Part shown: in pieces, positions 1-56,312 of the stretch | How the letters are laid out: each line of letters begins with the position of its first letter | Numbering within the stretch: the first letter of the stretch is position 1 | Origin: an uncultured Brachyspira sp. | GTDB lineage: Bacteria; Spirochaetota; Brachyspiria; Brachyspirales; Brachyspiraceae | Direction: 5' to 3' | Length of the DNA stretch: 56,312 nucleotides | NCBI RefSeq assembly: GCF_944393015.1 | Contig: NZ_CALXYQ010000015.1 | Location: 1 to 56,312 of the forward strand | Notes under the pieces: generated by a model | Databases searched by the model: none | What the model saw: the letters and a program-made list of their open reading frames with translations, nothing else | Told to the model about the DNA's origin: nothing | Program-made: the position numbers and the translations under genes

Positions 1-299
1 TTTCTAGCAATTTAAATTATAAGGGATACCTACTTTTTTTAAACTAAAAGTGTGCAATATCTGGGGCTCTTAAACAATTAGTTTTATTTTTCTTAGATAC
101 TATCATTACACTTTACAATATTTTAGATTCTAATTTCATTAAAAAAATATAAGGTTGCAGTATCTTCGTTTTCGCGAAGCGTTCCGATGAAGTCACCTGT
201 AGTGTTCTGTGTGAAAAAGTTGATAGCATATGTGGAAAAATATATAAAATTGATAAAATAAAGTTGTTTATATATATTAAAAAATTGAATTATTAATTA
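1..299. other. intergenic stretch at the left edge, no gene recognised
   Basis: No convincing coding region was seen. The stretch is AT-rich apart from a short GC-rich patch near 170-200 that contains TTCGCGAAGCGTTCCGA. This closely matches, as reverse complement, a GC-rich insert near 11197-11215 (TTCGCGAAGCGTATCCGA). It therefore looks like another copy of the small GC-rich palindromic sequences found in the repeat family to its right. Confidence 0.4.
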
Positions 300-482
300 T
301 CTACTTTTTTGCCGCACAAAAAAGTAGCAAAAAACGCAATTGCTAAAACTTTATATTTTAAGAATATGTATTAAATATATGGGTAATACCATTGTTTTAG
401 GTTAAAAATGCAGTTGTTTTGGTTCTTTTATACCAATAAAAGAACTGGGGGTGCGGGGCAAAGCCCTGCAGATATTTAAAAT
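300..482 (+). repeat. interspersed repeat family A, copy 1 (uninterrupted form)
   Basis: This copy has the simplest form of a repeat seen several times in the window. In order it holds a hairpin with arms CTACTTTTTT and AAAAAAGTAG around GCCGCAC, a CAAAAAACGCAATTGCTA box, an AT-rich stretch, ATGCAGTTGTTTTGG, and a second hairpin with arms GTTCTTTTAT and ATAAAAGAAC around ACCA. A GC-rich tail ends near GCAAAGCCCTGC. Other copies at 10850-11335 (reversed), 18526-18750 and 36775-37062 share this order but carry extra GC-rich inserts. Short frames inside it are probably not genes. Confidence 0.75.
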
Positions 483-534
483 TTAAAAAAATTATTTCTG
501 ATAAAATATAGTTGTATACATATTAAAAAATTTG

Positions 535-712
535 AATTATCAATTATCTACTTTTTTGCCGCACACGCTCTGCGGGCTTCGCCAAAGTTTTTATACTTCG
601 GATACGCTACGCTAAAAACGCAAATACTATAACTACTATATATGTAATTTTCAACTTTCTTAATTTTTTTGTTGTTCTTTTTCCCGCCGCAAAAAGAACC
701 AAAAAGTGCAAA
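535..712 (+). repeat. interspersed repeat family A, copy 2 (with GC-rich insert)
   Basis: This repeats the CTACTTTTTTGCCGCACA hairpin start of copy 1. A GC-rich stretch (about 566-583) now sits in the loop, and a second one containing GGATACGCTACGC precedes the AAAAACGCAA box. From about 655 a related hairpin follows, with arms GTTCTTTTT and AAAAAGAAC around CCCGCCGC, then CAAAAAGTGCAA. That second hairpin reappears at 10861-10976 (reversed) with two large inserts. Confidence 0.65.
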
Positions 713-728
713 TCCTATAACTCTATAT

Positions 729-770
729 AAAAAAGGAGCTTAGCTTTTAATTAAGTTAAACTCCTTTTTT
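729..770 (-). terminator. terminator of the DUF262 operon
   Basis: A hairpin with arms AAAAAAGGAG and CTCCTTTTTT lies just downstream of the minus-strand gene ending at 796. Read on the minus strand it ends in a T-tract. It would also work on the plus strand. Confidence 0.7.
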
Positions 771-795
771 ATTTGTATTTTAGTTAATTATAATT

Positions 796-3165
796 TTAAT
801 ATTTATCAAAAAATTCTCTTTTAAGCACATCTTTATAATCCTTAAAAGTATAATTATTAAGACTTCTATATTCTTCTTTCAAAAAATCTTTATCTCCTTT
901 TTTAATTGTTAATTGATTCCATCTATCAAAATTTAAATTATAATCTTTATAGTAAATAGTTATTTCAAAACATCCGAAGTATTCTATTTTTTTCTTATCT
1001 CCTGACTGTAATTCATATGGAAGCTGATAATTATTTCTATCTTCACAATTATAATTAGATATTAAATACTTTATCAATTTATTTCTATATGAACCTATTA
1101 ATACTCTATCATTAGGGGATCTATATCTATAAACATAGAAATTTCCATAATCATTTTTTATATTATGAGCACCTTTTGCTTGCATCCAATTTTGTAAATC
1201 AGGTTCTTTATATAAAGCTTCATGTGCTATTTTTACTCTTTCTCTAAATGCTTCATTATTATCTATATTAATTTCAGAATTACGCTTAGTAGATTTCTCT
1301 AATTCTTTAATTAATTCTTCTTTATTTTTTGAATTATCAAACCAATATCTAATAATATTATTCATTAAATAACGTCCATCACTACTATAATCATAGTATT
1401 CTTTATATCGAATTAATATTTTTAGTGATTCTGTAGTATCTTTAAAGTTATCTGATAAATCCCAAAAATAATCTATTTTTGATATCAAAGCCCTTAAAAA
1501 TAAATGATTTTCTAAAAATTCTTCTTTTGTACCATTAGGACCAAATACTTTATACATCATTTTTTTTCTATGATTGAATTTGCCTATATCCATATTATCA
1601 TCAATTAAAAAATCTATATAACCTTTAAAAAATGGATGTTTTTCAGCTTCGGTAAAATATTTTTCCCAGTTGTTATTTGCAACTATAAACTTGCATTTTC
1701 TTCTTTCATATTGAACGGCTTCTTTTGATATTTCAGACTTTATTTTATTATTATCATCAGCTAAAAAATTATATATATTTGAATAATGTTCTGATAATTC
1801 ATAAAAAAGTTTTATTAGGCTTATATAAGAAGATTCATCTATATATGAATTTTCAGTTATATTCCATACTATTCTCATCCATTGTTTAAAAGATGTTTCA
1901 TTATATTTGAAATTATTTTTGTCAATATAAAATATTAAAGCAGAAAATATTATAATATCTTCATATTCATATTTTATTTTTGATAAAATATCATAATCAT
2001 TTTGATCCCATATAGGTTTAATAGTATTTAAAATGTTATTATTATATTCATTCTCTAAAAGATCTAATACTTTGAATATTATTTTAATTATATTTTTGTT
2101 TTCATCATAAGTTTCTTCAAATACATTAAAACTAGAATATTTATTTTTTTCATTTAGTTCTTCAAAACTTCCATTTTTTAAATATTTATTATAATATTTA
2201 TTATCGATTAATTTTTCATTACTTTCTTCATAATTTATTATAAAATATATTAATGTAATTCTATAGAAAAATTTAATGTATAAATCATCTAAGATAATAT
2301 TGTTTTGTTTATTTTTTTTATTATACTTTTCAGATAATTGCCAGAAAAAGTTTGTATATTTGTTATCTAAATCGCTTAATTGCTGCTGTATTGAACTATC
2401 TATTTTATTTTCATTACTTTTTATAAAATAATTAGTTAAATCAGCTTTAAAATTTTCAAAACTTGTTAAAGGCTTTCCTCTAGCATTCATTTTCAGATAA
2501 ATTTCATCAGTAAGTTTGAAATCTTCCAAAGGTAAAAAATAAAACTGTATTTTTTCTAAATTATAAAATAACTTAATAGAACTATTATCTTTCGTAATTT
2601 CATTATATTTTTCATCTATTTTATCTATCATATTAAGCATAGCTTTTATGGTAGGGTCATTTTCATTTGTAAACCAATAAAAATTTTTTATTATATTAGA
2701 TAATTTTACTTCATTATCTTCTTCACTTTTATCTAAATATTCATCATCATAATATTTTTTTATTTTTTCCATATTATCTATTATATTTTGGCAGAACTCT
2801 CTTGATGATACTCTTGTAGAATAAGTAAATTTATTTAAACATTCTATTTTGTTAAATTCATCTTTTGCTAATTCTCTCAATGCTATATACCAATGAAGCA
2901 AAAATAAAGTTGTAACTCTCTGCTGTCCGTCCAATAAATAAACTACATTTTTATCTACAGAGCCGTATATAAAATCTAACTCTAATTTTTTATCATCTTC
3001 TTTTAAACATTCAAATATTTTATCTAAAAATCTATTTGCTACTTCGCTTTCATTTTCTCTGCCCTGAGCATAATCTCTTTGTATCTTTGGTATTTCTATT
3101 CTAAAATTTTTTTCTATATTAAAAAATTCTATTAAACTTAAAGGTTTATTTAAATCATAATTCAT
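796..3165 (-). CDS. DUF262 domain protein (GmrS-like half of a paired restriction module)
   Basis: This 789-residue protein opens with the two hallmark motifs of the DUF262 family: IPKIQRDYAQG near residue 27 (the family pattern is IPxxQRxYxW) and LLDGQQRVTTLFLL near residue 78. DUF262 is the GmrS/ParB-like nucleotide-using domain of GmrSD-type modification-dependent restriction enzymes. I see no DUF1524 HNH-like motif in the C-terminal half, which is mostly helical and AT-biased. The gene lies 13 nt downstream of a second DUF262 gene that does carry DUF1524, so the two probably form one operon and one complex. The role in phage defence is inferred from the family. The start is ATG with a GGAG-type site just upstream. 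Confidence 0.8.
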   Translation of the reverse strand: MNYDLNKPLSLIEFFNIEKNFRIEIPKIQRDYAQGRENESEVANRFLDKIFECLKEDDKKLELDFIYGSVDKNVVYLLDGQQRVTTLFLLHWYIALRELAKDEFNKIECLNKFTYSTRVSSREFCQNIIDNMEKIKKYYDDEYLDKSEEDNEVKLSNIIKNFYWFTNENDPTIKAMLNMIDKIDEKYNEITKDNSSIKLFYNLEKIQFYFLPLEDFKLTDEIYLKMNARGKPLTSFENFKADLTNYFIKSNENKIDSSIQQQLSDLDNKYTNFFWQLSEKYNKKNKQNNIILDDLYIKFFYRITLIYFIINYEESNEKLIDNKYYNKYLKNGSFEELNEKNKYSSFNVFEETYDENKNIIKIIFKVLDLLENEYNNNILNTIKPIWDQNDYDILSKIKYEYEDIIIFSALIFYIDKNNFKYNETSFKQWMRIVWNITENSYIDESSYISLIKLFYELSEHYSNIYNFLADDNNKIKSEISKEAVQYERRKCKFIVANNNWEKYFTEAEKHPFFKGYIDFLIDDNMDIGKFNHRKKMMYKVFGPNGTKEEFLENHLFLRALISKIDYFWDLSDNFKDTTESLKILIRYKEYYDYSSDGRYLMNNIIRYWFDNSKNKEELIKELEKSTKRNSEINIDNNEAFRERVKIAHEALYKEPDLQNWMQAKGAHNIKNDYGNFYVYRYRSPNDRVLIGSYRNKLIKYLISNYNCEDRNNYQLPYELQSGDKKKIEYFGCFEITIYYKDYNLNFDRWNQLTIKKGDKDFLKEEYRSLNNYTFKDYKDVLKREFFDKY

Positions 3166-3178
3166 AATATAATCTCCT

Positions 3179-5095
3179 TTATTTTGTTAAAAATTTTTCT
3201 AGTGTTTTATATATATCTTGCTCATATTTAACAGCATCTATTTTTGTCCATTGATGTACACTAGATGTTTCTATACTTTCATCAAAATATTTTAAAAATA
3301 CATATTTAGTACATATAGGAATAAAATTCTCGTTATTATTTTTATCTTTCTCTATTATTATTTTTCTTTTAATAGCAAAGAATGCATTATGATATTCTCT
3401 ATTGGTTTTACTATCAAGCAATACTAAATTACCTAAATAATCTTTTAATTCTTCATCTATAATATTTTCATCATTAGAAAATTTATTTTTTATTTTTTTA
3501 TATAAATCCGATAATTTTTTATTTCTATTTTTATCATTATTTTTTATATTTTTAAATTCATTATTTAAAGTATTTAATTCATTTTTTACATATTCATTTT
3601 CTAATATACTTTTTATGTACCCTTCTAATTTATCTTCAGACTGTGGCGTTTTAGGCTCTATATGTTCAATATCCCATTCTTGTTTTCTAAATAAATAAAA
3701 AGGAAATTTTGAATAAGAATTATTGTTTTTTATCATATACTCTATATTATAGAGTAAAAGCAGCATTTTTATATTATCTCTAGTTTTATTATCATAGTAA
3801 ATATTACACTTATTATTTTCATTATAATATTTAATGTTTTTTAATATTAACTTTATTCTATCACTTAATTTATTATGGAACTCTATTTTTGTATTATTAG
3901 TATACAAATTATATAATTCAATTATATCTTTTTTTGTATCTTTAGACCAATATATAATATATCCAATATAATGATAAAGAGTTAAATCATTATACCATTT
4001 ATTCATAGCATAAAAAGAATATCTTATTTCTTTCCAAGTATCTTCCATAAAAGACATTTTATTTTTATTCTCCTTCCACTTTTTGTAAAAATATCTGAAA
4101 GTTTTATAATTATCTTCACCTATTTCATTTAATAATTTTTTTATTTCATTTTTATCTTTTTTATTACTTTCTTCTAATAGCGATTTATTAAATACTATTT
4201 CAAAAATATAGTCTATCCTATTATATTTTTTATCCATATCATTATTAATGAATCCCCAAAATCTATTATCCTGCAATGTATTTTCTATATAATCCCATTC
4301 GCTTGCAATTTCTATTTGAGTATGTTCATATAAAGCTTCATCAAAATTTTCATTATGTTTGAAATTAGCTTTCTGTAAAAATAAAGCTTTAATAAGTTCA
4401 GAATTAGTAAGAGGAATTTTTCCTATATTTATTCTTGTGAAAATTTCTATAGGATTAGCATTATGATTAGGTTCAGGTTCATACCATATAAATTGTACTT
4501 TTTCTCCATCCAATAGAATATCTTTTATTATTTCTTCTATGCCTTTGTTTTCATCTTTACCTTTATTTTCTTTATTGCTTTCAAACCATTTTTTTATTGT
4601 ATGATATGCATTATAGATATATTCAAAATCGATATGTGTTATGTATTGTTCTTTTTCGGACAATTCTTTATCTGTTAATGTTTCTTCCAAAAAAATTTTA
4701 GAATCTTTCCTTGTACTATAAGTTATTGTGTATATATTTTCTTTAATAATATTCTTACTTTTTAAATATTTTAATATTAAATAAATTGTAGTTAATCTCT
4801 GCTGTCCGTCTATAACTTCATATACGTTATTTTTATCTTTAAGTCCTAATTCATTTAATTCTTTTTCATCTGATATTTTTTTTAATACAAGGGGCTGAAG
4901 ACAATAAAAGCCTTCATTATTATTTTGATGAAACTCATAAATATCGTTGAGCAAATCGTTTACCTGTATTTCGTCCCATCTATACCCTCGCTGATAACTA
5001 GGTATAACGAAATTATAATTATTGTTTAATAAATATTTCACTGTAAGCATTTCTACAGACTTATTATTATTTTCTTGATTAGTTTGTTCTGACAT
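3179..5095 (-). CDS. DUF262-DUF1524 protein (GmrSD-like)
   Basis: The first motif VIPSYQRGYRW and the second EVIDGQQRLTTIYL mark an N-terminal DUF262 domain. The C-terminal third contains EWDIEHIEPKTP and LGNLVLLDSKTNREYHN, which match the DUF1524 (HNH-like nuclease) pattern of GmrD. A single chain with both domains resembles GmrSD, SspE and BrxU-type enzymes that cleave modified phage DNA. I chose the ATG at 5095 (MSEQTNQ) because AAGGAT lies about 6 nt upstream. A longer frame exists to 5179, but its extra residues look like noncoding DNA. A TATACT -10-like box is at 5129-5134 on the minus strand. The second DUF262 gene follows 13 nt downstream. Confidence 0.82.
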   Translation of the reverse strand: MSEQTNQENNNKSVEMLTVKYLLNNNYNFVIPSYQRGYRWDEIQVNDLLNDIYEFHQNNNEGFYCLQPLVLKKISDEKELNELGLKDKNNVYEVIDGQQRLTTIYLILKYLKSKNIIKENIYTITYSTRKDSKIFLEETLTDKELSEKEQYITHIDFEYIYNAYHTIKKWFESNKENKGKDENKGIEEIIKDILLDGEKVQFIWYEPEPNHNANPIEIFTRINIGKIPLTNSELIKALFLQKANFKHNENFDEALYEHTQIEIASEWDYIENTLQDNRFWGFINNDMDKKYNRIDYIFEIVFNKSLLEESNKKDKNEIKKLLNEIGEDNYKTFRYFYKKWKENKNKMSFMEDTWKEIRYSFYAMNKWYNDLTLYHYIGYIIYWSKDTKKDIIELYNLYTNNTKIEFHNKLSDRIKLILKNIKYYNENNKCNIYYDNKTRDNIKMLLLLYNIEYMIKNNNSYSKFPFYLFRKQEWDIEHIEPKTPQSEDKLEGYIKSILENEYVKNELNTLNNEFKNIKNNDKNRNKKLSDLYKKIKNKFSNDENIIDEELKDYLGNLVLLDSKTNREYHNAFFAIKRKIIIEKDKNNNENFIPICTKYVFLKYFDESIETSSVHQWTKIDAVKYEQDIYKTLEKFLTK

Positions 5096-5213
5096 ATAAT
5101 AATCCTTAAAACTAAGTATACGCCATATAGTATAACACATTTTTACGACAAAAACTGTCACGAATGTTGTTTTTTGCATATAAAGTAATATTTTGTGAGA
5201 AAAAATTAAATAA

Positions 5214-5294
5214 TTATCTGTTCTCGCTTCTGAATTTGGCGGGGTCTGTGAATGGGCGTCTGCCTTGAAATTTCGATGAATAAACTATATTGCT
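5214..5294 (-). pseudogene. 3'-end remnant of a staphylococcal-nuclease-like gene
   Basis: Read on the minus strand, this gives the last 26 codons plus stop of the same protein encoded in full at 7600-8529. It ends KFQGRRPFTDPAKFRSENR and differs from the intact copy at only one of the 26 residues (S for L). DNA similarity fades beyond 5294, where the promoter of the rrf2 gene begins. The rrf2-hcp pair is therefore flanked by a direct repeat of this nuclease 3' end. It is a decayed duplicate or an insertion scar, not a functional gene. Confidence 0.8.
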
Positions 5295-5345
5295 TCTACA
5301 TTTATTATAATAATTTATAATTTTGATTTTTTTTATTAATATATA

Positions 5346-5391
5346 TTGACAAAAAACTAATTTAGTATTATAGTACTAATATACTAAATTA
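5346..5391 (+). promoter_or_regulatory. promoter and palindromic operator of rrf2-hcp
   Basis: TTGACA at 5346-5351 and TATAGT at 5369-5374 are separated by 17 nt. Around and downstream of the -10 box, TTTAGTAT (5361-5368) and ATACTAAA (5381-5388) form an inverted repeat within a longer imperfect palindrome that runs AATTTAGT to ACTAAATT. Its position suggests autoregulation by the Rrf2 protein encoded just downstream. Confidence 0.65.
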
Positions 5392-5401
5392 AAGACTTTT
5401 A

Positions 5402-5836
5402 ATGATTCAAATATCAGAAGCTTCAGCTATAGCATTACATTCTGTGGTATATATATCTATAAAAGATTTCGCATCTCTAAAGGATATAGCAGAGAGATTT
5501 GATGTATCTTCAAATCATTTATCAAAAGTTCTTCAAACACTTGTAAAGGCTGGATATCTTATATCTTCAAAAGGTCCGGCTGGAGGATTCAGAATAGCTG
5601 AAGGAAAAGAAGATACTTCATTTCTTGAAATATATGAAGCTATAGAGGGTAAGAATTGGGAAAGAAGCTGTTTATTTCATTCTAAATGCGGTAAATATTG
5701 TTCAAACTGTATAATGGGGGATCTAGTTAATGACATAAACAGAAAATTCAAAAACTATATGGAAAGCCATACAATTAAAGATCATTATCTGCTAGATAAA
5801 GATTTCAAGATAAATGAAACAAATGATAAAAAATAA
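5402..5836 (+). CDS. Rrf2 family transcriptional regulator (NsrR/IscR-like)
   Basis: The 144 residues carry the winged-helix pattern of Rrf2 proteins: [20 protein letters not shown], then [11 protein letters not shown] cysteine cluster near residues 90-104 ([14 protein letters not shown]) fits binding of an Fe-S cluster, as in NsrR and IscR. It is followed 35 nt later by hydroxylamine reductase, a classic NsrR/HcpR-type target in many bacteria. I therefore infer a sensor of NO or redox stress that controls itself and hcp through the palindrome at 5358-5391. The leader between promoter and ATG is short and no strong Shine-Dalgarno site is visible, so initiation may be near-leaderless. Confidence 0.85.
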
Positions 5837-5871
5837 AAACAATAAAAAACAAATGGAGGATTAATCATTAT

Positions 5872-7521
5872 ATGGATAATAAAATGTTTTGTTATCAATG
5901 TCAGGAAACAATGAATAATACAGGCTGTGTTGTATCAGGAGTATGTGGTAAAAAGCCGGACTTAGCATATTTAGAAGATTTGCTTGTTCATGTAACTAAA
6001 GGACTTTCTAATATAACAACTGCTATAAGAAAAGAAGGCGGAAAAGTAAATAAAAAAATTAATCATGATATAACATTCAATTTATTTACTACAATAACAA
6101 ATGCTAATTTTGATAAAGAAGTTTTTTATAAAAGAATAGAATATACTTCAAAACTTTGTAATGAATTAGCAAATCAAGTAAAGGATAAATCATTAATACT
6201 TGAAGAATCTTTATGGACTCCTAAAAGTAAAGAAGATATGGATGCTAAATCAAAAACTGTCGGAGTACTAGAAGAAAAAAATGAAGATATAAGAAGTTTA
6301 AAAGAAACTGTTATATACGGAGTTAAGGGATTAAGTGCTTATATGAGGCATGCAAATATGCTTGATTATGAGAATGAAGAAGTGGATGCATTCATACAAA
6401 GAGCTTTGAATGAAACATTAAGAAATGATATAAATGCTGATGAACTTTTAGCCTTAGTACTTGAAACAGGAAAAAACGGAGTTGATGGAATGGCTTTACT
6501 TGATAAGGCTAATACCTCTACTTATGGCAACCCAGAAATTACAAAAGTAAATATAGGCGTTGGTACAAATCCGGGTATATTAGTTTCAGGGCATGATTTA
6601 AAAGACATAGAAATATTATTAAAACAAACAGAAGGTACAGGAGTAGATGTATACACTCATTCAGAGATGCTTCCTGCTCATTATTATCCGGAATTAAAAA
6701 AATATAAACATTTTGTAGGAAATTACGGCGGAGCTTGGTGGGATCAAAGAAAAGATTTTGAAAACTTTAATGGCCCAATACTTATGACTACAAACTGTAT
6801 AGTGACGCCTTTAGAAAGTTATAAAGATAGAATATATACAACAGGTGCTGCTGGTTTTGAAGGATTAAAACATATAGAAAGTCATACTGATAAAGAAAAT
6901 GATAAAGATTTTACTCCTATAATAGAGCATGCAAAAAAATGTAAAGCTCCTAAAGAAATAGAAAGCGGTTTTATAGTAGGAGGATTTGCTCATAATCAGG
7001 TTTTATCACTTAAAGCTAAGATAGCTGAGGCTGTTAAATCTGGTGCTATAAAAAGATTCATTGTAATGGGCGGTTGTGATGGAAGACATAAAGAGAGAGA
7101 ATACTATACTGAATTTGCTAAAAAACTTCCTAAAGACACTGTAATATTAACTGCAGGATGTGCTAAATATAGATATAATAAATTGAATTTAGGAGATATT
7201 AACGGTATACCTAGAGTATTGGATGCAGGACAATGTAATGATTCTTATTCATTGGCAGTTATAGCTTTGGGACTTAAAGATTTATTTGGTTTAGAAGATA
7301 TTAATGATTTACCTATAGTTTATAATATAGCTTGGTATGAACAGAAGGCTGTAATAGTTTTACTTTCTCTTTTATATTTAGGAGTTAAAAATATTCATCT
7401 TGGACCTACAGTTCCTGGATTCTTATCACCTAATGTAGTTAATATATTAGTTTCAAAATTTGGTATTTCAGGAATAACTAATGTAGATGATGATTTGAAA
7501 AAATTTAATTTGATAGCATAA
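5872..7521 (+). CDS. hcp: hydroxylamine reductase (hybrid cluster protein)
   Basis: The 549-residue protein matches Hcp throughout. N-terminal cysteines C7, C10, C19 and C25 would hold the cubane Fe-S cluster. Later conserved segments ([38 protein letters not shown]) carry the hybrid-cluster ligands. Hcp reduces hydroxylamine and acts as an NO reductase protecting anaerobes from nitrosative stress in the cytoplasm. The size is that of the class found in anaerobes. It follows the Rrf2 regulator in one transcription unit, preceded by AATGGAGG, and ends at a strong terminator. Confidence 0.96.
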
Positions 7522-7544
7522 ACTCAATAAATATTATAGAATAG

Positions 7545-7573
7545 AACCCAGCTTTTATGCTGGGTTTTATTTT
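7545..7573 (+). terminator. terminator of rrf2-hcp
   Basis: A perfect 8-bp hairpin has arms AACCCAGC and GCTGGGTT around TTTTAT and is followed by a T-rich run. It lies 24 nt after the hcp stop. Confidence 0.9.
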
Positions 7574-7599
7574 TATAAAAAAGTATAATAAAAAAAATA

Positions 7600-8529
7600 T
7601 TATCTGTTTTCACTTCTAAATTTTGCTGGATCAGTGAATGGACGTCTGCCTTGAAATTTGGATAAATAAACTATATTGCTCGCTATATTTACAAAGCCGT
7701 TATCTCCGTATTTCATTATGGTTTCTTTGGCTTGCTTGTCTTTCATCATAGGATATGCTAATGGAATATCATCTATAAATAAATGACATAGTATACGCCC
7801 GAAAGCATCATAAGAGCCTACAAGCATGCTGACATTTGAAGCATTATTAATTTTGTTTTCAACATAGGCTTTAACATTGGTTCCATAGTTCTGCTTTAGT
7901 TCTGGTGCATCGAGTCCTATGAATCTGTAATAATTGTCTTTGTATTTTATAGTGTCGCCGTCTACCACTCTTATAGAATTTTTATCGAGGGCTTTTAAAT
8001 ATTTTGACAGCTCTTTATTGTAGTTGGAATCTATATTATAAAAATCTTTATTTGTAAATGATAGAAAAAGTTTTGTATTATAAGAATCTTTTAAAGTTAA
8101 ATATTCATCACTGTTTATATCGTCAATATTCAAAATCACATGGCTATAATGAATTTTAAAAAATCTAAGTTTATCAATCAGCTTATCATCGCTAGCATAA
8201 AACATAATTTTGTCTTTGAAAAATAAAGTATAAAAAATTAGTTTGAACTTGCCTATAAATTTTATGCTTGGAAAATGAGTTTTTATATATTTTTTATCAT
8301 CATTTTCAGCATACAATACATAAACTTTATCTCTGTTTTTTATATAATCATATATAATGCTTGCTTTATTATTTTCTATCATGCTTATTATTGATTTTGA
8401 GTCAATGATTAAATCTTTGCTTTCTTTAAGATTAGAAGTTTTTATAATAAAAATAAAAGCAAATATTATAATGACAGTATAAATACAAGCCTTTATAATC
8501 TTTTCATTTTTTTGATTAGAAGTTCGCAT
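7600..8529 (-). CDS. membrane-anchored staphylococcal-nuclease-like protein
   Basis: The 309-residue protein has one N-terminal membrane helix (about residues 13-30) and a C-terminal SNase domain starting at RVVDGDT (residue 187). The catalytic residues of the family are all present: R202 and E210 in RFIGLDAPE and R245 in DAFGR. Activity as a surface or periplasmic nuclease is therefore plausible. The middle region (about 40-180) is not recognised. The start overlaps the 3' end of thiE by 37 nt, indicating translational coupling, and GAGGA lies about 12 nt upstream. A copy of its last 26 codons sits at 5214-5294. Confidence 0.8.
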   Translation of the reverse strand: MRTSNQKNEKIIKACIYTVIIIFAFIFIIKTSNLKESKDLIIDSKSIISMIENNKASIIYDYIKNRDKVYVLYAENDDKKYIKTHFPSIKFIGKFKLIFYTLFFKDKIMFYASDDKLIDKLRFFKIHYSHVILNIDDINSDEYLTLKDSYNTKLFLSFTNKDFYNIDSNYNKELSKYLKALDKNSIRVVDGDTIKYKDNYYRFIGLDAPELKQNYGTNVKAYVENKINNASNVSMLVGSYDAFGRILCHLFIDDIPLAYPMMKDKQAKETIMKYGDNGFVNIASNIVYLSKFQGRRPFTDPAKFRSENR

Positions 8530-9194
8530 TTAGCTTTTATATCCTCAGAAGATACTATCTCTGTAAGCATGCATAAACTCATGGCTTTATGTTCTATAAG
8601 CAAATCCATATTATTTAATTTTATTCCTCCTATACAAACGAAAGGAATATCCAAATTTTTAACTACATAATCAAGATAATCAATACCGGTAGCTTCATTA
8701 GCATCTGGTTTAGTATTAGTTGAAAATATAGGACCTATTCCAATATAATCTGCACTTGTATGAATGGCTTCTTCTGCCTGTTTTTCATTAGTAGTAGAAA
8801 GCCCTACAATTTTATCATATCCTACAATTTTTCTTACTACTTCGATAGGCATATCTTTCTGACCTATATGAACTCCGTCAGCTTCAACTGCAATTGCCAA
8901 ATCAGCATAATCATCTATTATAAATAAGGCATCATACTCTTTTGTAAGCTCTCTAATCTTTAAGCATTCTTCATACTTTTCACGCATATATTTATTAGGG
9001 TTGTCTTTTTCTCTATACTGAATAATTTTAATGCCGGCTTCAAGCATTGATTTTACAACTTCTATATTATTTCTTCCGTTTGAAAAATCTTCTGCTGTTA
9101 CGCAGTATATTGAATCTTTAAAATATTTCTCTTTTAAAATCTCTCTTCTTTTATTTATATCTTTTGTATTTATTATATCTTGTATACCTTTCAT
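8493..9194 (-). CDS. thiE: thiamine phosphate synthase
   Basis: The 233-residue TIM-barrel enzyme joins the pyrimidine and thiazole phosphates of thiamine. Diagnostic segments are IIQYREKD, IDDYADLAIAVEADGVHIGQ, GLSTTNEKQA, YIGIGPIFST and VCIGGI, which cover the substrate phosphate and diphosphate binding loops. About 20 extra residues precede the core at the N-terminus. No other thiamine genes are beside it, and I found no TPP riboswitch-like sequence upstream, so a salvage role is possible. The downstream nuclease gene overlaps its end. Confidence 0.93.
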   Translation of the reverse strand: MKGIQDIINTKDINKRREILKEKYFKDSIYCVTAEDFSNGRNNIEVVKSMLEAGIKIIQYREKDNPNKYMREKYEECLKIRELTKEYDALFIIDDYADLAIAVEADGVHIGQKDMPIEVVRKIVGYDKIVGLSTTNEKQAEEAIHTSADYIGIGPIFSTNTKPDANEATGIDYLDYVVKNLDIPFVCIGGIKLNNMDLLIEHKAMSLCMLTEIVSSEDIKAKCELLIKKMKRL

Positions 9195-9261
9195 AAATAA
9201 TTCCTAAAATTTATTTATTATATTTTATATTTTTTCAAATATTAAGTAAAGTATAAAATTA

Positions 9262-9343
9262 TTCGCCTCCAGAGCAAATCTAAAAATATAAATTATTTTG
9301 CAATTCAAATTTTATTATATTCAAAATTTTGTTAACCGTGCGT
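9262..9343. repeat. 82-bp MITE-like element (family B), copy 1
   Basis: This is an AT-rich element ending in ACCGTGCGT at 9335-9343. Its interior (TTTTGCAATTCAAATTTTA) nearly equals that of the copy at 18433-18513. The left end is degraded (GCCTCCAGA instead of CCGCACGCAGA). Confidence 0.6.
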
Positions 9344-9607
9344 TAAATAAATTTTAAATTTAATTAACACTTGGGTGGGTTCTTAAAATTCTAATAAAAG
9401 TAGAAAAATAAATGAAAGTGAAAATATCAAAATAAAGTAATGAAAAATAAAGGGCGGGGTATGTAAATAAAGTTTTAAAACTTAATTACATTTACCCACC
9501 CTCTAGGCTTTTTAATTTTTTATGATATTTTTGTATTATTTTTCTTTTAAACTTTCAATAGTTATTTTAGCTGCCCACCCAATATTTTTTAAATTTATTG
9601 CATACTC
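9344..9607. repeat. repeat-derived spacer with GGGTGGG and GGGCGGG boxes
   Basis: No gene was seen. G-rich boxes occur at 9373-9379 (GGGTGGG) and 9452-9458 (GGGCGGG), 79 nt apart. The same pair recurs 78 nt apart at 29270-29276 and 29348-29354. CCCACCC also occurs near 9500 and 9575. The boxes mark units of the family B intergenic repeat. Confidence 0.5.
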
Positions 9608-9689
9608 ACCGCACGCAGAATAAAGTTTATTAATATGAATAATTAATAATAGCATGATAATTATATAAATAGTTGTGTTTAACGTGCGT
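9608..9689. repeat. 82-bp MITE-like element (family B), copy 2
   Basis: The ends are ACCGCACGC (9608-9616) and AACGTGCGT (9681-9689) around an AT-rich core, the same length as the other copies. The inverted core of the ends is CGCAC / GTGCG. Confidence 0.65.
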
Positions 9690-9700
9690 TATAAAAAATA

Positions 9701-9736
9701 AAAGCCTAATATGTTTTTATTATCATACTAGGCTTT
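9701..9736 (-). terminator. terminator of lgt
   Basis: A hairpin has arms AAAGCCTA and TAGGCTTT and is followed on the minus strand by a T-rich tract. It sits 26 nt after the lgt stop. Confidence 0.85.
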
Positions 9737-9761
9737 ATTATTAAATTAATTTCTAATTAAT

Positions 9762-10703
9762 TTATTTCTTTTTATTCTTTTTTGCTTCTTTTGTATTTAC
9801 TTCAAGTGCAGGATTATAATCTTTTCTTGTATAAATATAAACAAGCATAACAATACCGATTAACATCATAGGCATAGAATAAATAGCACCAGCTGTGATT
9901 GGTCCTGCAGTCCATTCTGTAATATCTCTTGCAAACTGTTCTATTAAAGTTCTGAAAAGTCCGTAAAGGAAAATCCAAACCCAAAGCCTTGTACCAGGTC
10001 TTATATTTTTATTCTTCTCGCTTAAATAACCTATTAAAAAAGATACTAAAGCAAGAACAATACCCTCAAGAAATGCTTCGTATAATTGTGAAGGGTGTCT
10101 TAATTCTGTATAAGGTCTTATTGCCGGAAACATTGCTGCCCATCTCTCATAACCGCCTACTGCATCATATAACGGAAATTTCATTGCCATAAAAGAATCA
10201 GTAACTCTTCCGTAAAGTTCAGCATTCATAAAGTTTCCAATCCTTCCAAAGAACAAACATAAACTGCATGGAAGTGTGGCATTGTCTGTGATATTGTAAA
10301 AATCATATTTATACTTTTTGCTGAATATAAATAATGCTATAAACATACCTATGAATCCGCCATGAAATGACATACCGGCGAAACCTGTGAAACTAAATCC
10401 ATTATCAAGATTAATACCTATTATTTCCCAAGGTGTTAAAAAACTCTTTGGTGAGTAAAAAAGAAAATAACCAATTCTAGCTCCTGCTATAGCACCTACA
10501 GCAGCATAAAAAACCATGTCATATATACCGCCATTTTTTTCATTAATATTGAATTTTATCCAACCCCTTTTTTGAATAAAATATAATATTATGCATGATA
10601 CTAAAATGCCTACAATGTACATAAGCCCATACCATCTTATAGCACCTAGTATTGGTATATTAGGCGGAAACACATAAGGCGTGAAAAATTCTGGATAAGT
10701 CAT
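9762..10703 (-). CDS. lgt: prolipoprotein diacylglyceryl transferase
   Basis: This inner-membrane enzyme adds diacylglycerol to the lipobox cysteine of prelipoproteins, the first step in lipoprotein maturation. The 313 residues hold about seven membrane helices. The signature GRIGNFMNAELYGR spans residues 153-166, and the conserved SFHGG with H114 and the C-terminal RHPSQLYEA segment are present. The many lipoproteins in this window would be its substrates. It is monocistronic, with a terminator at 9701-9736 and repeat DNA on both sides. Confidence 0.96.
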   Translation of the reverse strand: MTYPEFFTPYVFPPNIPILGAIRWYGLMYIVGILVSCIILYFIQKRGWIKFNINEKNGGIYDMVFYAAVGAIAGARIGYFLFYSPKSFLTPWEIIGINLDNGFSFTGFAGMSFHGGFIGMFIALFIFSKKYKYDFYNITDNATLPCSLCLFFGRIGNFMNAELYGRVTDSFMAMKFPLYDAVGGYERWAAMFPAIRPYTELRHPSQLYEAFLEGIVLALVSFLIGYLSEKNKNIRPGTRLWVWIFLYGLFRTLIEQFARDITEWTAGPITAGAIYSMPMMLIGIVMLVYIYTRKDYNPALEVNTKEAKKNKKK

Positions 10704-10849
10704 ATATTTTCCTTAAAAAATTATTAATTATTTTTATATACTAATTATTTTCTATATATAAAAGAAGATTTTTAATATAAGATAATACATTGAAATTGTT
10801 AATCTATCAAGTGTTTATATGTTGGATAATTTTCTATTTAGTACTAATT

Positions 10850-11335
10850 TTACACTTGCACTTTAGCGAATCGTATCCGAGTTTATCGAGGATATAAGGT
10901 TCTTTGATGAAGTCTGCCTGCGACCGAAAGAAGTCCTTTAGGTAGTCGTGCGGCGGGAAAAAGAACAACAAAAAAATTGACAAACTTAAAAATTTTTAGT
11001 ATATACCTAAACAATTATATTTTGTCAAAAATAAAACTATAGTTTCTTTTTAATATATGGGGCTTTGCCAACCGCTCTGCGTGCTTACGCAATACCCCAG
11101 TTCTTTTACCGAGTAGGTACCTTCGGTATTGGTATAAGGCGAAGCCCGCCTCGCTGTGCGTGCCTTCGGCAGGCGAGAACCTATATCCTCAACAGGCTCG
11201 GATACGCTTCGCGAACAACTGCATTTTTAACCTAAAATTAGGGTATTACACCATTTGATAGATATTCTTAAAATATAAAGTTCTAGCAATTGCGTTTTTT
11301 GCTACTTTTTTGTGCGGCAAAAAAGTAGATACAAT
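10850..11335 (-). repeat. interspersed repeat family A, copy 3 (heavily expanded by GC-rich inserts)
   Basis: On the minus strand this has the same order as copy 1, but with several extra GC-rich blocks. The hairpin with arms GTTCT and AGAAC carries a block ending GGCGGGCTTCGCC on one side and ACCGAAGGTACCTACTCGGT on the other. A third block containing GCGAAGCGTATCCGAG precedes it. A second hairpin (GTTCTTTTTCCCGCCGCA, 10861-10976) has one long insert in its loop and one after the hairpin. Small frames across it are not believable genes. The rest of 10704-11394 holds nothing else recognisable. Confidence 0.75.
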
Positions 11336-11394
11336 TTACATAAAGTGCATCAATTGACAAACTTAAAAATTTTTAGTATATATCATTTAAATAT

Positions 11395-12120
11395 TTATTT
11401 TTTATTTAATATAGACAAAGACCTTTTAGCCTCTAATGATAAAATATCTTTATTATCTTCATTTATAAAACTATTTAGTATTTCTTTGCTTTTATCAAGA
11501 TTAAATGCTGATAGGCAAGTTATACATTTCCATAAAAGAAGTTTGTCATCTTTATACTTGTTCATTAATTTTATTATACATTCAAGATTTTTCTCATTTT
11601 GTAAAGTTTTATTATAAAAACATATATATCCGAAGGCGTCTATAGCTTCATAAATTTTTATTAAATTACTGCTTTTTAATATTTTTATTAATGCAGGTAA
11701 AATGCTCATATCCATTTTAGATAAAGTTCTTGCTATTATATCTCTAGGCAGGGGGTACGATTTTTTTGATGATATTTTTTGGGGTAATTTTTTATATTGA
11801 TTATTTCCTATAATTCCAAGATATTCAGTCATCTTTTCTGCAGTATCAATATTTCCATGCTGAAGAGTTTCACAAATTGCTATTTTAGTATATAAACTTT
11901 TTTCTTCAGATAATTGCATTAATAATTCATTTTGTACATTATCTTCATTTATGTAAGGCATCAAATTGATAGAAGCCGATGTTCTTATTATAGCATTACC
12001 ATTATTCAAACAATCAATAAGCTTTTCTAAAGAATAATTTTTAAGCATATTGATATCATCGTCCAATGCCATCCCTCTATTTGTTAATTTATCCAAATCG
12101 GATTTTAAATTATGTTTCAT
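11395..12120 (-). CDS. HEAT-repeat-like protein of unknown function
   Basis: The 241 residues consist of paired amphipathic helices typical of HEAT/Armadillo repeats, for example SLEKLIDCLNNGNAIIRTSA, then MSILPALIKILKSSNLIKI, then KLLLWKCITCLSAFNLDKS. There is no signal peptide or membrane segment, so it is probably cytoplasmic and mediates protein contacts. The AT-rich gene stands alone between repeat DNA and the divergent cupin gene. No function can be assigned. Confidence 0.6.
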   Translation of the reverse strand: MKHNLKSDLDKLTNRGMALDDDINMLKNYSLEKLIDCLNNGNAIIRTSASINLMPYINEDNVQNELLMQLSEEKSLYTKIAICETLQHGNIDTAEKMTEYLGIIGNNQYKKLPQKISSKKSYPLPRDIIARTLSKMDMSILPALIKILKSSNLIKIYEAIDAFGYICFYNKTLQNEKNLECIIKLMNKYKDDKLLLWKCITCLSAFNLDKSKEILNSFINEDNKDILSLEAKRSLSILNKK

Positions 12121-12259
12121 ATATTAATAATATTATTTTTTTGATATTATGCAACAATAATTGTTATTTCTATTTTATAAAATATAATTTTTATATATAT
12201 TTTTTCATCAAATTGTTATATATTATTATTGTTCATAACTTATAAAAAAGGAGCTGTTA

Positions 12260-12589
12260 ATGTATCAGGATTTTAATAAAACTAATTTACAGAATTTAGG
12301 AAACGGACTTAAAAGAAGAATATTGGCCTATTCTGATAATTTAATGACTGTTTATATGGAATTTGATGAGGGTGCTGTAGCTGAAACTCATTCTCATGAT
12401 GAGCATGAACAAATAACATATATTATAGATGGAGAGTTTGAGTTTACAGTTAATGGAGAAAAGTATTTATGTAAATCAGGTGATAGTTTGCATTTTGCTA
12501 AAAATATGAGCCATGGCTGTAAATGCATTAAGAAAGGCAAATTATTAGATACTTTCACACCTAAAAGAGAAGATTTTTTGAATAATTAA
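12260..12589 (+). CDS. small cupin-domain protein
   Basis: The 109 residues form a single beta-barrel cupin. The first motif (ETHSHDEHEQITYIIDGEFEF) supplies probable metal ligands from its histidines and Glu/Gln, and the second (SGDSLHFAKNMSHGCKC) supplies the last histidine. Such proteins bind small ligands or metals, and the substrate cannot be read from sequence. AAAAAAGGAG lies 7 nt before the ATG. prmC begins one base after its stop, so the two genes are probably cotranscribed. Confidence 0.85.
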   Translation: MYQDFNKTNLQNLGNGLKRRILAYSDNLMTVYMEFDEGAVAETHSHDEHEQITYIIDGEFEFTVNGEKYLCKSGDSLHFAKNMSHGCKCIKKGKLLDTFTPKREDFLNN

Positions 12590-12590
12590 T

Positions 12591-13469
12591 TTGAATATGA
12601 ATATAAATCAGGCAATAATCAATTACGCTAAACAATTAGAAAAAATCAATGATGATTATAAAGTGTCATATATTGAGGCACAAACTATTATAATGCATGC
12701 TTTATGTATTAGTAAGATAAAATTAATATCAGAAGGTTTAAAAGAGCTTACAGATAGTGATATAAATAAAATAGATAGTTTTATAAATAGACGCTTAAAT
12801 TATGAGCCTTTATCATATATAATAAATAAAAAAGAGTTTTACGGATTCGATTTTTATGTTGATGGTAATGTGCTTATACCAAGACCTGAAACTGAAGAGC
12901 TTATTGATTTGGTGTTAGATTATGCAAAGGATAAAGATAATATTTCAATATGCGATATTGGTTCAGGAAGCGGAAATATACCTGTAACATTAAAAAAATT
13001 ATTTTTAGAGAAAAATAAAAACATTGATATTACAGCTATTGAAATTAGTGAAGGTGCTTTTCAAGTTATAAATAAAAATGCTTTAAATATATTAGGAAAT
13101 GAAAAAATTATAAATATAATAAATGCTGATGCTTTAAGTTTTATACCCGAAAATAAATTTGATATAATAGTTTCAAATGCTCCTTATGTGCCTTTAAGAG
13201 ATAAAGATTCGCTTCAAAAGGATTTGGAGTTCGAGCCTCAAAATGCTTTATATTCAGGTTATGACGGACTTGATTTTTATAAGAGTTTTTTAAGTATCAT
13301 AGAAAAATATTTAAAAGATAATGGAGCTTTCTTTTTTGAAATAGGCTATGATCAGGGAGAGGCATTGATTAATATATGTAATTCTCTTGATATAAAAAAT
13401 GTATCGGTAAAAAAAGATTTAAGCGGTAAGGACAGATTTCTTGTTTGTAAAAATATGAAGAATTGTTAA
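12591..13469 (+). CDS. prmC: release factor glutamine methyltransferase
   Basis: PrmC/HemK methylates the GGQ glutamine of release factors 1 and 2. The 292-residue protein has the N-terminal helical domain, the PRPETEELIDL linker, SAM motif I DIGSGSG (about residues 122-128), and FEPQNALYSGYDGLDFYKSF typical of the family. The active-site motif, normally NPPY, reads NAPY here (N196-Y199). Asn and Tyr are kept, so activity is likely. The first possible start is TTG at 12591 and an ATG lies two codons later at 12597. Neither has a clear ribosome site, so coupling to the cupin gene is likely. Confidence 0.9.
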   Translation: MNMNINQAIINYAKQLEKINDDYKVSYIEAQTIIMHALCISKIKLISEGLKELTDSDINKIDSFINRRLNYEPLSYIINKKEFYGFDFYVDGNVLIPRPETEELIDLVLDYAKDKDNISICDIGSGSGNIPVTLKKLFLEKNKNIDITAIEISEGAFQVINKNALNILGNEKIINIINADALSFIPENKFDIIVSNAPYVPLRDKDSLQKDLEFEPQNALYSGYDGLDFYKSFLSIIEKYLKDNGAFFFEIGYDQGEALINICNSLDIKNVSVKKDLSGKDRFLVCKNMKNC

Positions 13470-13485
13470 TTTTAAGGAGAATAAT

Positions 13486-13896
13486 ATGCAGTATGTGAAG
13501 TTTGGAAGCAGAAGAGGGGAGCATGGTGATATTAAACTTTTGGATATATTCTATAAGCATAATATTGTATTTGCTGAAGTGAAGGCAGGGGCAGAAAAAG
13601 TAAAAGAAAAGAAATTTTTAAAAGGTACTAGAATAATGATAGCAGATGGTTTAACTGCAGTTGCTGTTGCAGAAGCTTTGACTGATTCAGATTCTCTTGA
13701 TAAGTTCAATATTAAATTTGGAAAAAATGAAATTGATAGGGTTAATGTTTCAGATTGGGTAATAGCTGCCAAAGTTAAAATATATAAATTAAAAGAGGAA
13801 GATTATTTTCCTACTACAATAGGTAAATTCTATCATATAAAAAATAAAGATAAAATAAAATTAATAGATGAATTATTAGAAAAATATTCAAATTAA
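13486..13896 (+). CDS. hypothetical protein downstream of prmC
   Basis: This 136-residue soluble protein, rich in Lys, Val and Ala, has no family I recognise. It has no signal peptide or cysteine motif. Segments such as IVFAEVKAGAEKVKEKKFLKG and NVSDWVIAAKVKIYKLKEE suggest a small alpha/beta fold. AAGGAGAAT lies just before the ATG and the gene follows prmC by 16 nt, so it belongs to the cupin-prmC unit. Codon use matches its neighbours, and the gene is probably real. Confidence 0.65.
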   Translation: MQYVKFGSRRGEHGDIKLLDIFYKHNIVFAEVKAGAEKVKEKKFLKGTRIMIADGLTAVAVAEALTDSDSLDKFNIKFGKNEIDRVNVSDWVIAAKVKIYKLKEEDYFPTTIGKFYHIKNKDKIKLIDELLEKYSN

Positions 13897-14099
13897 TATT
13901 AAATATATATATTTAAATATTATCCAAAAAGTAATTCTGAATTTATTTAATTATTGTTCATTTAATACAAAACTATATAAAAATTAAATTTTTTTAATAA
14001 AAAGTCAAAAAAATTACATATTGATTATTGTATATAGTATTTAATTAATATAAAATTATGTCTCATTTTAAAAATTTAATTTAAAGGAGTTTACAAAAA

Positions 14100-15815
14100 G
14101 TGAACAAAAAAACATTATTACCAATTATTTTACTAATTTTATCTTTTATTGTAATCGGTTGCAATGGCGGCAGTAAATATGCTGACACTGTAATAACGGG
14201 TACAATATACACATCTGAAGCTGATAAAAAAATAGTAAATGCTATTGCTATTAAAGATGGTGTATATCAATATGTTGGAGATGAAGAGGGAGTAAAAGAG
14301 TTTATAGGTGATAATACCGAAGTTATTAATTTAGAAAGCGGTATGGCAATGCCTAGTTTTTTTGAAGCCCATGCTCATACAGCTAAAGGCGGTCTTTTAA
14401 AATTATATCAAGTGCAGTTGTATTCAGGTAAATCCGTAGATGATTATGCTAATAATATCAGAGATTTCTATGAAAAAAATAAAAATGTAACTGTGTTAAG
14501 AGGAAGAGGCTGGAATAATGGATATGCTCCTGTAACAGGCCCTACAAAAGATGTACTCGATAGTATAACATCAGAAATACCAATAGTAATGACTTCTGAA
14601 GATGGTCATGCTGTATGGGTTAATTCAAAAGCTATGGAAATAGCAGGAGTAAATGCTGATACTCCAGATGTTGAAGGTGGAGTTATAGAGAGAGATCCTG
14701 TAACTAAAGAACCTACTGGAACATTCAGAGAAAAAGCAGCAGATTTAATTACTCAAAAAATTCCAGATTTTGGGGTAGATGAATATAAAAATGCAATACT
14801 TGCATATCAAGATGAAGTATTATCATATGGAATAACATCTGTTTTTGAACCTGGTATTAATACAGTTGGGCCTTCTGATAATTTTTTTACAGCTTTAAAT
14901 GAACTTGATAAGAATAATGAATTAAAATTAAATTTCTTTGTTGGTTACAGTTTATACAATACAGATAACCCTAAAGAAAAATTTGATAAAATATCTCAGC
15001 TTAGAAAAGATGTAAACGGAAATAAATTCAAAATGACAACTTTGAAAATATTTGCCGATGGTGTAGTAGAAGGTAAAACAGCTTATTTACTTGATGATTA
15101 TGCTTCAGATAGCGGATTTAAAGGCTATAAACTTTGGGAACAAGATTCTTTAAATGATGTATATCTTAATGCTCAAAAACTAGGTTTACAAATACATGTA
15201 CATTCTATAGGAGATGCAGCTGCTAGACAGGCTATAGATGCTTTTGAATATTTAAAAGACACTACAGGTGAAACTAACAAAAGACATGCTATAACTCATT
15301 TACAGTTAGTTAATAAAGATGATATAAAAAGAATGGGAGAATTAAATATAGTTGCTGTTACAAACCCATATTGGTTCTTTAAAGAAAAAGGATATTTTTA
15401 TGAATTGGAAGTACCTTATTTAGGAGAAGAAAGAGCTAATAAAGAATATCCTATGAAAGACTTATTTGATGCTGGATGTGTAGTATCAGTTGCAAGCGAT
15501 TATCCTGTAACAATATCGCCTAAACCTTTGGATGCAATACAGTTTGCTTCTACAAGAATGAATTTGGATGGAGAGCCTTCTTCTTTACTTGGAGCAGATC
15601 AAATTGTAAGTGTTGAACAGATGATGGACTGTGCTACAATAAATGGTGCTTATCAGAATTTTGCTGAAGATAGTTTAGGTTCTATAAAAGTAGGAAAGAA
15701 AGCTGATTTTATAATATTGGATCAAAATATACTTGATATAGTTCCTACAGATATTACTAAAACTAAAGTATTAAAAACTTACTCTGATGGAAAATTAGTT
15801 TATCAGGCAGCATAA
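14100..15815 (+). CDS. amidohydrolase family lipoprotein (YtcJ-like)
   Basis: The 571-residue protein begins with a lipoprotein signal (hydrophobic 5-19, lipobox VIGC with C21). It continues as an amidohydrolase_3 (YtcJ-type) metal-dependent hydrolase. Metal-site segments are FFEAHAHT near residue 88, QIHVHSIGDAAARQAID, and SVASDYPVTISPKP. The C-terminal SIKVGKKADFIILDQN closes the small beta-sandwich domain. The substrate is unknown; the family hydrolyses cyclic amides, N-acyl groups and related compounds. The start is GTG with AAAGGAG 8 nt upstream. It is probably membrane-anchored in the periplasm and has its own terminator. Confidence 0.88.
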   Translation: MNKKTLLPIILLILSFIVIGCNGGSKYADTVITGTIYTSEADKKIVNAIAIKDGVYQYVGDEEGVKEFIGDNTEVINLESGMAMPSFFEAHAHTAKGGLLKLYQVQLYSGKSVDDYANNIRDFYEKNKNVTVLRGRGWNNGYAPVTGPTKDVLDSITSEIPIVMTSEDGHAVWVNSKAMEIAGVNADTPDVEGGVIERDPVTKEPTGTFREKAADLITQKIPDFGVDEYKNAILAYQDEVLSYGITSVFEPGINTVGPSDNFFTALNELDKNNELKLNFFVGYSLYNTDNPKEKFDKISQLRKDVNGNKFKMTTLKIFADGVVEGKTAYLLDDYASDSGFKGYKLWEQDSLNDVYLNAQKLGLQIHVHSIGDAAARQAIDAFEYLKDTTGETNKRHAITHLQLVNKDDIKRMGELNIVAVTNPYWFFKEKGYFYELEVPYLGEERANKEYPMKDLFDAGCVVSVASDYPVTISPKPLDAIQFASTRMNLDGEPSSLLGADQIVSVEQMMDCATINGAYQNFAEDSLGSIKVGKKADFIILDQNILDIVPTDITKTKVLKTYSDGKLVYQAA

Positions 15816-15836
15816 TTGATTTTTCATTTAATTAAA

Positions 15837-15890
15837 GAATAAAAAAGCCCCGTTTTATTTATTAAAATAATTCGGGGTTATTCTTTTTTT
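15837..15890. terminator. bidirectional terminator after the amidohydrolase gene
   Basis: GAATAA...GCCCCG pairs with CGGGGTTATTC and is followed by TTTTTTT. On the other strand the hairpin is also bordered by T residues, so it can serve the short minus-strand reading frame at 15878-15961. Confidence 0.8.
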
Positions 15891-15961
15891 CCTCTTAATT
15901 TATCGAATAAACTTACTATACCTGCTATAATCAGACCGATTATACAAAATATTCCTCACAT
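15878..15961 (-). pseudogene. small membrane protein frame interrupted by TGA at codon 2
   Basis: A textbook ribosome site (AAAAGGAG, 5 nt before ATG at 15961) leads into ATG-TGA. The same frame then runs open as GIFCIIGLIIAGIVSLFDKL plus a short basic tail ending in KKE and TAA. That is a 27-codon single-pass membrane peptide, directly followed by a terminator. The simplest reading is a nonsense change of a second-codon TGG (Trp) to TGA. A sequencing error is the alternative. No other start keeps this frame. Confidence 0.5.
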
Positions 15962-16021
15962 AAATACTCCTTTTATAGGTATTTGTTGTATTATACCCTA
16001 ATATGGTATTTAAAGCAATAG

Positions 16022-16786
16022 TTATAATTCTTTGTAAATAATGTCAGAAATAAAATTAAAATATTTATCTGTTATAGCTTTTATTTTCTCATTTGCATTA
16101 ATCTGTGCATAACCATCATATCTTTTTATCATTTCTATATCATTGTTAGAATCGCCTGCAACTAATATTTTATCTATAGACTGATTATTATTTTTTAGAA
16201 GTTTATATACAAAATCAACACCATTAGCTTTATTAACAGTATGCTTTACTATATCAACCGTTCTAATATTGGCATAGGCTGTTACTTCTTCAAATTCTTT
16301 ATTAATGGTATTTGCTACAATTTCAGTAGTTTCTGCATTAGGAGTCATTTTGTTTATCTGTATAATATCTTTTACAGTTTCTATTTCTTTTATATTTATT
16401 TTTTTATCAACTCTAAAAGGAAGTATATCATTTCCGTCTTTTGATTTTACTGATATTATATAATTATCATTTGCTATTTCTACAGTGCCTCCGAACTTCT
16501 CATGCAAAAATCTTATAACCTTATATGATACTTCATCATCAATAGCATCTTTAAATATTACTTCTCTTTTGTTATTAAATACCAAAGCTCCGTTATTTGC
16601 TATTAAATAATCAAACTCTAATCCATGCCTTTCAATATGTTCAAATATAGAAAATTTATTTCTTCCGGTTGCTATAGTAAATATGTTTCCAGCTTCTCTC
16701 CATTTTTTCACAGCATCAAAAACACTATCATCGATTTTTTCATGAATATATATAGTCATATCATAATCGCTAAAAAACAATTTCAT
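16022..16786 (-). CDS. Cof-type HAD family hydrolase
   Basis: The 254-residue phosphatase has HAD motif I FSDYDMT (D7, D9), motif II ATGRN near residue 40, and motif IV VAGDSNNDIEM near residue 210, with a C2-type cap between them. HAD-IIB proteins usually dephosphorylate sugar phosphates or flavin intermediates, and the substrate is not predictable. KANGVDF before motif IV is typical of the Cof group. It follows the LD-carboxypeptidase gene by 37 nt on the same strand and probably shares its transcript. Confidence 0.9.
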   Translation of the reverse strand: MKLFFSDYDMTIYIHEKIDDSVFDAVKKWREAGNIFTIATGRNKFSIFEHIERHGLEFDYLIANNGALVFNNKREVIFKDAIDDEVSYKVIRFLHEKFGGTVEIANDNYIISVKSKDGNDILPFRVDKKINIKEIETVKDIIQINKMTPNAETTEIVANTINKEFEEVTAYANIRTVDIVKHTVNKANGVDFVYKLLKNNNQSIDKILVAGDSNNDIEMIKRYDGYAQINANEKIKAITDKYFNFISDIIYKEL

Positions 16787-16823
16787 AATAACTCTCTTAA
16801 TTTTATTTTTATTGTTTAAACTT

Positions 16824-17780
16824 TTAAATCAATACATTTTCTAATGTTTCAAAACTTTTATTTTTTGCATCAATCTTTACCATAGCACCATGAGCCATAG
16901 TAAGTTTAGTTTTTCCATGTCCGCATTTTACATTTGTTAGTACAGGTATATTTAAATTACTTAATCTCTCTATTATAGTTTCTTTAGCAGTTTTAAAACC
17001 TGTTTCTTTTTCGCCTTCGACTAAATCGCAGTTTTCAAAATCTCCTACTACGATTCCTTTTATGGATTTGCCTATTTCTTTTGAATTAAATAAAGTAGAT
17101 ATAATCCTGTCAATCTTATAAGGTTTTTCATCTACTTCTTCTATATATAATATATAATCTTTATTTAATTTTGGAAAATATTCCGTACCGAAACTAGACA
17201 TCATTACAATGAAATTTCCGCCTATAAGTATGCCTTCTGCTTTTGAATCATTTCCATAAGATATACTTTCAAACTCTGAGCCGTCAGGATTTTTATAAAT
17301 GATTTTTTCATTGCTTTCTAAAACATCGAACATATCATTTAATGAAGCTTCATCGAATGATTTTCCTTTTACCATATCTATGCTTACCATTGGGGCATGG
17401 AAAGTGATGAGTTCTGTTTTTTCATAAAAAGCCAAATGAAAAGAAGTGATATCACTGTAGCCTGCAAATATTTTAGGATTATTTTTTATAATATCATAAT
17501 TCAATTTATCAAGTATTCTGACAGCTCCGTAACCGCCTCTTGAGCATATAATAGCATCGACTTCATCGTCTTTAAAAAAATTATTTAAATCTTCCGCCCT
17601 TGCTTCATCAGTTCCGCCGTATCCATTATAATTATCAAATACATGTTTTGACAATTTTACTTTGTATCCTCTATTTTCTAAATATTCTATTCCTTCATCG
17701 AGTTTATCTTTAGGGCATGCACTTGAAGGAGTGATTATTCCTATTGTGTTTCCTTTTTCTAATCTTTTTGGCTTTATCAT
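16824..17780 (-). CDS. LD-carboxypeptidase (peptidase S66 / MccF-like)
   Basis: S66 serine peptidases cleave the LD bond of tetrapeptides during murein recycling, or inactivate microcin C-like adducts. The catalytic Ser is S109 in FAGYSDIT. The Glu lies in YIEEVDEKPYKIDR (214 or 215) and the His in CGHGKTKL (H288). SRGGYGAVRIL is the usual oxyanion segment. The length of 318 residues is normal for the family. It lies 10 nt downstream of the yjbQ-like gene and upstream of the HAD hydrolase, forming a three-gene minus-strand unit. Murein recycling is the more likely role. Confidence 0.9.
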   Translation of the reverse strand: MIKPKRLEKGNTIGIITPSSACPKDKLDEGIEYLENRGYKVKLSKHVFDNYNGYGGTDEARAEDLNNFFKDDEVDAIICSRGGYGAVRILDKLNYDIIKNNPKIFAGYSDITSFHLAFYEKTELITFHAPMVSIDMVKGKSFDEASLNDMFDVLESNEKIIYKNPDGSEFESISYGNDSKAEGILIGGNFIVMMSSFGTEYFPKLNKDYILYIEEVDEKPYKIDRIISTLFNSKEIGKSIKGIVVGDFENCDLVEGEKETGFKTAKETIIERLSNLNIPVLTNVKCGHGKTKLTMAHGAMVKIDAKNKSFETLENVLI

Positions 17781-17790
17781 AAAATTAATA

Positions 17791-18207
17791 TCATTCTCCT
17801 ATAATTTTTATCAATACTCTTTTAACTCTTTTTCCGTCATATTCTCCGTAGAAAATCTGTTCCCAAGTTCCGAAATCAAGTTTTCCTTCTGTAACAGCCA
17901 CAACAACTTCTCTTCCCATTAATTGTCTTTTCATATGAGCATCAGCATTATCTTCATAGCCGTTATGATTATATTGACTATGAGGCTTTTCAGGAGCTAA
18001 TTTTTCAAGCCATACTTCAAAATCCTGATGTAGTCCGCTTTCATCATCATTGATAAATACACTTGCTGTTATATTCATAGCATTGCATAAAACAAGTCCT
18101 TCTTTAATACCGCTTTCATTTAAGCATTTTTGAACTTCAGGAGTGATATTGATATAACCTCTCCTTTTAGGGTAATTTATTTCTAAAACTTTTCTATAAG
18201 ATTTCAT
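17791..18207 (-). CDS. YjbQ family protein (UPF0047)
   Basis: The 138 residues match the YjbQ/UPF0047 fold: [19 protein letters not shown], a conserved His in [12 protein letters not shown], and [13 protein letters not shown] near the end. Family members have a weak thiamine phosphate synthase activity, but their physiological role is unclear. AGGAG sits just before the ATG. It is the first gene of the unit continuing into the LD-carboxypeptidase and HAD genes. Confidence 0.9.
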
Positions 18208-18432
18208 TTTATTCTCCTAAAAAATTTTATTATCATGATATAATAAAATTTCAAGCATGACAAGTTGTAACATACAGTTATATTAATATTTTTTATAATT
18301 AAATTATATTATTTTGTATTCGTTGTACCCGCATTGATTATTTTATCAAACGTCAACTATACGCGACTGAAGGAAGTATACCGAAGGTGAAGGTATATGG
18401 CATCGTACTTTTTATTACAAATTATGTATTTT
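18208..18432. other. intergenic stretch with one GC-rich patch
   Basis: No gene was seen. Around 18349-18405 a GC-richer patch (GCGACTGAAGGAAGTATACC, then TGGCATCGTAC) resembles the loop insert of the family A copy near 10920-10950 (GCGACCGAAAGAAGTCC). It is probably another GC-rich insertion. Confidence 0.4.
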
Positions 18433-18513
18433 CCGCACGCAGAATAAAATTAAAAATATAGATTTATTTGCAATTCAAATTTTACTATATTGTTAATTTC
18501 GTTTACCGTGCGT
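18433..18513. repeat. 82-bp MITE-like element (family B), copy 3
   Basis: The ends are CCGCACGC (18433-18440) and ACCGTGCGT (18505-18513). The interior shares TTTGCAATTCAAATTTTA with copy 1. It abuts the truncated family A copy that starts near 18526. Confidence 0.7.
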
Positions 18514-18525
18514 TAAAGAGATTTT

Positions 18526-18750
18526 TCGTCAAAGTTTTTATCCTTAGGATACGCTACACGAAAACGCAATTGCTAGAACTTTATTTAAAAACATTCTGTT
18601 AAATATAGGATATACACTAAATTTATACTAAAATGCAGTTCTTTTGGCTCTTTTATACCAATAAAAGAACTGTGGGTGTGGGGGCTAGTCCCCACAAATA
18701 ATAAAGATAAGAAAATAATTTTTGACAAAATATAGTTGTTTAGGTGTATT
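18526..18750 (+). repeat. interspersed repeat family A, copy 4
   Basis: It begins inside the first hairpin (CGTCAAAG), so the left arm is missing where it meets the family B element. It keeps the GGATACGCTAC insert before the AAAACGCAATTGCTAGAAC box and the hairpin with arms CTCTTTTAT and ATAAAAGA. It ends with TTGACA and, 17 nt later, TGTATT, a promoter-like pair. No gene was seen between here and 18832. Confidence 0.7.
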
Positions 18751-18832
18751 CCCGCCGATATAAGTTAGGTATAGTACTTTTTATGATAGAGTAAAGTATT
18801 AATAAAAAATTAATAAGCCAATAAAAACAATA

Positions 18833-21244
18833 TTATACTAATTCCAACTTTCTAATATTTTTTATATTGATATTGTTTTTTGAAAGATAGCTTTTTATAT
18901 CGCGTACCCTTATAGCTTTTTCATTGCTTTCTAAAAGTGTTATGAGCAAATCATCGCCTTTCTTTATAACTAAATAATCGCCTTTTCTCTCCTCGCTTGT
19001 TTTTAATTCTTCCTTGTTTGATAATATTTTTAATGCTTCTTCATCATTATCAGTTTCTATCTTGTAAATGGTGTTCTTTGGAAGAGCTTGAATATTTTTA
19101 GCATTTAAAGGAGTAGATACTGCATTAATTATTTCAATTCCTATATGAGAAAGTAAATTGTTTATTTTATTTTTTAGCAACTCCACATCTATAGAATCAG
19201 TTAAACTTATTTCCATATATTCAGCTTCACTTTCGCATGCAAATGGAGTAGGGGGAGTAAACACAACTTTTTCTAATGGGTGAAAACCTTTGCTTAATGC
19301 TATGCTTGCACCTGCAATCTTTAAAGCACAAATCATAACTCTTGATAAATCATGCATTCCTAAAAGTGATGATATGCCTTCTTTTTTGAATTTCATTAAT
19401 ACTTTATAATTTACAGCAAATATATCTCTTTTCTTTAAAGTTTTTAATTCTTCAACCATTTGAGTGAAATTTGTATTTAAAACTTCTTTTTTATATTTAT
19501 GGCAGTATTTTTTATAATCTATACCGCAGTTCTGACAATTTCCAGTGAAGCAGTAATCTGTAAATTTACCGTTTTGAAATCTTTCGTACTCCTTATCAAA
19601 GAAAGTTTGACTTACAAGAGTATCAATGCATTTCCAAGGAGTATTTATTTTTTTGCTTAATAATTCTTTTATAGTGTATCCGCTTTCTTCTATTACTTCT
19701 TTCCAAACATCATATTTAAAATATTCTACCCAAGCATCAAATTTTGCACCTTTCTTATATGCTTTATAAATAATGTCCCCGATTTTTTCATCGCCTCTTG
19801 AAATTATACCTTCAATTTCTGCCATTCTAGGAGGATGATATTTTATAGCTACTTTAGTGCCTCTGAAATGATCGCGTACCTTTCCTATATAAGTAATTGC
19901 TTCTTCATCTGTAAGCTGATTATTATTTTCTAAAGGAGTATGAGGTTTTGGAATAAATACATTAATCGCAGCATTTATTTTTACTTTATTCTTTGATACT
20001 TTTATCATTTTTTCAAGGGCTTCTATTATTTCATCAGCTTCTTTGTCCGGATTATCAGTGAATCCTATCATAAAATAAATTTTTACTATCTTCCAGCCCA
20101 TTTTTTGAACATCAGCAAGTATATTGTAAATGGCATCTTCGTCCATTTCTTTATTGATTTTTTCTCTTAATTCATGGCTTCCAACTTCTAATGCAAATGT
20201 TAAGCCTGTTTTTCTAAACTGTGCTATTCTGTCTGCTGTATCTTTATCGAATGAATCTATTCTTAATGAAGGCAGAGAAAGAGAAAATCCTTTATGCTCT
20301 CCTAATGTCTGTAAATATTCAATTAATTCTCCAATATGAGGATAGTCATCAGCGGAAAGAGAGAATAAATTTAAAGTATTAGCTCCAGTAGCTTCTAATG
20401 ATTCCATTGCTATATCGACAATTTTTTCTATAGTGCGGTTTCTTACAGGGCGATAAGTGATTCCTGCCAAACAGAATCTGCAGCTATGAGTACAGCCTCT
20501 AGCTATTTCAACGGATATTCTATTTTGTATTCCTTCTACAAGTGGTACTAAAGGTTTTTTTACATAAGGCATTTCATTAATATTTTCAACGAATATTCTT
20601 TTTACATGTTCTCTTGGATATTTTGGAACATAAGCGTATTCAAGTTTTGAAAGCTCTTTTAATATATCATCTCTTTTAGCTCCGTTTTTTTTGAGATTAT
20701 AGATTATATCAACAAAGTTTTTCATCTCAAAATCAAACTCTCCGAATAAAAACACATCTATAAAATCAGCCAAAGGAAACGGATTGAATACGCTTGGTCC
20801 GCCTGCAGCTATTATAGGTACATCTTCTCCTCTTTCATCTCTATGTATAGGTATTTGGCTTAATTCAAGTACTTGAAGTATATTTGTATATATAAGCTCA
20901 TACTGCAAAGTAAATCCCAAAACATCAGCGTCTTTTACTTTGCTGAAAGTTTCCAAAGTATAAAGCGGTATATTTTTTTCTCTTAAAAGTTTTTCAAAGT
21001 CTTCAGCTACTGCATAAACTCTTTCACAGGAAGCATATTCTATAGAGTTAATAACCTCATAAAGTATAGAAAGCCCTAAATTGCTAATTGCTATTTCGTA
21101 CATATCCGCAAAACACATAACGAATTTAAAAGGCATATCAGGTTTTATTATAGCATTTATTTCACCGCCTAAGTATCTAGTAGGCTTTATTATATCTTCA
21201 CTTTTTACAAGTTCTAGTATTTCGTTTTTCAAGTTCTCACTCAT
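18833..21244 (-). CDS. B12-binding/radical SAM protein fused to a DUF2344 domain
   Basis: The 803-residue protein matches the TIGR03960-type radical SAM family. It has an N-terminal region resembling a cobalamin-binding domain (about 40-180), then the radical SAM cluster EIARGCTHSCRFC with C251, C255 and C258. After a cysteine-rich linker (CFTGNCQNCGIDYKKYC, about 570-586), the C-terminal ~200 residues (from about 600, RVMICALKIAGASIALSKGF, VVFTPPTPF) are the DUF2344 domain, which many species encode separately. The reaction is unknown. The gene stands alone, with ATG at 21244 and no obvious operon partners. Confidence 0.88.
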   Translation of the reverse strand: MSENLKNEILELVKSEDIIKPTRYLGGEINAIIKPDMPFKFVMCFADMYEIAISNLGLSILYEVINSIEYASCERVYAVAEDFEKLLREKNIPLYTLETFSKVKDADVLGFTLQYELIYTNILQVLELSQIPIHRDERGEDVPIIAAGGPSVFNPFPLADFIDVFLFGEFDFEMKNFVDIIYNLKKNGAKRDDILKELSKLEYAYVPKYPREHVKRIFVENINEMPYVKKPLVPLVEGIQNRISVEIARGCTHSCRFCLAGITYRPVRNRTIEKIVDIAMESLEATGANTLNLFSLSADDYPHIGELIEYLQTLGEHKGFSLSLPSLRIDSFDKDTADRIAQFRKTGLTFALEVGSHELREKINKEMDEDAIYNILADVQKMGWKIVKIYFMIGFTDNPDKEADEIIEALEKMIKVSKNKVKINAAINVFIPKPHTPLENNNQLTDEEAITYIGKVRDHFRGTKVAIKYHPPRMAEIEGIISRGDEKIGDIIYKAYKKGAKFDAWVEYFKYDVWKEVIEESGYTIKELLSKKINTPWKCIDTLVSQTFFDKEYERFQNGKFTDYCFTGNCQNCGIDYKKYCHKYKKEVLNTNFTQMVEELKTLKKRDIFAVNYKVLMKFKKEGISSLLGMHDLSRVMICALKIAGASIALSKGFHPLEKVVFTPPTPFACESEAEYMEISLTDSIDVELLKNKINNLLSHIGIEIINAVSTPLNAKNIQALPKNTIYKIETDNDEEALKILSNKEELKTSEERKGDYLVIKKGDDLLITLLESNEKAIRVRDIKSYLSKNNINIKNIRKLELV

Positions 21245-21384
21245 TATATTATATATTCCCGATTATTATTTTGAATGATTATTATATAGTAAAGTTTAGT
21301 ATAATACAAATACTATATTAATTTTATTGATAGTATAAATATTTAATTTATAATACTATTATAAATTAAATATAAGAGTATTTT

Positions 21385-23436
21385 ATGATAAAAGAAAATA
21401 TTGATAAAATAAATAATTTAATAGATGAAAAAAATCATAATGAGGCTTTAAAATTTGCTAAAGAATTATTAAAAGAAAATGATAAAGACGAAGGAATATA
21501 TTATTATATTGGTAATATATATTCAAGTTTAGAAGAATACAATAAATCAATAGAATACTATGATAAAACTATTAAATTAAATCCAAAATATGAAAAAGCT
21601 TATAATAATAGAGCCTTATCTAAAAATGCAATATTTGAATATGATGGGGCTTTAGAAGATATAAAAAAATTATTTGAATTGAATACAGATAAAGAATATT
21701 TATATATGTATTATGATAATTTAGGTTTAATAAAATCCAACATAGGTGAACATGATGATGCTATAGCAAATTTTAATAAATCAATAGAATTGAATAATAA
21801 ATATGATAATGTTTATAATAATAGAGGATCTACTTATTTATTACTAGAAAAATATGATGAAGCTATAAAAGATTTTAATAGAGCAATAAAATTAAACGAC
21901 AAATTTAAATGGGCATATTTAAATAGAGGTATAACCAAAAATAAATTAGGGCAATATAATAAAGCCATAAAAGATTTTGATAAAGTAATAGAAATAGATT
22001 ATCACTATAAAGAAGCATATTTAAATAGAGGTATATCAAATTTTTGTTTAGAAAAATATAATGAATCTATAGAAGATTTTAATAAAGTTATATCACTAGA
22101 TGATCAATATGAAGAAGCTTATTATTATAATGCTTTAAATTATTATGTTTTAGATAATTATAAAGAAAGTTTATATAATTTTTCTATGTTGTCTAAACTA
22201 AACTATAATTTTTCTGCTAGTAATTTACTTAATATTATTACTAAATATTTTAAGTTAAATTATAATAGTATATTAAATATAATTAATTTATTGCTAGAAG
22301 ATAATTCATATATTGATATATGGAAAAGAGATATAACTTTATCTATTATAAATAAAGAAATAGAAAATATAGATAATTATATTTTGAAGAATATAAAAGA
22401 AGTATTATTATTTGAGTATTTACTTATTTCTTTATTATCATTTAAAAGTGAATTACTATATGATCATTATGAAAAGGAAGTTTCTATAGTACATTATACT
22501 TCTTTGGAAATATTATTTTCATTATTAGATGATAATAAAAACAAATTGAGAATAACAAGTATAACAACTGCAAATGATAGAAATGAAGGTAAAATATTAG
22601 AAAATATTTTTTATAATAATAATGTAAATATGAAAATAGAAAATAATAATGAATATAACTTAATTCCATTTCAAACATCTTTTAGCAGAAATAAAGATTC
22701 TTTAACTATGTTCAGATTATATGGTAAAGATAAAAATATAGAATCTACTGGAGTATGTTTGGTATTAGATGAATCTTATTTTGATGATGATCCATTTGGA
22801 GATATCATTCCTGTAAAGATGAATTCTCAATATTTAGATTTAGAAAATAGTTATATTGATAATGAAAATAAAGAAAATTATTATAATAAAAATTCTTTAT
22901 ATTGGATTTTATATTATAATGAAGATAAAAATCAATTAGTTTTTAATCCAACAAATTCAAAATATAAAAGTATAATAATAAATTTAGAAAATGTATATAA
23001 AGCAGAATTAAAAGAAAAAGAGAAAAATATAGAAATTGTAATAAAATTTATTTTTAAAAAAATATTTGAAGCATCAGATAATATAAATAAAATAGAAAAA
23101 GATAAAATAAAAAATATTATATTTAGTTATTTATTTGAAAATATAAGATATCTCATTAAACATGAAGCATTTTTTGAAGAACAGGAATTAAGAATTATTT
23201 CAATAAATAATATTGATTCCAAAGATATAAAAAGAGATTTAAAAAAGAAAAGATTGTATATTGATTATTGTAAATTATTTGATAAAAATGAAAATTATAT
23301 TAAGGAAATTATATTAGGTTCAAAGGTATCAAATGTGCAATCAGTTGCAGAGTACATAAGTAAAATATTATTAGAAAAAGAAAATAATAAATTAAAAAGT
23401 ACAAAAATTACTGTATCTAAAGCCCCTTTAAGGTAA
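21385..23436 (+). CDS. TPR protein with C-terminal DUF2971 domain
   Basis: Residues 1 to about 265 hold seven or so tetratricopeptide repeats, for example YKEAYLNRGISNFCLEKYNE and NKAIKDFDKVIEIDYHYKEA. The C-terminal half (about 365-665) carries DUF2971 signatures: VHYTSLEILFSLL, ITSITTANDRNEG and PFQTSFSRNKDSLTMFRLYG. DUF2971 proteins are widespread accessory genes, often near phage-defence loci, and their biochemistry is not settled. There is no signal peptide. The gene is extremely AT-rich (Asn, Lys, Ile, Tyr) compared with neighbouring housekeeping genes. It begins with ATG after a weak ribosome site. Confidence 0.82.
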   Translation: MIKENIDKINNLIDEKNHNEALKFAKELLKENDKDEGIYYYIGNIYSSLEEYNKSIEYYDKTIKLNPKYEKAYNNRALSKNAIFEYDGALEDIKKLFELNTDKEYLYMYYDNLGLIKSNIGEHDDAIANFNKSIELNNKYDNVYNNRGSTYLLLEKYDEAIKDFNRAIKLNDKFKWAYLNRGITKNKLGQYNKAIKDFDKVIEIDYHYKEAYLNRGISNFCLEKYNESIEDFNKVISLDDQYEEAYYYNALNYYVLDNYKESLYNFSMLSKLNYNFSASNLLNIITKYFKLNYNSILNIINLLLEDNSYIDIWKRDITLSIINKEIENIDNYILKNIKEVLLFEYLLISLLSFKSELLYDHYEKEVSIVHYTSLEILFSLLDDNKNKLRITSITTANDRNEGKILENIFYNNNVNMKIENNNEYNLIPFQTSFSRNKDSLTMFRLYGKDKNIESTGVCLVLDESYFDDDPFGDIIPVKMNSQYLDLENSYIDNENKENYYNKNSLYWILYYNEDKNQLVFNPTNSKYKSIIINLENVYKAELKEKEKNIEIVIKFIFKKIFEASDNINKIEKDKIKNIIFSYLFENIRYLIKHEAFFEEQELRIISINNIDSKDIKRDLKKKRLYIDYCKLFDKNENYIKEIILGSKVSNVQSVAEYISKILLEKENNKLKSTKITVSKAPLR

Positions 23437-23529
23437 TATTTTTAATTATAAGTTTGAAATTTATTCATATATATAAATGTGAAAAAGGAATACCAACCCA
23501 AGCGTTAATTAAATTTAAAAATTTTTTAA

Positions 23530-23613
23530 ACGCACGGTGAATGCATTTTTATATATTATTTGATTTGTATTGATAATCAATTTTATATTTTTTGGCATCG
23601 TTCAGCGTGCGGT
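23530..23613. repeat. 82-bp MITE-like element (family B), copy 4
   Basis: The ends are ACGCACGGT (23530-23538) and GCGTGCGGT (23605-23613). A CCAACCCAAGC box lies about 35 nt to the left, as in the copy at 29158. Confidence 0.7.
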
Positions 23614-23624
23614 TAAAAATATAA

Positions 23625-24299
23625 TCAGCTTATAACTATTACAAATTCTCTTTTTTTGTTTTCCTGATATTTACTGCATATATCTGATACTCTATCTATA
23701 ATGATTTCTTCGCTTTCAGTTGTAATATCTAAACATAAAGCGATTTCTTTATCTTTGGAATATACTTTCTTGATGGCATTAAGTACTTTGCCTAATCTGT
23801 AAGGAGTGTCTAATATGATAACAGGAACATTTAATCTTTTTAAATATGATAATTTTTTTTCGCGTTCTCTGTCATCACGCGGCAAAAGCCCAGCATAATA
23901 AAATTTTTTGAAGTTAAAAGGCAGGCACATAATAGCTGCCGTAACACTGCTTACACCTGCTACAGGACGCACCTTTATATTATGAGCATAACAATATTCA
24001 AGTAAAAGCCTTCCAGGATCTTCTAATATTGGAGTGCCGCAATCGCTTATAAGGGTAACTGTTTTGCAATTTATAATCTTTGTAATTATTTCATCAATAT
24101 CTTTGGATTTTTTTGTATGTTCGCTAAACTCTATCAAGCATTCTTTATTTTTATTTATATTAAGTGCTTTAAAAAGCTTAGTAGCCTCTCTAAAACTTTC
24201 AACTAAAACAATATCGCTTTCAATTAAAACCTCTTTTAATCTTTCAGTATTGTCTTTATAATTACCAATATCTCTTGCAGCAATGTAAACAGTAAGCAT
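23625..24299 (-). CDS. RsmI-like rRNA (C1402 2'-O) methyltransferase
   Basis: The 224 residues belong to the tetrapyrrole-methylase superfamily and resemble RsmI, which 2'-O-methylates C1402 of 16S rRNA with SAM. Recognisable motifs are LISDCGTPILEDPGRLLLEY (RsmI usually DAGTPxISDPG), PVAGVSSVTAAI (usually PxPGxSA) and FYYAGLLPRDDRER (usually GFLPxK). The N-terminus (MLTVYIAARDIGN) lacks the common LYxVATPIGN start, and the protein is about 50 residues shorter than typical RsmI. It is therefore a diverged member. It sits 10 nt downstream of the amidase gene on the same strand. Confidence 0.7.
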   Translation of the reverse strand: MLTVYIAARDIGNYKDNTERLKEVLIESDIVLVESFREATKLFKALNINKNKECLIEFSEHTKKSKDIDEIITKIINCKTVTLISDCGTPILEDPGRLLLEYCYAHNIKVRPVAGVSSVTAAIMCLPFNFKKFYYAGLLPRDDREREKKLSYLKRLNVPVIILDTPYRLGKVLNAIKKVYSKDKEIALCLDITTESEEIIIDRVSDICSKYQENKKREFVIVIS

Positions 24300-24309
24300 A
24301 TATATAATC

Positions 24310-25338
24310 CTATTTCCTTAATGATCTATTTGTATTATAGTTCCAATTTGTGCTTACTATATTATTGCTTATAAATATATTAGTAAAGAATGTATTAGTA
24401 AGGAAGTTATTAGCTTTAGAACGCTCATCCATTTCATTAATCTTTTTTACTTTAAGGTTTAAAGCCCTAATAACAGCATAAGTTTCATTATCAATGTTTC
24501 CATCTATTTTTTCAGGTCTGAAATGACATTGAAAAGCATAAAGCACCTTTCTAGAATCCAAATCCCAAACATTATTAGTAGGCATACTTGTATATCCGTA
24601 TTTTATAAACTCTTCTTTTATATCCATTACTTTTGCTTTTTTATATTCATCATCATTTAAAAAGTTGCTGTAATCATATTCATCATACCACATACCTAAA
24701 TTATATTCATCATGAAGTCTTTTCCATGGGAATTTAGGGCCCGGGTCTTTTTTTCTATATGGAGCTATATCAGAATGGCCTAATATATTATAAGGTTTTA
24801 TTTGATATTTCTCTATTAACTCTTTAAGTAAATATGCAACTTTCTCTATTTGACTATCCTCAAATTCTATATATTCATCATAAGAAGTAAAGAATAATTC
24901 ATCTCTTTGCTTTTGCGTCATTCTATTTAATTCTTCATAAGTATTTGTAACTTTTTTTAGGAATCCTAAATTTACTATTTCTATACCGATTGAGGAATCA
25001 TTCATACTATATCTATTGTCAAACATAGTAATTCCAGCATGCCAAGCTCTGTCGCCGTCATCTACAAGTTTATATATAGGCTCATCTTTTTTTGTAGTTA
25101 TGAGATAATGTGCTGATACTCCAGGATCAGTTAATACTTTAAAAGATAAATCATCATTTAAAGCAGTGTAATGAAGTATAATATATTTTATTCTTAAATT
25201 ATATGCCGGAGATTTGAAAGCACTTGAGACTTTCGGTGCTATTTTTCTAGTTCTTATTGGTGTTATATTTTCATCATTACATGATGTAATAGCTAATATC
25301 ATTATTAATAAATAAATAAATCTAATCAATTTAAACAT
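24310..25338 (-). CDS. N-acetylmuramoyl-L-alanine amidase lipoprotein (AmiD-like)
   Basis: The protein begins MFKLIRF with a lipoprotein signal and lipobox AITSC. It then has a zinc amidase_2 domain: IILHYTA (first His), DGDRAWHAGI, SIGIEIVNLG, and ILGHSDIAPYRKKDPGPKFP (second His and the usual KxDPG). The C-terminal region resembles a peptidoglycan-binding domain (KVLYAFQCHFRPEKIDG). It would cut the lactyl-amide bond of murein fragments from the envelope side, as AmiD does. I chose ATG 25338 because GGAG lies 9 nt upstream. The ATG at 25353 lacks a site. The gene overlaps the 3' end of the CHAT gene by 8 nt. Confidence 0.88.
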   Translation of the reverse strand: MFKLIRFIYLLIMILAITSCNDENITPIRTRKIAPKVSSAFKSPAYNLRIKYIILHYTALNDDLSFKVLTDPGVSAHYLITTKKDEPIYKLVDDGDRAWHAGITMFDNRYSMNDSSIGIEIVNLGFLKKVTNTYEELNRMTQKQRDELFFTSYDEYIEFEDSQIEKVAYLLKELIEKYQIKPYNILGHSDIAPYRKKDPGPKFPWKRLHDEYNLGMWYDEYDYSNFLNDDEYKKAKVMDIKEEFIKYGYTSMPTNNVWDLDSRKVLYAFQCHFRPEKIDGNIDNETYAVIRALNLKVKKINEMDERSKANNFLTNTFFTNIFISNNIVSTNWNYNTNRSLRK

Positions 25339-26653
25339 ATATAGGAACTCCATTAAATCTATATCTTATAAAACCTTTATAAAACTCTTTAACTTCAACA
25401 TAAGCAAAATAATATGCTTGTGCTGTATTTATTCTGGCATATTTATGAAGTAAATTACTATAAAAACTATAAATAAAATCTAAGTACTTACCGTCAGCTA
25501 AAGAACCAATGCCGGAAATAACTGTAGCTACTCCGGAAGAAAGCAGTGATTTTGTAAGTTTATTATCAGCTTCTTCCATATTGCATGCATTAATAAAAAT
25601 AAGTGATGGAGGATTTTGTAATGCTGTTACTGAATTTAGTATATAATCCTCGCTTAATTTTATCCCGTCTTTATATCCATGAGTTATAATATGTACTATA
25701 TCATAACTTTCCAATATTTTAACAAATTCAAAATAATTATGCTCTTTTTTGTATAAATCTATTTCTATATTTTTTATATCATTTTGTAATGATAAAATAG
25801 AATCAATCTCCTGTTTATCATACAATATATCATTATTTGGTATTGAAATAATAGCCATTTTTAATTTTTTATTATCTGACTTTTTATTATGCAATATATT
25901 AGATGCATTACTATATGAAAAAATTATATTTTCAGATAAAAATTTTCCGTCATAAGAAAGTATATCCCAAGGAATGCTATATGTTTTATCATCAAGATGC
26001 AAATAAACTATTCTAAATCCGTCAAGCAAATGTTCTCTGAAATCTTTTTCCGGTATAAGCATATTCATTAAATAGCTTCCAAGTTCTATATATCTTTCTA
26101 TATTACTATTTTCACTATTTGAATATTTTAATAAACGAATATATTCTTTATATATGCTTTCATAAGCTTTATTGTCAAAATGTTTTTCATATTCTGCTAC
26201 ATAAAGCGAAGGATATGTTTCTATAGCTTGGTACTTAAAAATATTATTATCTATAGAACATGAAAAAAATGTCTGCGATATATTATCATTTAGAAGTATT
26301 AATCTGTCTTTTAATTTTGAAAATGTTTTTGAATCTATTTCATATATTGAAAAATCAGAGTATTTATCTTCTAATTTATAATATATTCCTCTTCTTCTTT
26401 TATAATTATCACTTATATTTATACTTGTGTAATTATTATCTATTTGTTTTCTATTACTAAAATCTATTTCATAATAACCATATAATTTATTTTTATCATT
26501 ATCATACAGAAATATATTTATTAAACTATTATTTTTTTTATTATTTTTGAAAATCTTTTTTATAGAAGAATTTTTTAAAGTAATATATTCCATATTATGA
26601 GATAAAAAATAATCTCTATTTTGAGTTACTATATATGATTTATATTCTGTCAT
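25331..26653 (-). CDS. CHAT-domain (caspase-like) protease
   Basis: The C-terminal ~230 residues form a CHAT domain. The catalytic His lies in DIVHIITHGY (about residue 325) and the Cys in LIFINACNMEEA (about 357), preceded by YSIPWDILSYDGKFL and followed by SSGVATVISGIGSLADG. CHAT proteins are clan CD cysteine peptidases, some of them effectors in bacterial immunity and programmed death. The N-terminal ~190 residues are Lys/Asn-rich and not recognised. The likely start is ATG 26653; a TTG lies one codon earlier. It overlaps the amidase gene by 8 nt, so the two are translationally coupled, which is an unusual pairing. Confidence 0.82.
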   Translation of the reverse strand: MTEYKSYIVTQNRDYFLSHNMEYITLKNSSIKKIFKNNKKNNSLINIFLYDNDKNKLYGYYEIDFSNRKQIDNNYTSINISDNYKRRRGIYYKLEDKYSDFSIYEIDSKTFSKLKDRLILLNDNISQTFFSCSIDNNIFKYQAIETYPSLYVAEYEKHFDNKAYESIYKEYIRLLKYSNSENSNIERYIELGSYLMNMLIPEKDFREHLLDGFRIVYLHLDDKTYSIPWDILSYDGKFLSENIIFSYSNASNILHNKKSDNKKLKMAIISIPNNDILYDKQEIDSILSLQNDIKNIEIDLYKKEHNYFEFVKILESYDIVHIITHGYKDGIKLSEDYILNSVTALQNPPSLIFINACNMEEADNKLTKSLLSSGVATVISGIGSLADGKYLDFIYSFYSNLLHKYARINTAQAYYFAYVEVKEFYKGFIRYRFNGVPIYV

Positions 26654-26759
26654 CAAAATATTATTTAAGTAAATTTATATTAATTAGTTTAGGGTATTAT
26701 ATAGTAATTTTTACATATAATCAAATTAAAATATTACATAATCGATATAAATTTTATAA

Positions 26760-27377
26760 CTATTTACTTTCAAAACCGTCAAATGTAAATTTATATGTAT
26801 TATTATCAGGATACAAAACTATTGATATTAAATCTGTATTATTGTTTTTAGATTCATCATAATCTTTTAAAGGTATAGTACAGTAGAAATCATTTCTAAA
26901 AAATAAAGTTCCGCTATTTCCAATCCAAATATATCCTTTAAATGTTACTTCATCATCTTTACTATTATATGATATTTCTAATTTGGAATCTCCGGCATAG
27001 AAAGGCATACTCATACTATTTCCTATTCGATCATCACAGAATAAATAATTTACTACATATCCAGGATCTCCCCAATTTCCTGTATGAGTAAAAGTTTTGC
27101 CGTTGGCGTAATTTTTTATACTTAATTCTTTGGGAAAAATATTATTTTTATTAAATGCTTTCTGGGAAGATTTTCCAGATACTTTAAACTTAAAATACAT
27201 AATTTTTGTGATGTTGTCATTATTATTATTCCCATCATCATTCCCGTTATTATTTCCTGAATTTTCATTATTATTGGATGAATTTGAACTACTGCTATTT
27301 GGATTTAATACTTGATAATTACATCCTAATATAAACAAACAAAAAATTGATAAAATGACTATAATTATTCTTTTCAT
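26760..27377 (-). CDS. lipoprotein with Asn/Ser-rich linker
   Basis: The 205 residues start with a lipoprotein signal (MKRIIIVILSIFCLFILGC, C19). A low-complexity Ser/Asn/Gly/Asp linker follows (about 27-57), then a folded beta-rich domain of about 140 residues (FKFKVSGKSS, VTFKGYIWIGNSGTLFFRND). I do not recognise the domain. The layout, anchor plus flexible stalk plus globular head, is typical of surface-exposed spirochaete lipoproteins. It lies upstream of the CHAT gene on the same strand with a 106-nt gap. Confidence 0.75.
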   Translation of the reverse strand: MKRIIIVILSIFCLFILGCNYQVLNPNSSSSNSSNNNENSGNNNGNDDGNNNNDNITKIMYFKFKVSGKSSQKAFNKNNIFPKELSIKNYANGKTFTHTGNWGDPGYVVNYLFCDDRIGNSMSMPFYAGDSKLEISYNSKDDEVTFKGYIWIGNSGTLFFRNDFYCTIPLKDYDESKNNNTDLISIVLYPDNNTYKFTFDGFESK

Positions 27378-27584
27378 ATTAAAAATCTAACAAATTTAAT
27401 ATACTTTGTCAATATTTTTGTTAAATTTAACAGATATAAATGTAAATGTATTGTAAATTCCAAAATTATGATATATTATGTTTATTATTTTTATAAAACA
27501 TATTGAAATAAATTTATATTGAATATATACTTATTAGTAATTATTCTTAAATAAGAATAATAAAATAATTTAAGGAGGCTTAAT

Positions 27585-28949
27585 TTGAGTTGGATAGGTG
27601 CTATTATACTATTAAGCGTGCTTGTATTCGTTCATGAGATGGGACATTTACTTGCAGGCTTAGCGGTTGGAATAAAGGCTGAGGCTTTCTCTATAGGTTT
27701 CGGCCCTATACTTTTTAAAAAAGAAATTAAAGGAATAGACTTCAGATTTTCTGCAATACCTTTCGGAGGATACTGTAAATTTAAAGGTGAAATTGCTGAG
27801 GACGGTAAGGTAGAAGAAGGGGATTTTTTAAATATGTCTCCTTTAAGAAGAATAATAGTTTATTTTGCCGGTCCTTTCTTTAATTATCTATTTGCTTTTG
27901 TACTTTTGGCTGTATTGGTTTCTATGCCATCAAAGATAGATTTATATTCGCCTACTGTATCAGTATTCAAAGACGGAAGATATATGCATTCAAAATCAGG
28001 CATAACATTAGCTTATGAATACGGAATACAGAGCGGAGACACTATAACAGCTATAAACGGTATAAAAGTAGAATCTGATAATGATATATTAAAAACAATA
28101 AATGATGAGGCAATACAGAAAGCCGCTGAAAATATTACTTTCACATTAAACAGAAACGGTAAAACTTTAGATATAGTAATACCTTCTGTTGAAATGTTAA
28201 AGGCTTTAAGCGGAGAGAGAGCATTAGGTTTATACTTTGGAAATGACCTTATAATAAAAAATGTAATTTCCGATTCTGCTGCTTCTGAAGCAGGGCTTAT
28301 GGCAGGCGATAAAATAATATCTATCAATGGAATGGCTGCTAATAATATAGCAGATTTCAGACCTATAGTAATGGATAATGCTTCTCAGAAAATCAATATC
28401 ACAATTCTTAGAAATGGTGAAGAGATTACAAGAGAGGCTATACCAAGACCTGTAACTTCAAAATTACTTGGAACTTATGGAAGTTTAGGAGTAGAGTTTG
28501 ACAGCACTCCTATGAGAGTTGAAAAAGTTGCAGGAATACCTTTTCCAAAATCTATACCTGAAGCTTTCAAAGAAACTGGTAATTATATTGTTTCATATGT
28601 AAATGGACTTAAACTTCTATTCACAGGTAAATTATCAGTTCGCGAGAATTTGGGAGGCCCTGTTAGAATAATACAGATTTCATCACAGGTTATTTCTGTT
28701 GATATAGAGTACAGACTTAGAACTATACTTTCATTTACAGCTACTATAAGTTTGATACTTTTCCTTATGAATCTTCTTCCTCTTCCTGTAGTAGACGGAG
28801 GTATGATAGTATTTTCATTTATAGAGCTTATAATGAGAAGACCTATAGACAGAAAAGTTTTAACTAAGATACAGGCTGTAGGTGCTGCTTTCTTAATAAC
28901 TTTAGCAATATTCATAACTATTAATGATATAACACAGTTATTCAGATAA
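27585..28949 (+). CDS. rseP: site-2 intramembrane metalloprotease RseP
   Basis: The 454-residue membrane protease has the zinc motif HEMGH (H17, E18, H21) in its first helix. Two PDZ domains lie in the periplasmic loop (around 130-210 and 215-300), and NLLPLPVVDGG in the last helices supplies the third ligand. RseP cleaves anti-sigma factors and remnant signal peptides within the membrane. The start is TTG, with AAGGAGG 8 nt upstream. A DegP-like protease, its frequent partner in envelope stress, is encoded at 46781-48292. Confidence 0.95.
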   Translation: MSWIGAIILLSVLVFVHEMGHLLAGLAVGIKAEAFSIGFGPILFKKEIKGIDFRFSAIPFGGYCKFKGEIAEDGKVEEGDFLNMSPLRRIIVYFAGPFFNYLFAFVLLAVLVSMPSKIDLYSPTVSVFKDGRYMHSKSGITLAYEYGIQSGDTITAINGIKVESDNDILKTINDEAIQKAAENITFTLNRNGKTLDIVIPSVEMLKALSGERALGLYFGNDLIIKNVISDSAASEAGLMAGDKIISINGMAANNIADFRPIVMDNASQKINITILRNGEEITREAIPRPVTSKLLGTYGSLGVEFDSTPMRVEKVAGIPFPKSIPEAFKETGNYIVSYVNGLKLLFTGKLSVRENLGGPVRIIQISSQVISVDIEYRLRTILSFTATISLILFLMNLLPLPVVDGGMIVFSFIELIMRRPIDRKVLTKIQAVGAAFLITLAIFITINDITQLFR

Positions 28950-28983
28950 AAATATTTTCTTCGATATAAAAATACAATAAATA

Positions 28984-29016
28984 AGAGGCTTGCTTTTTTA
29001 GTAGGTCTCTTTTTTA
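28984..29016 (+). terminator. terminator of rseP
   Basis: AGAGGC pairs with GTCTCT (one G-T pair) across a T-rich loop and is followed by TTTTTATTTT, about 35 nt after the rseP stop. Confidence 0.55.
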
Positions 29017-29034
29017 TTTTGCTTGAAAATTTTA

Positions 29035-29157
29035 TTCTAATTCCCACCCTTTTATATTTATTGTCTTATATAGAATATTTAACTTCCATTATTTTCATTG
29101 CTTTATTAGAAATTCTAGCACCCACCCAAGCTTTTTTAAATTTTAAAACTTTACTCT
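29035..29157. repeat. family B flank with CCCACCC boxes
   Basis: No gene was seen. CCCACCC-type boxes at about 29043 and 29120 lie some 77 nt apart, mirroring the GGGTGGG/GGGCGGG pairs elsewhere. The second is followed by AAGCTTTTTTAAATTTTAAA and then the 82-bp element. Confidence 0.5.
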
Positions 29158-29240
29158 ACGCACGGTTAGCGAAATTTAAAATATAGTAAAAATTAGAATT
29201 CAGAATTATATATCTTTTATAATTTTACTCTGCGTGCGGT
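29158..29240. repeat. 82-bp MITE-like element (family B), copy 5
   Basis: The ends are ACGCACGGT (29158-29166) and GCGTGCGGT (29232-29240). The same element appears at 9262, 9608, 18433 and 23530. Confidence 0.7.
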
Positions 29241-29625
29241 GTGTAGATTATAAAGTAAAATAAAATTTTGGGTGGGTTTTATAATTGCATAAAAGATTTT
29301 AAAGAAGTATAAAGTAAAAATAACAAATAAAAGCTGTAAATATAAAAGGGCGGGTTTTTTAATAAAGTTAAAATATAAAGCTAAAATAATATAAAAATTA
29401 AAATGACTAGTATAATTTTGTAATGATACAAATATATTATTAATAAACACTGTATAAATAAATTTTAGATAATTCTAACATAAAATTGATGTATATATTT
29501 ACATTTCTTTTTTTATAGTGTATAATTCTACTGATTTTTGTAGGAACAATATTTTTTTATTAAAAATTTTATTTTTAATATTAATAAATATTTTATTTAA
29601 ATTGATTGTAAACTAGGAGGTTATT
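29241..29625. other. intergenic stretch before the DUF285 gene
   Basis: No gene was seen. It carries GGGTGGG (29270-29276) and GGGCGGG (29348-29354) boxes of repeat family B, then AT-rich DNA. AGGAGG at about 29616 is the ribosome site of the next gene. Confidence 0.5.
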
Positions 29626-31935
29626 ATGTCAGAAAAACAATTTAAGCCAAAAACTAAAGAAGAATTAAAAAAATTAGTGGAAGATAAAAGTATTAATCTT
29701 GGAAACATTGATACAAGTTTAATAACAGATATGAGATATTTATTTCTAATTAGTAAAAGAGAAGATTTTTCAGGTATAGAAACCTGGGACGTATCTAATG
29801 TTACAGATATGGCAGCAATGTTTAAAGAGTGTGAAAATTTTAATCAGCCTTTAAATAGTTGGGACGTATCTAATGTTACAAATATGTATGCTATGTTTTA
29901 TGGTGCAAAAACTTTTAATCAGCCTTTATACAAATGGAATACTTCTAAAGTTACGAGTATGGGTGAGATGTTTATGAATGCCAAGAGTTTTAATCAGGAT
30001 ATAAATAATTGGAATGTATCTAATGTTGAATATATGAATGAGATGTTTTTGGGTTGTGCTAATTTTAATCAGCCTTTAAATAGTTGGGACGTATCTAATG
30101 TTACAAATATGTATGCTATGTTTTATGGTGCAAAAACTTTTAATCAGCCTTTATACAAATGGAATACTTCTAAAGTTACGAGTATGGGTGAGATGTTTAT
30201 GAATGCCAAGAGTTTTAATCAGGATATAAATAATTGGAATGTATCTAATGTTGAATATATGAATGAGATGTTTTGTGGTTGTGAGAATTTTAATCAGCCT
30301 TTAGATAAGTGGAATACTTCTAAAGTTACGAGTATGGGTTATATGTTTTCAGGTTGTGAGAATTTTAATCAGGATATAAATAACTGGGATGTATCTAATG
30401 TTACAAATATGTATGCTATGTTTAAAGGAGCTGCAAATTTTAATCAGCCTTTAGATAAGTGGAATACTTCTAATTTAACAGGTCTTGCAGATATATTTTG
30501 TGATGCTTTTTCATTTAATCAGGATTTAAACAGCTGGAAAACAGAGAAAGTAGAATATATGAATAATGCTTTTTTTAATGCCTCATCTTTTAATCAGGAT
30601 AATATTAAAAATTGGAATTTCAAAAAAGTTAAAGATTTTGATAATATTTTTAATGATGTTTCATTAGATTTAATTTTAAAAATATATTCTTTTCAAAGCT
30701 CAAAGTCTGCTATATCAAATCTTAAAAAAATTATAGCTGAATTTGATAAAAAAGAAGTTTATAAACTTGGCTTAAAATACAATAAAAAGTCAGTATCTGA
30801 AGTTCTAAAAAAACTTGAAAATACTTGTTATGATGAATTAAAAGAGCTTATTTATAGTAAAGAAGATATTATAAAAGAGTATAAAGAATTAGAAAAAGCA
30901 GAAAAGAAATCCGAAGCAAAAAAAGATAAAAAAGATAGTAAGCAAATAAAAATGCATCAGCCAAAAAACAAAAATGAATTAATAAAACTAATAGCAGAGA
31001 AAACAAAATTTGATAAAATAGATACTTCTTTAATAACAGATATGAGTAATCTTTTTAAAGATTCTAAATTAAAAAAGTTTGACGGTATAGAGACTTGGGA
31101 CGTATCTAATGTTGTAAATATGGAAAGTATGTTTGAAGGAGCATTAGGTTTTAATCATAATATTGAAAGCTGGGACGTTTCAAAAGTTGAGAATATGAGT
31201 TCTATGTTTAAAAAATGTAAAAAGTTTAATTATCCTTTTAATGATTGGAATGTATCTAAAGTTGTTAATATGAAAAATATGTTTGCTAATTGTGAGAGTT
31301 TTAATCAGCCTTTAGACAAGTGGAATGTAAGTAATGTAAAGGATATGTCATCAATGTTTTATTATGCTGAAAGTTTTAATCAAAATATTAATGACTGGGA
31401 GGTATCTAATGTTGAAAATATGTCTAGTATGTTTGAAGGTGCTGAGCTTTTTAATAGTGCTTTGGATAAATGGAATGTATCTAATGTAAAAGATATGTCA
31501 TCAATGTTTTGTTTTACTAAAAGTTTTAATCAGCCTTTAAATAGTTGGGATGTTTCTAATGTTGTTGATATGGAAGGTATGTTTAAATTTTCTAGTTTCA
31601 ATCAGCCTTTAGACAAATGGAATGTAAGTAATGTAAAAGATATGTCAATGATGTTTGATAATGCTAAAAGTTTTAATCAGCCTATTAATAATTGGAATGT
31701 TTCTAATGTTACAAGTATTAGTCAGATGTTTCATTATGCTTCATCATTTAATCAGCCTTTGGATAATTGGGACGTTTCTAATGTGGAATATATGAATTCT
31801 GTATTTTATTATGCTGAAAGTTTTAATCAGAATTTAGAATCTTGGAATGTATCCAAAGTAGAGCCTAATCGTATGAGAGATATGTTTAATAACTCAGCAA
31901 TGGAAAATAATAAGCCTTCTTGGTATAAAGATTAA
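29626..31935 (+). CDS. BspA-like DUF285 repeat protein, two repeat blocks
   Basis: The 769 residues are mostly 25-residue DUF285 repeats of the form FNQPLxxWDVSNVTxMxxMF, which fold as a leucine-rich-repeat-like solenoid. Two homologous modules each begin with a cap (KPKTKEELKKLVEDKSINL at the start; QPKNKNELIKLIAEKTKF near residue 446) and share the phrase IDTSLITDM. A charged helical linker of about 100 residues (around 345-440) separates them. BspA-type proteins are generally surface ligands or adhesins, but no signal peptide is seen here, so location is open. A 225-bp tandem duplication is present at 29836-30276. AGGAGG lies upstream of the ATG. Confidence 0.88.
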   Translation: MSEKQFKPKTKEELKKLVEDKSINLGNIDTSLITDMRYLFLISKREDFSGIETWDVSNVTDMAAMFKECENFNQPLNSWDVSNVTNMYAMFYGAKTFNQPLYKWNTSKVTSMGEMFMNAKSFNQDINNWNVSNVEYMNEMFLGCANFNQPLNSWDVSNVTNMYAMFYGAKTFNQPLYKWNTSKVTSMGEMFMNAKSFNQDINNWNVSNVEYMNEMFCGCENFNQPLDKWNTSKVTSMGYMFSGCENFNQDINNWDVSNVTNMYAMFKGAANFNQPLDKWNTSNLTGLADIFCDAFSFNQDLNSWKTEKVEYMNNAFFNASSFNQDNIKNWNFKKVKDFDNIFNDVSLDLILKIYSFQSSKSAISNLKKIIAEFDKKEVYKLGLKYNKKSVSEVLKKLENTCYDELKELIYSKEDIIKEYKELEKAEKKSEAKKDKKDSKQIKMHQPKNKNELIKLIAEKTKFDKIDTSLITDMSNLFKDSKLKKFDGIETWDVSNVVNMESMFEGALGFNHNIESWDVSKVENMSSMFKKCKKFNYPFNDWNVSKVVNMKNMFANCESFNQPLDKWNVSNVKDMSSMFYYAESFNQNINDWEVSNVENMSSMFEGAELFNSALDKWNVSNVKDMSSMFCFTKSFNQPLNSWDVSNVVDMEGMFKFSSFNQPLDKWNVSNVKDMSMMFDNAKSFNQPINNWNVSNVTSISQMFHYASSFNQPLDNWDVSNVEYMNSVFYYAESFNQNLESWNVSKVEPNRMRDMFNNSAMENNKPSWYKD
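29836..30276 (+). repeat. 225-bp tandem direct repeat inside the DUF285 gene
   Basis: The DNA from 29836 to about 30051 is repeated, with no differences that I could see, from 30061 to about 30276. The period is 225 bp, i.e. 75 residues or three DUF285 units, so the frame is kept. Neighbouring repeats are similar only at protein level, so this duplication is recent. Confidence 0.9.
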
Positions 31936-32084
31936 TTTTTATTAAGTTTTAATTAGCTAATAATTTTTTAATAAAGTTATTAGTTAATTAAATTAATAAA
32001 TCTATATATCAGGTATCATAATAAATTTTAATATAATAATTTTTAAATTTATTAACATTATATATAAAATGAACTAATTAAAGA

Positions 32085-32179
32085 TTATATCAACTTTTTT
32101 GCCAAAGCGGCAAAAAGACAAATGTTATAATTAAAATGGCATTTAATAACTTTAGTATTGCACTAAAAAGTTGATATAA
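32085..32179. repeat. long inverted repeat between convergent genes (family A-like hairpin)
   Basis: TTATATCAACTTTTT (32085-32099) and AAAAAGTTGATATAA (32165-32179) are perfect 15-nt inverted arms. Inside, CTTTTTTGCC and GGCAAAAAG form a competing hairpin. The start CAACTTTTTTGCC equals the first hairpin of the family A copy at 36780, here with a longer AT-rich insertion in the loop. It lies between two convergent genes and may end both transcripts. Confidence 0.6.
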
Positions 32180-32206
32180 AATTTATTTTCTATAAGTTAT
32201 AAAATA

Positions 32207-33034
32207 TTAGTTAGTAAATACCTGAACCCAATATAATCTGCCATTATATTCAAATACACCAACCCCTATTTTACCGAAATTCTTTTGAAGTATATTTGCT
32301 CTGTGTCCAGGTGATTTAAGCCAGGAGTTCATAACATCATCAGCATCGAATTGTCCGTTGGCTATATTTTCACCTGCTGTTTTGTAAGTGATATTATATT
32401 CTTTTAATACTGTAGAAAAGTCTGTTCTGTTTGGTCTTGTATGCGAGAATAATTTTATTAATTCTTCGGCCCTTTTCTGGGCAGCTTCGCTTAATTTTGC
32501 ATCTAAGACTAAATTAACAGATACATTATTTTGCTTTCTAGCTTCATTACATAACTCAACAACTCTTTCTCTCTCTTTTTGTATATTTAATTCCTGTTTT
32601 ACTATGCTGTCATTTCTTGATGCCACATAAATTATCATCCAATATTTTTTGCCATTATTCTTATATACGGAAGCAGCAGCATGAGTGAATTTATTGTTTA
32701 ATATTAAATTTCTTTGTGATTTAAGCATTTGAGCAAATACTTGTTCCGCTGTCATATCTGCAATGATAGACCCTTCAGAGTATGAAGCAAATTGTATATT
32801 ATTGTCTTGCAAAGCAGTAGATTTTCTTATTCCGCTTGCTATTTCTTTAGCTCTTTGATTGGCGGCATTTTTTAATTGAGTTTCCGTTTTGTATTCATTA
32901 AGACCTGATTTTTTTCTTTCATCATTTATTAATTTAAATAATTGATTTGCTTCATCATTATTTTGAGCAAAAGATATTTGAGTAAAAACTATTAAACTTA
33001 ATAATATTAAATATGCTTTTTTACAATATTTCAT
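32207..33034 (-). CDS. exported CAP-domain (SCP/YkwD-like) protein
   Basis: A signal peptide (MKYCKKAYLILLSLIVFTQI, cleavage near SFAQ) is followed by two CAP-like halves. The first (LFKLINDERKKSGLNEYKTE to YWMIIYVASR) is degenerate. The second (LCNEARKQNNVSVN, FSHTRPNRTDF, AGENIANG, MNSWLKSPGHRANIL, GVGVFEYNGRLYWVQVF) has the full CAP signature with its His and Glu residues. Bacterial CAP proteins are secreted, and their activity is mostly unknown. I chose ATG 33034 because AAAAGGA lies 7 nt upstream. A frame from 33055 would add seven unlikely residues. Confidence 0.88.
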   Translation of the reverse strand: MKYCKKAYLILLSLIVFTQISFAQNNDEANQLFKLINDERKKSGLNEYKTETQLKNAANQRAKEIASGIRKSTALQDNNIQFASYSEGSIIADMTAEQVFAQMLKSQRNLILNNKFTHAAASVYKNNGKKYWMIIYVASRNDSIVKQELNIQKERERVVELCNEARKQNNVSVNLVLDAKLSEAAQKRAEELIKLFSHTRPNRTDFSTVLKEYNITYKTAGENIANGQFDADDVMNSWLKSPGHRANILQKNFGKIGVGVFEYNGRLYWVQVFTN

Positions 33035-33176
33035 TTTTAGTCCTTTTGAATACATTATTTACAAAAATTATATTTCTTATATAATACTACATAATATAAA
33101 AACTGTTTATTTTTAAAGTATGTAAAATAATAGTAAATTTTAAAGCAATTTTATAACGATCAACAAAGGAATATGT

Positions 33177-34739
33177 ATGAAATATATAATAGCTTTAACA
33201 GGTGCCACAGGAAATATGGGACTTGAAACTTTAAGACAATTAATGGAAATAGAAGATATTGAGCTTGTAAAGGTTCTTGTAAGAAAAGAAAGTAAAAAAG
33301 CAGGTGAAAAATTTAAAAAACAATATGGAAAAAGAGTAGAGATAGTATCAGGTTATTTATATGAAAGAGATGACTGCGAAAAATTATTGAAAGACTGCCA
33401 TTATGTGCTTAATCTTGCTGCAGTGATACCTCCAAAATCTGATAAATATCCTAAACTAGCACATCTTACAAATTTTGTAGGAGTTAAACATATAGTAGAT
33501 ATATTGGAATCAATGGATAAAGATAAACGCCCTAAACTTGTGCATATATCAACAGTAGCACTTTACGGTAATAGAAATGAAAAACACCCTTGGGGCAGGG
33601 TAGGCGATCCGTTATTAATAAGTCCTTATGATGCATATTCTTTTTCTAAGTTAAAGGGTGAAAGATATGTACTTGATTCATCATTAGAAAACAGAGCTAT
33701 AATAAGACAAACAGCAATGCTTCATAGCAGAATGCTTACAGATAATATGAGCGACGGATTAATGTTTCATACTTGCTATAATGCACCTCTTGAATGGGCT
33801 ACTGCCAGAGACAGCGGTTTATTAATGAAAAGAATAATTGAGGAAGATATAAAAGGCAATTTAGATGATTATTTCTGGAAAGGCTGTTTCAATTTAGGAA
33901 GCAAGGCAGAAAATAGGCTTATAGGTTATGATACATTTAATGACGGATTCAAACTCATAGGCGGATCAACTAAAACATATATGAAGCCTAATTGGAATGC
34001 TACAAGAAATTTCCATGGACTTTGGTATTATGACGGATACAAACTTGAAGAGTTATTCTCTTATCAGAAAGAGTCCGTTACAGATTATTGGAATGAAATA
34101 GGAAAGACTCATTGGTATTATTCATTAGGAAAAATAGTACCTCCTTCTTTAATATCATTCTTTGCTATACAAAGACTTTTGCCTCATCCTAATTCACCTA
34201 CATATTGGAGAAGAAACGGAGAGGACGGTAAAGTTATAGCTACATTCGGAAGTTTAGAAAATTTTGATAATCTGCCTAAGAAATGGGAGAATTTCAATTT
34301 ACTTTTTGAAAATAAAGACTCCGAAGGAAATTATATAGATTATAAAGCTTTGCTTGATATAAAGAATGCTAAACTTCTTAATCATGGCTATGATGAAAGC
34401 AAAAAAGACAGTGAAATAGATTTAGAAGACTTGAAAAAAGCTGCAGAGTTCAGAGGCGGAAAACTTTTAAGCAGTAGCATGACTAAAGGCGACTTACATA
34501 CAAAATTAAAATGGGCTTGTGCAGAAGGTCATGAATTTGAAGCTTCTCCATTCACAGTTATAAAGGCAGGTCATTGGTGCATGGAATGTATGCCTGATTA
34601 TCAATGGAATTTTGACATGCTTGCAAAAAAGAATCCTTACTTTGCTCAGGTTTGGTATGATTCGCATAAAGAAGATGAAAATATGCTTTATTATTTCGAT
34701 GAAGATTTTAAGGCGTATTATAAGAAGATAAATGGTTAA
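33177..34739 (+). CDS. NAD-dependent epimerase/dehydratase with C-terminal zinc-ribbon-like region
   Basis: The N-terminal ~300 residues form an extended SDR: nucleotide motif TGATGNMG near residue 8 and catalytic YSFSK near 153, with Ser/Thr upstream (HISTVALYG). The remaining ~220 residues are unusual. Near the end, CAEGHEFEASPFTVIKAGHW followed by CMEC looks like a small zinc-binding ribbon (four Cys plus His). The substrate is unknown. AAGGAAT precedes the ATG. The gene stands just upstream of the CRISPR-like region, with a promoter for the latter starting 6 nt after its stop. Confidence 0.8.
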   Translation: MKYIIALTGATGNMGLETLRQLMEIEDIELVKVLVRKESKKAGEKFKKQYGKRVEIVSGYLYERDDCEKLLKDCHYVLNLAAVIPPKSDKYPKLAHLTNFVGVKHIVDILESMDKDKRPKLVHISTVALYGNRNEKHPWGRVGDPLLISPYDAYSFSKLKGERYVLDSSLENRAIIRQTAMLHSRMLTDNMSDGLMFHTCYNAPLEWATARDSGLLMKRIIEEDIKGNLDDYFWKGCFNLGSKAENRLIGYDTFNDGFKLIGGSTKTYMKPNWNATRNFHGLWYYDGYKLEELFSYQKESVTDYWNEIGKTHWYYSLGKIVPPSLISFFAIQRLLPHPNSPTYWRRNGEDGKVIATFGSLENFDNLPKKWENFNLLFENKDSEGNYIDYKALLDIKNAKLLNHGYDESKKDSEIDLEDLKKAAEFRGGKLLSSSMTKGDLHTKLKWACAEGHEFEASPFTVIKAGHWCMECMPDYQWNFDMLAKKNPYFAQVWYDSHKEDENMLYYFDEDFKAYYKKING

Positions 34740-34744
34740 AAATA

Positions 34745-35008
34745 TTGAAAAAATATAGAAAAATGCTATAATACATTATCAAGCTCTTTGACATATTGAA
34801 ATTTCGCACGAGAGGGTGATTTTTTGATAATTACATAGAAAATAGCTTGATAATTACATAGCTGGGCGAAAGTAAAGCGAATTTACAAAGAGGATTGATA
34901 ATTACATAATGAGTTTAAAAACATATAAAGGAAGAAACTAGTTTAAAAACCTTGTGTTGTAAATAAATATTACTAAATTTTTACAAAAAATTTAAGAAAA
35001 AATTACGG
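34745..35008 (+). promoter_or_regulatory. leader-like region of the CRISPR-like array
   Basis: TTGAAA (34745-34750) and TATAAT (34767-34772), 16 nt apart, form a good plus-strand promoter pointing into the array. TTGATAATTACATA occurs three times (34824, 34847, 34895). ATGAGTTTAAAAAC (34909-34922) is the exact reverse complement of the first 14 nt of the array repeat, and AGTTTAAAAAC (34940-34950) is a shorter inverted copy. AT-rich DNA follows up to the first repeat. The intact repeats are on this side, as expected next to a leader. Confidence 0.6.
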
Positions 35009-35188
35009 GTTTTTAAACTCATTCCCCGCGAGGGGACGAAAAGGTTCCTGCCTTTCTTCCTCCTGTTTTTACAGCTCCTTTCTTTTGTTTTTAAACTCAT
35101 TCCCCGCGAGGGGACGAAAAGATATCAGTCATATTACATTTATAACCAACATCGATTATATCATAGTTTTTAAACTCATTCCCCGCGA

Positions 35189-35214
35189 TACCACAAGGGT
35201 ACTTCCTACGGTCG
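35189..35214 (+). repeat. 26-nt insert in the loop of CRISPR repeat 3
   Basis: Between GCGA and GGGG of the repeat hairpin stand 26 extra bases. They begin TACCACAAGGGTA (itself a small hairpin, TACC/GGTA) and end CTACGGTCG. The rest of the repeat is unchanged, and the unit length grows from 79 to 105 nt accordingly. Confidence 0.75.
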
Positions 35215-35292
35215 GGGGACGAAAACTGTTGTGCCTGCTGCTATTGGCACAGTTAAACTTTTATCAGCTAGTTTTTAAACTCATTCCCTGCG

Positions 35293-35315
35293 TAGCATTC
35301 CGGTACGGAGCTGAA
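35293..35315 (+). repeat. 23-nt palindromic insert in the loop of CRISPR repeat 4
   Basis: The insert contains AGCATTCCGGTACGGAGCT, in which AGC pairs with GCT and TCCG with CGGA. It lies at the same place in the repeat hairpin as the insert of repeat 3 but has a different sequence. The unit is 101 nt instead of 78. Confidence 0.75.
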
Positions 35316-35435
35316 AGGGGACTAAAACATTTTAGAATATATTTTAATGATATGTCTTTTCTTTAATTCAAGTTTTTAAACTTATTCCCAAAATATGGAG
35401 TGGTAATTACAAGTATATAAGTTTGGGTAATTAGC

Positions 35436-35508
35436 AGGTAATAAACCGCACCTATAGTGGACTATCTTAAATGTTTAGTAATACGGTGCGGGAAGCCACG
35501 CGGCGAGC
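35436..35508 (+). repeat. 73-nt structured element, copy 1, in array unit 5
   Basis: It runs from AGGTAATAAACC to GGCGAGC. Its main stem is CCGCACC / GGTGCGG, and it ends with GCCACGCGGCGAGC, placed directly before the next repeat. About 80 percent of positions agree with copy 2. Confidence 0.75.
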
Positions 35509-35567
35509 GTTTTTAAACTCATTCTCTACAAAGTGAAGGGCAGCAGCCGAGTAGGCTATGTAATGAA

Positions 35568-35639
35568 AGGTAATAAACCGCACGTATAGCAGACTGTCTA
35601 TAAGGTTGGCAATTCCGTGCGGGTTGCCACGCGGCGAGC
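35568..35639 (+). repeat. 72-nt structured element, copy 2, in array unit 6
   Basis: The ends are the same as copy 1, but the stem is CCGCACG / CGTGCGG. The closing C-G pair of copy 1 is G-C here, so both sides changed together and pairing is kept. An inner hairpin TATAG / CTATA is present. Confidence 0.75.
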
Positions 35640-35657
35640 GTTTTTAAACTCATTCCC

Positions 35658-35680
35658 GCTTACTGTCTTTTGGCAGTTTG
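35658..35680 (+). repeat. palindromic insert in the loop of CRISPR repeat 7
   Basis: ACTGTC and GGCAGT pair around TTTT (35662-35677) within the last repeat, between CCC and AGGG of the repeat hairpin. This is the third different insert at the same place in the repeat. Confidence 0.65.
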
Positions 35681-35716
35681 AGGGACGAAATTATGCCTTT
35701 GAACTAAAAATAAATT

Positions 35717-35745
35717 TTGACAAAATATATTCACTTTAGTATAAT
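35717..35745 (+). promoter_or_regulatory. promoter of the EFR1 ferredoxin gene
   Basis: TTGACA (35717-35722) and TATAAT (35740-35745) are 17 nt apart and match consensus exactly. The region TTTTGACAAAATATA is shared with the downstream end of family A repeats. Confidence 0.85.
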
Positions 35746-35774
35746 TAGCGTATAAAATTTAATAGGTTAATAAG

Positions 35775-36722
35775 ATGAGTATTTATGAAAATAAAAAAGC
35801 TGTAATATATTGTTTTTCAGGAACCGGAAACACTGAAAAGGCAGCTAAAGAATATAAAAAAATATTTGAAGAAAATGGTGTTGAAACTTTAGTTTATAAT
35901 GTAGGCGATAATTTTGATAATATGCCTAGTCCTGAGTATTATGATTATGTATGTCTTGCTTATCCTATACATGGATTCAATGCACCTTATCCTATTTTTG
36001 ATTTAATAAAATTATTTCCAAAGCTAGATAAAAAGAAGATATTTATTATAAAAACTTCCGGAGAGCCTTTAACAATTAATAATATTTCTTCAGAGCCTTT
36101 AATGGCAAGATTAAAACCAAAAGGTTATATACTTACTAATGAATATCATTATATAATGCCTTATAATATAATATTCAGACATACCGATGAGTTCGCAGCT
36201 AAGATGTGGAAAACTGCTAAGGCTTTATGCGTTATAGAGGCTAATGAAGTTTTACAAGGCAAAGAAAGTTTTTTAAAGAAATTTCCATTCGGCAGATTAA
36301 TAGCATTTTTATTTAGAATAGAACACCCTGCCATGAAAGTTAATGGTAATTTATTTAGAGTTAAAAAGATTTGCACTCATTGTAATTTATGCGTGAAAAA
36401 ATGTCCTGTTAATAATATTTATAATGATGAAAAAGGAAATATCAAATTCAAAAATAAATGCGTAATGTGTACAAGCTGTGCATTTAGATGTCCTGTTGAT
36501 GCTATTAGTATAGGTATATTGAATTTCTGGAGAGTTAATGGGGTTTATAAATTTGAGAATCCTCCTACAGGAATAAAAGGTAAGCATGACAATTACTGCA
36601 AAAAGGCATACAACAGATATTTTGCAGATGCAGACAAAAAAATACATAATTATGCCGGCAGGGCAGAAGAAGAATATAAACAAAAATCATATTATAAAAA
36701 CATAGAAAATTATCTTTTATAA
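35775..36722 (+). CDS. EFR1 family ferredoxin (flavodoxin domain plus two 4Fe-4S sites)
   Basis: The N-terminal ~170 residues form a flavodoxin-like domain with the FMN phosphate loop FSGTGNT (residues 14-20) and AYPIHGFNAPYP. Near residues 200-240 are two 4Fe-4S motifs, CTHCNLCVKKCP and CVMCTSCAFRCP. This combination is the EFR1 family, presumed electron carriers in anaerobes. A 65-residue Tyr/Lys-rich tail follows (CKKAYNRYFADADKKIHNY). It is transcribed alone from a consensus promoter just downstream of the CRISPR-like array. Redox partners are unknown. Confidence 0.9.
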   Translation: MSIYENKKAVIYCFSGTGNTEKAAKEYKKIFEENGVETLVYNVGDNFDNMPSPEYYDYVCLAYPIHGFNAPYPIFDLIKLFPKLDKKKIFIIKTSGEPLTINNISSEPLMARLKPKGYILTNEYHYIMPYNIIFRHTDEFAAKMWKTAKALCVIEANEVLQGKESFLKKFPFGRLIAFLFRIEHPAMKVNGNLFRVKKICTHCNLCVKKCPVNNIYNDEKGNIKFKNKCVMCTSCAFRCPVDAISIGILNFWRVNGVYKFENPPTGIKGKHDNYCKKAYNRYFADADKKIHNYAGRAEEEYKQKSYYKNIENYLL

Positions 36723-36774
36723 TTAGTATATACTGAAACGATTTAATTTTGCCTACTACTACATATTATATAAT

Positions 36775-37062
36775 TATTATCAACTTTTTTGCCGCACACG
36801 CTCTGCGGACTTCGTCAAAGTTGCTGCCGCAGGCACGCTACGCGAAAACGCATATACTACAACTTAATATTTTAAGAATATGTATTAAATATAATATAAT
36901 ACTATTATTTTGTGTAAAAATGCAGTTGTTTTGGTTCTCGCCGAAGGCGGGCTTCGCCTTATACCAATACCGAAGTACCTACTCGGTAAAAGAACTGGGG
37001 TATGGCTTCGCAGCAAAGCCCCAAATATTAAAAACAAAATATAATTGTTTAGGTATATCATA
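36775..37062 (+). repeat. interspersed repeat family A, copy 5 (with GC-rich inserts)
   Basis: The first hairpin (CAACTTTTTTGCCGCACA ... AAAGTTG) has a CGCTCTGCGGACTTCGTC insert in its loop, and GC-rich DNA also precedes the AAAACGC box. The second hairpin has CGCCGAAGGCGGGCTTCGCC on one side and ACCGAAGTACCTACTCGGT on the other, where copy 1 has plain TTTTAT/ATAAAA. It ends with ATAATTGTTTAGGTATAT. Nothing else was recognised between 36723 and 37130. Confidence 0.75.
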
Positions 37063-37142
37063 ACAATAAATATTATTCTAACACTTTTTTTATAATTTCC
37101 GAAAATAAAAAAAACAATATAAAAATAAGTTTGGAGCGGAAA

Positions 37143-38063
37143 ATGATAAAGAAGTCTTTAGCAATATTAATAGCTTTATTGTTAGTTTTTACAATATCAT
37201 GTAAGAAACCTGCAGAAGGCAATATAGAAGATGATTATATCAATGAGATAGAAAAGGAATATCAAAACTCATCAAGTAATGATGTTGTTGTTGAAACTAA
37301 TAATGGTGTTTCTAATAATAATACATCAAATAATATGTCATCTGCATTAGATAATGATTATAAGCCTGTAAATAACAAGCCTAATCAAAATATAAATAGA
37401 ACAGATAATAATACTTCATCTTCTTCAGCAGCACCTGCTAAGAAAAGACCATTGAAAGCTACTATATATAATTTTTATAGCCCTTGGACTTCCCAAGATG
37501 ATCCTTTGATGATTAGAGAAATAAGAGTTATGATAGCTAATAAAGAGTACACTCAGGCTCTAAATTATATAAATAAATTAGATTTTAATAATTTACCTGA
37601 AGATGTTGATGTAGGACATTTATATCAATTTAAAGGTATAGTTCATTATTTCCTTGCTAAAGAAGGAAAATCAAATAATACTGTAGATAAAAATCATATT
37701 ACTTCAGCTGATGAATGCTTTAAGAAAGTAGCGGGATTAACTTCTATAGAAAAATTTAAACCTCTTTCATTATTATGGAATGGTATGCTTTATCAAACTT
37801 ATTCAAGTGATAAAAATGAACTTCAGGAAGCTATTGCTTTGTTTGACAGAGTTATCACAGAATATCCTAGAACTAGATTTGCTAATGATGCTGTATTCTA
37901 TAAGGCTGTAACTATGAAGAAATTAGGTATGCCTGAAAATGAATATAATGATCTTTTCCTTTCTATAAAAAGAGGCGGTTTTGTTGATACTTTAGTTTTC
38001 TCACAAGTAATAAATGACTATGTTCCTGCTAATGATTTAGTAGATAGAGAAATGTTAAAATAA
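37143..38063 (+). CDS. TPR-like lipoprotein
   Basis: The start is ATG 37143 (MIKKSLAIL), with GGAG 6 nt upstream; a TTG four codons earlier is unlikely. The signal ends in lipobox TISC. A Ser/Asn-rich linker (about 25-100) leads to a helical C-terminal region with tetratricopeptide-like pairs, e.g. EYTQALNYINKLDFN and LQEAIALFDRVITEYPRTRF followed by NDAVFYKAV. The latter resembles the repeats of BamD/YbgF-type envelope proteins. The exact role is unknown. It has its own terminator, shared with the convergent neighbour. Confidence 0.8.
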   Translation: MIKKSLAILIALLLVFTISCKKPAEGNIEDDYINEIEKEYQNSSSNDVVVETNNGVSNNNTSNNMSSALDNDYKPVNNKPNQNINRTDNNTSSSSAAPAKKRPLKATIYNFYSPWTSQDDPLMIREIRVMIANKEYTQALNYINKLDFNNLPEDVDVGHLYQFKGIVHYFLAKEGKSNNTVDKNHITSADECFKKVAGLTSIEKFKPLSLLWNGMLYQTYSSDKNELQEAIALFDRVITEYPRTRFANDAVFYKAVTMKKLGMPENEYNDLFLSIKRGGFVDTLVFSQVINDYVPANDLVDREMLK

Positions 38064-38085
38064 ATTTTCGCTTATTTTTGTTTTC

Positions 38086-38125
38086 AAAAAGTGATAGTTT
38101 ATATAAAAATAAACTATCACTTTTT
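38086..38125. terminator. bidirectional terminator between convergent genes
   Basis: A nearly perfect 16-bp stem has arms AAAAAGTGATAGTTTA and TAAACTATCACTTTTT, with T-tracts in both directions. Confidence 0.92.
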
Positions 38126-38147
38126 TATTTTTATGATTATTTTTTTA

Positions 38148-39774
38148 TTATAGTTTTTCATCTTTAAGAAGATTATTAAATTGATTTCTTGAATAAACTG
38201 TTATTTTATCATTGTATGAAACATAGCTTTTAGCACTATTACTTAATGTTACAGGTACTATTAAAATACCGTTTTTAGCTCCTGATTCATTAATCATCAT
38301 TTGGAAATCTCTTATTAATAATTCTCCTATTTCAATTTTTTTCCATCTTTTGAAAGATATTAAAGTGGTATCTCTTTTATTTCCTTTGGTATTGTATGTT
38401 ATATAATTAACCTCATCACCGTAATCACTTTTAGAAGCAGCATCAGTATATTCCTGTATTATAGAATACGATAGTTTTGTGCGTATTAAATTCTGACATA
38501 ATTTTTTGAAGTCAATCATATTCATATTATAAATGTGATCTACTTTCTGAACAATCTTTAAGCTTATTTCATTATTGCTGTTATTATCATTTATTTTTAA
38601 TTCATCTAATATTTTCTTAATATTTATATTATTTTGTATTGTTATAAGATAAGCTAAATAACTTATATCTATAAAAGAACCTTCCCATAAATCAACAGCT
38701 CTCTCCCAGTTTTGAATATCTTCTTTTTCTACATACTTTTCATAATTATCATTTTTAGAATTATCCAATTTCATTAAATTTCTTAATTTACTAAGTTGTT
38801 CTGTAGCTTTATTTATATCTGATAAATATTTTATTATAAGCTCAAAATTATAAGTATTTAATTCAGGCAATTTTAAATCATTGATAATTTCAAATAACCT
38901 TTTGGATAAAGATATATCTCTTAAAAAATATGAGTAGAAAGAATAGTCTAATACTAAATCAGATATTTTTTTATTAGGATTTGATATATTATATTTTTTA
39001 TATAGATTATCATATAATTCTCTAAACTTTTCATTATCAAGAACTTTATACAATATATGCAGATAAATTCTATCCATATATAATTGATTATTAATATGTT
39101 TATTGATTATAATCTGCTCTATAAAACCTCTTGCTATATTTAATTCATCAGAAAGCATATACATAGATATTAAAGTTTTATTAATATTATCTATATCTTT
39201 ATCATTTTCTTTTGCTAATCTTTTTTGAAGTTCTTCTAAAAAGACAATAGATTTTTTATAATCTTTTGTTTTAAAAAAACTAAAAGCAGCTGCTTTAAGA
39301 TTATCTGTATCAAATTCATTTTTGTTTAATATAGCTTTATTAAAATAATCGCAGGCAAGTATATAATATCCTTCATTGCAAAGAGTAGTTCCTGCTTTAA
39401 TATTACAAGGCATATTATTGGAATCTAATCTGGCAATTTTTAGAGTATATTTAAAAGCTTCTTCATTTTTATCGAAATTCTCATAAAAGCTTTCGAGTTT
39501 TTGACATATCTCTAATTCCTCTTTTTCTTTAAAGAAAGAAACCTGCAGTAATTTTTCATACATTTTTAATGCTTCTTCTATTTCGCCTATTTGTTCTTTA
39601 AGTTTAGCTAATTGATAAATAGATACATAATCTTTTTCATCTTCATTAATTTTTTTTGTCAATTCTTCTATTTGCTTTTTTACATATTTTGGAGACAAAG
39701 TTTTCTTGTTGCTAAGAATTCTTTTTAATAATTAAAATTAATAATACTATTGCTGATAATATAATATAAACCAT
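38148..39774 (-). pseudogene. TPR protein with Mrr-like C-terminal domain, frameshifted after a membrane anchor
   Basis: From 39698 (a TTG without a ribosome site) an open frame of 516 residues gives TPR-like helices (about 1-330). It ends in a region like the Mrr restriction-endonuclease fold (TTLISFKRWKKIEIGELLIRD, NGILIVPVTLSNSAKSYVSY), with D and SFK in the positions of the D...(E/Q)xK core. Upstream, a good site (AAAAAGG) and ATG at 39774 start MVYIILSAIVLLILIIKK, a membrane helix, in another frame that stops after 20 codons. Removing one A from the run at 39722-39726 joins the two as ...LIIKRILSNKKTLSPKYVKK. I infer a single membrane-anchored protein interrupted by +1 A: slippage, mutation or read error. 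Confidence 0.65.
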
Positions 39775-39939
39775 TTTAACAAACCTTTTTACTTATATTT
39801 ATATACAATAAATATAATAAAAATTATATAAGTTTTTTACATAAAATCAATTTTTTTTATTATAAAAAAACTATAGACTAAAATATTTTTTTAGTATATT
39901 ATATATCAACTAAATATATCAAATTAATGGGTTTTCAAT

Positions 39940-40569
39940 ATGGAAAAAAGGGAAGAAGATTTTAGTATTTCGTTTATTACTATACTGATTATTTGTTCTT
40001 ATATAGCTTGTCAAATGATATCAAATATAGCAAGCGTTAAGATAGCCAATGTTTTAAGTCTTGCTGTTGATGGTGGTACATTTTTATATCCTTTAGCTTT
40101 TACAATAAGAGATATGGCACATAAAACTATAGGCAAGAAAAATACTCAGAAACTTATAATAGTATCAGCAATTATTAATATTTTTTCTCCTATTTATTTT
40201 TATATAATATCACAAATACCTGCGGATGCAAGTTGGGAGTTTAATGAGGCTTTTCAATTAACTTTAAGTCCTGTACTTAGAATAGCAATAGCATCTATAC
40301 TAGGCTCTACATTATCAGAGCTTGTTGATACAGAAATATATCATCTTTTCGTAACTAAGATAACAAAGAAACATCAGTGGCTTAGAGTATTAATAAGCAA
40401 TGCTTTTAGTATACCTGTAGATAATTTAGTATTTGTTGCTATAGCGTTCTGGGGAGCTTTGCCTTTTGATGCTTTGGTAGGAATATTTATATTTAATTTC
40501 ATAGTAAAATATGCTGTTACAGTGATAAGCGTTCCTATGATTTATTTAGTAAAAGATAAAAATATATAA
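39940..40569 (+). CDS. queuosine precursor transporter (VUT family)
   Basis: The 209-residue membrane protein has about six helices and matches the VUT/YhhQ family, which imports queuosine precursors (preQ0/preQ1 or queuine). Typical segments are ACQMISNIASVKIANV, DGGTFLYPLAFTIRDMAHK, LGSTLSELVDTEIYH and NAFSIPVDNLVFVAIAFWG. I found no preQ1 riboswitch motif in the 160 nt upstream. It is monocistronic, with a 122-nt gap to fabH. Confidence 0.9.
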   Translation: MEKREEDFSISFITILIICSYIACQMISNIASVKIANVLSLAVDGGTFLYPLAFTIRDMAHKTIGKKNTQKLIIVSAIINIFSPIYFYIISQIPADASWEFNEAFQLTLSPVLRIAIASILGSTLSELVDTEIYHLFVTKITKKHQWLRVLISNAFSIPVDNLVFVAIAFWGALPFDALVGIFIFNFIVKYAVTVISVPMIYLVKDKNI

Positions 40570-40598
40570 AATATGGTTAATTATAACTATAAATACTA

Positions 40599-40626
40599 TT
40601 GACATAAAATACTATGATTGTTATCT
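40599..40626 (+). promoter_or_regulatory. promoter of fabH
   Basis: TTGACA (40599-40604) and TTATCT (40621-40626) are 16 nt apart, 66 nt before the start codon. Confidence 0.5.
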
Positions 40627-40691
40627 TTTTCTAAATAAAAATTGATTATAAGAAAATTAATAAAATAATATAAAAAGAGAGTTTAATTAAT

Positions 40692-41669
40692 ATGAAAGCT
40701 AGTATTAAATATTTGTCATCATATTTACCTGAAAATGTAATGACTAATTATGATTTAGAAAAGAAATTGGACACTAATAATGATTGGATAGTTTCAAGAA
40801 CAGGAATAGAAGAAAGAAGAATAGCAGATAAAAAAGAAAGTACAGGAGATATGGCAGTTAAGGCTGTGTCAAAATTAAAAGATAAAGGTGCTGTAATAGA
40901 AGATGCTGATGCTGTAATAGTTGCTACTTCTACAAAATCATATACTTTTCCTTCTACTGCAGGACTTGTTCAAAAGGCATTTAATATAAAAAATTCATGT
41001 CTTGCTTTTGATATATCTGCTGCTTGTTCTGGATATATATATGCTTTAAATACAGCTGCTTCACTTATAGAAAGCAGAGAATGTAAGAAGGTTTTAATAG
41101 TTGCTGCTGAAAAATGTTCTGATATACTTAATTGGGAGGATAGAACTACTGCTATATTATTTGGAGATGGGGTTAGCAGTGCTTTATTAGAGGCTTCTTC
41201 AGATGATTCTAAAGGCATTATTTCAACAGATATAGGTTCTGAGCCTAATGATGAAATACTTATAGTAAAAGGCGGCGGAAGTGTTAATCCTATTACAGAA
41301 GAGAATGTTGAAGATAATACAAACACTATAACTATGGCAGGTACTGAAGTTTTCAAAAAGGCTGTTAAGACTTTCGATGAAACTATCAATAAAACAGTAA
41401 AAAATGCTGGTTTAGAGTTAAAAGATTTATCACTTATAATAACCCATCAGGCTAATACTAGAATAATGAATGCTGTTGCAAAGACTTTAGGTTTGAATGA
41501 TGATAAATTTTATATTAATATACAAAAGTACGGCAATACATCTGCAGCTAGTGTAGGTATAGCATTTACAGAGGCATTTGAATCTAATGCTATCAAAGAA
41601 GGCGATTATGTTCTTCTTACTGCTTTCGGAGCCGGTCTTACTTGGGGATCTACTTTAATTAAATTCTAA
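40692..41669 (+). CDS. fabH: 3-oxoacyl-ACP synthase III
   Basis: FabH starts fatty-acid synthesis by condensing acetyl-CoA with malonyl-ACP. The 325-residue protein has the catalytic triad C112 (SAACSG), H252 (THQAN) and N282 (YGNTSAAS), and the N-terminal NDWIVSRTGIEERRI of the family. AAAAAGAGAG lies upstream of the ATG. The C_GCAxxG_C_C gene follows 14 nt after its stop and is probably cotranscribed. No other fab genes are adjacent. Confidence 0.96.
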   Translation: MKASIKYLSSYLPENVMTNYDLEKKLDTNNDWIVSRTGIEERRIADKKESTGDMAVKAVSKLKDKGAVIEDADAVIVATSTKSYTFPSTAGLVQKAFNIKNSCLAFDISAACSGYIYALNTAASLIESRECKKVLIVAAEKCSDILNWEDRTTAILFGDGVSSALLEASSDDSKGIISTDIGSEPNDEILIVKGGGSVNPITEENVEDNTNTITMAGTEVFKKAVKTFDETINKTVKNAGLELKDLSLIITHQANTRIMNAVAKTLGLNDDKFYINIQKYGNTSAASVGIAFTEAFESNAIKEGDYVLLTAFGAGLTWGSTLIKF

Positions 41670-41683
41670 TTAAGGAGCATTTT

Positions 41684-42103
41684 ATGACATTATATGAGTA
41701 TTTATATTCTGGATTTGGTAAAGCTGAAGACTTGAATTGTGCGGAGAAAATGCTTTATGGAGCTAATAAAGTTTATGAACTTGGAATAAATAGAAATGAT
41801 TTGAAATTGGCAGCAGGTTTTGGAGGCGGTATGGCTGTTGGTATAACATGCGGTATATTAACAGGCGGAATAATGGCTTTTGCTAAGGCTTTTATAGAAG
41901 ATAGAGGACATGAAGGCACTCTTTTAAAAGAAATAGAAGCAGAATATATAAATAAATTTAATGAAAAAATGAATAGCATTAATTGCGATTATTTAGTAGA
42001 ACATTACAGAGATGAAGAAAAAGGATGCGATTATTTAATATTTGAAGCTGCTAAAATATTCGATGAATTAATGGAAAAATATAAAGATTATAGAAAAATT
42101 TAA
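41684..42103 (+). CDS. C_GCAxxG_C_C family protein
   Basis: The 139 residues fit the C_GCAxxG_C_C family (PF09719). An early Cys (LNCAEKML) is followed by the Gly-rich AAGFGGGMAVGITCGILTGG with a Cys, and later Cys residues lie in NCDYLVEHY and GCDYLIF. The family is often found near redox proteins and may bind a metal or cluster, but its function is not established. TAAGGAG precedes the ATG, and the gene follows fabH by 14 nt. Confidence 0.88.
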   Translation: MTLYEYLYSGFGKAEDLNCAEKMLYGANKVYELGINRNDLKLAAGFGGGMAVGITCGILTGGIMAFAKAFIEDRGHEGTLLKEIEAEYINKFNEKMNSINCDYLVEHYRDEEKGCDYLIFEAAKIFDELMEKYKDYRKI

Positions 42104-42113
42104 TTAATTTATG

Positions 42114-42165
42114 AAGTTTTAAAAAGATAGAGTATTAAATAAACAATACTCACTTTTTAAAACTT
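42114..42165. terminator. bidirectional terminator between convergent genes
   Basis: Arms AAGTTTTAAAAAG (42114-42126) and CTTTTTAAAACTT (42153-42165) enclose a second pair, AGTATT/AATACT. Confidence 0.75.
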
Positions 42166-42178
42166 AATATAAATACTT

Positions 42179-42469
42179 TTAAATAATATCACATATAGAA
42201 TTGATAATATTTACTTTCTTTCTTTCTCTTTCACTTAAAGGTGCATATTTGGATTTGTACATTATATCATTAGCAAGAACTATAAACTGTTCTTTAACCA
42301 ATTCAGCAGCCTCTTTAGGAGTTTTTCCTGTAGATTTTATAGCTAAATCCTCATTGCCTATAACATAATGATCCTCTGCTATTTTAAGCATATAACCTTT
42401 TAATGGTTTTTTAAAATGAAAATCATCTACATCACTAAAATTTAATTCTATCTTTTGTTTTTGTGCCAT
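42179..42469 (-). CDS. hypothetical small protein, coupled to the lipoprotein gene upstream
   Basis: The 96-residue soluble protein has no signal or cysteines. The middle (DHYVIGNEDLAIKSTGKTPK followed by EAAELVKEQF) loosely recalls HicB/ribbon-type proteins, but the match is weak and no toxin gene is beside it. Its ATG overlaps the stop codon of the upstream lipoprotein gene by one base, so translation is coupled and the two proteins may work together. Function unknown. Confidence 0.6.
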   Translation of the reverse strand: MAQKQKIELNFSDVDDFHFKKPLKGYMLKIAEDHYVIGNEDLAIKSTGKTPKEAAELVKEQFIVLANDIMYKSKYAPLSERERKKVNIINSICDII

Positions 42470-43251
42470 TAATATATACCCGCCTTTTTTGCATAATCTT
42501 CATTAGTTAAACTAAATGTTTTTTGTGTGAATATAATATCATTGGTATTGAATGCATAAGGAACTTTTCCTTTTAAACCATTCACTCCATTTGATATAGC
42601 CTGATCTATAACTATGTATAATTCTTCAGCATGCTTTTTTTGATATTTCATAACATCAGCTATAACTATTTCATAAGCAGTTTGTCTTGTAGGTGCTCCT
42701 GTATCTCCTATTATATAATAGGAATATCCATTCAAAGTATCTATCCATAAATAATTTCCATCTATATCATAAATCTCAAAATCTATTTTTACTTTTTGAG
42801 ACCAAAAAGACATAGCAGATTCAGCATACATTATTCCATCTACTTTATCAGCGAGTAAAGCTAAAGTTTCTTCGCTTAATCTATTAGTTGCAAGCGTACC
42901 TGTTGCTGCAACATAATCGGCCCCCAATATAGAATGATGAGGAAGATTAGCAAATTCTTTGTTTCCTATAGCTTCCTGTAAAGTAACAAGCTTAACCATT
43001 TCATTTTGAGAATTAAAATTACTAATGAAACTGTTTAATACAAAATCAGTATATATTTCAGTATTTAAATATTTTAATCTATCCCAATAATCATTAGTCA
43101 TACTCTTTGGAAAAGTAAAAGAAGCAACAGCAATAGTTCTATTTTTATCTATTATATCGTCTACTCTTACATAAGAATATTTTGATGCACATGATATTGT
43201 AATAAATAAAGACAATATTAATATAAAAAGAAAATTGATTTTATTATTCAT
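42469..43251 (-). CDS. lipoprotein of unknown function
   Basis: The 260 residues begin with a lipoprotein signal ending in TISC (C21). The first part (RTIAVASFTFPKSM, ILGADYVAATGTLATNRLS) has the beta-alpha pattern of LpoB/CsgG-type periplasmic domains, but the similarity is only suggestive. It is probably anchored in the envelope. The gene is 30 nt downstream of the HEAT lipoprotein gene and overlaps the 96-residue gene by one base, so all follow alaS in one minus-strand unit. Confidence 0.75.
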   Translation of the reverse strand: MNNKINFLFILILSLFITISCASKYSYVRVDDIIDKNRTIAVASFTFPKSMTNDYWDRLKYLNTEIYTDFVLNSFISNFNSQNEMVKLVTLQEAIGNKEFANLPHHSILGADYVAATGTLATNRLSEETLALLADKVDGIMYAESAMSFWSQKVKIDFEIYDIDGNYLWIDTLNGYSYYIIGDTGAPTRQTAYEIVIADVMKYQKKHAEELYIVIDQAISNGVNGLKGKVPYAFNTNDIIFTQKTFSLTNEDYAKKAGIY

Positions 43252-43281
43252 TAAATATATTTTCCTCTATTATGTATATTA

Positions 43282-43971
43282 TTATTCTGCTGATGCTGTT
43301 TCTTTCACTTCTTCTTCAGCTTTTGCATTTTTCTTATTTTTTCTATATTCTATTACCTGATTGATAGTGGATCTTACAGCATAATCTTTATCTGTAGAGG
43401 CTAATAGATTTAAAGACCTATCAACTCTAGCATCATCATAATCTTTTAAAGCCTCAACAGCAGCCATTCTAACCCATTTGTTTTTACTTGATAAACTATC
43501 TAGTATAGAATTCAAAAGAGTCTTAGCATTCATTCTTCCAGCCACTTTAAGACCTTCTATCTGAACCTGCAAATCAGTATCCGATATAGCTCTTTTTATT
43601 CTGTCAATAGCTTCAGGATTATTAGCATCTAATTTTCCAAGTCCTAAAACTGCCAAGCATCTCACATTAAAATCAGGGTCTTCTACGCTAGCACGAAGAA
43701 AATCACTGTATGCAATATCAGCCTCTATTTTTCCAAGTACCCATATAGCTTCAGCACGCACCTCTCTTCCGCCGTTTTGTGCCGCATTAAGTACTTCTAA
43801 TACAGTTGCTTCATCATCAGGATTTTTTGCAAGTTTCTGCTCTGCTTTATGTACATCTTCGATTCTTCTTAATGTAACATCTTTTTCAGAGCATGAAATA
43901 ATAAGCATAGAACTTACTGCAAATATGAAAAGTATAATATTTTTCTTCATATCAAAATTTTTTATAACCAT
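43282..43971 (-). CDS. HEAT-repeat lipoprotein
   Basis: A lipoprotein signal ends in LIISC. It is followed by about five HEAT repeats, e.g. NGGREVRAEAIWVLGKIEAD, DPDFNVRCLAVLGLGKLDAN and KNKWVRMAAVEALKDYDDA, and a Lys/Glu-rich tail. It is probably a periplasm-facing scaffold. The first ATG (43971) overlaps the end of alaS by 10 nt. A second ATG at 43950 (MKKNIILF) gives a more usual signal peptide, but neither has a strong ribosome site. Translation is probably coupled to alaS. Confidence 0.82.
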   Translation of the reverse strand: MVIKNFDMKKNIILFIFAVSSMLIISCSEKDVTLRRIEDVHKAEQKLAKNPDDEATVLEVLNAAQNGGREVRAEAIWVLGKIEADIAYSDFLRASVEDPDFNVRCLAVLGLGKLDANNPEAIDRIKRAISDTDLQVQIEGLKVAGRMNAKTLLNSILDSLSSKNKWVRMAAVEALKDYDDARVDRSLNLLASTDKDYAVRSTINQVIEYRKNKKNAKAEEEVKETASAE

Positions 43972-46565
43972 TTACTCTTTAATTTATTAATTTCTTCTTT
44001 AGCTTTTTCTATATTCTCTATAGAACCTTGAGCAAAAGTATCTTTTCCGCCTCCGCGTCCTCCAGCAGCAGCAATAATATCTTTTATTATATTATTGGCA
44101 GATAATTTCTTATCTTTTAAAGCATTACCTGTTATCTGTACAAGTATAGAGTTGGAAGAATCAGTTTTGCTTATCATTACAGCAATACTATCTTTTACTC
44201 TTTCTTTTATAGTATCAGCATAAAGTCTAACTTCTTTAATATCTTCATTAAACTCTAAATTATAGAATTTAATCCCTTTCAAATCTTCAAAATTATCCAT
44301 AAATGAAACAGCAGAAGCACCTGAAGTTTTAAGCTGTTTAATTTCTTTCTGAAGTTTTTTTACTTCATTTTGAAGACTTTCAGCTCTTACAGTAAGCTCA
44401 TCTGTTTTTGAAGCATTGAGTATATGTGCTAAATTCTTCACTTTGCTGAATAATTTACTAGCTTCATTAGCAGCTTTTAATCCTGTGATAGCCTCTATTC
44501 TTCTTACACCGCTAGCCACAGAACCTTCACTCACTATATGGAAAAAACCAACTTCTGATGTATTTGTCAAATGGCTTCCTCCGCAAAGCTCTACTGAAAA
44601 ACCATTTCCTATATCTAGTATTCTTACAGTATCGGGATATTTTTCTCCAAATAAAGCCTTAGCACCGCAAGCAATAGCCTCTTCTTTAGGCATATATTTT
44701 ATAACAGCAGGCATTGATTTGAATACTACTTCATTAACCTGATTTTCTATACTTATTAATGTATCTTCTGAAATTGAATTAGGGTGGGTGAAGTCGAATC
44801 TTAAATATTCATCATTTACAAAACTTCCAGCCTGATTAACATGGCTTCCTAATGTAAGCTCTAATACCTTTTGAAGTATATGTGTAGCTGTATGATTTTT
44901 TCTTATAGCACATCTTCTGTCGAAATTAACAAATAATTTTATTTCTTCGCCTACACTTAAAGAATGACTGCTGCAGTCTGCTATATGTATAATAGTATTT
45001 TCTTTCTTTTGAGTATCTATAATTTTTATTATTTCTTTTTTGCTGTTTTCTATATACCCATTATCTCCGATCTGTCCTCCCATTTCTCCATAGAAAGGTG
45101 AAACATCTGTGATAATAACAGCATTTGAAGATGATGTTTTATCTTTTTTGGCATTATCTTCATATACAGCAACTATTTTTGCATTTACTCCGTTTATTAA
45201 ATTATCAGTTTCTTCTCCAACATATTTAGTTTCATAATTTTCAACATATCCGAATTTTGATCTTTTATCTTCTCCAGCTCCTCTGCTTCTTTTCTTCTGC
45301 TCTTCCATAGCTTCTTCAAATCCGGCCTTATCAACTGTAAATCCATGATCTGATGCTTCTTCTTCTGTTATATCTATAGGAAGTCCGTAAGTATCAAAGA
45401 GCATGAAAGCATCTTTACCGGATATTACTTTGCTGTCTTTATTTTCTTCCATTACAGCATAAAGTTTATTCATACCTGCTGATATTGTGTTTATGAATTT
45501 ATTTTCTTCATCTTTTAATATTCTTTTTACATTTTCTTCTTCTTTAGGAAGATAATCATATATTTCTTTATATACATTAACTACAGAAGATGTAATTTCA
45601 TTTAAGAAAGAAACTTTATGTCCTAAATCGCTTGCAGTTTTCAAAGCTCTTCTTAAAAGTCTTCTAAGTACATAGCCTCTTCCCTCATTAGAAGGAGTAC
45701 AGCCTTCGGATATTACAAATACTAATGCTCTTAAGTGATCTGCTATTAAATTGATTTTAGTTTTATTTTTATCATCATATTTAACATTCAATTTTTTAGC
45801 TATAGCATCAACTATAGGCTTCATTACATCAGTTTGATAATTGCTTTCTACGCCTTGAGTAATATAGCATAATCTTTCAAGTCCCATTCCTGTATCTATA
45901 CCAACATTAGGAAGAGGAGATAAATTGCCTTCAGTATCTTGGAAAAATTCATTGAATACTAAATTCCAGAACTCTAAATATCTTTCGCAATCGCATCCAA
46001 CAAAACAATCAGGTTTTCCGCATCCTTTCTCTTCACCCATATCAATATAAAGCTCACTGCAAGGTCCGCAAGCTCCTGAATCTCCAGCAGGTCCCCAGAA
46101 ATTATCTTTCTTTCCAAGTCTTACAATCTTCTCTTTTGGCACGCCTATATGCTCATTCCAAATTTTGAAAGCATCGTCGTCTTTTTCATAAATAGAAACA
46201 TATATTCTTTCAATAGGAAGTTTAATAACTTGAGTAGAAAATTCCCAAGCAAATTCTATAGCTTCTTTTTTGAAATAATCGCCCATAAAACAGAAATTAC
46301 CAAACATCTCAAAGAATGTATGGTGTCTTGCTGTTTTTCCTATATTTTCTAAGTCAGAAAGTCTGAAACATTTTTGTATAGTAGCCACTCTTGAATACGG
46401 AGCTTTTTTTATACCTGCATAATAAGGTTTGAATTGCAGCATTCCCGCTGTTGTAAATAATAGGCTAGGGTCATCTATTGGTATAAGAGATGATGATTTC
46501 TCTATAGCATGCTTTTTACTTTTAAAAAACTCTTTAAATTTTTCTCTCAATTCTAAATGTGTCAT
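43962..46565 (-). CDS. alaS: alanine--tRNA ligase
   Basis: The 867-residue class II synthetase charges tRNA-Ala. The N-terminal catalytic domain starts LREKFKEFFKSKKH and holds TTAGMLQFKPYY, RHHTFFEMFGNF and GMGLERL. The editing domain has the zinc residues of RKNHTATHILQ (HxxxH) and CGGSH, and the C-terminal region ends in the Gly-rich AAAGGRGGGKDTFAQG. Length is normal. I saw no T-box upstream. The HEAT lipoprotein gene overlaps its end. Confidence 0.97.
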   Translation of the reverse strand: MTHLELREKFKEFFKSKKHAIEKSSSLIPIDDPSLLFTTAGMLQFKPYYAGIKKAPYSRVATIQKCFRLSDLENIGKTARHHTFFEMFGNFCFMGDYFKKEAIEFAWEFSTQVIKLPIERIYVSIYEKDDDAFKIWNEHIGVPKEKIVRLGKKDNFWGPAGDSGACGPCSELYIDMGEEKGCGKPDCFVGCDCERYLEFWNLVFNEFFQDTEGNLSPLPNVGIDTGMGLERLCYITQGVESNYQTDVMKPIVDAIAKKLNVKYDDKNKTKINLIADHLRALVFVISEGCTPSNEGRGYVLRRLLRRALKTASDLGHKVSFLNEITSSVVNVYKEIYDYLPKEEENVKRILKDEENKFINTISAGMNKLYAVMEENKDSKVISGKDAFMLFDTYGLPIDITEEEASDHGFTVDKAGFEEAMEEQKKRSRGAGEDKRSKFGYVENYETKYVGEETDNLINGVNAKIVAVYEDNAKKDKTSSSNAVIITDVSPFYGEMGGQIGDNGYIENSKKEIIKIIDTQKKENTIIHIADCSSHSLSVGEEIKLFVNFDRRCAIRKNHTATHILQKVLELTLGSHVNQAGSFVNDEYLRFDFTHPNSISEDTLISIENQVNEVVFKSMPAVIKYMPKEEAIACGAKALFGEKYPDTVRILDIGNGFSVELCGGSHLTNTSEVGFFHIVSEGSVASGVRRIEAITGLKAANEASKLFSKVKNLAHILNASKTDELTVRAESLQNEVKKLQKEIKQLKTSGASAVSFMDNFEDLKGIKFYNLEFNEDIKEVRLYADTIKERVKDSIAVMISKTDSSNSILVQITGNALKDKKLSANNIIKDIIAAAGGRGGGKDTFAQGSIENIEKAKEEINKLKSKWL

Positions 46566-46729
46566 GATAAACTACTCCTATTTTTTAAGAACATTTATAT
46601 ATATGAAAATTTAAATTTTTATTGTCAAATAATATATTCCATTAATAATATATTAAATCAATTATGAATGCAAGTACAAAATATAAAAATAGTTAACATA
46701 ATCAATATAAAGTATTGAACATAAAAAAA

Positions 46730-46755
46730 GAATTGCAAGCATTTGCCTGCAATTC
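46730..46755 (-). terminator. terminator of degP
   Basis: GAATTGCA and TGCAATTC form a stem with GC pairs inside. On the minus strand a run of seven T follows. It lies 26 nt after the protease gene. Confidence 0.88.
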
Positions 46756-46780
46756 CTTTCTATTAACTTTTATTAAAGCA

Positions 46781-48292
46781 CTATTCTATAATTATAACAT
46801 AAGTCATTCTTGCTCGTTTTATAGTTATTGTAAAGGACTTATCATTACCATAAGATTTTACAAAGTTGTCATAATCATCAGTATTTGAAATTGTTATGCC
46901 GTTAATAGCTTTAATAACATCTCCAGGTCTAAGTCCGTATTGATAGGCTTTTGAGTTCTGAGTCATATTAAGAACTACAACGCCTCTCTCATTGCTTCTT
47001 ATCTGAAGTCTTTGAGATATTTCAGGAGTGATATTAGAAACATCTAATCCCATCCAAGAACGAGTACTGCTTTGTGAATTATTTTGAGATTGTCTTGTAG
47101 GAACAACTTCTTCATCTTCAACTCTAGCTTCTATAGTAATTTTAGTGCTTCTTTCTCTTCCGTTTCTTAAATATTTAACATTAACCTCTTTTCCTACTTT
47201 AGTAGTAGCTACTTTATTGAATAAATCACCTGATTTAGTCATTTTTTCGCCGTCATACTCTATTATAATATCTCCGTCCTGTAAGCCGCCTTTTGCAGCA
47301 GGTGAATCAGGTATAACTTCACTTACATAAACACCGCTGTTTTGCTTAACATTTAAACCTCTTGAAAGATTTTCATCTATATCTTGTAAATATATACCTA
47401 AATATCCTCTTGTAACTCTTCCATTTTCTTTTAAGTCAGTCATTACTGAAGTAGCTAAATTAATAGGAGTAGCAAATCCTATACCTATACTTCCGCCTGA
47501 AGTAGAATATATTAATGTATTTATTCCTATAACCTGACCATGAATATTGAATAAAGGACCTCCGGAGTTACCAGGGTTTATAGCAACATCAGTTTGTATA
47601 TATCTTTGATATTTATTAGCACCAACATCGCTTCTTCCTTTAGCACTTACAATACCGAAAGTAACTGTATTATTAAGTCCATAAGGGTTTCCTATAGCAA
47701 TAGCAAATTCTCCGGGCTCTATAGCGTCACTGTCTCCTAAGGCAACATAAGGGAAAGTTCTGTTATTTGCTTCTATTTTTAATAATGCTAAATCATAAGC
47801 TTCATCGTATCCTATTAATTGTGCTGGAAGTTCTCCGTCTTCTCCATAAAGTGTAATCATAATTTTAGTAGCACCTTTCACAACATGGTAATTGGAAAGT
47901 ACATATCCTTCTTCATTGATTATGAAACCGCTTCCTAAAGATTTCTGACTTCTCTTTTGTCTAGGCATTTGATCGCCAAAGAAGAATCTAAAGAATTCAT
48001 CTGCATATCTGTCTTCTTCAGTTTGTCCTGCCTCTATTTCTGTAGATATATTAACTACAGCAGGCATATTTTTATCAACTACATCTCTTATAGCATTTTC
48101 AACAGCCAAAGCTCCATCTAATGAACCTGTAAAAGCTGTTTTTTCAGGTGCAGCTTGTGCATGAACCAAGAACTCGTCTTTTTTATAATTTTTTTCATAA
48201 GAAAATATGAAAAATGAAATGATTATACCAACCAAAGTAAATGTAAGCCCAAGGTTTAAAAAGAACATAAATGAACGTTTTTTTTGCTCCAT
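46781..48292 (-). CDS. degP: DegP/HtrA family serine protease
   Basis: The 503-residue periplasmic protease-chaperone is held by an N-terminal membrane helix (about 10-30). The catalytic triad is H136 (SNYHVV), D167 (AYDLALLKI) and S243 (NPGNSGGPLF). Two PDZ domains follow (about 285-385 and 410-500), giving the DegP/DegQ layout. It degrades misfolded envelope proteins. It is monocistronic with its own terminator. RseP, the usual partner in envelope stress signalling, is 18 kb away. Confidence 0.95.
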   Translation of the reverse strand: MEQKKRSFMFFLNLGLTFTLVGIIISFFIFSYEKNYKKDEFLVHAQAAPEKTAFTGSLDGALAVENAIRDVVDKNMPAVVNISTEIEAGQTEEDRYADEFFRFFFGDQMPRQKRSQKSLGSGFIINEEGYVLSNYHVVKGATKIMITLYGEDGELPAQLIGYDEAYDLALLKIEANNRTFPYVALGDSDAIEPGEFAIAIGNPYGLNNTVTFGIVSAKGRSDVGANKYQRYIQTDVAINPGNSGGPLFNIHGQVIGINTLIYSTSGGSIGIGFATPINLATSVMTDLKENGRVTRGYLGIYLQDIDENLSRGLNVKQNSGVYVSEVIPDSPAAKGGLQDGDIIIEYDGEKMTKSGDLFNKVATTKVGKEVNVKYLRNGRERSTKITIEARVEDEEVVPTRQSQNNSQSSTRSWMGLDVSNITPEISQRLQIRSNERGVVVLNMTQNSKAYQYGLRPGDVIKAINGITISNTDDYDNFVKSYGNDKSFTITIKRARMTYVIIIE

Positions 48293-48557
48293 ATACTCAT
48301 AACCTCCAGTTTAATGTATTTTTCGGACTAAAATTTTAATAATTTGCCACAACTTTATTATAGTAAAAAAATATTAATTTTTAAATAAAAAATTATAATA
48401 AAAATAAAATCGAAAATATTATATGAAGATTATTACCTCATCGTTTCATAAAATCAAGAAATTTATATTATTTATATAATGTTATTCTGACAATTATTAT
48501 CGTTTTAGTACATTTAATATATAATATAAACCTATCAAAAAAAAACAAAGTAAAAAA

Positions 48558-49490
48558 CTATTTATAATTATTATTTTTGTAAAAAATTTCAGGCTCTCCA
48601 TTAGGTCTTGTATTCCATCTAGGATGAACCCAAAGCCAATTTTCAGGATGTTCTGATATTATTTCCTCTAATTTTTTTGTATATCTTTGTACATTATGTT
48701 TTATAGTTTCTTCTTTAGTCTCTTTTTCTTCTATGTACATTATATCATGTATAATGATTTTATGATGTCCGTATCTATCCGGTAAACTGTAAAGTATAGC
48801 CATTGGAGAACCTGTTTTCATAGCTATAGCAACAGGTCCAACTGCTGTGGCGGCCGGATATCCAAAAAAGTCAACAAAAACACCATCTAAATAATTTTGA
48901 TCGCATAAAAAAGCAACAGGACCATTATTATTTAAAACATGAAATATTTCTCTTAAATCGCCTTTTTTTGGTATACATTTCATACCTCTTTTCTCTCTCC
49001 AAGAACGCATATAAGCATCTAATTTTGGATTATCAAGCGGTCTGAATATTACGCCTGGATGATATTTTTTTATAGCGAAATAAAAAGCTATATATTCCCA
49101 ATTTCCTATATGCCCTGTAATAGCTATGATTCCTCTTTTTTTCTTGTTCATAGCTTCATCAAATTTGTCCTGACCTTCTATTTTTATTCTCTTTAATATT
49201 TGTTCATCTGACATTCTTGATGATTTAATAAACTCGGCAAAAGTCATCATCATAGATTTCATAGATCTTTTAGCTATTACTTTTCTTTCATGAAGACTTT
49301 TTTCAGGAAATGCTTGTTTTAAATTAATCAATGCAACTTTTCTAGCACTTGGTACAAGATAGTACATTAAAGTACCTATTAACTTTGCAAATAATATTAC
49401 TATAATATAAGGCATAAATGCCATTATTTCCATCAATATACGAAGCGGAATATATTCAAGCATTATAACCTTTGGTGATTTATAAGCCAA
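48558..49490 (-). CDS. lysophospholipid/lipid A acyltransferase family protein (LpxL/HtrB-like)
   Basis: The 310 residues match the bacterial lipid A acyltransferase family. The catalytic GHIGNWE motif has H127 and E132, VIFRPLDNPKLD and FLCDQNY form the usual second and third blocks, and HPENWLWVHPRWNTRP closes the domain. A membrane helix lies near residues 20-45. It would transfer an acyl chain to a lipid A precursor or related lipid at the inner membrane. It follows the 673-residue gene by 14 nt on the same strand. Confidence 0.88.
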   Translation of the reverse strand: MAYKSPKVIMLEYIPLRILMEIMAFMPYIIVILFAKLIGTLMYYLVPSARKVALINLKQAFPEKSLHERKVIAKRSMKSMMMTFAEFIKSSRMSDEQILKRIKIEGQDKFDEAMNKKKRGIIAITGHIGNWEYIAFYFAIKKYHPGVIFRPLDNPKLDAYMRSWREKRGMKCIPKKGDLREIFHVLNNNGPVAFLCDQNYLDGVFVDFFGYPAATAVGPVAIAMKTGSPMAILYSLPDRYGHHKIIIHDIMYIEEKETKEETIKHNVQRYTKKLEEIISEHPENWLWVHPRWNTRPNGEPEIFYKNNNYK

Positions 49491-49504
49491 AATAACCTCT
49501 CTAC

Positions 49505-51526
49505 TTACTGTTTTAAATTTTCTTCTTCTGATTCAGATTCAGGTTCTGTAAATAAATCTTCGTCCTCTAATGATTCATCAAAGCCGTCATCTCCAAGTAC
49601 AATTTCATTTGGGTTAGTTGCATTATCATTTGGATTATCAGTATTTGATTCTTCAGTTTCCGTACTTTGATTTTCACCATTTTCTGCATCAATATTATTT
49701 TCAGTATTAACATTAACTTCATTAGGATTGTTTTCAGTATTAATATTTTCTGATGCATTATTAGATGCTTCTATATTTTCAAGAGTTTCTTGTTTTTGAG
49801 CGATGCTTATATCTGGTTCATCATTATCTCCGCCTTCTATAAGAATTCCTGCTCCTGATAACTCACCCTGTGTGATTAAATAATTAAGACCGGATATAAA
49901 ATAATAAGCTTCTGTTAATGCTTTCATTACATTATATCCCTGTATTCTTTTTTTACCTTTTCCTATTTCTGTTGAGAAAGTTAATATATCATTAGGGTTT
50001 TCTATAATTCTTTCTCTCTCTTCTTTATCTAATAATAATTTATCCAATTTTCTTTTGAAAGGAGTTATTATTGATACATAAGTGTTTCTTAAGTTTTTAG
50101 CTAAATAAGAACGCTGACCGTTTTTATCTGAAAGCATAGAAACTCTCTGTTCAAAACGCATAGTTTTATCTTCTTCTACTTTGTTTATTGTTTTACAAAG
50201 CTCACTGTATTCATTCAATCTTGAATTAGTATCTGATAAAGATAAGAATATATTATTAAAATCATTTTTATAATCTGTTCTTACCTGATTATCATAAACT
50301 AAATTATATCTTACTTTATTAGAAACGAATACCGCAGAATACTCTCTGTCTAAAAAGTCTATTAATACTTTGATTCTATATATTTTGTCTTTTATAGGAA
50401 CAATGAAAAAAGGATCTGCTTCATATTCTATATTATTGTCAGATTTCTTGAATGATACGCATTTTTCTATAAGTTTTACACCTATAGATTCTACTTTACT
50501 TAATTTTTCTTCTTCATTGTCTTTTTGCTTTCCTATATTTTCTTTTGCCTGCTGTATTTTAGTTTCTTGTAATTTTTCTTTTTCTTTTCTTAATTTAGTA
50601 TAATATCCTAATATATCTTCATCTGTTATATTTAAGTAACGGTTAAAGTCATTTATAGTTTCTAATGGTTCTTTAGATGCATACTGTAAAAGAGTGAATA
50701 GTTTAGGATAATATTTTCCATATATTAAATCTACAGCTCTTTTAAAAGCAGATATTCTGGAGTTTACAATTCCTTTGCTTATGTTATCAACCATAGCATA
50801 GGCGAACATAGCTTTTTCACCTGCTAATTTTATTCTTGAAGAATAAGCATGAAGTACATAAAGCGGTCTGAACATAGCTTTGATTTCTTTTACATAACTT
50901 TCAGCCATAACAGTGCTATTTAATTCTTTATATGGTCTTAAAAAATCTTTATAAACCCCTTCGTTATATTGATCTTTTATTCTTTCTAATAACTCTAAAT
51001 CATCTAAAGTTTTAGCAAATTGAGAAATTACTTTTTGATGTTTTGCTTTTGCATCTATATCAGAAGCTTCGCTTGGATTTAAAGCATTAAAAATTAAAGT
51101 GTCCATTTCTAATAGGGCTGCTATAGCATTTTTATCTATAAAATTTAAGAATTTAGGATTAACATTTCCGCCCATCAATGTGATTACACCAGAACTTAAA
51201 GCATTGAACCATAATTTAATATTGAAAAATAATCCATTACTTTTTTTATTTTGAATACTTATAGCGGAAGAAGATTTGTTATTTTTATCCTTACTATCAC
51301 CTTTGAAATTTGAAGAACTGGAGCCTTTAGAACCTTTGCTGCTATTTCCTCCTACTACTGCATTTTGACCTTTTTTTGATGATCCTACAAGAACATTATT
51401 ATCCTTTTTTTTATCTGGTACCACCTCACCGCCGGCATCTACAAATTTATTAAATAAATCTTTTCTAGCATCTTTATTAAGTTCATCTAACTTTAATCTA
51501 TCTCTAGTGTTATCTATATCTCCCAT
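49505..51526 (-). CDS. large soluble protein, spirochaete-type, function unknown
   Basis: The 673 residues have no signal or membrane helix. The N-terminal region (about 50-95) is a Lys/Ser/Gly/Asn-rich linker, the middle (100-580) is helical (WFNALSSGVITLMGGNVNPK, MDTLIFNALNP) with a coiled-coil-like stretch near 310-345, and the last ~90 residues are highly acidic and Asn-rich. I recognise no enzyme motif. It sits between the SDR gene (20 nt upstream) and the acyltransferase gene (14 nt downstream), so it belongs to a three-gene operon. Possibly an envelope-associated or structural protein. Confidence 0.6.
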   Translation of the reverse strand: MGDIDNTRDRLKLDELNKDARKDLFNKFVDAGGEVVPDKKKDNNVLVGSSKKGQNAVVGGNSSKGSKGSSSSNFKGDSKDKNNKSSSAISIQNKKSNGLFFNIKLWFNALSSGVITLMGGNVNPKFLNFIDKNAIAALLEMDTLIFNALNPSEASDIDAKAKHQKVISQFAKTLDDLELLERIKDQYNEGVYKDFLRPYKELNSTVMAESYVKEIKAMFRPLYVLHAYSSRIKLAGEKAMFAYAMVDNISKGIVNSRISAFKRAVDLIYGKYYPKLFTLLQYASKEPLETINDFNRYLNITDEDILGYYTKLRKEKEKLQETKIQQAKENIGKQKDNEEEKLSKVESIGVKLIEKCVSFKKSDNNIEYEADPFFIVPIKDKIYRIKVLIDFLDREYSAVFVSNKVRYNLVYDNQVRTDYKNDFNNIFLSLSDTNSRLNEYSELCKTINKVEEDKTMRFEQRVSMLSDKNGQRSYLAKNLRNTYVSIITPFKRKLDKLLLDKEERERIIENPNDILTFSTEIGKGKKRIQGYNVMKALTEAYYFISGLNYLITQGELSGAGILIEGGDNDEPDISIAQKQETLENIEASNNASENINTENNPNEVNVNTENNIDAENGENQSTETEESNTDNPNDNATNPNEIVLGDDGFDESLEDEDLFTEPESESEEENLKQ

Positions 51527-51546
51527 AAATGAAACTCCCTAAATAA

Positions 51547-52326
51547 TTAATTGTTTTTATGTATTATAGTAGCACTACCTTGATTTTCTGCCATTATAGT
51601 CATACTTGATATTTGTACATGACTTTTTCTAGTTAATGCATACTCTATATTATCGGCTATATCTTCGGCATATAAAGGATTAAATCCTTTGTATACATTG
51701 TCAGCTTTTTCCTTATCGCCTTTAAATCTTACAGTAGAAAACTCTGTATTAACTGCTCCTGGTTTTATATTTGTTATTTTTACAGGTTTGTCTATTAATT
51801 CTACTCTTAAACTATCGCCGAACATTTCAACAAAAGATTTAGTGGCACAGTATATAGCACCTCCGCTGTAAGCTTCATCGGCAGCAGTAGATGATAGATT
51901 TACTATATGTCCATGTTTGCTTTCTAATATATATGGGAGTAAAAGTCTTGTTAACACTATTAATCCTTCGCAATTAACCCTAATCATTTGCAGAGAATCC
52001 TCTATAGGATTATTATAATATAAGTCTTTACCTAAAGCTAAACCAGCATTATTTATGAGTATATCTATTTTTTTATCTTCATCACTAAGAGAATCTATAG
52101 CCTTTACTATATCTTCAGATTTAGCAAAGTCCAATTTTATCACTTTTACTTTTACATTATGATTTTTTTCTAATTCATTTTTTAAAGTTTCAAGTTTCTC
52201 TATTCTTCTTGCAGCTAAGATAAGATTAACTCCATTAGAAGCAAGCATTTTAGCTACAGCCTCTCCAATACCTGCACTTGCTCCTGATACAAATGCAGTT
52301 CTTCCTTTAATATTTTCTACATACAT
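51547..52326 (-). CDS. SDR family oxidoreductase
   Basis: The 259-residue classical short-chain dehydrogenase has the nucleotide motif SGASAGIG (14-21), the structural NNAG near residue 90, and the catalytic Ser (LSSTAADEAYSGG) with YCATK. The Arg pair after the first strand (AARRIE) suggests NADP preference. It resembles YdfG-type NADP-dependent 3-hydroxy acid dehydrogenases. It is first in the unit leading to the 673-residue protein and the acyltransferase. Confidence 0.92.
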   Translation of the reverse strand: MYVENIKGRTAFVSGASAGIGEAVAKMLASNGVNLILAARRIEKLETLKNELEKNHNVKVKVIKLDFAKSEDIVKAIDSLSDEDKKIDILINNAGLALGKDLYYNNPIEDSLQMIRVNCEGLIVLTRLLLPYILESKHGHIVNLSSTAADEAYSGGAIYCATKSFVEMFGDSLRVELIDKPVKITNIKPGAVNTEFSTVRFKGDKEKADNVYKGFNPLYAEDIADNIEYALTRKSHVQISSMTIMAENQGSATIIHKNN

Positions 52327-52343
52327 AATGAATCCTTATTGTT

Positions 52344-52414
52344 GCTAATAAAAATTATTTTCTTAGTGGTTCTGCCAAGTAAACTTGCCAGAAGAAAATA
52401 ATTTTTATAATTAG
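52344..52414. repeat. 71-bp near-perfect inverted repeat
   Basis: Long arms GCTAATAAAAATTATTTTCT (52344-52363) and AGAAAATAATTTTTATAATTAGC at the right pair with few bulges. Inside, CTGCCAAGT and ACTTGCCAG form a second stem around AA. It lies downstream of the LPP20-like gene and just upstream of the SDR gene on the same strand. It could end the first transcript or be a small mobile palindrome. Confidence 0.7.
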
Positions 52415-52529
52415 CTTTTTGATATTTTTTCACATATTAATTTTTTATAATTAGATTTAAATAATTTTAAAACTATTTTTTATTACAAATTATTGATAGA
52501 CTATATCTAATAAATTTATATAAAAATCA

Positions 52530-53033
52530 TTATTGATAAGTTTCTACCATTCCAGCAACATCTTGAGCTGTATATTGCATACCAACTTCATTAAGATATT
52601 TTGTGATTAATGCATCTACCTGTTTTTTTAATCCTTTAGAATAAAGTTCCATAACCACAGTACAATTCTGCTTAGAATCCCATTTAGTTTCTACAACAGA
52701 AGCTCCTCTTATTCTTCCAGCAACTCTTTCCTGTATAACGTATTCATCTATCATGCCTTTTTCAGTAGAGCTTAAAGATTCTATATAAGAACCTACTATT
52801 CTTGCTACAATTTTATTTTTAGCATCTAGTTCAGCTGCTTGTTTTGATGTTAATTCCCTTCTGAATTTATCATCTATATCTATATCATCTGCTGGAGAAC
52901 CCATTCCCATTACTCTGAATGTGTCATCATTGATCCAGCCTTCTGGTCTTTCTCTGCTTACTCCGCTTCCGCATGAGATAATAAACAGTGAAAACATTGA
53001 TGTCATAATAAATAATTTTATAAATTTATTCAT
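52530..53033 (-). CDS. LPP20-like lipoprotein, paralogue A
   Basis: The 167 residues have a lipoprotein signal with lipobox FIISC, then GSGVSRERPEGWINDDTFRV and KQAAELDAKNKIVARIVGSY, which fits the LPP20/FlgP-like family of small envelope lipoproteins. It is about 80-85 percent identical to the protein encoded at 53250-53747, and the two are tandem duplicates. It carries a two-residue insertion (DIDIDD) relative to that copy. Outer-membrane anchoring is inferred. Confidence 0.85.
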   Translation of the reverse strand: MNKFIKLFIMTSMFSLFIISCGSGVSRERPEGWINDDTFRVMGMGSPADDIDIDDKFRRELTSKQAAELDAKNKIVARIVGSYIESLSSTEKGMIDEYVIQERVAGRIRGASVVETKWDSKQNCTVVMELYSKGLKKQVDALITKYLNEVGMQYTAQDVAGMVETYQ

Positions 53034-53199
53034 ATTTAATCCTTTCCTAGTTTGATTGTAGTATTATATATTTTGAGTACTATATTGCAATACCATAATA
53101 AAAATAATTTTACCCGTATATTTTAAATATAATAAAAAATATAGCAAATTTTAATTGCTTTAATAATTATCGATTATTATTAAATTTAATTTTATAAAA

Positions 53200-53231
53200 A
53201 AATAAGGGCTACCATTAAGGTGCCCTTATTT
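53200..53231 (-). terminator. terminator after LPP20-like paralogue B
   Basis: AATAAGGGC and GCCCTTATT enclose ACC/GGT. T-rich DNA follows on the minus strand. Its presence shows that the two paralogues are separate transcription units. Confidence 0.88.
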
Positions 53232-53249
53232 AATATCATATTTTAATAA

Positions 53250-53747
53250 TTATTTATAAGTTCTTACCATTCCTGCAACATCTTGAGCAGTATATTGCAT
53301 ACCAACTTCATTAAGATATTGAGTTACTAAATTATCCATCTGTTTTTTAAGGTTTTTTGAATATAGTTCCATTACTACAGTGCAATTTTGTTTAGAGTCC
53401 CATTTACTTTCTACAACAGAAGTCCCTCTTATTCTTCCAGCAACTCTTTCCTGTATAACATATTCATCTATCATACCTTTTTCAGTAGAACTTAAAGATT
53501 CTATATAAGAACCTACGATTTTTGCAGCGATTTTATTTTTTGCATCTAGTTCTGCTGCTTGTTTTGCCGCTACTTCTCTTCTGAATTTATCATCTATATC
53601 GTCTGATGGCGAACCCATTCCCATTACTCTAAATGTATCATCATTAATCCAGCCTTCTGGTTGGCTTCTGCTTACACCGGTTCCGCATGATACCACAAAT
53701 AATAGTAGAGAAATAGAAATTGCTACATTAAATATTTTTCTTATCAT
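53250..53747 (-). CDS. LPP20-like lipoprotein, paralogue B
   Basis: The 165 residues have a signal ending in VVSC, then the same body as paralogue A (QPEGWINDDTFRVMGMGSP, VQYTAQD-type ending MQYTAQDVAGMV). Differences cluster in the signal peptide and a few surface positions, so both are probably expressed and functional. AGGAGG lies upstream of the ATG. It is divergent from pepA. Confidence 0.85.
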   Translation of the reverse strand: MIRKIFNVAISISLLLFVVSCGTGVSRSQPEGWINDDTFRVMGMGSPSDDIDDKFRREVAAKQAAELDAKNKIAAKIVGSYIESLSSTEKGMIDEYVIQERVAGRIRGTSVVESKWDSKQNCTVVMELYSKNLKKQMDNLVTQYLNEVGMQYTAQDVAGMVRTYK

Positions 53748-53848
53748 ATATTTTCAACCTCCTGATAAAATAATATGTAAGTTTATATGGATTATATACC
53801 TTTAATAGTATATTGCAACATCTTTTATAATATTTTTTTATATTATAA

Positions 53849-53876
53849 TTGACATAAAATAAACATTATATATAAT
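53849..53876 (+). promoter_or_regulatory. promoter of pepA
   Basis: TTGACA (53849-53854) and TATAAT (53871-53876) are 16 nt apart, 40 nt before the start codon. Confidence 0.8.
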
Positions 53877-53916
53877 TATTAATCGAAGTTATTTTAAAAT
53901 CATAAAGGAACAAAAA

Positions 53917-55392
53917 ATGAAATTAAAACATACAATCAATTTCATTAAAAAACATACTGTAGCAGTATTTGTAAAAGTAGAGAAAGAGCAGCTTAAAGTA
54001 TGCTCATTTAATGAAGAATACATAAAGTTATTTAATAGTTTAGTAAAAGATAAATATTATAATACTTCTACTCCATTTGCGTTCGCATTTGCAAGCAATA
54101 CAAGAGTGATTTATATTACATATAAAGAAGTAAAAAATTATATGTATGAAACTTGGAAGAATGCCGGTGCTTCATTAGTAAAAATAATGAAAGATTTACA
54201 TATAGATGATATAGAAGTGGATATGGCTGAATTATTTGCTGAAATAGCTTCTGAAGAATCATATATTCAATTTTGTTTAGGTATTTTACTTTCTTCTTAT
54301 AGCTTTGATAATTATTTAGGCAATAAGAGATTGAAAGAACAATCTAACATTAAGAATATACTTTTAGTTTCTGAACATAAAAAAGATACTGAAAATGCTA
54401 TATCTAAGGCCAATCAGATAGCAAGCAGCATATTTTGGGCAAGAGATATGGTTAATGAGCCTAGCAATGTTATAAATTCTTTGACATTTGTTGACAGAGC
54501 TAAAAAACAGGCTGAAAGCAGAAAAATAACTACTACAGTTCTTACTGAAAAAGAATTAAAAACTCTTGGTATGAATGGAATACTAGGAGTTAATGCCGGA
54601 AGTAAGAATCCTCCTAGAGTATTTATCGCTCAATATAAGAAAGCTAAGGCTAAAAAACATATTTTATTAGTAGGAAAAGGTATTACTTTTGACACAGGCG
54701 GAATGATTTTAAAGCCTAGTACAAGTATGCTTGGTATGAAAGATGATATGGCAGGAGCTGCTGCTGTTTGCGGAGCTTTATTCTTAATATCTGATATGAA
54801 TTTGGAAGCAAATGTTACTGTAATATGTCCTTTAACTGATAATAAAACAGGAAGTGCTGCTATAAATCCTGGTGATATATTGAAAATGTATAATGGCGTT
54901 ACTGTAGAAGTTGTTAATACAGATGCTGAAGGAAGATTAATACTTGCCGACGCTTTGGCTTATGGAATAAAAAAATATAATCCTGATTTCGTAATAGATA
55001 TTGCTACTTTAACAGGAGCTTGTTCAATAGCTTTAGGAAGACATGCTTCAGGACTTCTTTCTAATGATGAATCTTTGTCCGCTGCTTTAAAAGAGGCAGG
55101 CAATGATACTTATGAGAGAGTATGGGAACTTCCTATGTTTGATGAATATAAAGAAGATATAAGATCTGATATTGCTGATATAAAAAATTCAGGCGGAAGA
55201 TATGCCGGAGTTATAACAGCTGCACAATTCTTATCATACTTTACAGAAGGAGCAAGATGGGCTCATTTAGATATAGCAGGTACAGATATGAGTGATATAA
55301 ATGTAAAATATATATCTAAAGGTGCTACAGGAGTAGGTGTGTATTTACTTGCTAAAACAGTAGAAAAACTTGTTGATATAGATAAATTTTAA
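53917..55392 (+). CDS. pepA: leucyl aminopeptidase (M17 family)
   Basis: The 491-residue cytosolic dizinc aminopeptidase releases N-terminal residues. Metal ligands are seen in GKGITFDTGG (K254, D259), KDDMAG (D277) and NTDAEGR (D336, E338, with catalytic R340), and LTGACSIALG follows. The N-terminal ~150 residues are the less conserved regulatory domain. AAAGGAAC precedes the ATG. It is transcribed alone from a consensus promoter and ends at a hairpin terminator. Confidence 0.95.
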   Translation: MKLKHTINFIKKHTVAVFVKVEKEQLKVCSFNEEYIKLFNSLVKDKYYNTSTPFAFAFASNTRVIYITYKEVKNYMYETWKNAGASLVKIMKDLHIDDIEVDMAELFAEIASEESYIQFCLGILLSSYSFDNYLGNKRLKEQSNIKNILLVSEHKKDTENAISKANQIASSIFWARDMVNEPSNVINSLTFVDRAKKQAESRKITTTVLTEKELKTLGMNGILGVNAGSKNPPRVFIAQYKKAKAKKHILLVGKGITFDTGGMILKPSTSMLGMKDDMAGAAAVCGALFLISDMNLEANVTVICPLTDNKTGSAAINPGDILKMYNGVTVEVVNTDAEGRLILADALAYGIKKYNPDFVIDIATLTGACSIALGRHASGLLSNDESLSAALKEAGNDTYERVWELPMFDEYKEDIRSDIADIKNSGGRYAGVITAAQFLSYFTEGARWAHLDIAGTDMSDINVKYISKGATGVGVYLLAKTVEKLVDIDKF

Positions 55393-55426
55393 TTTGTGAA
55401 TATTAATTAATTTTTTAATAGTTATA

Positions 55427-55467
55427 AGAATAATCATAGTATTTTTATAAAATGCTATGATTATTCT
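55427..55467. terminator. terminator between pepA and the acetyltransferase gene
   Basis: A perfect 13-bp stem has arms AGAATAATCATAG and CTATGATTATTCT. It separates convergent genes and can serve both. Confidence 0.85.
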
Positions 55468-55484
55468 ATATTTTATAAATGTAT

Positions 55485-56090
55485 TTAGTTATATTGGTTA
55501 TTATTTTTCCAATTCAAATTCTTTATTTTATCATCATCATTTATTTCTCTTATAGCCTTGCAAGGGTTGCCAAAAGCAAGCATATTATCAGGTATATCTT
55601 TAACAACAACACTTCCTGCTCCTATAACACAATTATTTCCTATGGTTACTCCCGGAAGTACAATGACATTTGCTCCTATCCATACATCATTTCCAATAGT
55701 TATAGGATATGCATATTCTATATAACTATTTCTTCTTTCTTTATCTAAAGGATGTCCGGCAGTATAAAAACCGCAATTAGGAGCAATAAACACATTATTT
55801 CCAAATTTCACTTTAGCACAGTCAAGTATTACACAATTATGATTTACAAAAAAATTGCTTCCAGCTTCTATATTGAATCCATAATCACAATAAAAAGGTG
55901 CTGTAATTGCGAAATTTTGTCCTATTTTTCCAAATAACTTTTTAACAATATTTTCTTTTTCTTCTGCTTGATTAGATTTTAGTAAATTATAATCTAAACA
56001 TAAATCCTTTGCTTTGTTTCTCATAATTTCCAGATCTTTATCAGCAGAGTTATATTCTAAACCATTAATCATTTTTTCTAATTCAGTCAT
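55485..56090 (-). CDS. sugar O-acetyltransferase (maltose/galactoside acetyltransferase type)
   Basis: The 201-residue left-handed beta-helix enzyme of the LbH_MAT_GAT group transfers acetyl from acetyl-CoA to sugars. The N-terminal MINGLEYNSADKDLEIMRNK is the Mac domain. Hexapeptide repeats follow, with FYTAGHPLD (the catalytic His), IGNDVWIGANVIVLPGVTIG and IGAGSVVVKDIP, ending FGNPCKAIREI. The acceptor sugar cannot be predicted. It is monocistronic on the minus strand. Confidence 0.93.
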   Translation of the reverse strand: MTELEKMINGLEYNSADKDLEIMRNKAKDLCLDYNLLKSNQAEEKENIVKKLFGKIGQNFAITAPFYCDYGFNIEAGSNFFVNHNCVILDCAKVKFGNNVFIAPNCGFYTAGHPLDKERRNSYIEYAYPITIGNDVWIGANVIVLPGVTIGNNCVIGAGSVVVKDIPDNMLAFGNPCKAIREINDDDKIKNLNWKNNNQYN

Positions 56091-56232
56091 TAATAAGTTC
56101 CTTTTTGATTAAATTATGATGATAATTATATGATAAATATAAAAAAATAAAATTAGTTTTTAGTTTAAACTTGAAATTATTTGTGTAAAATGTTATAATT
56201 AATTTTCAAATTAGATAAAAATGGGAGTGTAT

Positions 56233-56312
56233 ATGCCTTCAGGAAGAAAAAGACTTCGTCAAAAGATGGCTACGCATAAACGCAAAAAACGTTTACGCAA
56301 AAATAGGCATAA
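56233..56312 (+). CDS. AURKAIP1/COX24-domain small basic ribosomal-type protein (truncated by window end)
   Basis: The visible 26 codons start MPSGRKRLRQKMATHKRKKR and continue with Leu, Arg, Lys and a final RH. This matches the short COX24/AURKAIP1 family (relatives of mitochondrial mS38 and mycobacterial bS22), which are rRNA-binding peptides. GGGAG lies 7 nt before the ATG at 56233. An in-frame ATG at 56221 overlaps that site and is not preferred. The stop is outside the window. Confidence 0.8.
   Translation, partial: MPSGRKRLRQKMATHKRKKRLRKNRH

Follow-up and report, generated by a model that had tools for sequence, protein, structure and literature searches.

The described systems closest to the locus studied here come from Vibrio cholerae. 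GrwAB, which is located on VSP-II of the WASA lineage, restricts modified phages and requires both of its proteins, the DGQQR motifs of both and the H/N/N residues, and phages escape from it through the DNA-modification gene dpdA (PMC12137116). TgvAB, encoded on VPI-2, likewise depends on both proteins and both DGQQR motifs (PMC11411939), and GrwB and TgvA have been called distinct outside their DUF262 domains (PMC12137116). Both papers leave open by what means modified DNA is recognised by GmrSD-like enzymes and what makes a second DUF262 protein necessary in GrwAB and TgvAB (PMC12137116, PMC11411939). The arrangement of two DUF262 proteins is thus already published (PMC12137116) and not new; what appears to be new is the modular and exchanged 'orphan' C-terminal region of the second protein, and in the CC-licensed PMC papers searched, as far as their accessible text goes, we recognised no report of module exchange in such proteins.

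The window, which means here the whole analysed stretch of 56,312 nucleotides from an uncultured Brachyspira sp., carries on its (-) strand two adjacent genes, A and B, which we regard, with a probability of about 0.8, as a modification-dependent (type IV) restriction system made of two genes and belonging to the GrwAB type. The GrwA-like gene A (3179..5095) probably starts with the ATG at 5095, which is preceded by AAGGATT, and its 638 aa comprise a DUF262 (GmrSD_N) NTPase/sensor domain, a helical linker and a C-terminal His-Me (DUF1524-type) nuclease. The GrwB-like gene B (796..3165) starts at 3165, 13 bases past the stop of A, with AAAGGAG ahead as a ribosome site of its own, and its 789 aa comprise a DUF262 domain and, behind it, about 540 residues that contain no nuclease domain. 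The first-pass annotation had described tandem DUF262 genes with QR and DGQQR motifs, only one of them with a DUF1524-type nuclease and the other with a large C-terminal region lacking it, and all of this was borne out. Both frames are present at the coordinates given, and their N-termini match PF03235 (GmrSD_N) with 113.7 bits for A and 78.6 bits for B at a cut-off of 33.2. Within the DUF262 domain of A (4376..5038, (-) strand) QR is found at residues 35-36, DGQQR at 96-100 and FxxxN at 219-223, with Q35-R36, D96-R100 and F219/N223 being invariant in the A alignment, and the domain of B (2437..3126, (-) strand) shows QR at 29-30, DGQQR at 79-83 and Y223xxxN227, the third motif being YxxxN in 78 of 78 aligned B proteins. 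A loss of the NTP-binding residues from one of the genes, which the annotation had considered, was not found, as the DGQQR motif is kept in A and B; of 163 long B frames, 161 retain it as well, and of the other two one is broken and one masked.

The nuclease region of A (3365..3667, (-) strand) was recognised by its predicted fold and by the invariant columns E477-H478, N556, N565 and K576, with a long insert separating the H from the first N. All 68 aligned A proteins share E477-H478, N556 and N565; they are a selected set made up of the window protein and 67 of 84 long, well-scoring A frames, all of which carry a DGQQR-type motif by selection. In all 68 the two N residues are 9 apart, and the H-to-N distance ranges from 61 to 116, being 78 in the window. 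The window protein has no PF07510 match of its own and was also missed when the whole genome was searched with this model; 53 of the 68 proteins (window included) match this family at E 0.01 or better. When the same His-Me pattern was run on unselected frames it was present in 102 of 165 A and in 0 of 163 B proteins, and a looser version gave 161/165 and 3/163, respectively. PF07510 was also not matched by the window B protein or by any of the 19 members of a first B alignment (A1). The structure model of A (mean pLDDT 90) places H478 at the end of a strand, N556 before the next strand and N565 in the following helix, a predicted placement that agrees with the published description of the nuclease. 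Foldseek matched this model to DndI and SspE with significant E-values and whole-chain TM-scores of only 0.26-0.29, and profile searches additionally matched HEC-06 and, weakly, BrxU. As DndI and SspE are the best solved-structure matches of A, one might suppose that, as with these two enzymes, phosphorothioate marks of the host and not modified phage DNA are what the pair senses. We consider this very unlikely, since the genome has no homologue of DndB, the one dnd/ssp family searched, the single-chain layout of SspE and DndI is unlike a two-protein pair, and the genes beside the pair encode an Rrf2 regulator and a prismane-family protein, with thiamine and lipoprotein enzymes farther out.

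The linkage of both genes is nearly absolute. In 171 of 173 loci with B, A lies directly upstream on the same strand, and the remaining two reach contig ends; the genes are thus not the usually unlinked neighbours that the annotation had allowed for. Pairing and order are seen across many phyla, judged from record titles, and the pair also occurs on plasmids and IMG/VR contigs. A two-gene unit with intact active-site sets in both proteins and with near-absolute linkage and order across phyla is established here. That A and B are independent DUF262 enzymes which merely lie side by side could be argued from A alone, as it has the full single-chain GmrSD layout of DUF262, linker and nuclease, but this is extremely improbable given the 171 loci in many phyla, the gap of just 13 bases in front of a B gene with its own ribosome site, and the reported need for both genes in GrwAB and TgvAB (PMC12137116, PMC11411939). 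The constant B partner also speaks against A sufficing as a single protein, and the suggestion in the annotation of an extra DUF262 subunit agrees with the two Vibrio systems, which depend on both proteins and on the DGQQR motif of each.

In six genomes of the genus the pair adjoins rrf2–hcp, with divergent alleles, and in seven others the same site is empty of it; together with the plasmid and IMG/VR copies this is as expected for a mobile defence unit. Just after B a hairpin ending in a U run (715..800, (-) strand; z -5.1, 0 of 200 shuffles folding as well) is the probable end of transcription, judging by its predicted fold; a consensus scan listed no terminator. Promoter-like sites number 56 against 49.6 expected, which is chance level, and we therefore claim no promoter.

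The C-terminal region of B can be divided into two variable modules with a conserved block between them. The middle module (1726..2382, (-) strand; residues ~262-480) consists of helices, can be aligned with the helical part of SspE and is exchanged between systems in the genus. It is followed by the block E487-K490...G515 (1621..1707, (-) strand), whose residues E487, K490 and G515 are invariant in a second B alignment (A2) and near which the second exchange joint is located. The C-terminal module (796..1620, (-) strand; residues 516-789) occupies the position where single-chain relatives have their nuclease, and model confidence is low over much of its length. With B alone as query no match was obtained among genome contigs, where the alignment of B relatives did find matches (best 80 of 146 kept). 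B also has no match in phage records, PADLOC or PHROGs, nor in a single-sequence search of solved structures; via the alignment, B residues 1-470 match SspE, DndI and more weakly BrxU, with mainly residues 9-477 being compared.

Trees and DNA comparisons show that this region is not only variable but exchanged between systems: in two related genomes A and the DUF262 domain of B are shared with the window, while the C-terminal modules of B are those of other lineages. In the trees of the N- and C-terminal parts of A and of the N-terminal part of B the window groups with loci L058 and L059 (support 98/96, 99/99 and 98/99, respectively). In the tree of the B C-terminal region, however, L058 and L059 group with L064, L065, L066 and L069 (100/100), and a grouping of the window with L058 is rejected (p-AU 0.00014). 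The junction lies at 2400..2500 ((-) strand; residues ~222-256), where the DNA identity to the relative G015 falls from 94-95% over 77% to 45-61%. One B gene, that of L059, is a mosaic from three sources, as in 75-base windows it is 79-95% identical to the window over codons 1-225, 83-100% identical to L069 over codons 251-550 and 77-93% identical to L065 from codon 501 onward.

A sharp loss of similarity inside B could also reflect faster evolution of an unconstrained region without any exchange. The region is indeed weakly conserved family-wide, with median pair identities of 18% and 16% compared to 42% for DUF262, and several pairs outside the genus of the window show a gradient only. Rate alone, however, cannot raise the similarity of a fast-evolving region above that of a slow one when the same two genes are compared, and with the strong conflict between the trees and the successive matches of L059 to the window, L069 and L065 we regard this explanation as having next to no chance of being correct. 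Diagnostic cases, with the middle module alike and DUF262 not, make up 4 of 37 close pairs; they occur in the genus of the window only and all compare L058 or L059 with L064 or L069. In the same test a dropped middle part was found for 22 of 58 B pairs versus 1 of 29 A pairs, to be read with the generally higher conservation of this part in A (median 27% versus 18%). With a middle part of at least 60% and DUF262 of at most 55% identity, 9 of 66 A pairs were found, all with small margins, so that A itself seems not wholly free of discordance. Three further candidates are not counted as exchange cases: L103 against L092/L124, as the grouping in the B DUF262 tree is weak (54/9) and A conflicts too; L071 against L070/L072, where the drop is gradual (p-AU 0.06-0.08); and L068 and L073 against L075, whose high C-terminal and low DUF262 similarity is spurious and stems from a stretch of unknown bases in L075. 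Silent B cassettes were also not seen, the genome having a single B match and two PF03235 matches, and exchange by local inversion is therefore unsupported here.

With this architecture A, carrying the His-Me nuclease, and B as its obligate partner would form a complex via their DUF262/helical parts, both DUF262 domains binding and hydrolysing NTPs, and the complex would search DNA entering the cell for hypermodified bases. Their recognition, with NTP turnover in the DUF262 domains of A and B, would then release the nuclease of A, and the phage DNA would be cut. We infer that the window copy restricts phages in this way with modified DNA as its target, and the exchanged modules of B may set what is recognised. 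A precedent for such a partner is HsdS of type I restriction, a non-catalytic protein in which fixed parts are combined with exchangeable modules separated by conserved blocks, and whose module exchange changes the sequence that is methylated and restricted. By analogy, and without any sequence relation, we propose that B works like HsdS, with a fixed docking/NTPase domain and swappable specificity modules. The wider proposal is that GrwB-type proteins are specificity subunits evolving as HsdS does, with DUF262 matched to the nuclease partner and the middle and C-terminal modules exchanged separately at two conserved joints, thereby giving new modified-DNA targets; we put it forward tentatively, at somewhat less than even odds.

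It is possible, though less likely than not, that B instead acts as a scaffold or regulator whose variable modules change to escape phage inhibitors of the IPI* kind and not to alter the DNA target. Fast change and module replacement would fit such an arms race equally well, and the authors of both two-protein papers allow that the partner may overcome phage anti-defences (PMC12137116, PMC11411939). Against a scaffold one can hold that the helices joining sensor and nuclease in SspE-like enzymes have their counterpart within the exchanged part, and that both DUF262 domains are conserved, which a target-reading role fits at least as well. The annotation had suggested that the extra subunit may regulate or widen the sensing of modified phage DNA; the exchange of modules supports, without showing it, a specificity role of B over regulation alone. 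The natural chimeras, in which the nuclease gene and the DUF262 domain of B are kept and the rest of B is replaced, amount to experiments already set up by nature: should the target move with the B module, the recognition element would be located and could be exchanged on purpose. Related species differ in having or lacking the pair at one chromosomal site, so that a host can vary the complete system and not only its modules.

Compared with known systems, A shares its domain order with the single-chain GmrSD enzymes Eco94GmrSD, BrxU, HEC-06, SspE and DndI, but these act as one protein whereas A is accompanied by a second DUF262 protein. TgvAB also consists of two DUF262 proteins with DUF1524 in only one of them, and it is the more distant analogue of A/B: tgvA, which lacks the nuclease, comes first, going by the construct in PMC11411939, the H571/N602 spacing of 31 in TgvB is outside the 61-116 range of the A proteins, and TgvAB lies within a type I R-M operon, unlike the window pair, where no type I R-M genes were seen on the readable flank (the other being off the contig). 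GrwAB, by its published description, has the same adjacent genes, with the nuclease protein (DUF262, linker, His-Me) first and the DUF262 partner with a long C-terminal part second, the same QR and DGQQR motifs in both proteins and the same H/N/N layout with an N-N distance of 9 (N521/N530 in GrwA). Differences exist in the third motif, which is YxxxN in the aligned B proteins and FxxxN for both Grw proteins (figure legend in PMC12137116), and in the distance from H to the first N, which is 78 residues in the window and 90 in GrwA compared to 31 in TgvB. In L119 from Mixta theicola the A spacings of 350 (R-H), 89 (H-N) and 9 (N-N) nearly equal the 350, 90 and 9 of GrwA, and the motif Arg of its B protein is at position 81, with the start chosen in our analysis, compared to 86 in GrwB. 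The link of A and B to GrwA and GrwB is thus one of layout and residue spacing.

The two genes lie in tandem on the minus strand and fill 5095–796. Gene A runs from 5095 (AAGGATT-ATG) to 3179, and gene B starts at 3165, 13 bases past the end of A and preceded by AAAGGAG, with a strong hairpin and U run (z −5.1) located 3' of it. Both N-termini match PF03235/GmrSD_N (113.7 bits for A and 78.6 bits for B, cut-off 33.2), confirming the two tandem DUF262 genes of the first-pass annotation. B ends 796 bases from the contig end and the far flank of the pair lies beyond the contig; 40-base repeats at 279–318 and 526–565 (95% alike), next to B, are possibly what brought the assembly to an end at this point. 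A direct repeat of 94 bases (84%) is present at 5201–5294 and 7587–7680, which are its only copies in the genome. The copy at 5201–5294, sited between A and the Rrf2 gene, corresponds to the 3' end of gene 7600–8529, and such a duplicate is also listed at the pair loci of the related genomes G020, G017 and G024, not for G003 and G023.

The annotation had also placed a nuclease domain in A only. Pfam gave no C-terminal nuclease match in the window's A protein; PF07510 is found in 53 of the 68 aligned A proteins, and H478, N556 and N565 (window numbering) are kept in all 68 and are placed as in His-Me enzymes in the AlphaFold model of A (mean pLDDT 90.1). The Pfam search for the PF07510 domain in B was negative for all 19 proteins, and a His-Me pattern is found in 102/165 A versus 0/163 B (161/165 versus 3/163 with a looser pattern), so that this assignment holds. 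When the profiles of A and B were compared, the DUF262 part alone aligned (hhalign probability 97.5). The sole PF07510 match in the window's genome is located on a contig other than that of the pair (G000:C38:1920-2225), in an open frame of 215 residues that PF03235 does not match. We also looked for loss of the NTP-binding motif. The alignments (the window's B plus 77 of 87 listed long B frames; the window's A plus 67 of 84 listed A frames) are no basis for a statement that all proteins keep DGQQR, because the listing behind them was already filtered on a DGQQR-type motif and on length, and in the case of A on score as well. Among unselected frames the motif is kept in 161/163 B of at least 600 residues, the other two being a fragment of a broken gene (L067) and the masked L075. 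For A of at least 500 residues the count is 161/165, the exceptions being L028, L132 and L169 with A in two frames, and L120. The third motif of B is YxxxN in 78/78 aligned proteins, a mismatch to GrwAB.

Homologues of B were collected from plasmids (17 records), named genome loci (the best 80 of 146), 21 viral contigs and genomes of this genus and one other family. A is located directly upstream of B in 79 of these best 80 of 146 genome loci, the exception (L086) beginning at the contig start. In the 13 of 17 plasmid records examined a DUF262 gene is directly ahead of B in all but one, which has a split DUF262/hypothetical pair at this place. The pair is present in 15 of 21 viral loci (L159–L173), and the six weak matches L174–L179 show A-like proteins only. 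Pooled, A lies upstream in 172 of 174 B open frames or 171 of 173 loci, as one broken B counts twice, and the two B without it (L086 and L232) both reach contig ends; thus the survey of gene pairs proposed earlier found the genes linked. These counts are conditional on B and include the same sequence under different ids, 156 B proteins being left after removal of near-identical copies; A-like proteins without B exist, as do single-chain GmrSD relatives. As 13 strong viral-collection contigs (L159–L171) carry the pair, complete or cut, it probably also travels on prophages. A WYL-domain regulator gene is found near the pair in L003, L004, L031 and L032, and a 3'-5' exonuclease gene directly upstream of A in the latter two.

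The gene for an Rrf2-type regulator and one for a prismane (Hcp-like) protein follow A. Flank DNA was matched in 26/26 searched genomes of the genus, many matches being partial, and the site was scored in the 13 genomes with placeable rrf2 and hcp, the fetched G009 being left out. The pair is directly beside rrf2 in the window's genome, G020 (A only, at a contig end), G003, G017, G023 and G024, with A alleles showing 34–88% identity to the window's A. In G004 and G019 rrf2 adjoins, without the pair, the neighbour that borders the pair in G003 and G023, and the same applies to G016 with the neighbour from G017 and G024; G007, G011, G022 and G025 have other genes at the site and no pair there. 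G016, G019, G022 and G025 carry the pair at another place. A is split into several frames in L060, L064, L066, L067 and L069, and so is B in L067 and L069; these broken frames suggest that the system is often inactive or decaying in the genus.

Comparison of the window with L058, the locus in G015, revealed a sharp joint within B. Residues 1–240 are 74–97% identical and the remainder 20–40%; the DNA identity is 94–95% at 2700–2501, then 77%, then 45–61% over the rest of B from 2400 on, and the drop falls just past the conserved KMNARGKPLTSFENFKA stretch. The A proteins are 68% identical across their full length. L058 and L059 both have the window-type B DUF262, and their middle part is common to each other (75%) and to L064 and L069. 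Window, L058 and L059 form a clade in the trees of B DUF262 (98/99), A DUF262 (98/96) and A C-terminal part (99/99), the A trees including, among the donors, a usable A from L065 and L069 only. In the B C-terminal tree L058 and L059 group with L064/L065/L066/L069 (100/100), L058 beside L064, and the window groups with L079/L080 (98/98). A forced window–L058 group in this tree lowers the log-likelihood by 211 units (p-AU 0.00014) and one with L059 added by 257 units (p-AU 0.022), and a clade of L058 and L059 alone is also rejected (p-AU 0.0007), with the groups picked after the identities were seen and the simpler LG+G4 as model. In DNA windows, the B of L059 is a three-source mosaic, window-like in codons 1–225 (79–95%), L069-like in codons 251–550 (83–100%) and L065-like from codon 501 to the end (77–93%); the B of L069 is a broken copy ending near this second joint. 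An assembly chimera as source of the joint is unlikely, since L058 shares the first joint with L059 and lies on a contig of 226 kb in a genome made up of ~20 contigs. Within A, DNA identity to L059 dips to 58–61% at 4501–4700 (residues ~133–198), between blocks of 70–95% and 90%, and this may be a further exchanged patch in its DUF262.

Among the 156 B proteins 58 pairs show at least 70% identity in DUF262, and in 22 of them the middle module is at most 45% identical, which could also reflect a fast-evolving region; the matching test with 144 A proteins gave 1/29 pairs. The reverse case (middle at least 60%, DUF262 at most 55%), which we call diagnostic, was found for B in 4/37 pairs, all in this genus, and for A in 9/66 pairs with narrow margins. 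Thus, module exchange in B is firmly shown for one genus and only suggested elsewhere. The new, testable part is that the rest of B after its DUF262 is made up of two exchangeable modules with conserved blocks at their joints, and that A and the DUF262 of B travel together while these modules exchange. In analogy to the type I specificity subunit HsdS, this pattern suggests that B may set specificity, and the same pattern could result from escape from phage inhibitors.

Structure prediction of the orphan C-terminal part of B, also proposed earlier, succeeded in part, as the model is good up to ~residue 560 and mostly poor after (mean pLDDT 79). VIA-align of B residues 1–470 with SspE 1–562 gave Z 14.3 (rmsd 10.6, 377 aligned), and DndI (Z 13.6) and BrxU (Z 5.0) were also matched; SspE and DndI are well over unrelated rows (Z at most 3.2), and a Z of ~13 in helical proteins may reflect a common arrangement. 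From this model we read B as a DUF262 plus the helical part of the family, B having another module at the nuclease position. For the A model the best solved Foldseek matches are DndI (9jfl, E 4.6e-8) and SspE; TM-scores over the whole chain are low (0.26–0.29). A profile search agrees.

The two-gene arrangement itself is already published (PMC11411939, PMC12137116), and some GmrSD systems were reported earlier to combine GmrS and GmrD domains whose origins are distant (PMC4619093). A review describes such two-protein systems as unusual and their mechanism as incompletely understood (PMC12409362). TgvAB, with 1,341 hits among 41,142 genomes, consists of TgvA (DUF262) and TgvB (DUF262 and DUF1524), both required (PMC11411939). 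GrwAB, with homologues in ~1% of genomes, consists of GrwA (DUF262 and DUF1524) and GrwB (DUF262 and a long unknown part), requires both genes and R81, R86, H431, N521 and N530, and restricts Tevenvirinae and Queuovirinae, with escapers mapping to dpdA (PMC12137116). Its published residue numbers give an H–N distance of 90 and an N–N distance of 9, compared with 78 and 9 in the window's A and 61–116 and 9 in all 68 aligned A proteins, whereas the H–N distance of TgvB is 31 (PMC11411939). R–H and H–N spacings at most 8 residues off those of GrwA are found in 6/68, and the Mixta theicola homologue (L119) shows R-H-N-N spacings of 350, 89 and 9 versus 350, 90 and 9 in GrwA. The nuclease gene comes first in GrwAB, as in the window, in contrast to TgvAB with tgvA first. 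By these spacings and the gene order we therefore file the pair as GrwAB-like, GrwA and GrwB being likened by description only, and a GrwAB-type modification-dependent restriction enzyme is its best reading.

Follow-up and report, generated by a model that had tools for sequence, protein, structure and literature searches.

Two anti-repeats in the leader of subtype III-A CRISPR arrays of Brachyspira: a candidate leader RNA that may pair with the first repeats in cis

An uncultured Brachyspira sp. possesses a CRISPR array whose leader contains two anti-repeats (AR1 and AR2), both complementary to the 5' arm of the array's own repeat. The array lies in the window, i.e., the whole stretch of 56,312 nucleotides that was analysed, and belongs to a subtype III-A (Csm) CRISPR-Cas system with five dispersed arrays. 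Pairing of a leader transcript with the array repeats is well supported by the sequence. We infer that the leader is transcribed, that it adopts the corresponding fold in the cell and that it affects processing. On this basis we tentatively propose a structured III-A leader RNA whose anti-repeats would bind the array's first repeats in cis and shape the newest crRNA; we rate this proposal a little short of an even chance. The leader-repeat anatomy as such is known from Cas9 and Cas13 systems, and the element that appears to be new is its occurrence in a III-A system without the usual reason.

Results and Discussion

A subtype III-A system with dispersed arrays

Judged by its genes, the system is of subtype III-A. 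Cas10/Csm1, Csm2, Csm3, Csm4 and Csm5 are all encoded in the same genome, with consecutive genes on contig C22 (G000:C22, L122:6637-12816) scoring above the cut-off for TIGR02578, TIGR01870, TIGR02582, TIGR01903 and TIGR01899. Besides these genes, a Cas6 match (TIGR01877; 54.8 bits, E 1.7e-14, slightly below the cut-off of 58.65) and a repeat with a stem-loop and an 8-nt tag are present, and the only Cas1 detected in this genome resembles those of III-A systems. The array on contig C22, which has the same repeat and the same leader as the window array, is located directly downstream of cas1-cas2 and ~6.5 kb from cas10-csm2-csm3-csm4-csm5-cas6. No recognised cas genes adjoin the window array, so that it would have to use the C22 cas genes in trans. 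The csm6 gene after cas6 seems to be interrupted (L122 13600-14423 in G000:C22; two short ORFs, 116 and 114 aa, each cover a different part of the Csm6 model). Near the window array a protein with an Mrr-type restriction endonuclease domain is encoded, and farther off a CHAT-domain protein (window 38148-39698 and 25331-26656).

The repeat has the layout GTTTTTAAACTCATT-CCCC(N4)GGGG-ACGAAAAC, with a stem-loop and an 8-nt 5'-tag end; its tag and cleavage site are placed here by analogy with type III biology. The same repeat is found in five arrays on separate contigs of this Brachyspira genome and in one distal fragment. The features of the window array are as follows:

35009-35690, plus strand: CRISPR array of seven repeat units, the distal ones degenerate or with insertions.
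35009-35043, plus strand: first repeat, with the 5' arm (35009-35023), the Cas6-type stem-loop CCCCGCGAGGGG (35024-35035) and the putative 8-nt tag (35036-35043).
35087-35121, plus strand: second repeat, predicted partner of AR1 (AR1:R2 probability 0.94).

Several repeats have insertions precisely in the loop of the stem (CCCCGNA...GGGG; window 35166-35220 and 35271-35326; L009, L011, L012, L061, L062, L063, L064, L096). These are often palindromic dispersed sequences, e.g., ACCAAGTAGGC..., and arm, stem and tag are intact. Composite units at the distal array ends (window 35372-35639; L009, L010, L011, L012, L013, L124) consist of the 5' arm of the repeat, variable DNA and then a GC-rich palindrome GGTAATNANCCGCACC...GGTGCGGGAAGCC...GGCGAGC; they are repeated, also with degenerate arms. 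The last repeat of several arrays (window 35640-35690; L012, L061, L062, L145) has a common distinct stem-loop CCCGCTTACTGTCTTTTGGCAGTTTGAGGGAC and an altered tag, and this altered terminal repeat might silence extraneous crRNA from the last repeat. In the C22 array, two repeat-spacer units are in exact tandem duplication (L011, reverse strand, offsets 7102-7414). In L145 (G023:C253), the leader ends after boxA and a terminal-type repeat follows shortly downstream, which looks like a deleted array.

A conserved leader with two anti-repeats

The ~270-nt leader is common to all five arrays of this genome, to two arrays of Brachyspira alvinipulli ATCC 51933 and to one array of an uncultured Brachyspira. 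The alignment therefore comprises eight leaders (five, two and one, respectively) from three Brachyspira genomes. They are 78-98% identical over ~230 nt past the promoter, and the five leaders of the window's genome share 89-93% identity among themselves. All eight have in common a promoter, a boxA-like site, three copies of a direct repeat (the first of which varies), a small hairpin, AR1, AR2 and a TTGTAAA...TTTACAA hairpin. In the window, these features are located as follows:

34745-34772, plus strand: promoter-like sequence, -35 TTGAAA (34745-34750) and -10 TATAAT (34767-34772) with a 16-bp spacer; both regions are recognisable in the aligned leaders.
34783-34794, plus strand: boxA-like putative antitermination site GCTCTTTGACAT; 10 of 12 columns invariant in 8 leaders.
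34824-34837, plus strand: direct repeat copy 1, TTGATAATTACATA; variant TTGTAAATTACATA in some leaders.
34847-34860, plus strand: direct repeat copy 2; 14 of 14 columns invariant in 8 leaders.
34872-34886, plus strand: small hairpin GTAAA-GCGAA-TTTAC; stem in all 8 leaders.
34895-34908, plus strand: direct repeat copy 3, abutting AR1; its final A is the first A of AR1.
34908-34922, plus strand: AR1, AATGAGTTTAAAAAC, complementary to the entire 15-nt 5' arm; 14 of 15 columns invariant, the exception retaining a G-U pair.
34940-34956, plus strand: AR2, AGTTTAAAAACCTTGTG, complement of the leader-repeat junction (35004-35019) except for a single bulged base; in the C1 array, a compensatory change is seen.
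34957-34986, plus strand: hairpin TTGTAAA...TTTACAA adjoining AR2; 7-bp stem, 98% of cells paired in 8 leaders.
35004-35008, plus strand: last five leader nucleotides TACGG, within the AR2 helix.

Several of these elements had been described in a first-pass annotation of this DNA. The promoter motifs and the three direct repeats (starting at 34824, 34847 and 34895) are present as stated there, and the 11-nt anti-repeat noted at 34940 corresponds to the core of AR2 (AGTTTAAAAAC, 34940-34950), which amounts to 12 nt if C34951, opposite the last leader G, is counted. The 14-nt anti-repeat ATGAGTTTAAAAAC at 34909-34922, reported as the complement of repeat nucleotides 1-14, turned out to be part of a longer match that begins at 34908: AR1 is the exact complement of repeat nucleotides 1-15, and the complementarity ends where the CCCC(N4)GGGG stem-loop starts. 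AR2 complements the leader-repeat junction because its tail also pairs with the terminal TACGG of the leader.

This complementarity is beyond chance. In dinucleotide shuffles of the leader, the longest complement to the 15-nt arm was ~7 nt on average and none of 300 shuffles reached 15 nt, the length found in seven of the eight leaders; the z-score of the leader-arm duplex is about -6 to -7 in all eight. Furthermore, the 3.44-Mb genome contains the 14-mer only within repeats, there in reverse-complement orientation, and as a single copy in four of the five leaders; the remaining one carries ATGGGTTTAAAAAC in its place. A chance match as the source of the anti-repeats is thus excluded by the shuffles together with the genome-wide specificity. 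A small peptide starting from the ATG at 34909 (MSLKTYKGRN*) was rejected as well, as an in-frame stop interrupts it in one leader and its reading is not constant among the leaders. No phage or IMG/VR copies were found.

The anti-repeats could also be a historical relic, i.e., fragments of inverted repeats that were retained through the recent common descent of the eight leaders and other causes of conservation. The high identity of the leaders within the genome would agree with this, as would the conservation of AR1, which is no higher than that of several other leader blocks in the eight leaders, and the existence of relatives with another repeat that manage without anti-repeats (see below). 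However, in the C9 leader of B. alvinipulli ~20% of positions differ, and AR1 is still intact and AR2 nearly so. Moreover, the two anti-repeats fit one and the same arm, and the observed changes mostly retain pairing. We therefore consider a relic unlikely.

Predicted fold and covariation

The pairing that the first-pass annotation had suspected between the anti-repeats and the array repeats is also seen in the predicted folds. The window leader together with the first repeat folds more stably than shuffles (z -3.0), whereas the leader alone is not clearly so (z -1.4), and the pairing is predicted in seven natural arrays. In the RNAalifold result for the leaders, the partner of AR1 is the first repeat, and that of the AR2 tail is the last leader nucleotides. 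If the RNA ends after repeat 1, AR1 mostly occupies repeat 1 in the seven natural arrays; AR2 takes this place in the C22 array, and the C1 array is mixed. With repeats 1 and 2 in the transcript, the predicted pairing is nested in every one of the seven, with AR2 on repeat 1 (AR2:R1 0.72-0.98) and AR1 on repeat 2 (AR1:R2 0.93-0.98), and the Cas6 stem-loop of repeat 1 is predicted to remain folded (P 0.96-1.0); all these probabilities are equilibrium predictions with standard parameters, and co-transcriptional folding may differ. The pairing is thus not predicted to disrupt a fold needed for processing of the first repeat, as the Cas6 stem-loop stays formed. If a third repeat is included in the transcript, AR1 may choose repeat 2 or 3 according to the prediction.

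AR1 has a single variable column, an A to G change in the C22 leader that retains a G-U pair. Because there is almost no variation in AR1, its pairing gives covariation no handle. In the AR2-junction helix, one compensatory change affecting both sides is found in the C1 array, and two pairs vary on one side with pairing mostly kept, besides single unpaired cells; in five leaders a T stands opposite repeat G1. Covariation of the AR2-junction helix was not above shuffles (147 of 500), and a strong covariation test is precluded because the leaders are too alike. The evidence at the RNA level, i.e., one compensatory change and a few G-U-compatible ones, is modest. The departures from an exact reverse complement, mostly G-U pairs or the bulge, seem to fit an RNA better than a DNA site, although as evidence this is weak.

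The main rival to the leader-RNA reading is a role at the DNA level, in which AR1, AR2 and the TTGATAATTACATA copies would be binding sites for proteins (Cas1-Cas2 or a host bending protein) that steer spacer integration to the junction. Sites for integrase and bending proteins are known in leaders, and inverted-repeat motifs contact Cas2 in I-F systems (PMC12259127); in the I-A system of Sulfolobus, Cas1 binds a leader-proximal stem-loop and a distal leader motif matters (PMC9456107). These adaptation motifs resemble the Brachyspira elements in being repeated or inverted leader motifs near the junction, and by their sequence the latter are candidates for such sites. It also speaks for the integration role that the C22 array adjoins cas1-cas2 and that the spacing of the anti-repeats to the repeat is nearly fixed (AR1 to first repeat, 86 nt in seven leaders and 85 in one). 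The TTGATAATTACATA copies are specific for the leaders (12 of 13 occurrences genome-wide are in these leaders, one elsewhere) and are partly retained even in distant leaders, and protein binding at the three direct repeats appears plausible. However, an RNA helix would tolerate the one-base bulge of AR2 and the T opposite repeat G1, whereas in a DNA site they would be deviations; what the compensatory (C1) and G-U-type (C22) changes keep is the pairing and not the sequence, and the complement halts exactly at the Cas6 stem. On balance, we regard the integration role as improbable.

Related leaders without anti-repeats

Two homologous leaders (G008 and G025), 67-68% identical, serve the sister repeat GTTTTTAAAATCAATT. 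They retain promoter, boxA, hairpins and at least one TTGATAATTACATA-like copy, and no anti-repeat above chance was found in them; G008 has III-A RAMP and cas6 genes. A compensated match was considered for these two leaders and rejected, as the positions equivalent to AR1 fit their own repeat at chance level only (11 of 16). The first-pass annotation had held that loss of the anti-repeat from otherwise intact leaders would count against its proposal. Such a loss is seen between repeat families, in the homologous G008 and G025 leaders; in the eight leaders of this repeat, the anti-repeat is never lost. Because homologous leaders with another repeat family do without anti-repeats, the pairing appears not to be essential to these III-A leaders in general. 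A natural contrast is at hand in related leaders that have the anti-repeats and others that do not.

In a survey of 13 leaders at III-A loci of eleven other spirochaete genomes, no comparable pairing was clearly above chance (best single leader P 0.04, canonical repeat orientation being assumed), and anti-repeats as a common feature of III-A leaders were not supported in this set. With none clearly above chance in these 13 leaders or in those of G008 and G025, the anti-repeats are a feature of one lineage of leaders.

Comparison with known RNAs and a possible role

The first-pass annotation had likened the anti-repeats to a tracr-type RNA. The part of this comparison that concerns pairing with the repeats is supported by sequence and conservation, whereas tracr-like action in trans is unlikely in view of the system's own Cas6, the lack of an Rfam match and the partners available in cis. 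In the tracrRNAs of type II and some type V systems, the anti-repeat is likewise directed to the 5' part of the repeat; the Brachyspira anti-repeats, in contrast, are located inside the leader and have their partner in cis. If they acted in trans, a leader RNA released by Cas6 would pair via AR1 with repeats of other transcripts and thereby guide the trimming of crRNA 3' ends by RNase III or regulate crRNA levels. Every intact repeat of the five arrays has an arm that AR1 fits, and AR1 would be free for another repeat while AR2 occupies repeat 1. Its nearest partner is, however, repeat 2 in cis on the same transcript. Furthermore, Cas6 is present, the repeats have a stem-loop of their own, the window contains no Rfam tracrRNA match, and no requirement for an anti-repeat RNA is known in III-A systems. 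We regard action in trans as very doubtful. As a III-A system with its own Cas6, no Rfam tracrRNA match and a spared Cas6 stem-loop is concerned, a leader-repeat structure in cis fits better than a tracrRNA.

Type III-A crRNAs are of the repeat-guide type, with the repeat tag 5' of the guide. To our knowledge, no extraneous crRNA arises from the first repeat in III-A systems. The system described here, being III-A, does not make guide-repeat crRNAs that would give such an RNA, and the purpose of blocking it is therefore not applicable.

Leader-repeat hairpins with this purpose are known from other types. In II-A systems, according to the account of Liao et al. (2022) given in PMC13187072, such a hairpin speeds maturation of the newest crRNA and suppresses extraneous crRNA by blocking the pairing of tracrRNA. 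For VI-B, VI-BtA and VI-F, Migur et al. (2026, PMC13187072) describe a conserved leader family with predicted pairing to the first repeat. Hairpins block extraneous crRNA in several guide-repeat type VI subtypes, whereas VI-A, a repeat-guide subtype, has no hairpin; in VI-B, the hairpin refolds the repeat and blocks processing by Cas13 (PMC13187072). As in the II-A hairpin, the leader RNA of Brachyspira lies ahead of the newest spacer and has complementarity in cis to the first repeat. The II-A systems use Cas9, tracrRNA and RNase III, however, whereas the Brachyspira system is III-A with Cas6, has two anti-repeats and spares the processing stem-loop. At most, the Brachyspira leader would resemble the II-A case in acting on the newest crRNA. 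The predicted pairing with the first repeat is common to Brachyspira and the VI-B, VI-BtA and VI-F leaders, but in Brachyspira it occurs in a repeat-guide system and, unlike in VI-B, the repeat stem is left undisturbed. Because the anatomy is alike but the known purpose is absent and the processing stem is spared, we keep this leader apart from the hairpins that block extraneous crRNA. The literature searched, with most subscription journals outside its scope, yielded no description of such a hairpin in type III.

In the proposed cis-acting leader RNA, the 5' part of the pre-crRNA would probably be the leader, transcribed from the 34745-34772 promoter, since promoter and boxA lie upstream, and the transcript would be antiterminated through boxA. 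AR2 would then fold back onto the leader-repeat junction and repeat 1. AR1 would pair with the 5' arm of repeat 1 until repeat 2 is synthesised, and with that of repeat 2 thereafter. Only the unstructured 5' arms would be engaged, and the Cas6 stem-loops would remain folded. The most likely role of such an RNA would be to organise the leader-proximal end in such a way that excision of the newest spacer's crRNA is clean and comes first. For that, the leader RNA would hold the arms of repeats 1 and 2 away from competing folds; it could in addition form a short duplex flanking spacer 1 on its 3' side, with an effect on trimming. A more specific version, in which the two anti-repeats clamp the first two repeats in a nested manner in a repeat-guide III-A system and thereby favour or shape the crRNA of the newest spacer, is possible but rather on the doubtful side. 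If it were true, leader-repeat pairing would have arisen once more, and for a reason other than the blocking of extraneous crRNA. The explanation given for leader-repeat hairpins to date is that they counter the useless crRNA which guide-repeat systems produce from the first repeat. If a conserved case existed in a III-A system processed by Cas6, with the stem spared and two repeats that may be bound, leader RNAs would have functions beyond blocking that RNA, and a preference of type III systems for their newest spacer could be put to the test.

The boxA-like site is nearly identical to AGTTCTTTGAAATAT, located ~170 nt upstream of the 16S rRNA gene of the same genome. CRISPR leaders carrying boxA are known (Stringer et al., as cited in PMC7862264), and the Brachyspira leader resembles them in having a boxA-like site just after the leader promoter and differs in that its boxA accompanies a structured leader with anti-repeats. 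Another CRISPR type of Brachyspira (L099, L100, L101; repeat GTCTCGATACCC...) has a boxA-like sequence, GTTCTTTG(A/G)CAT, directly after the promoter.
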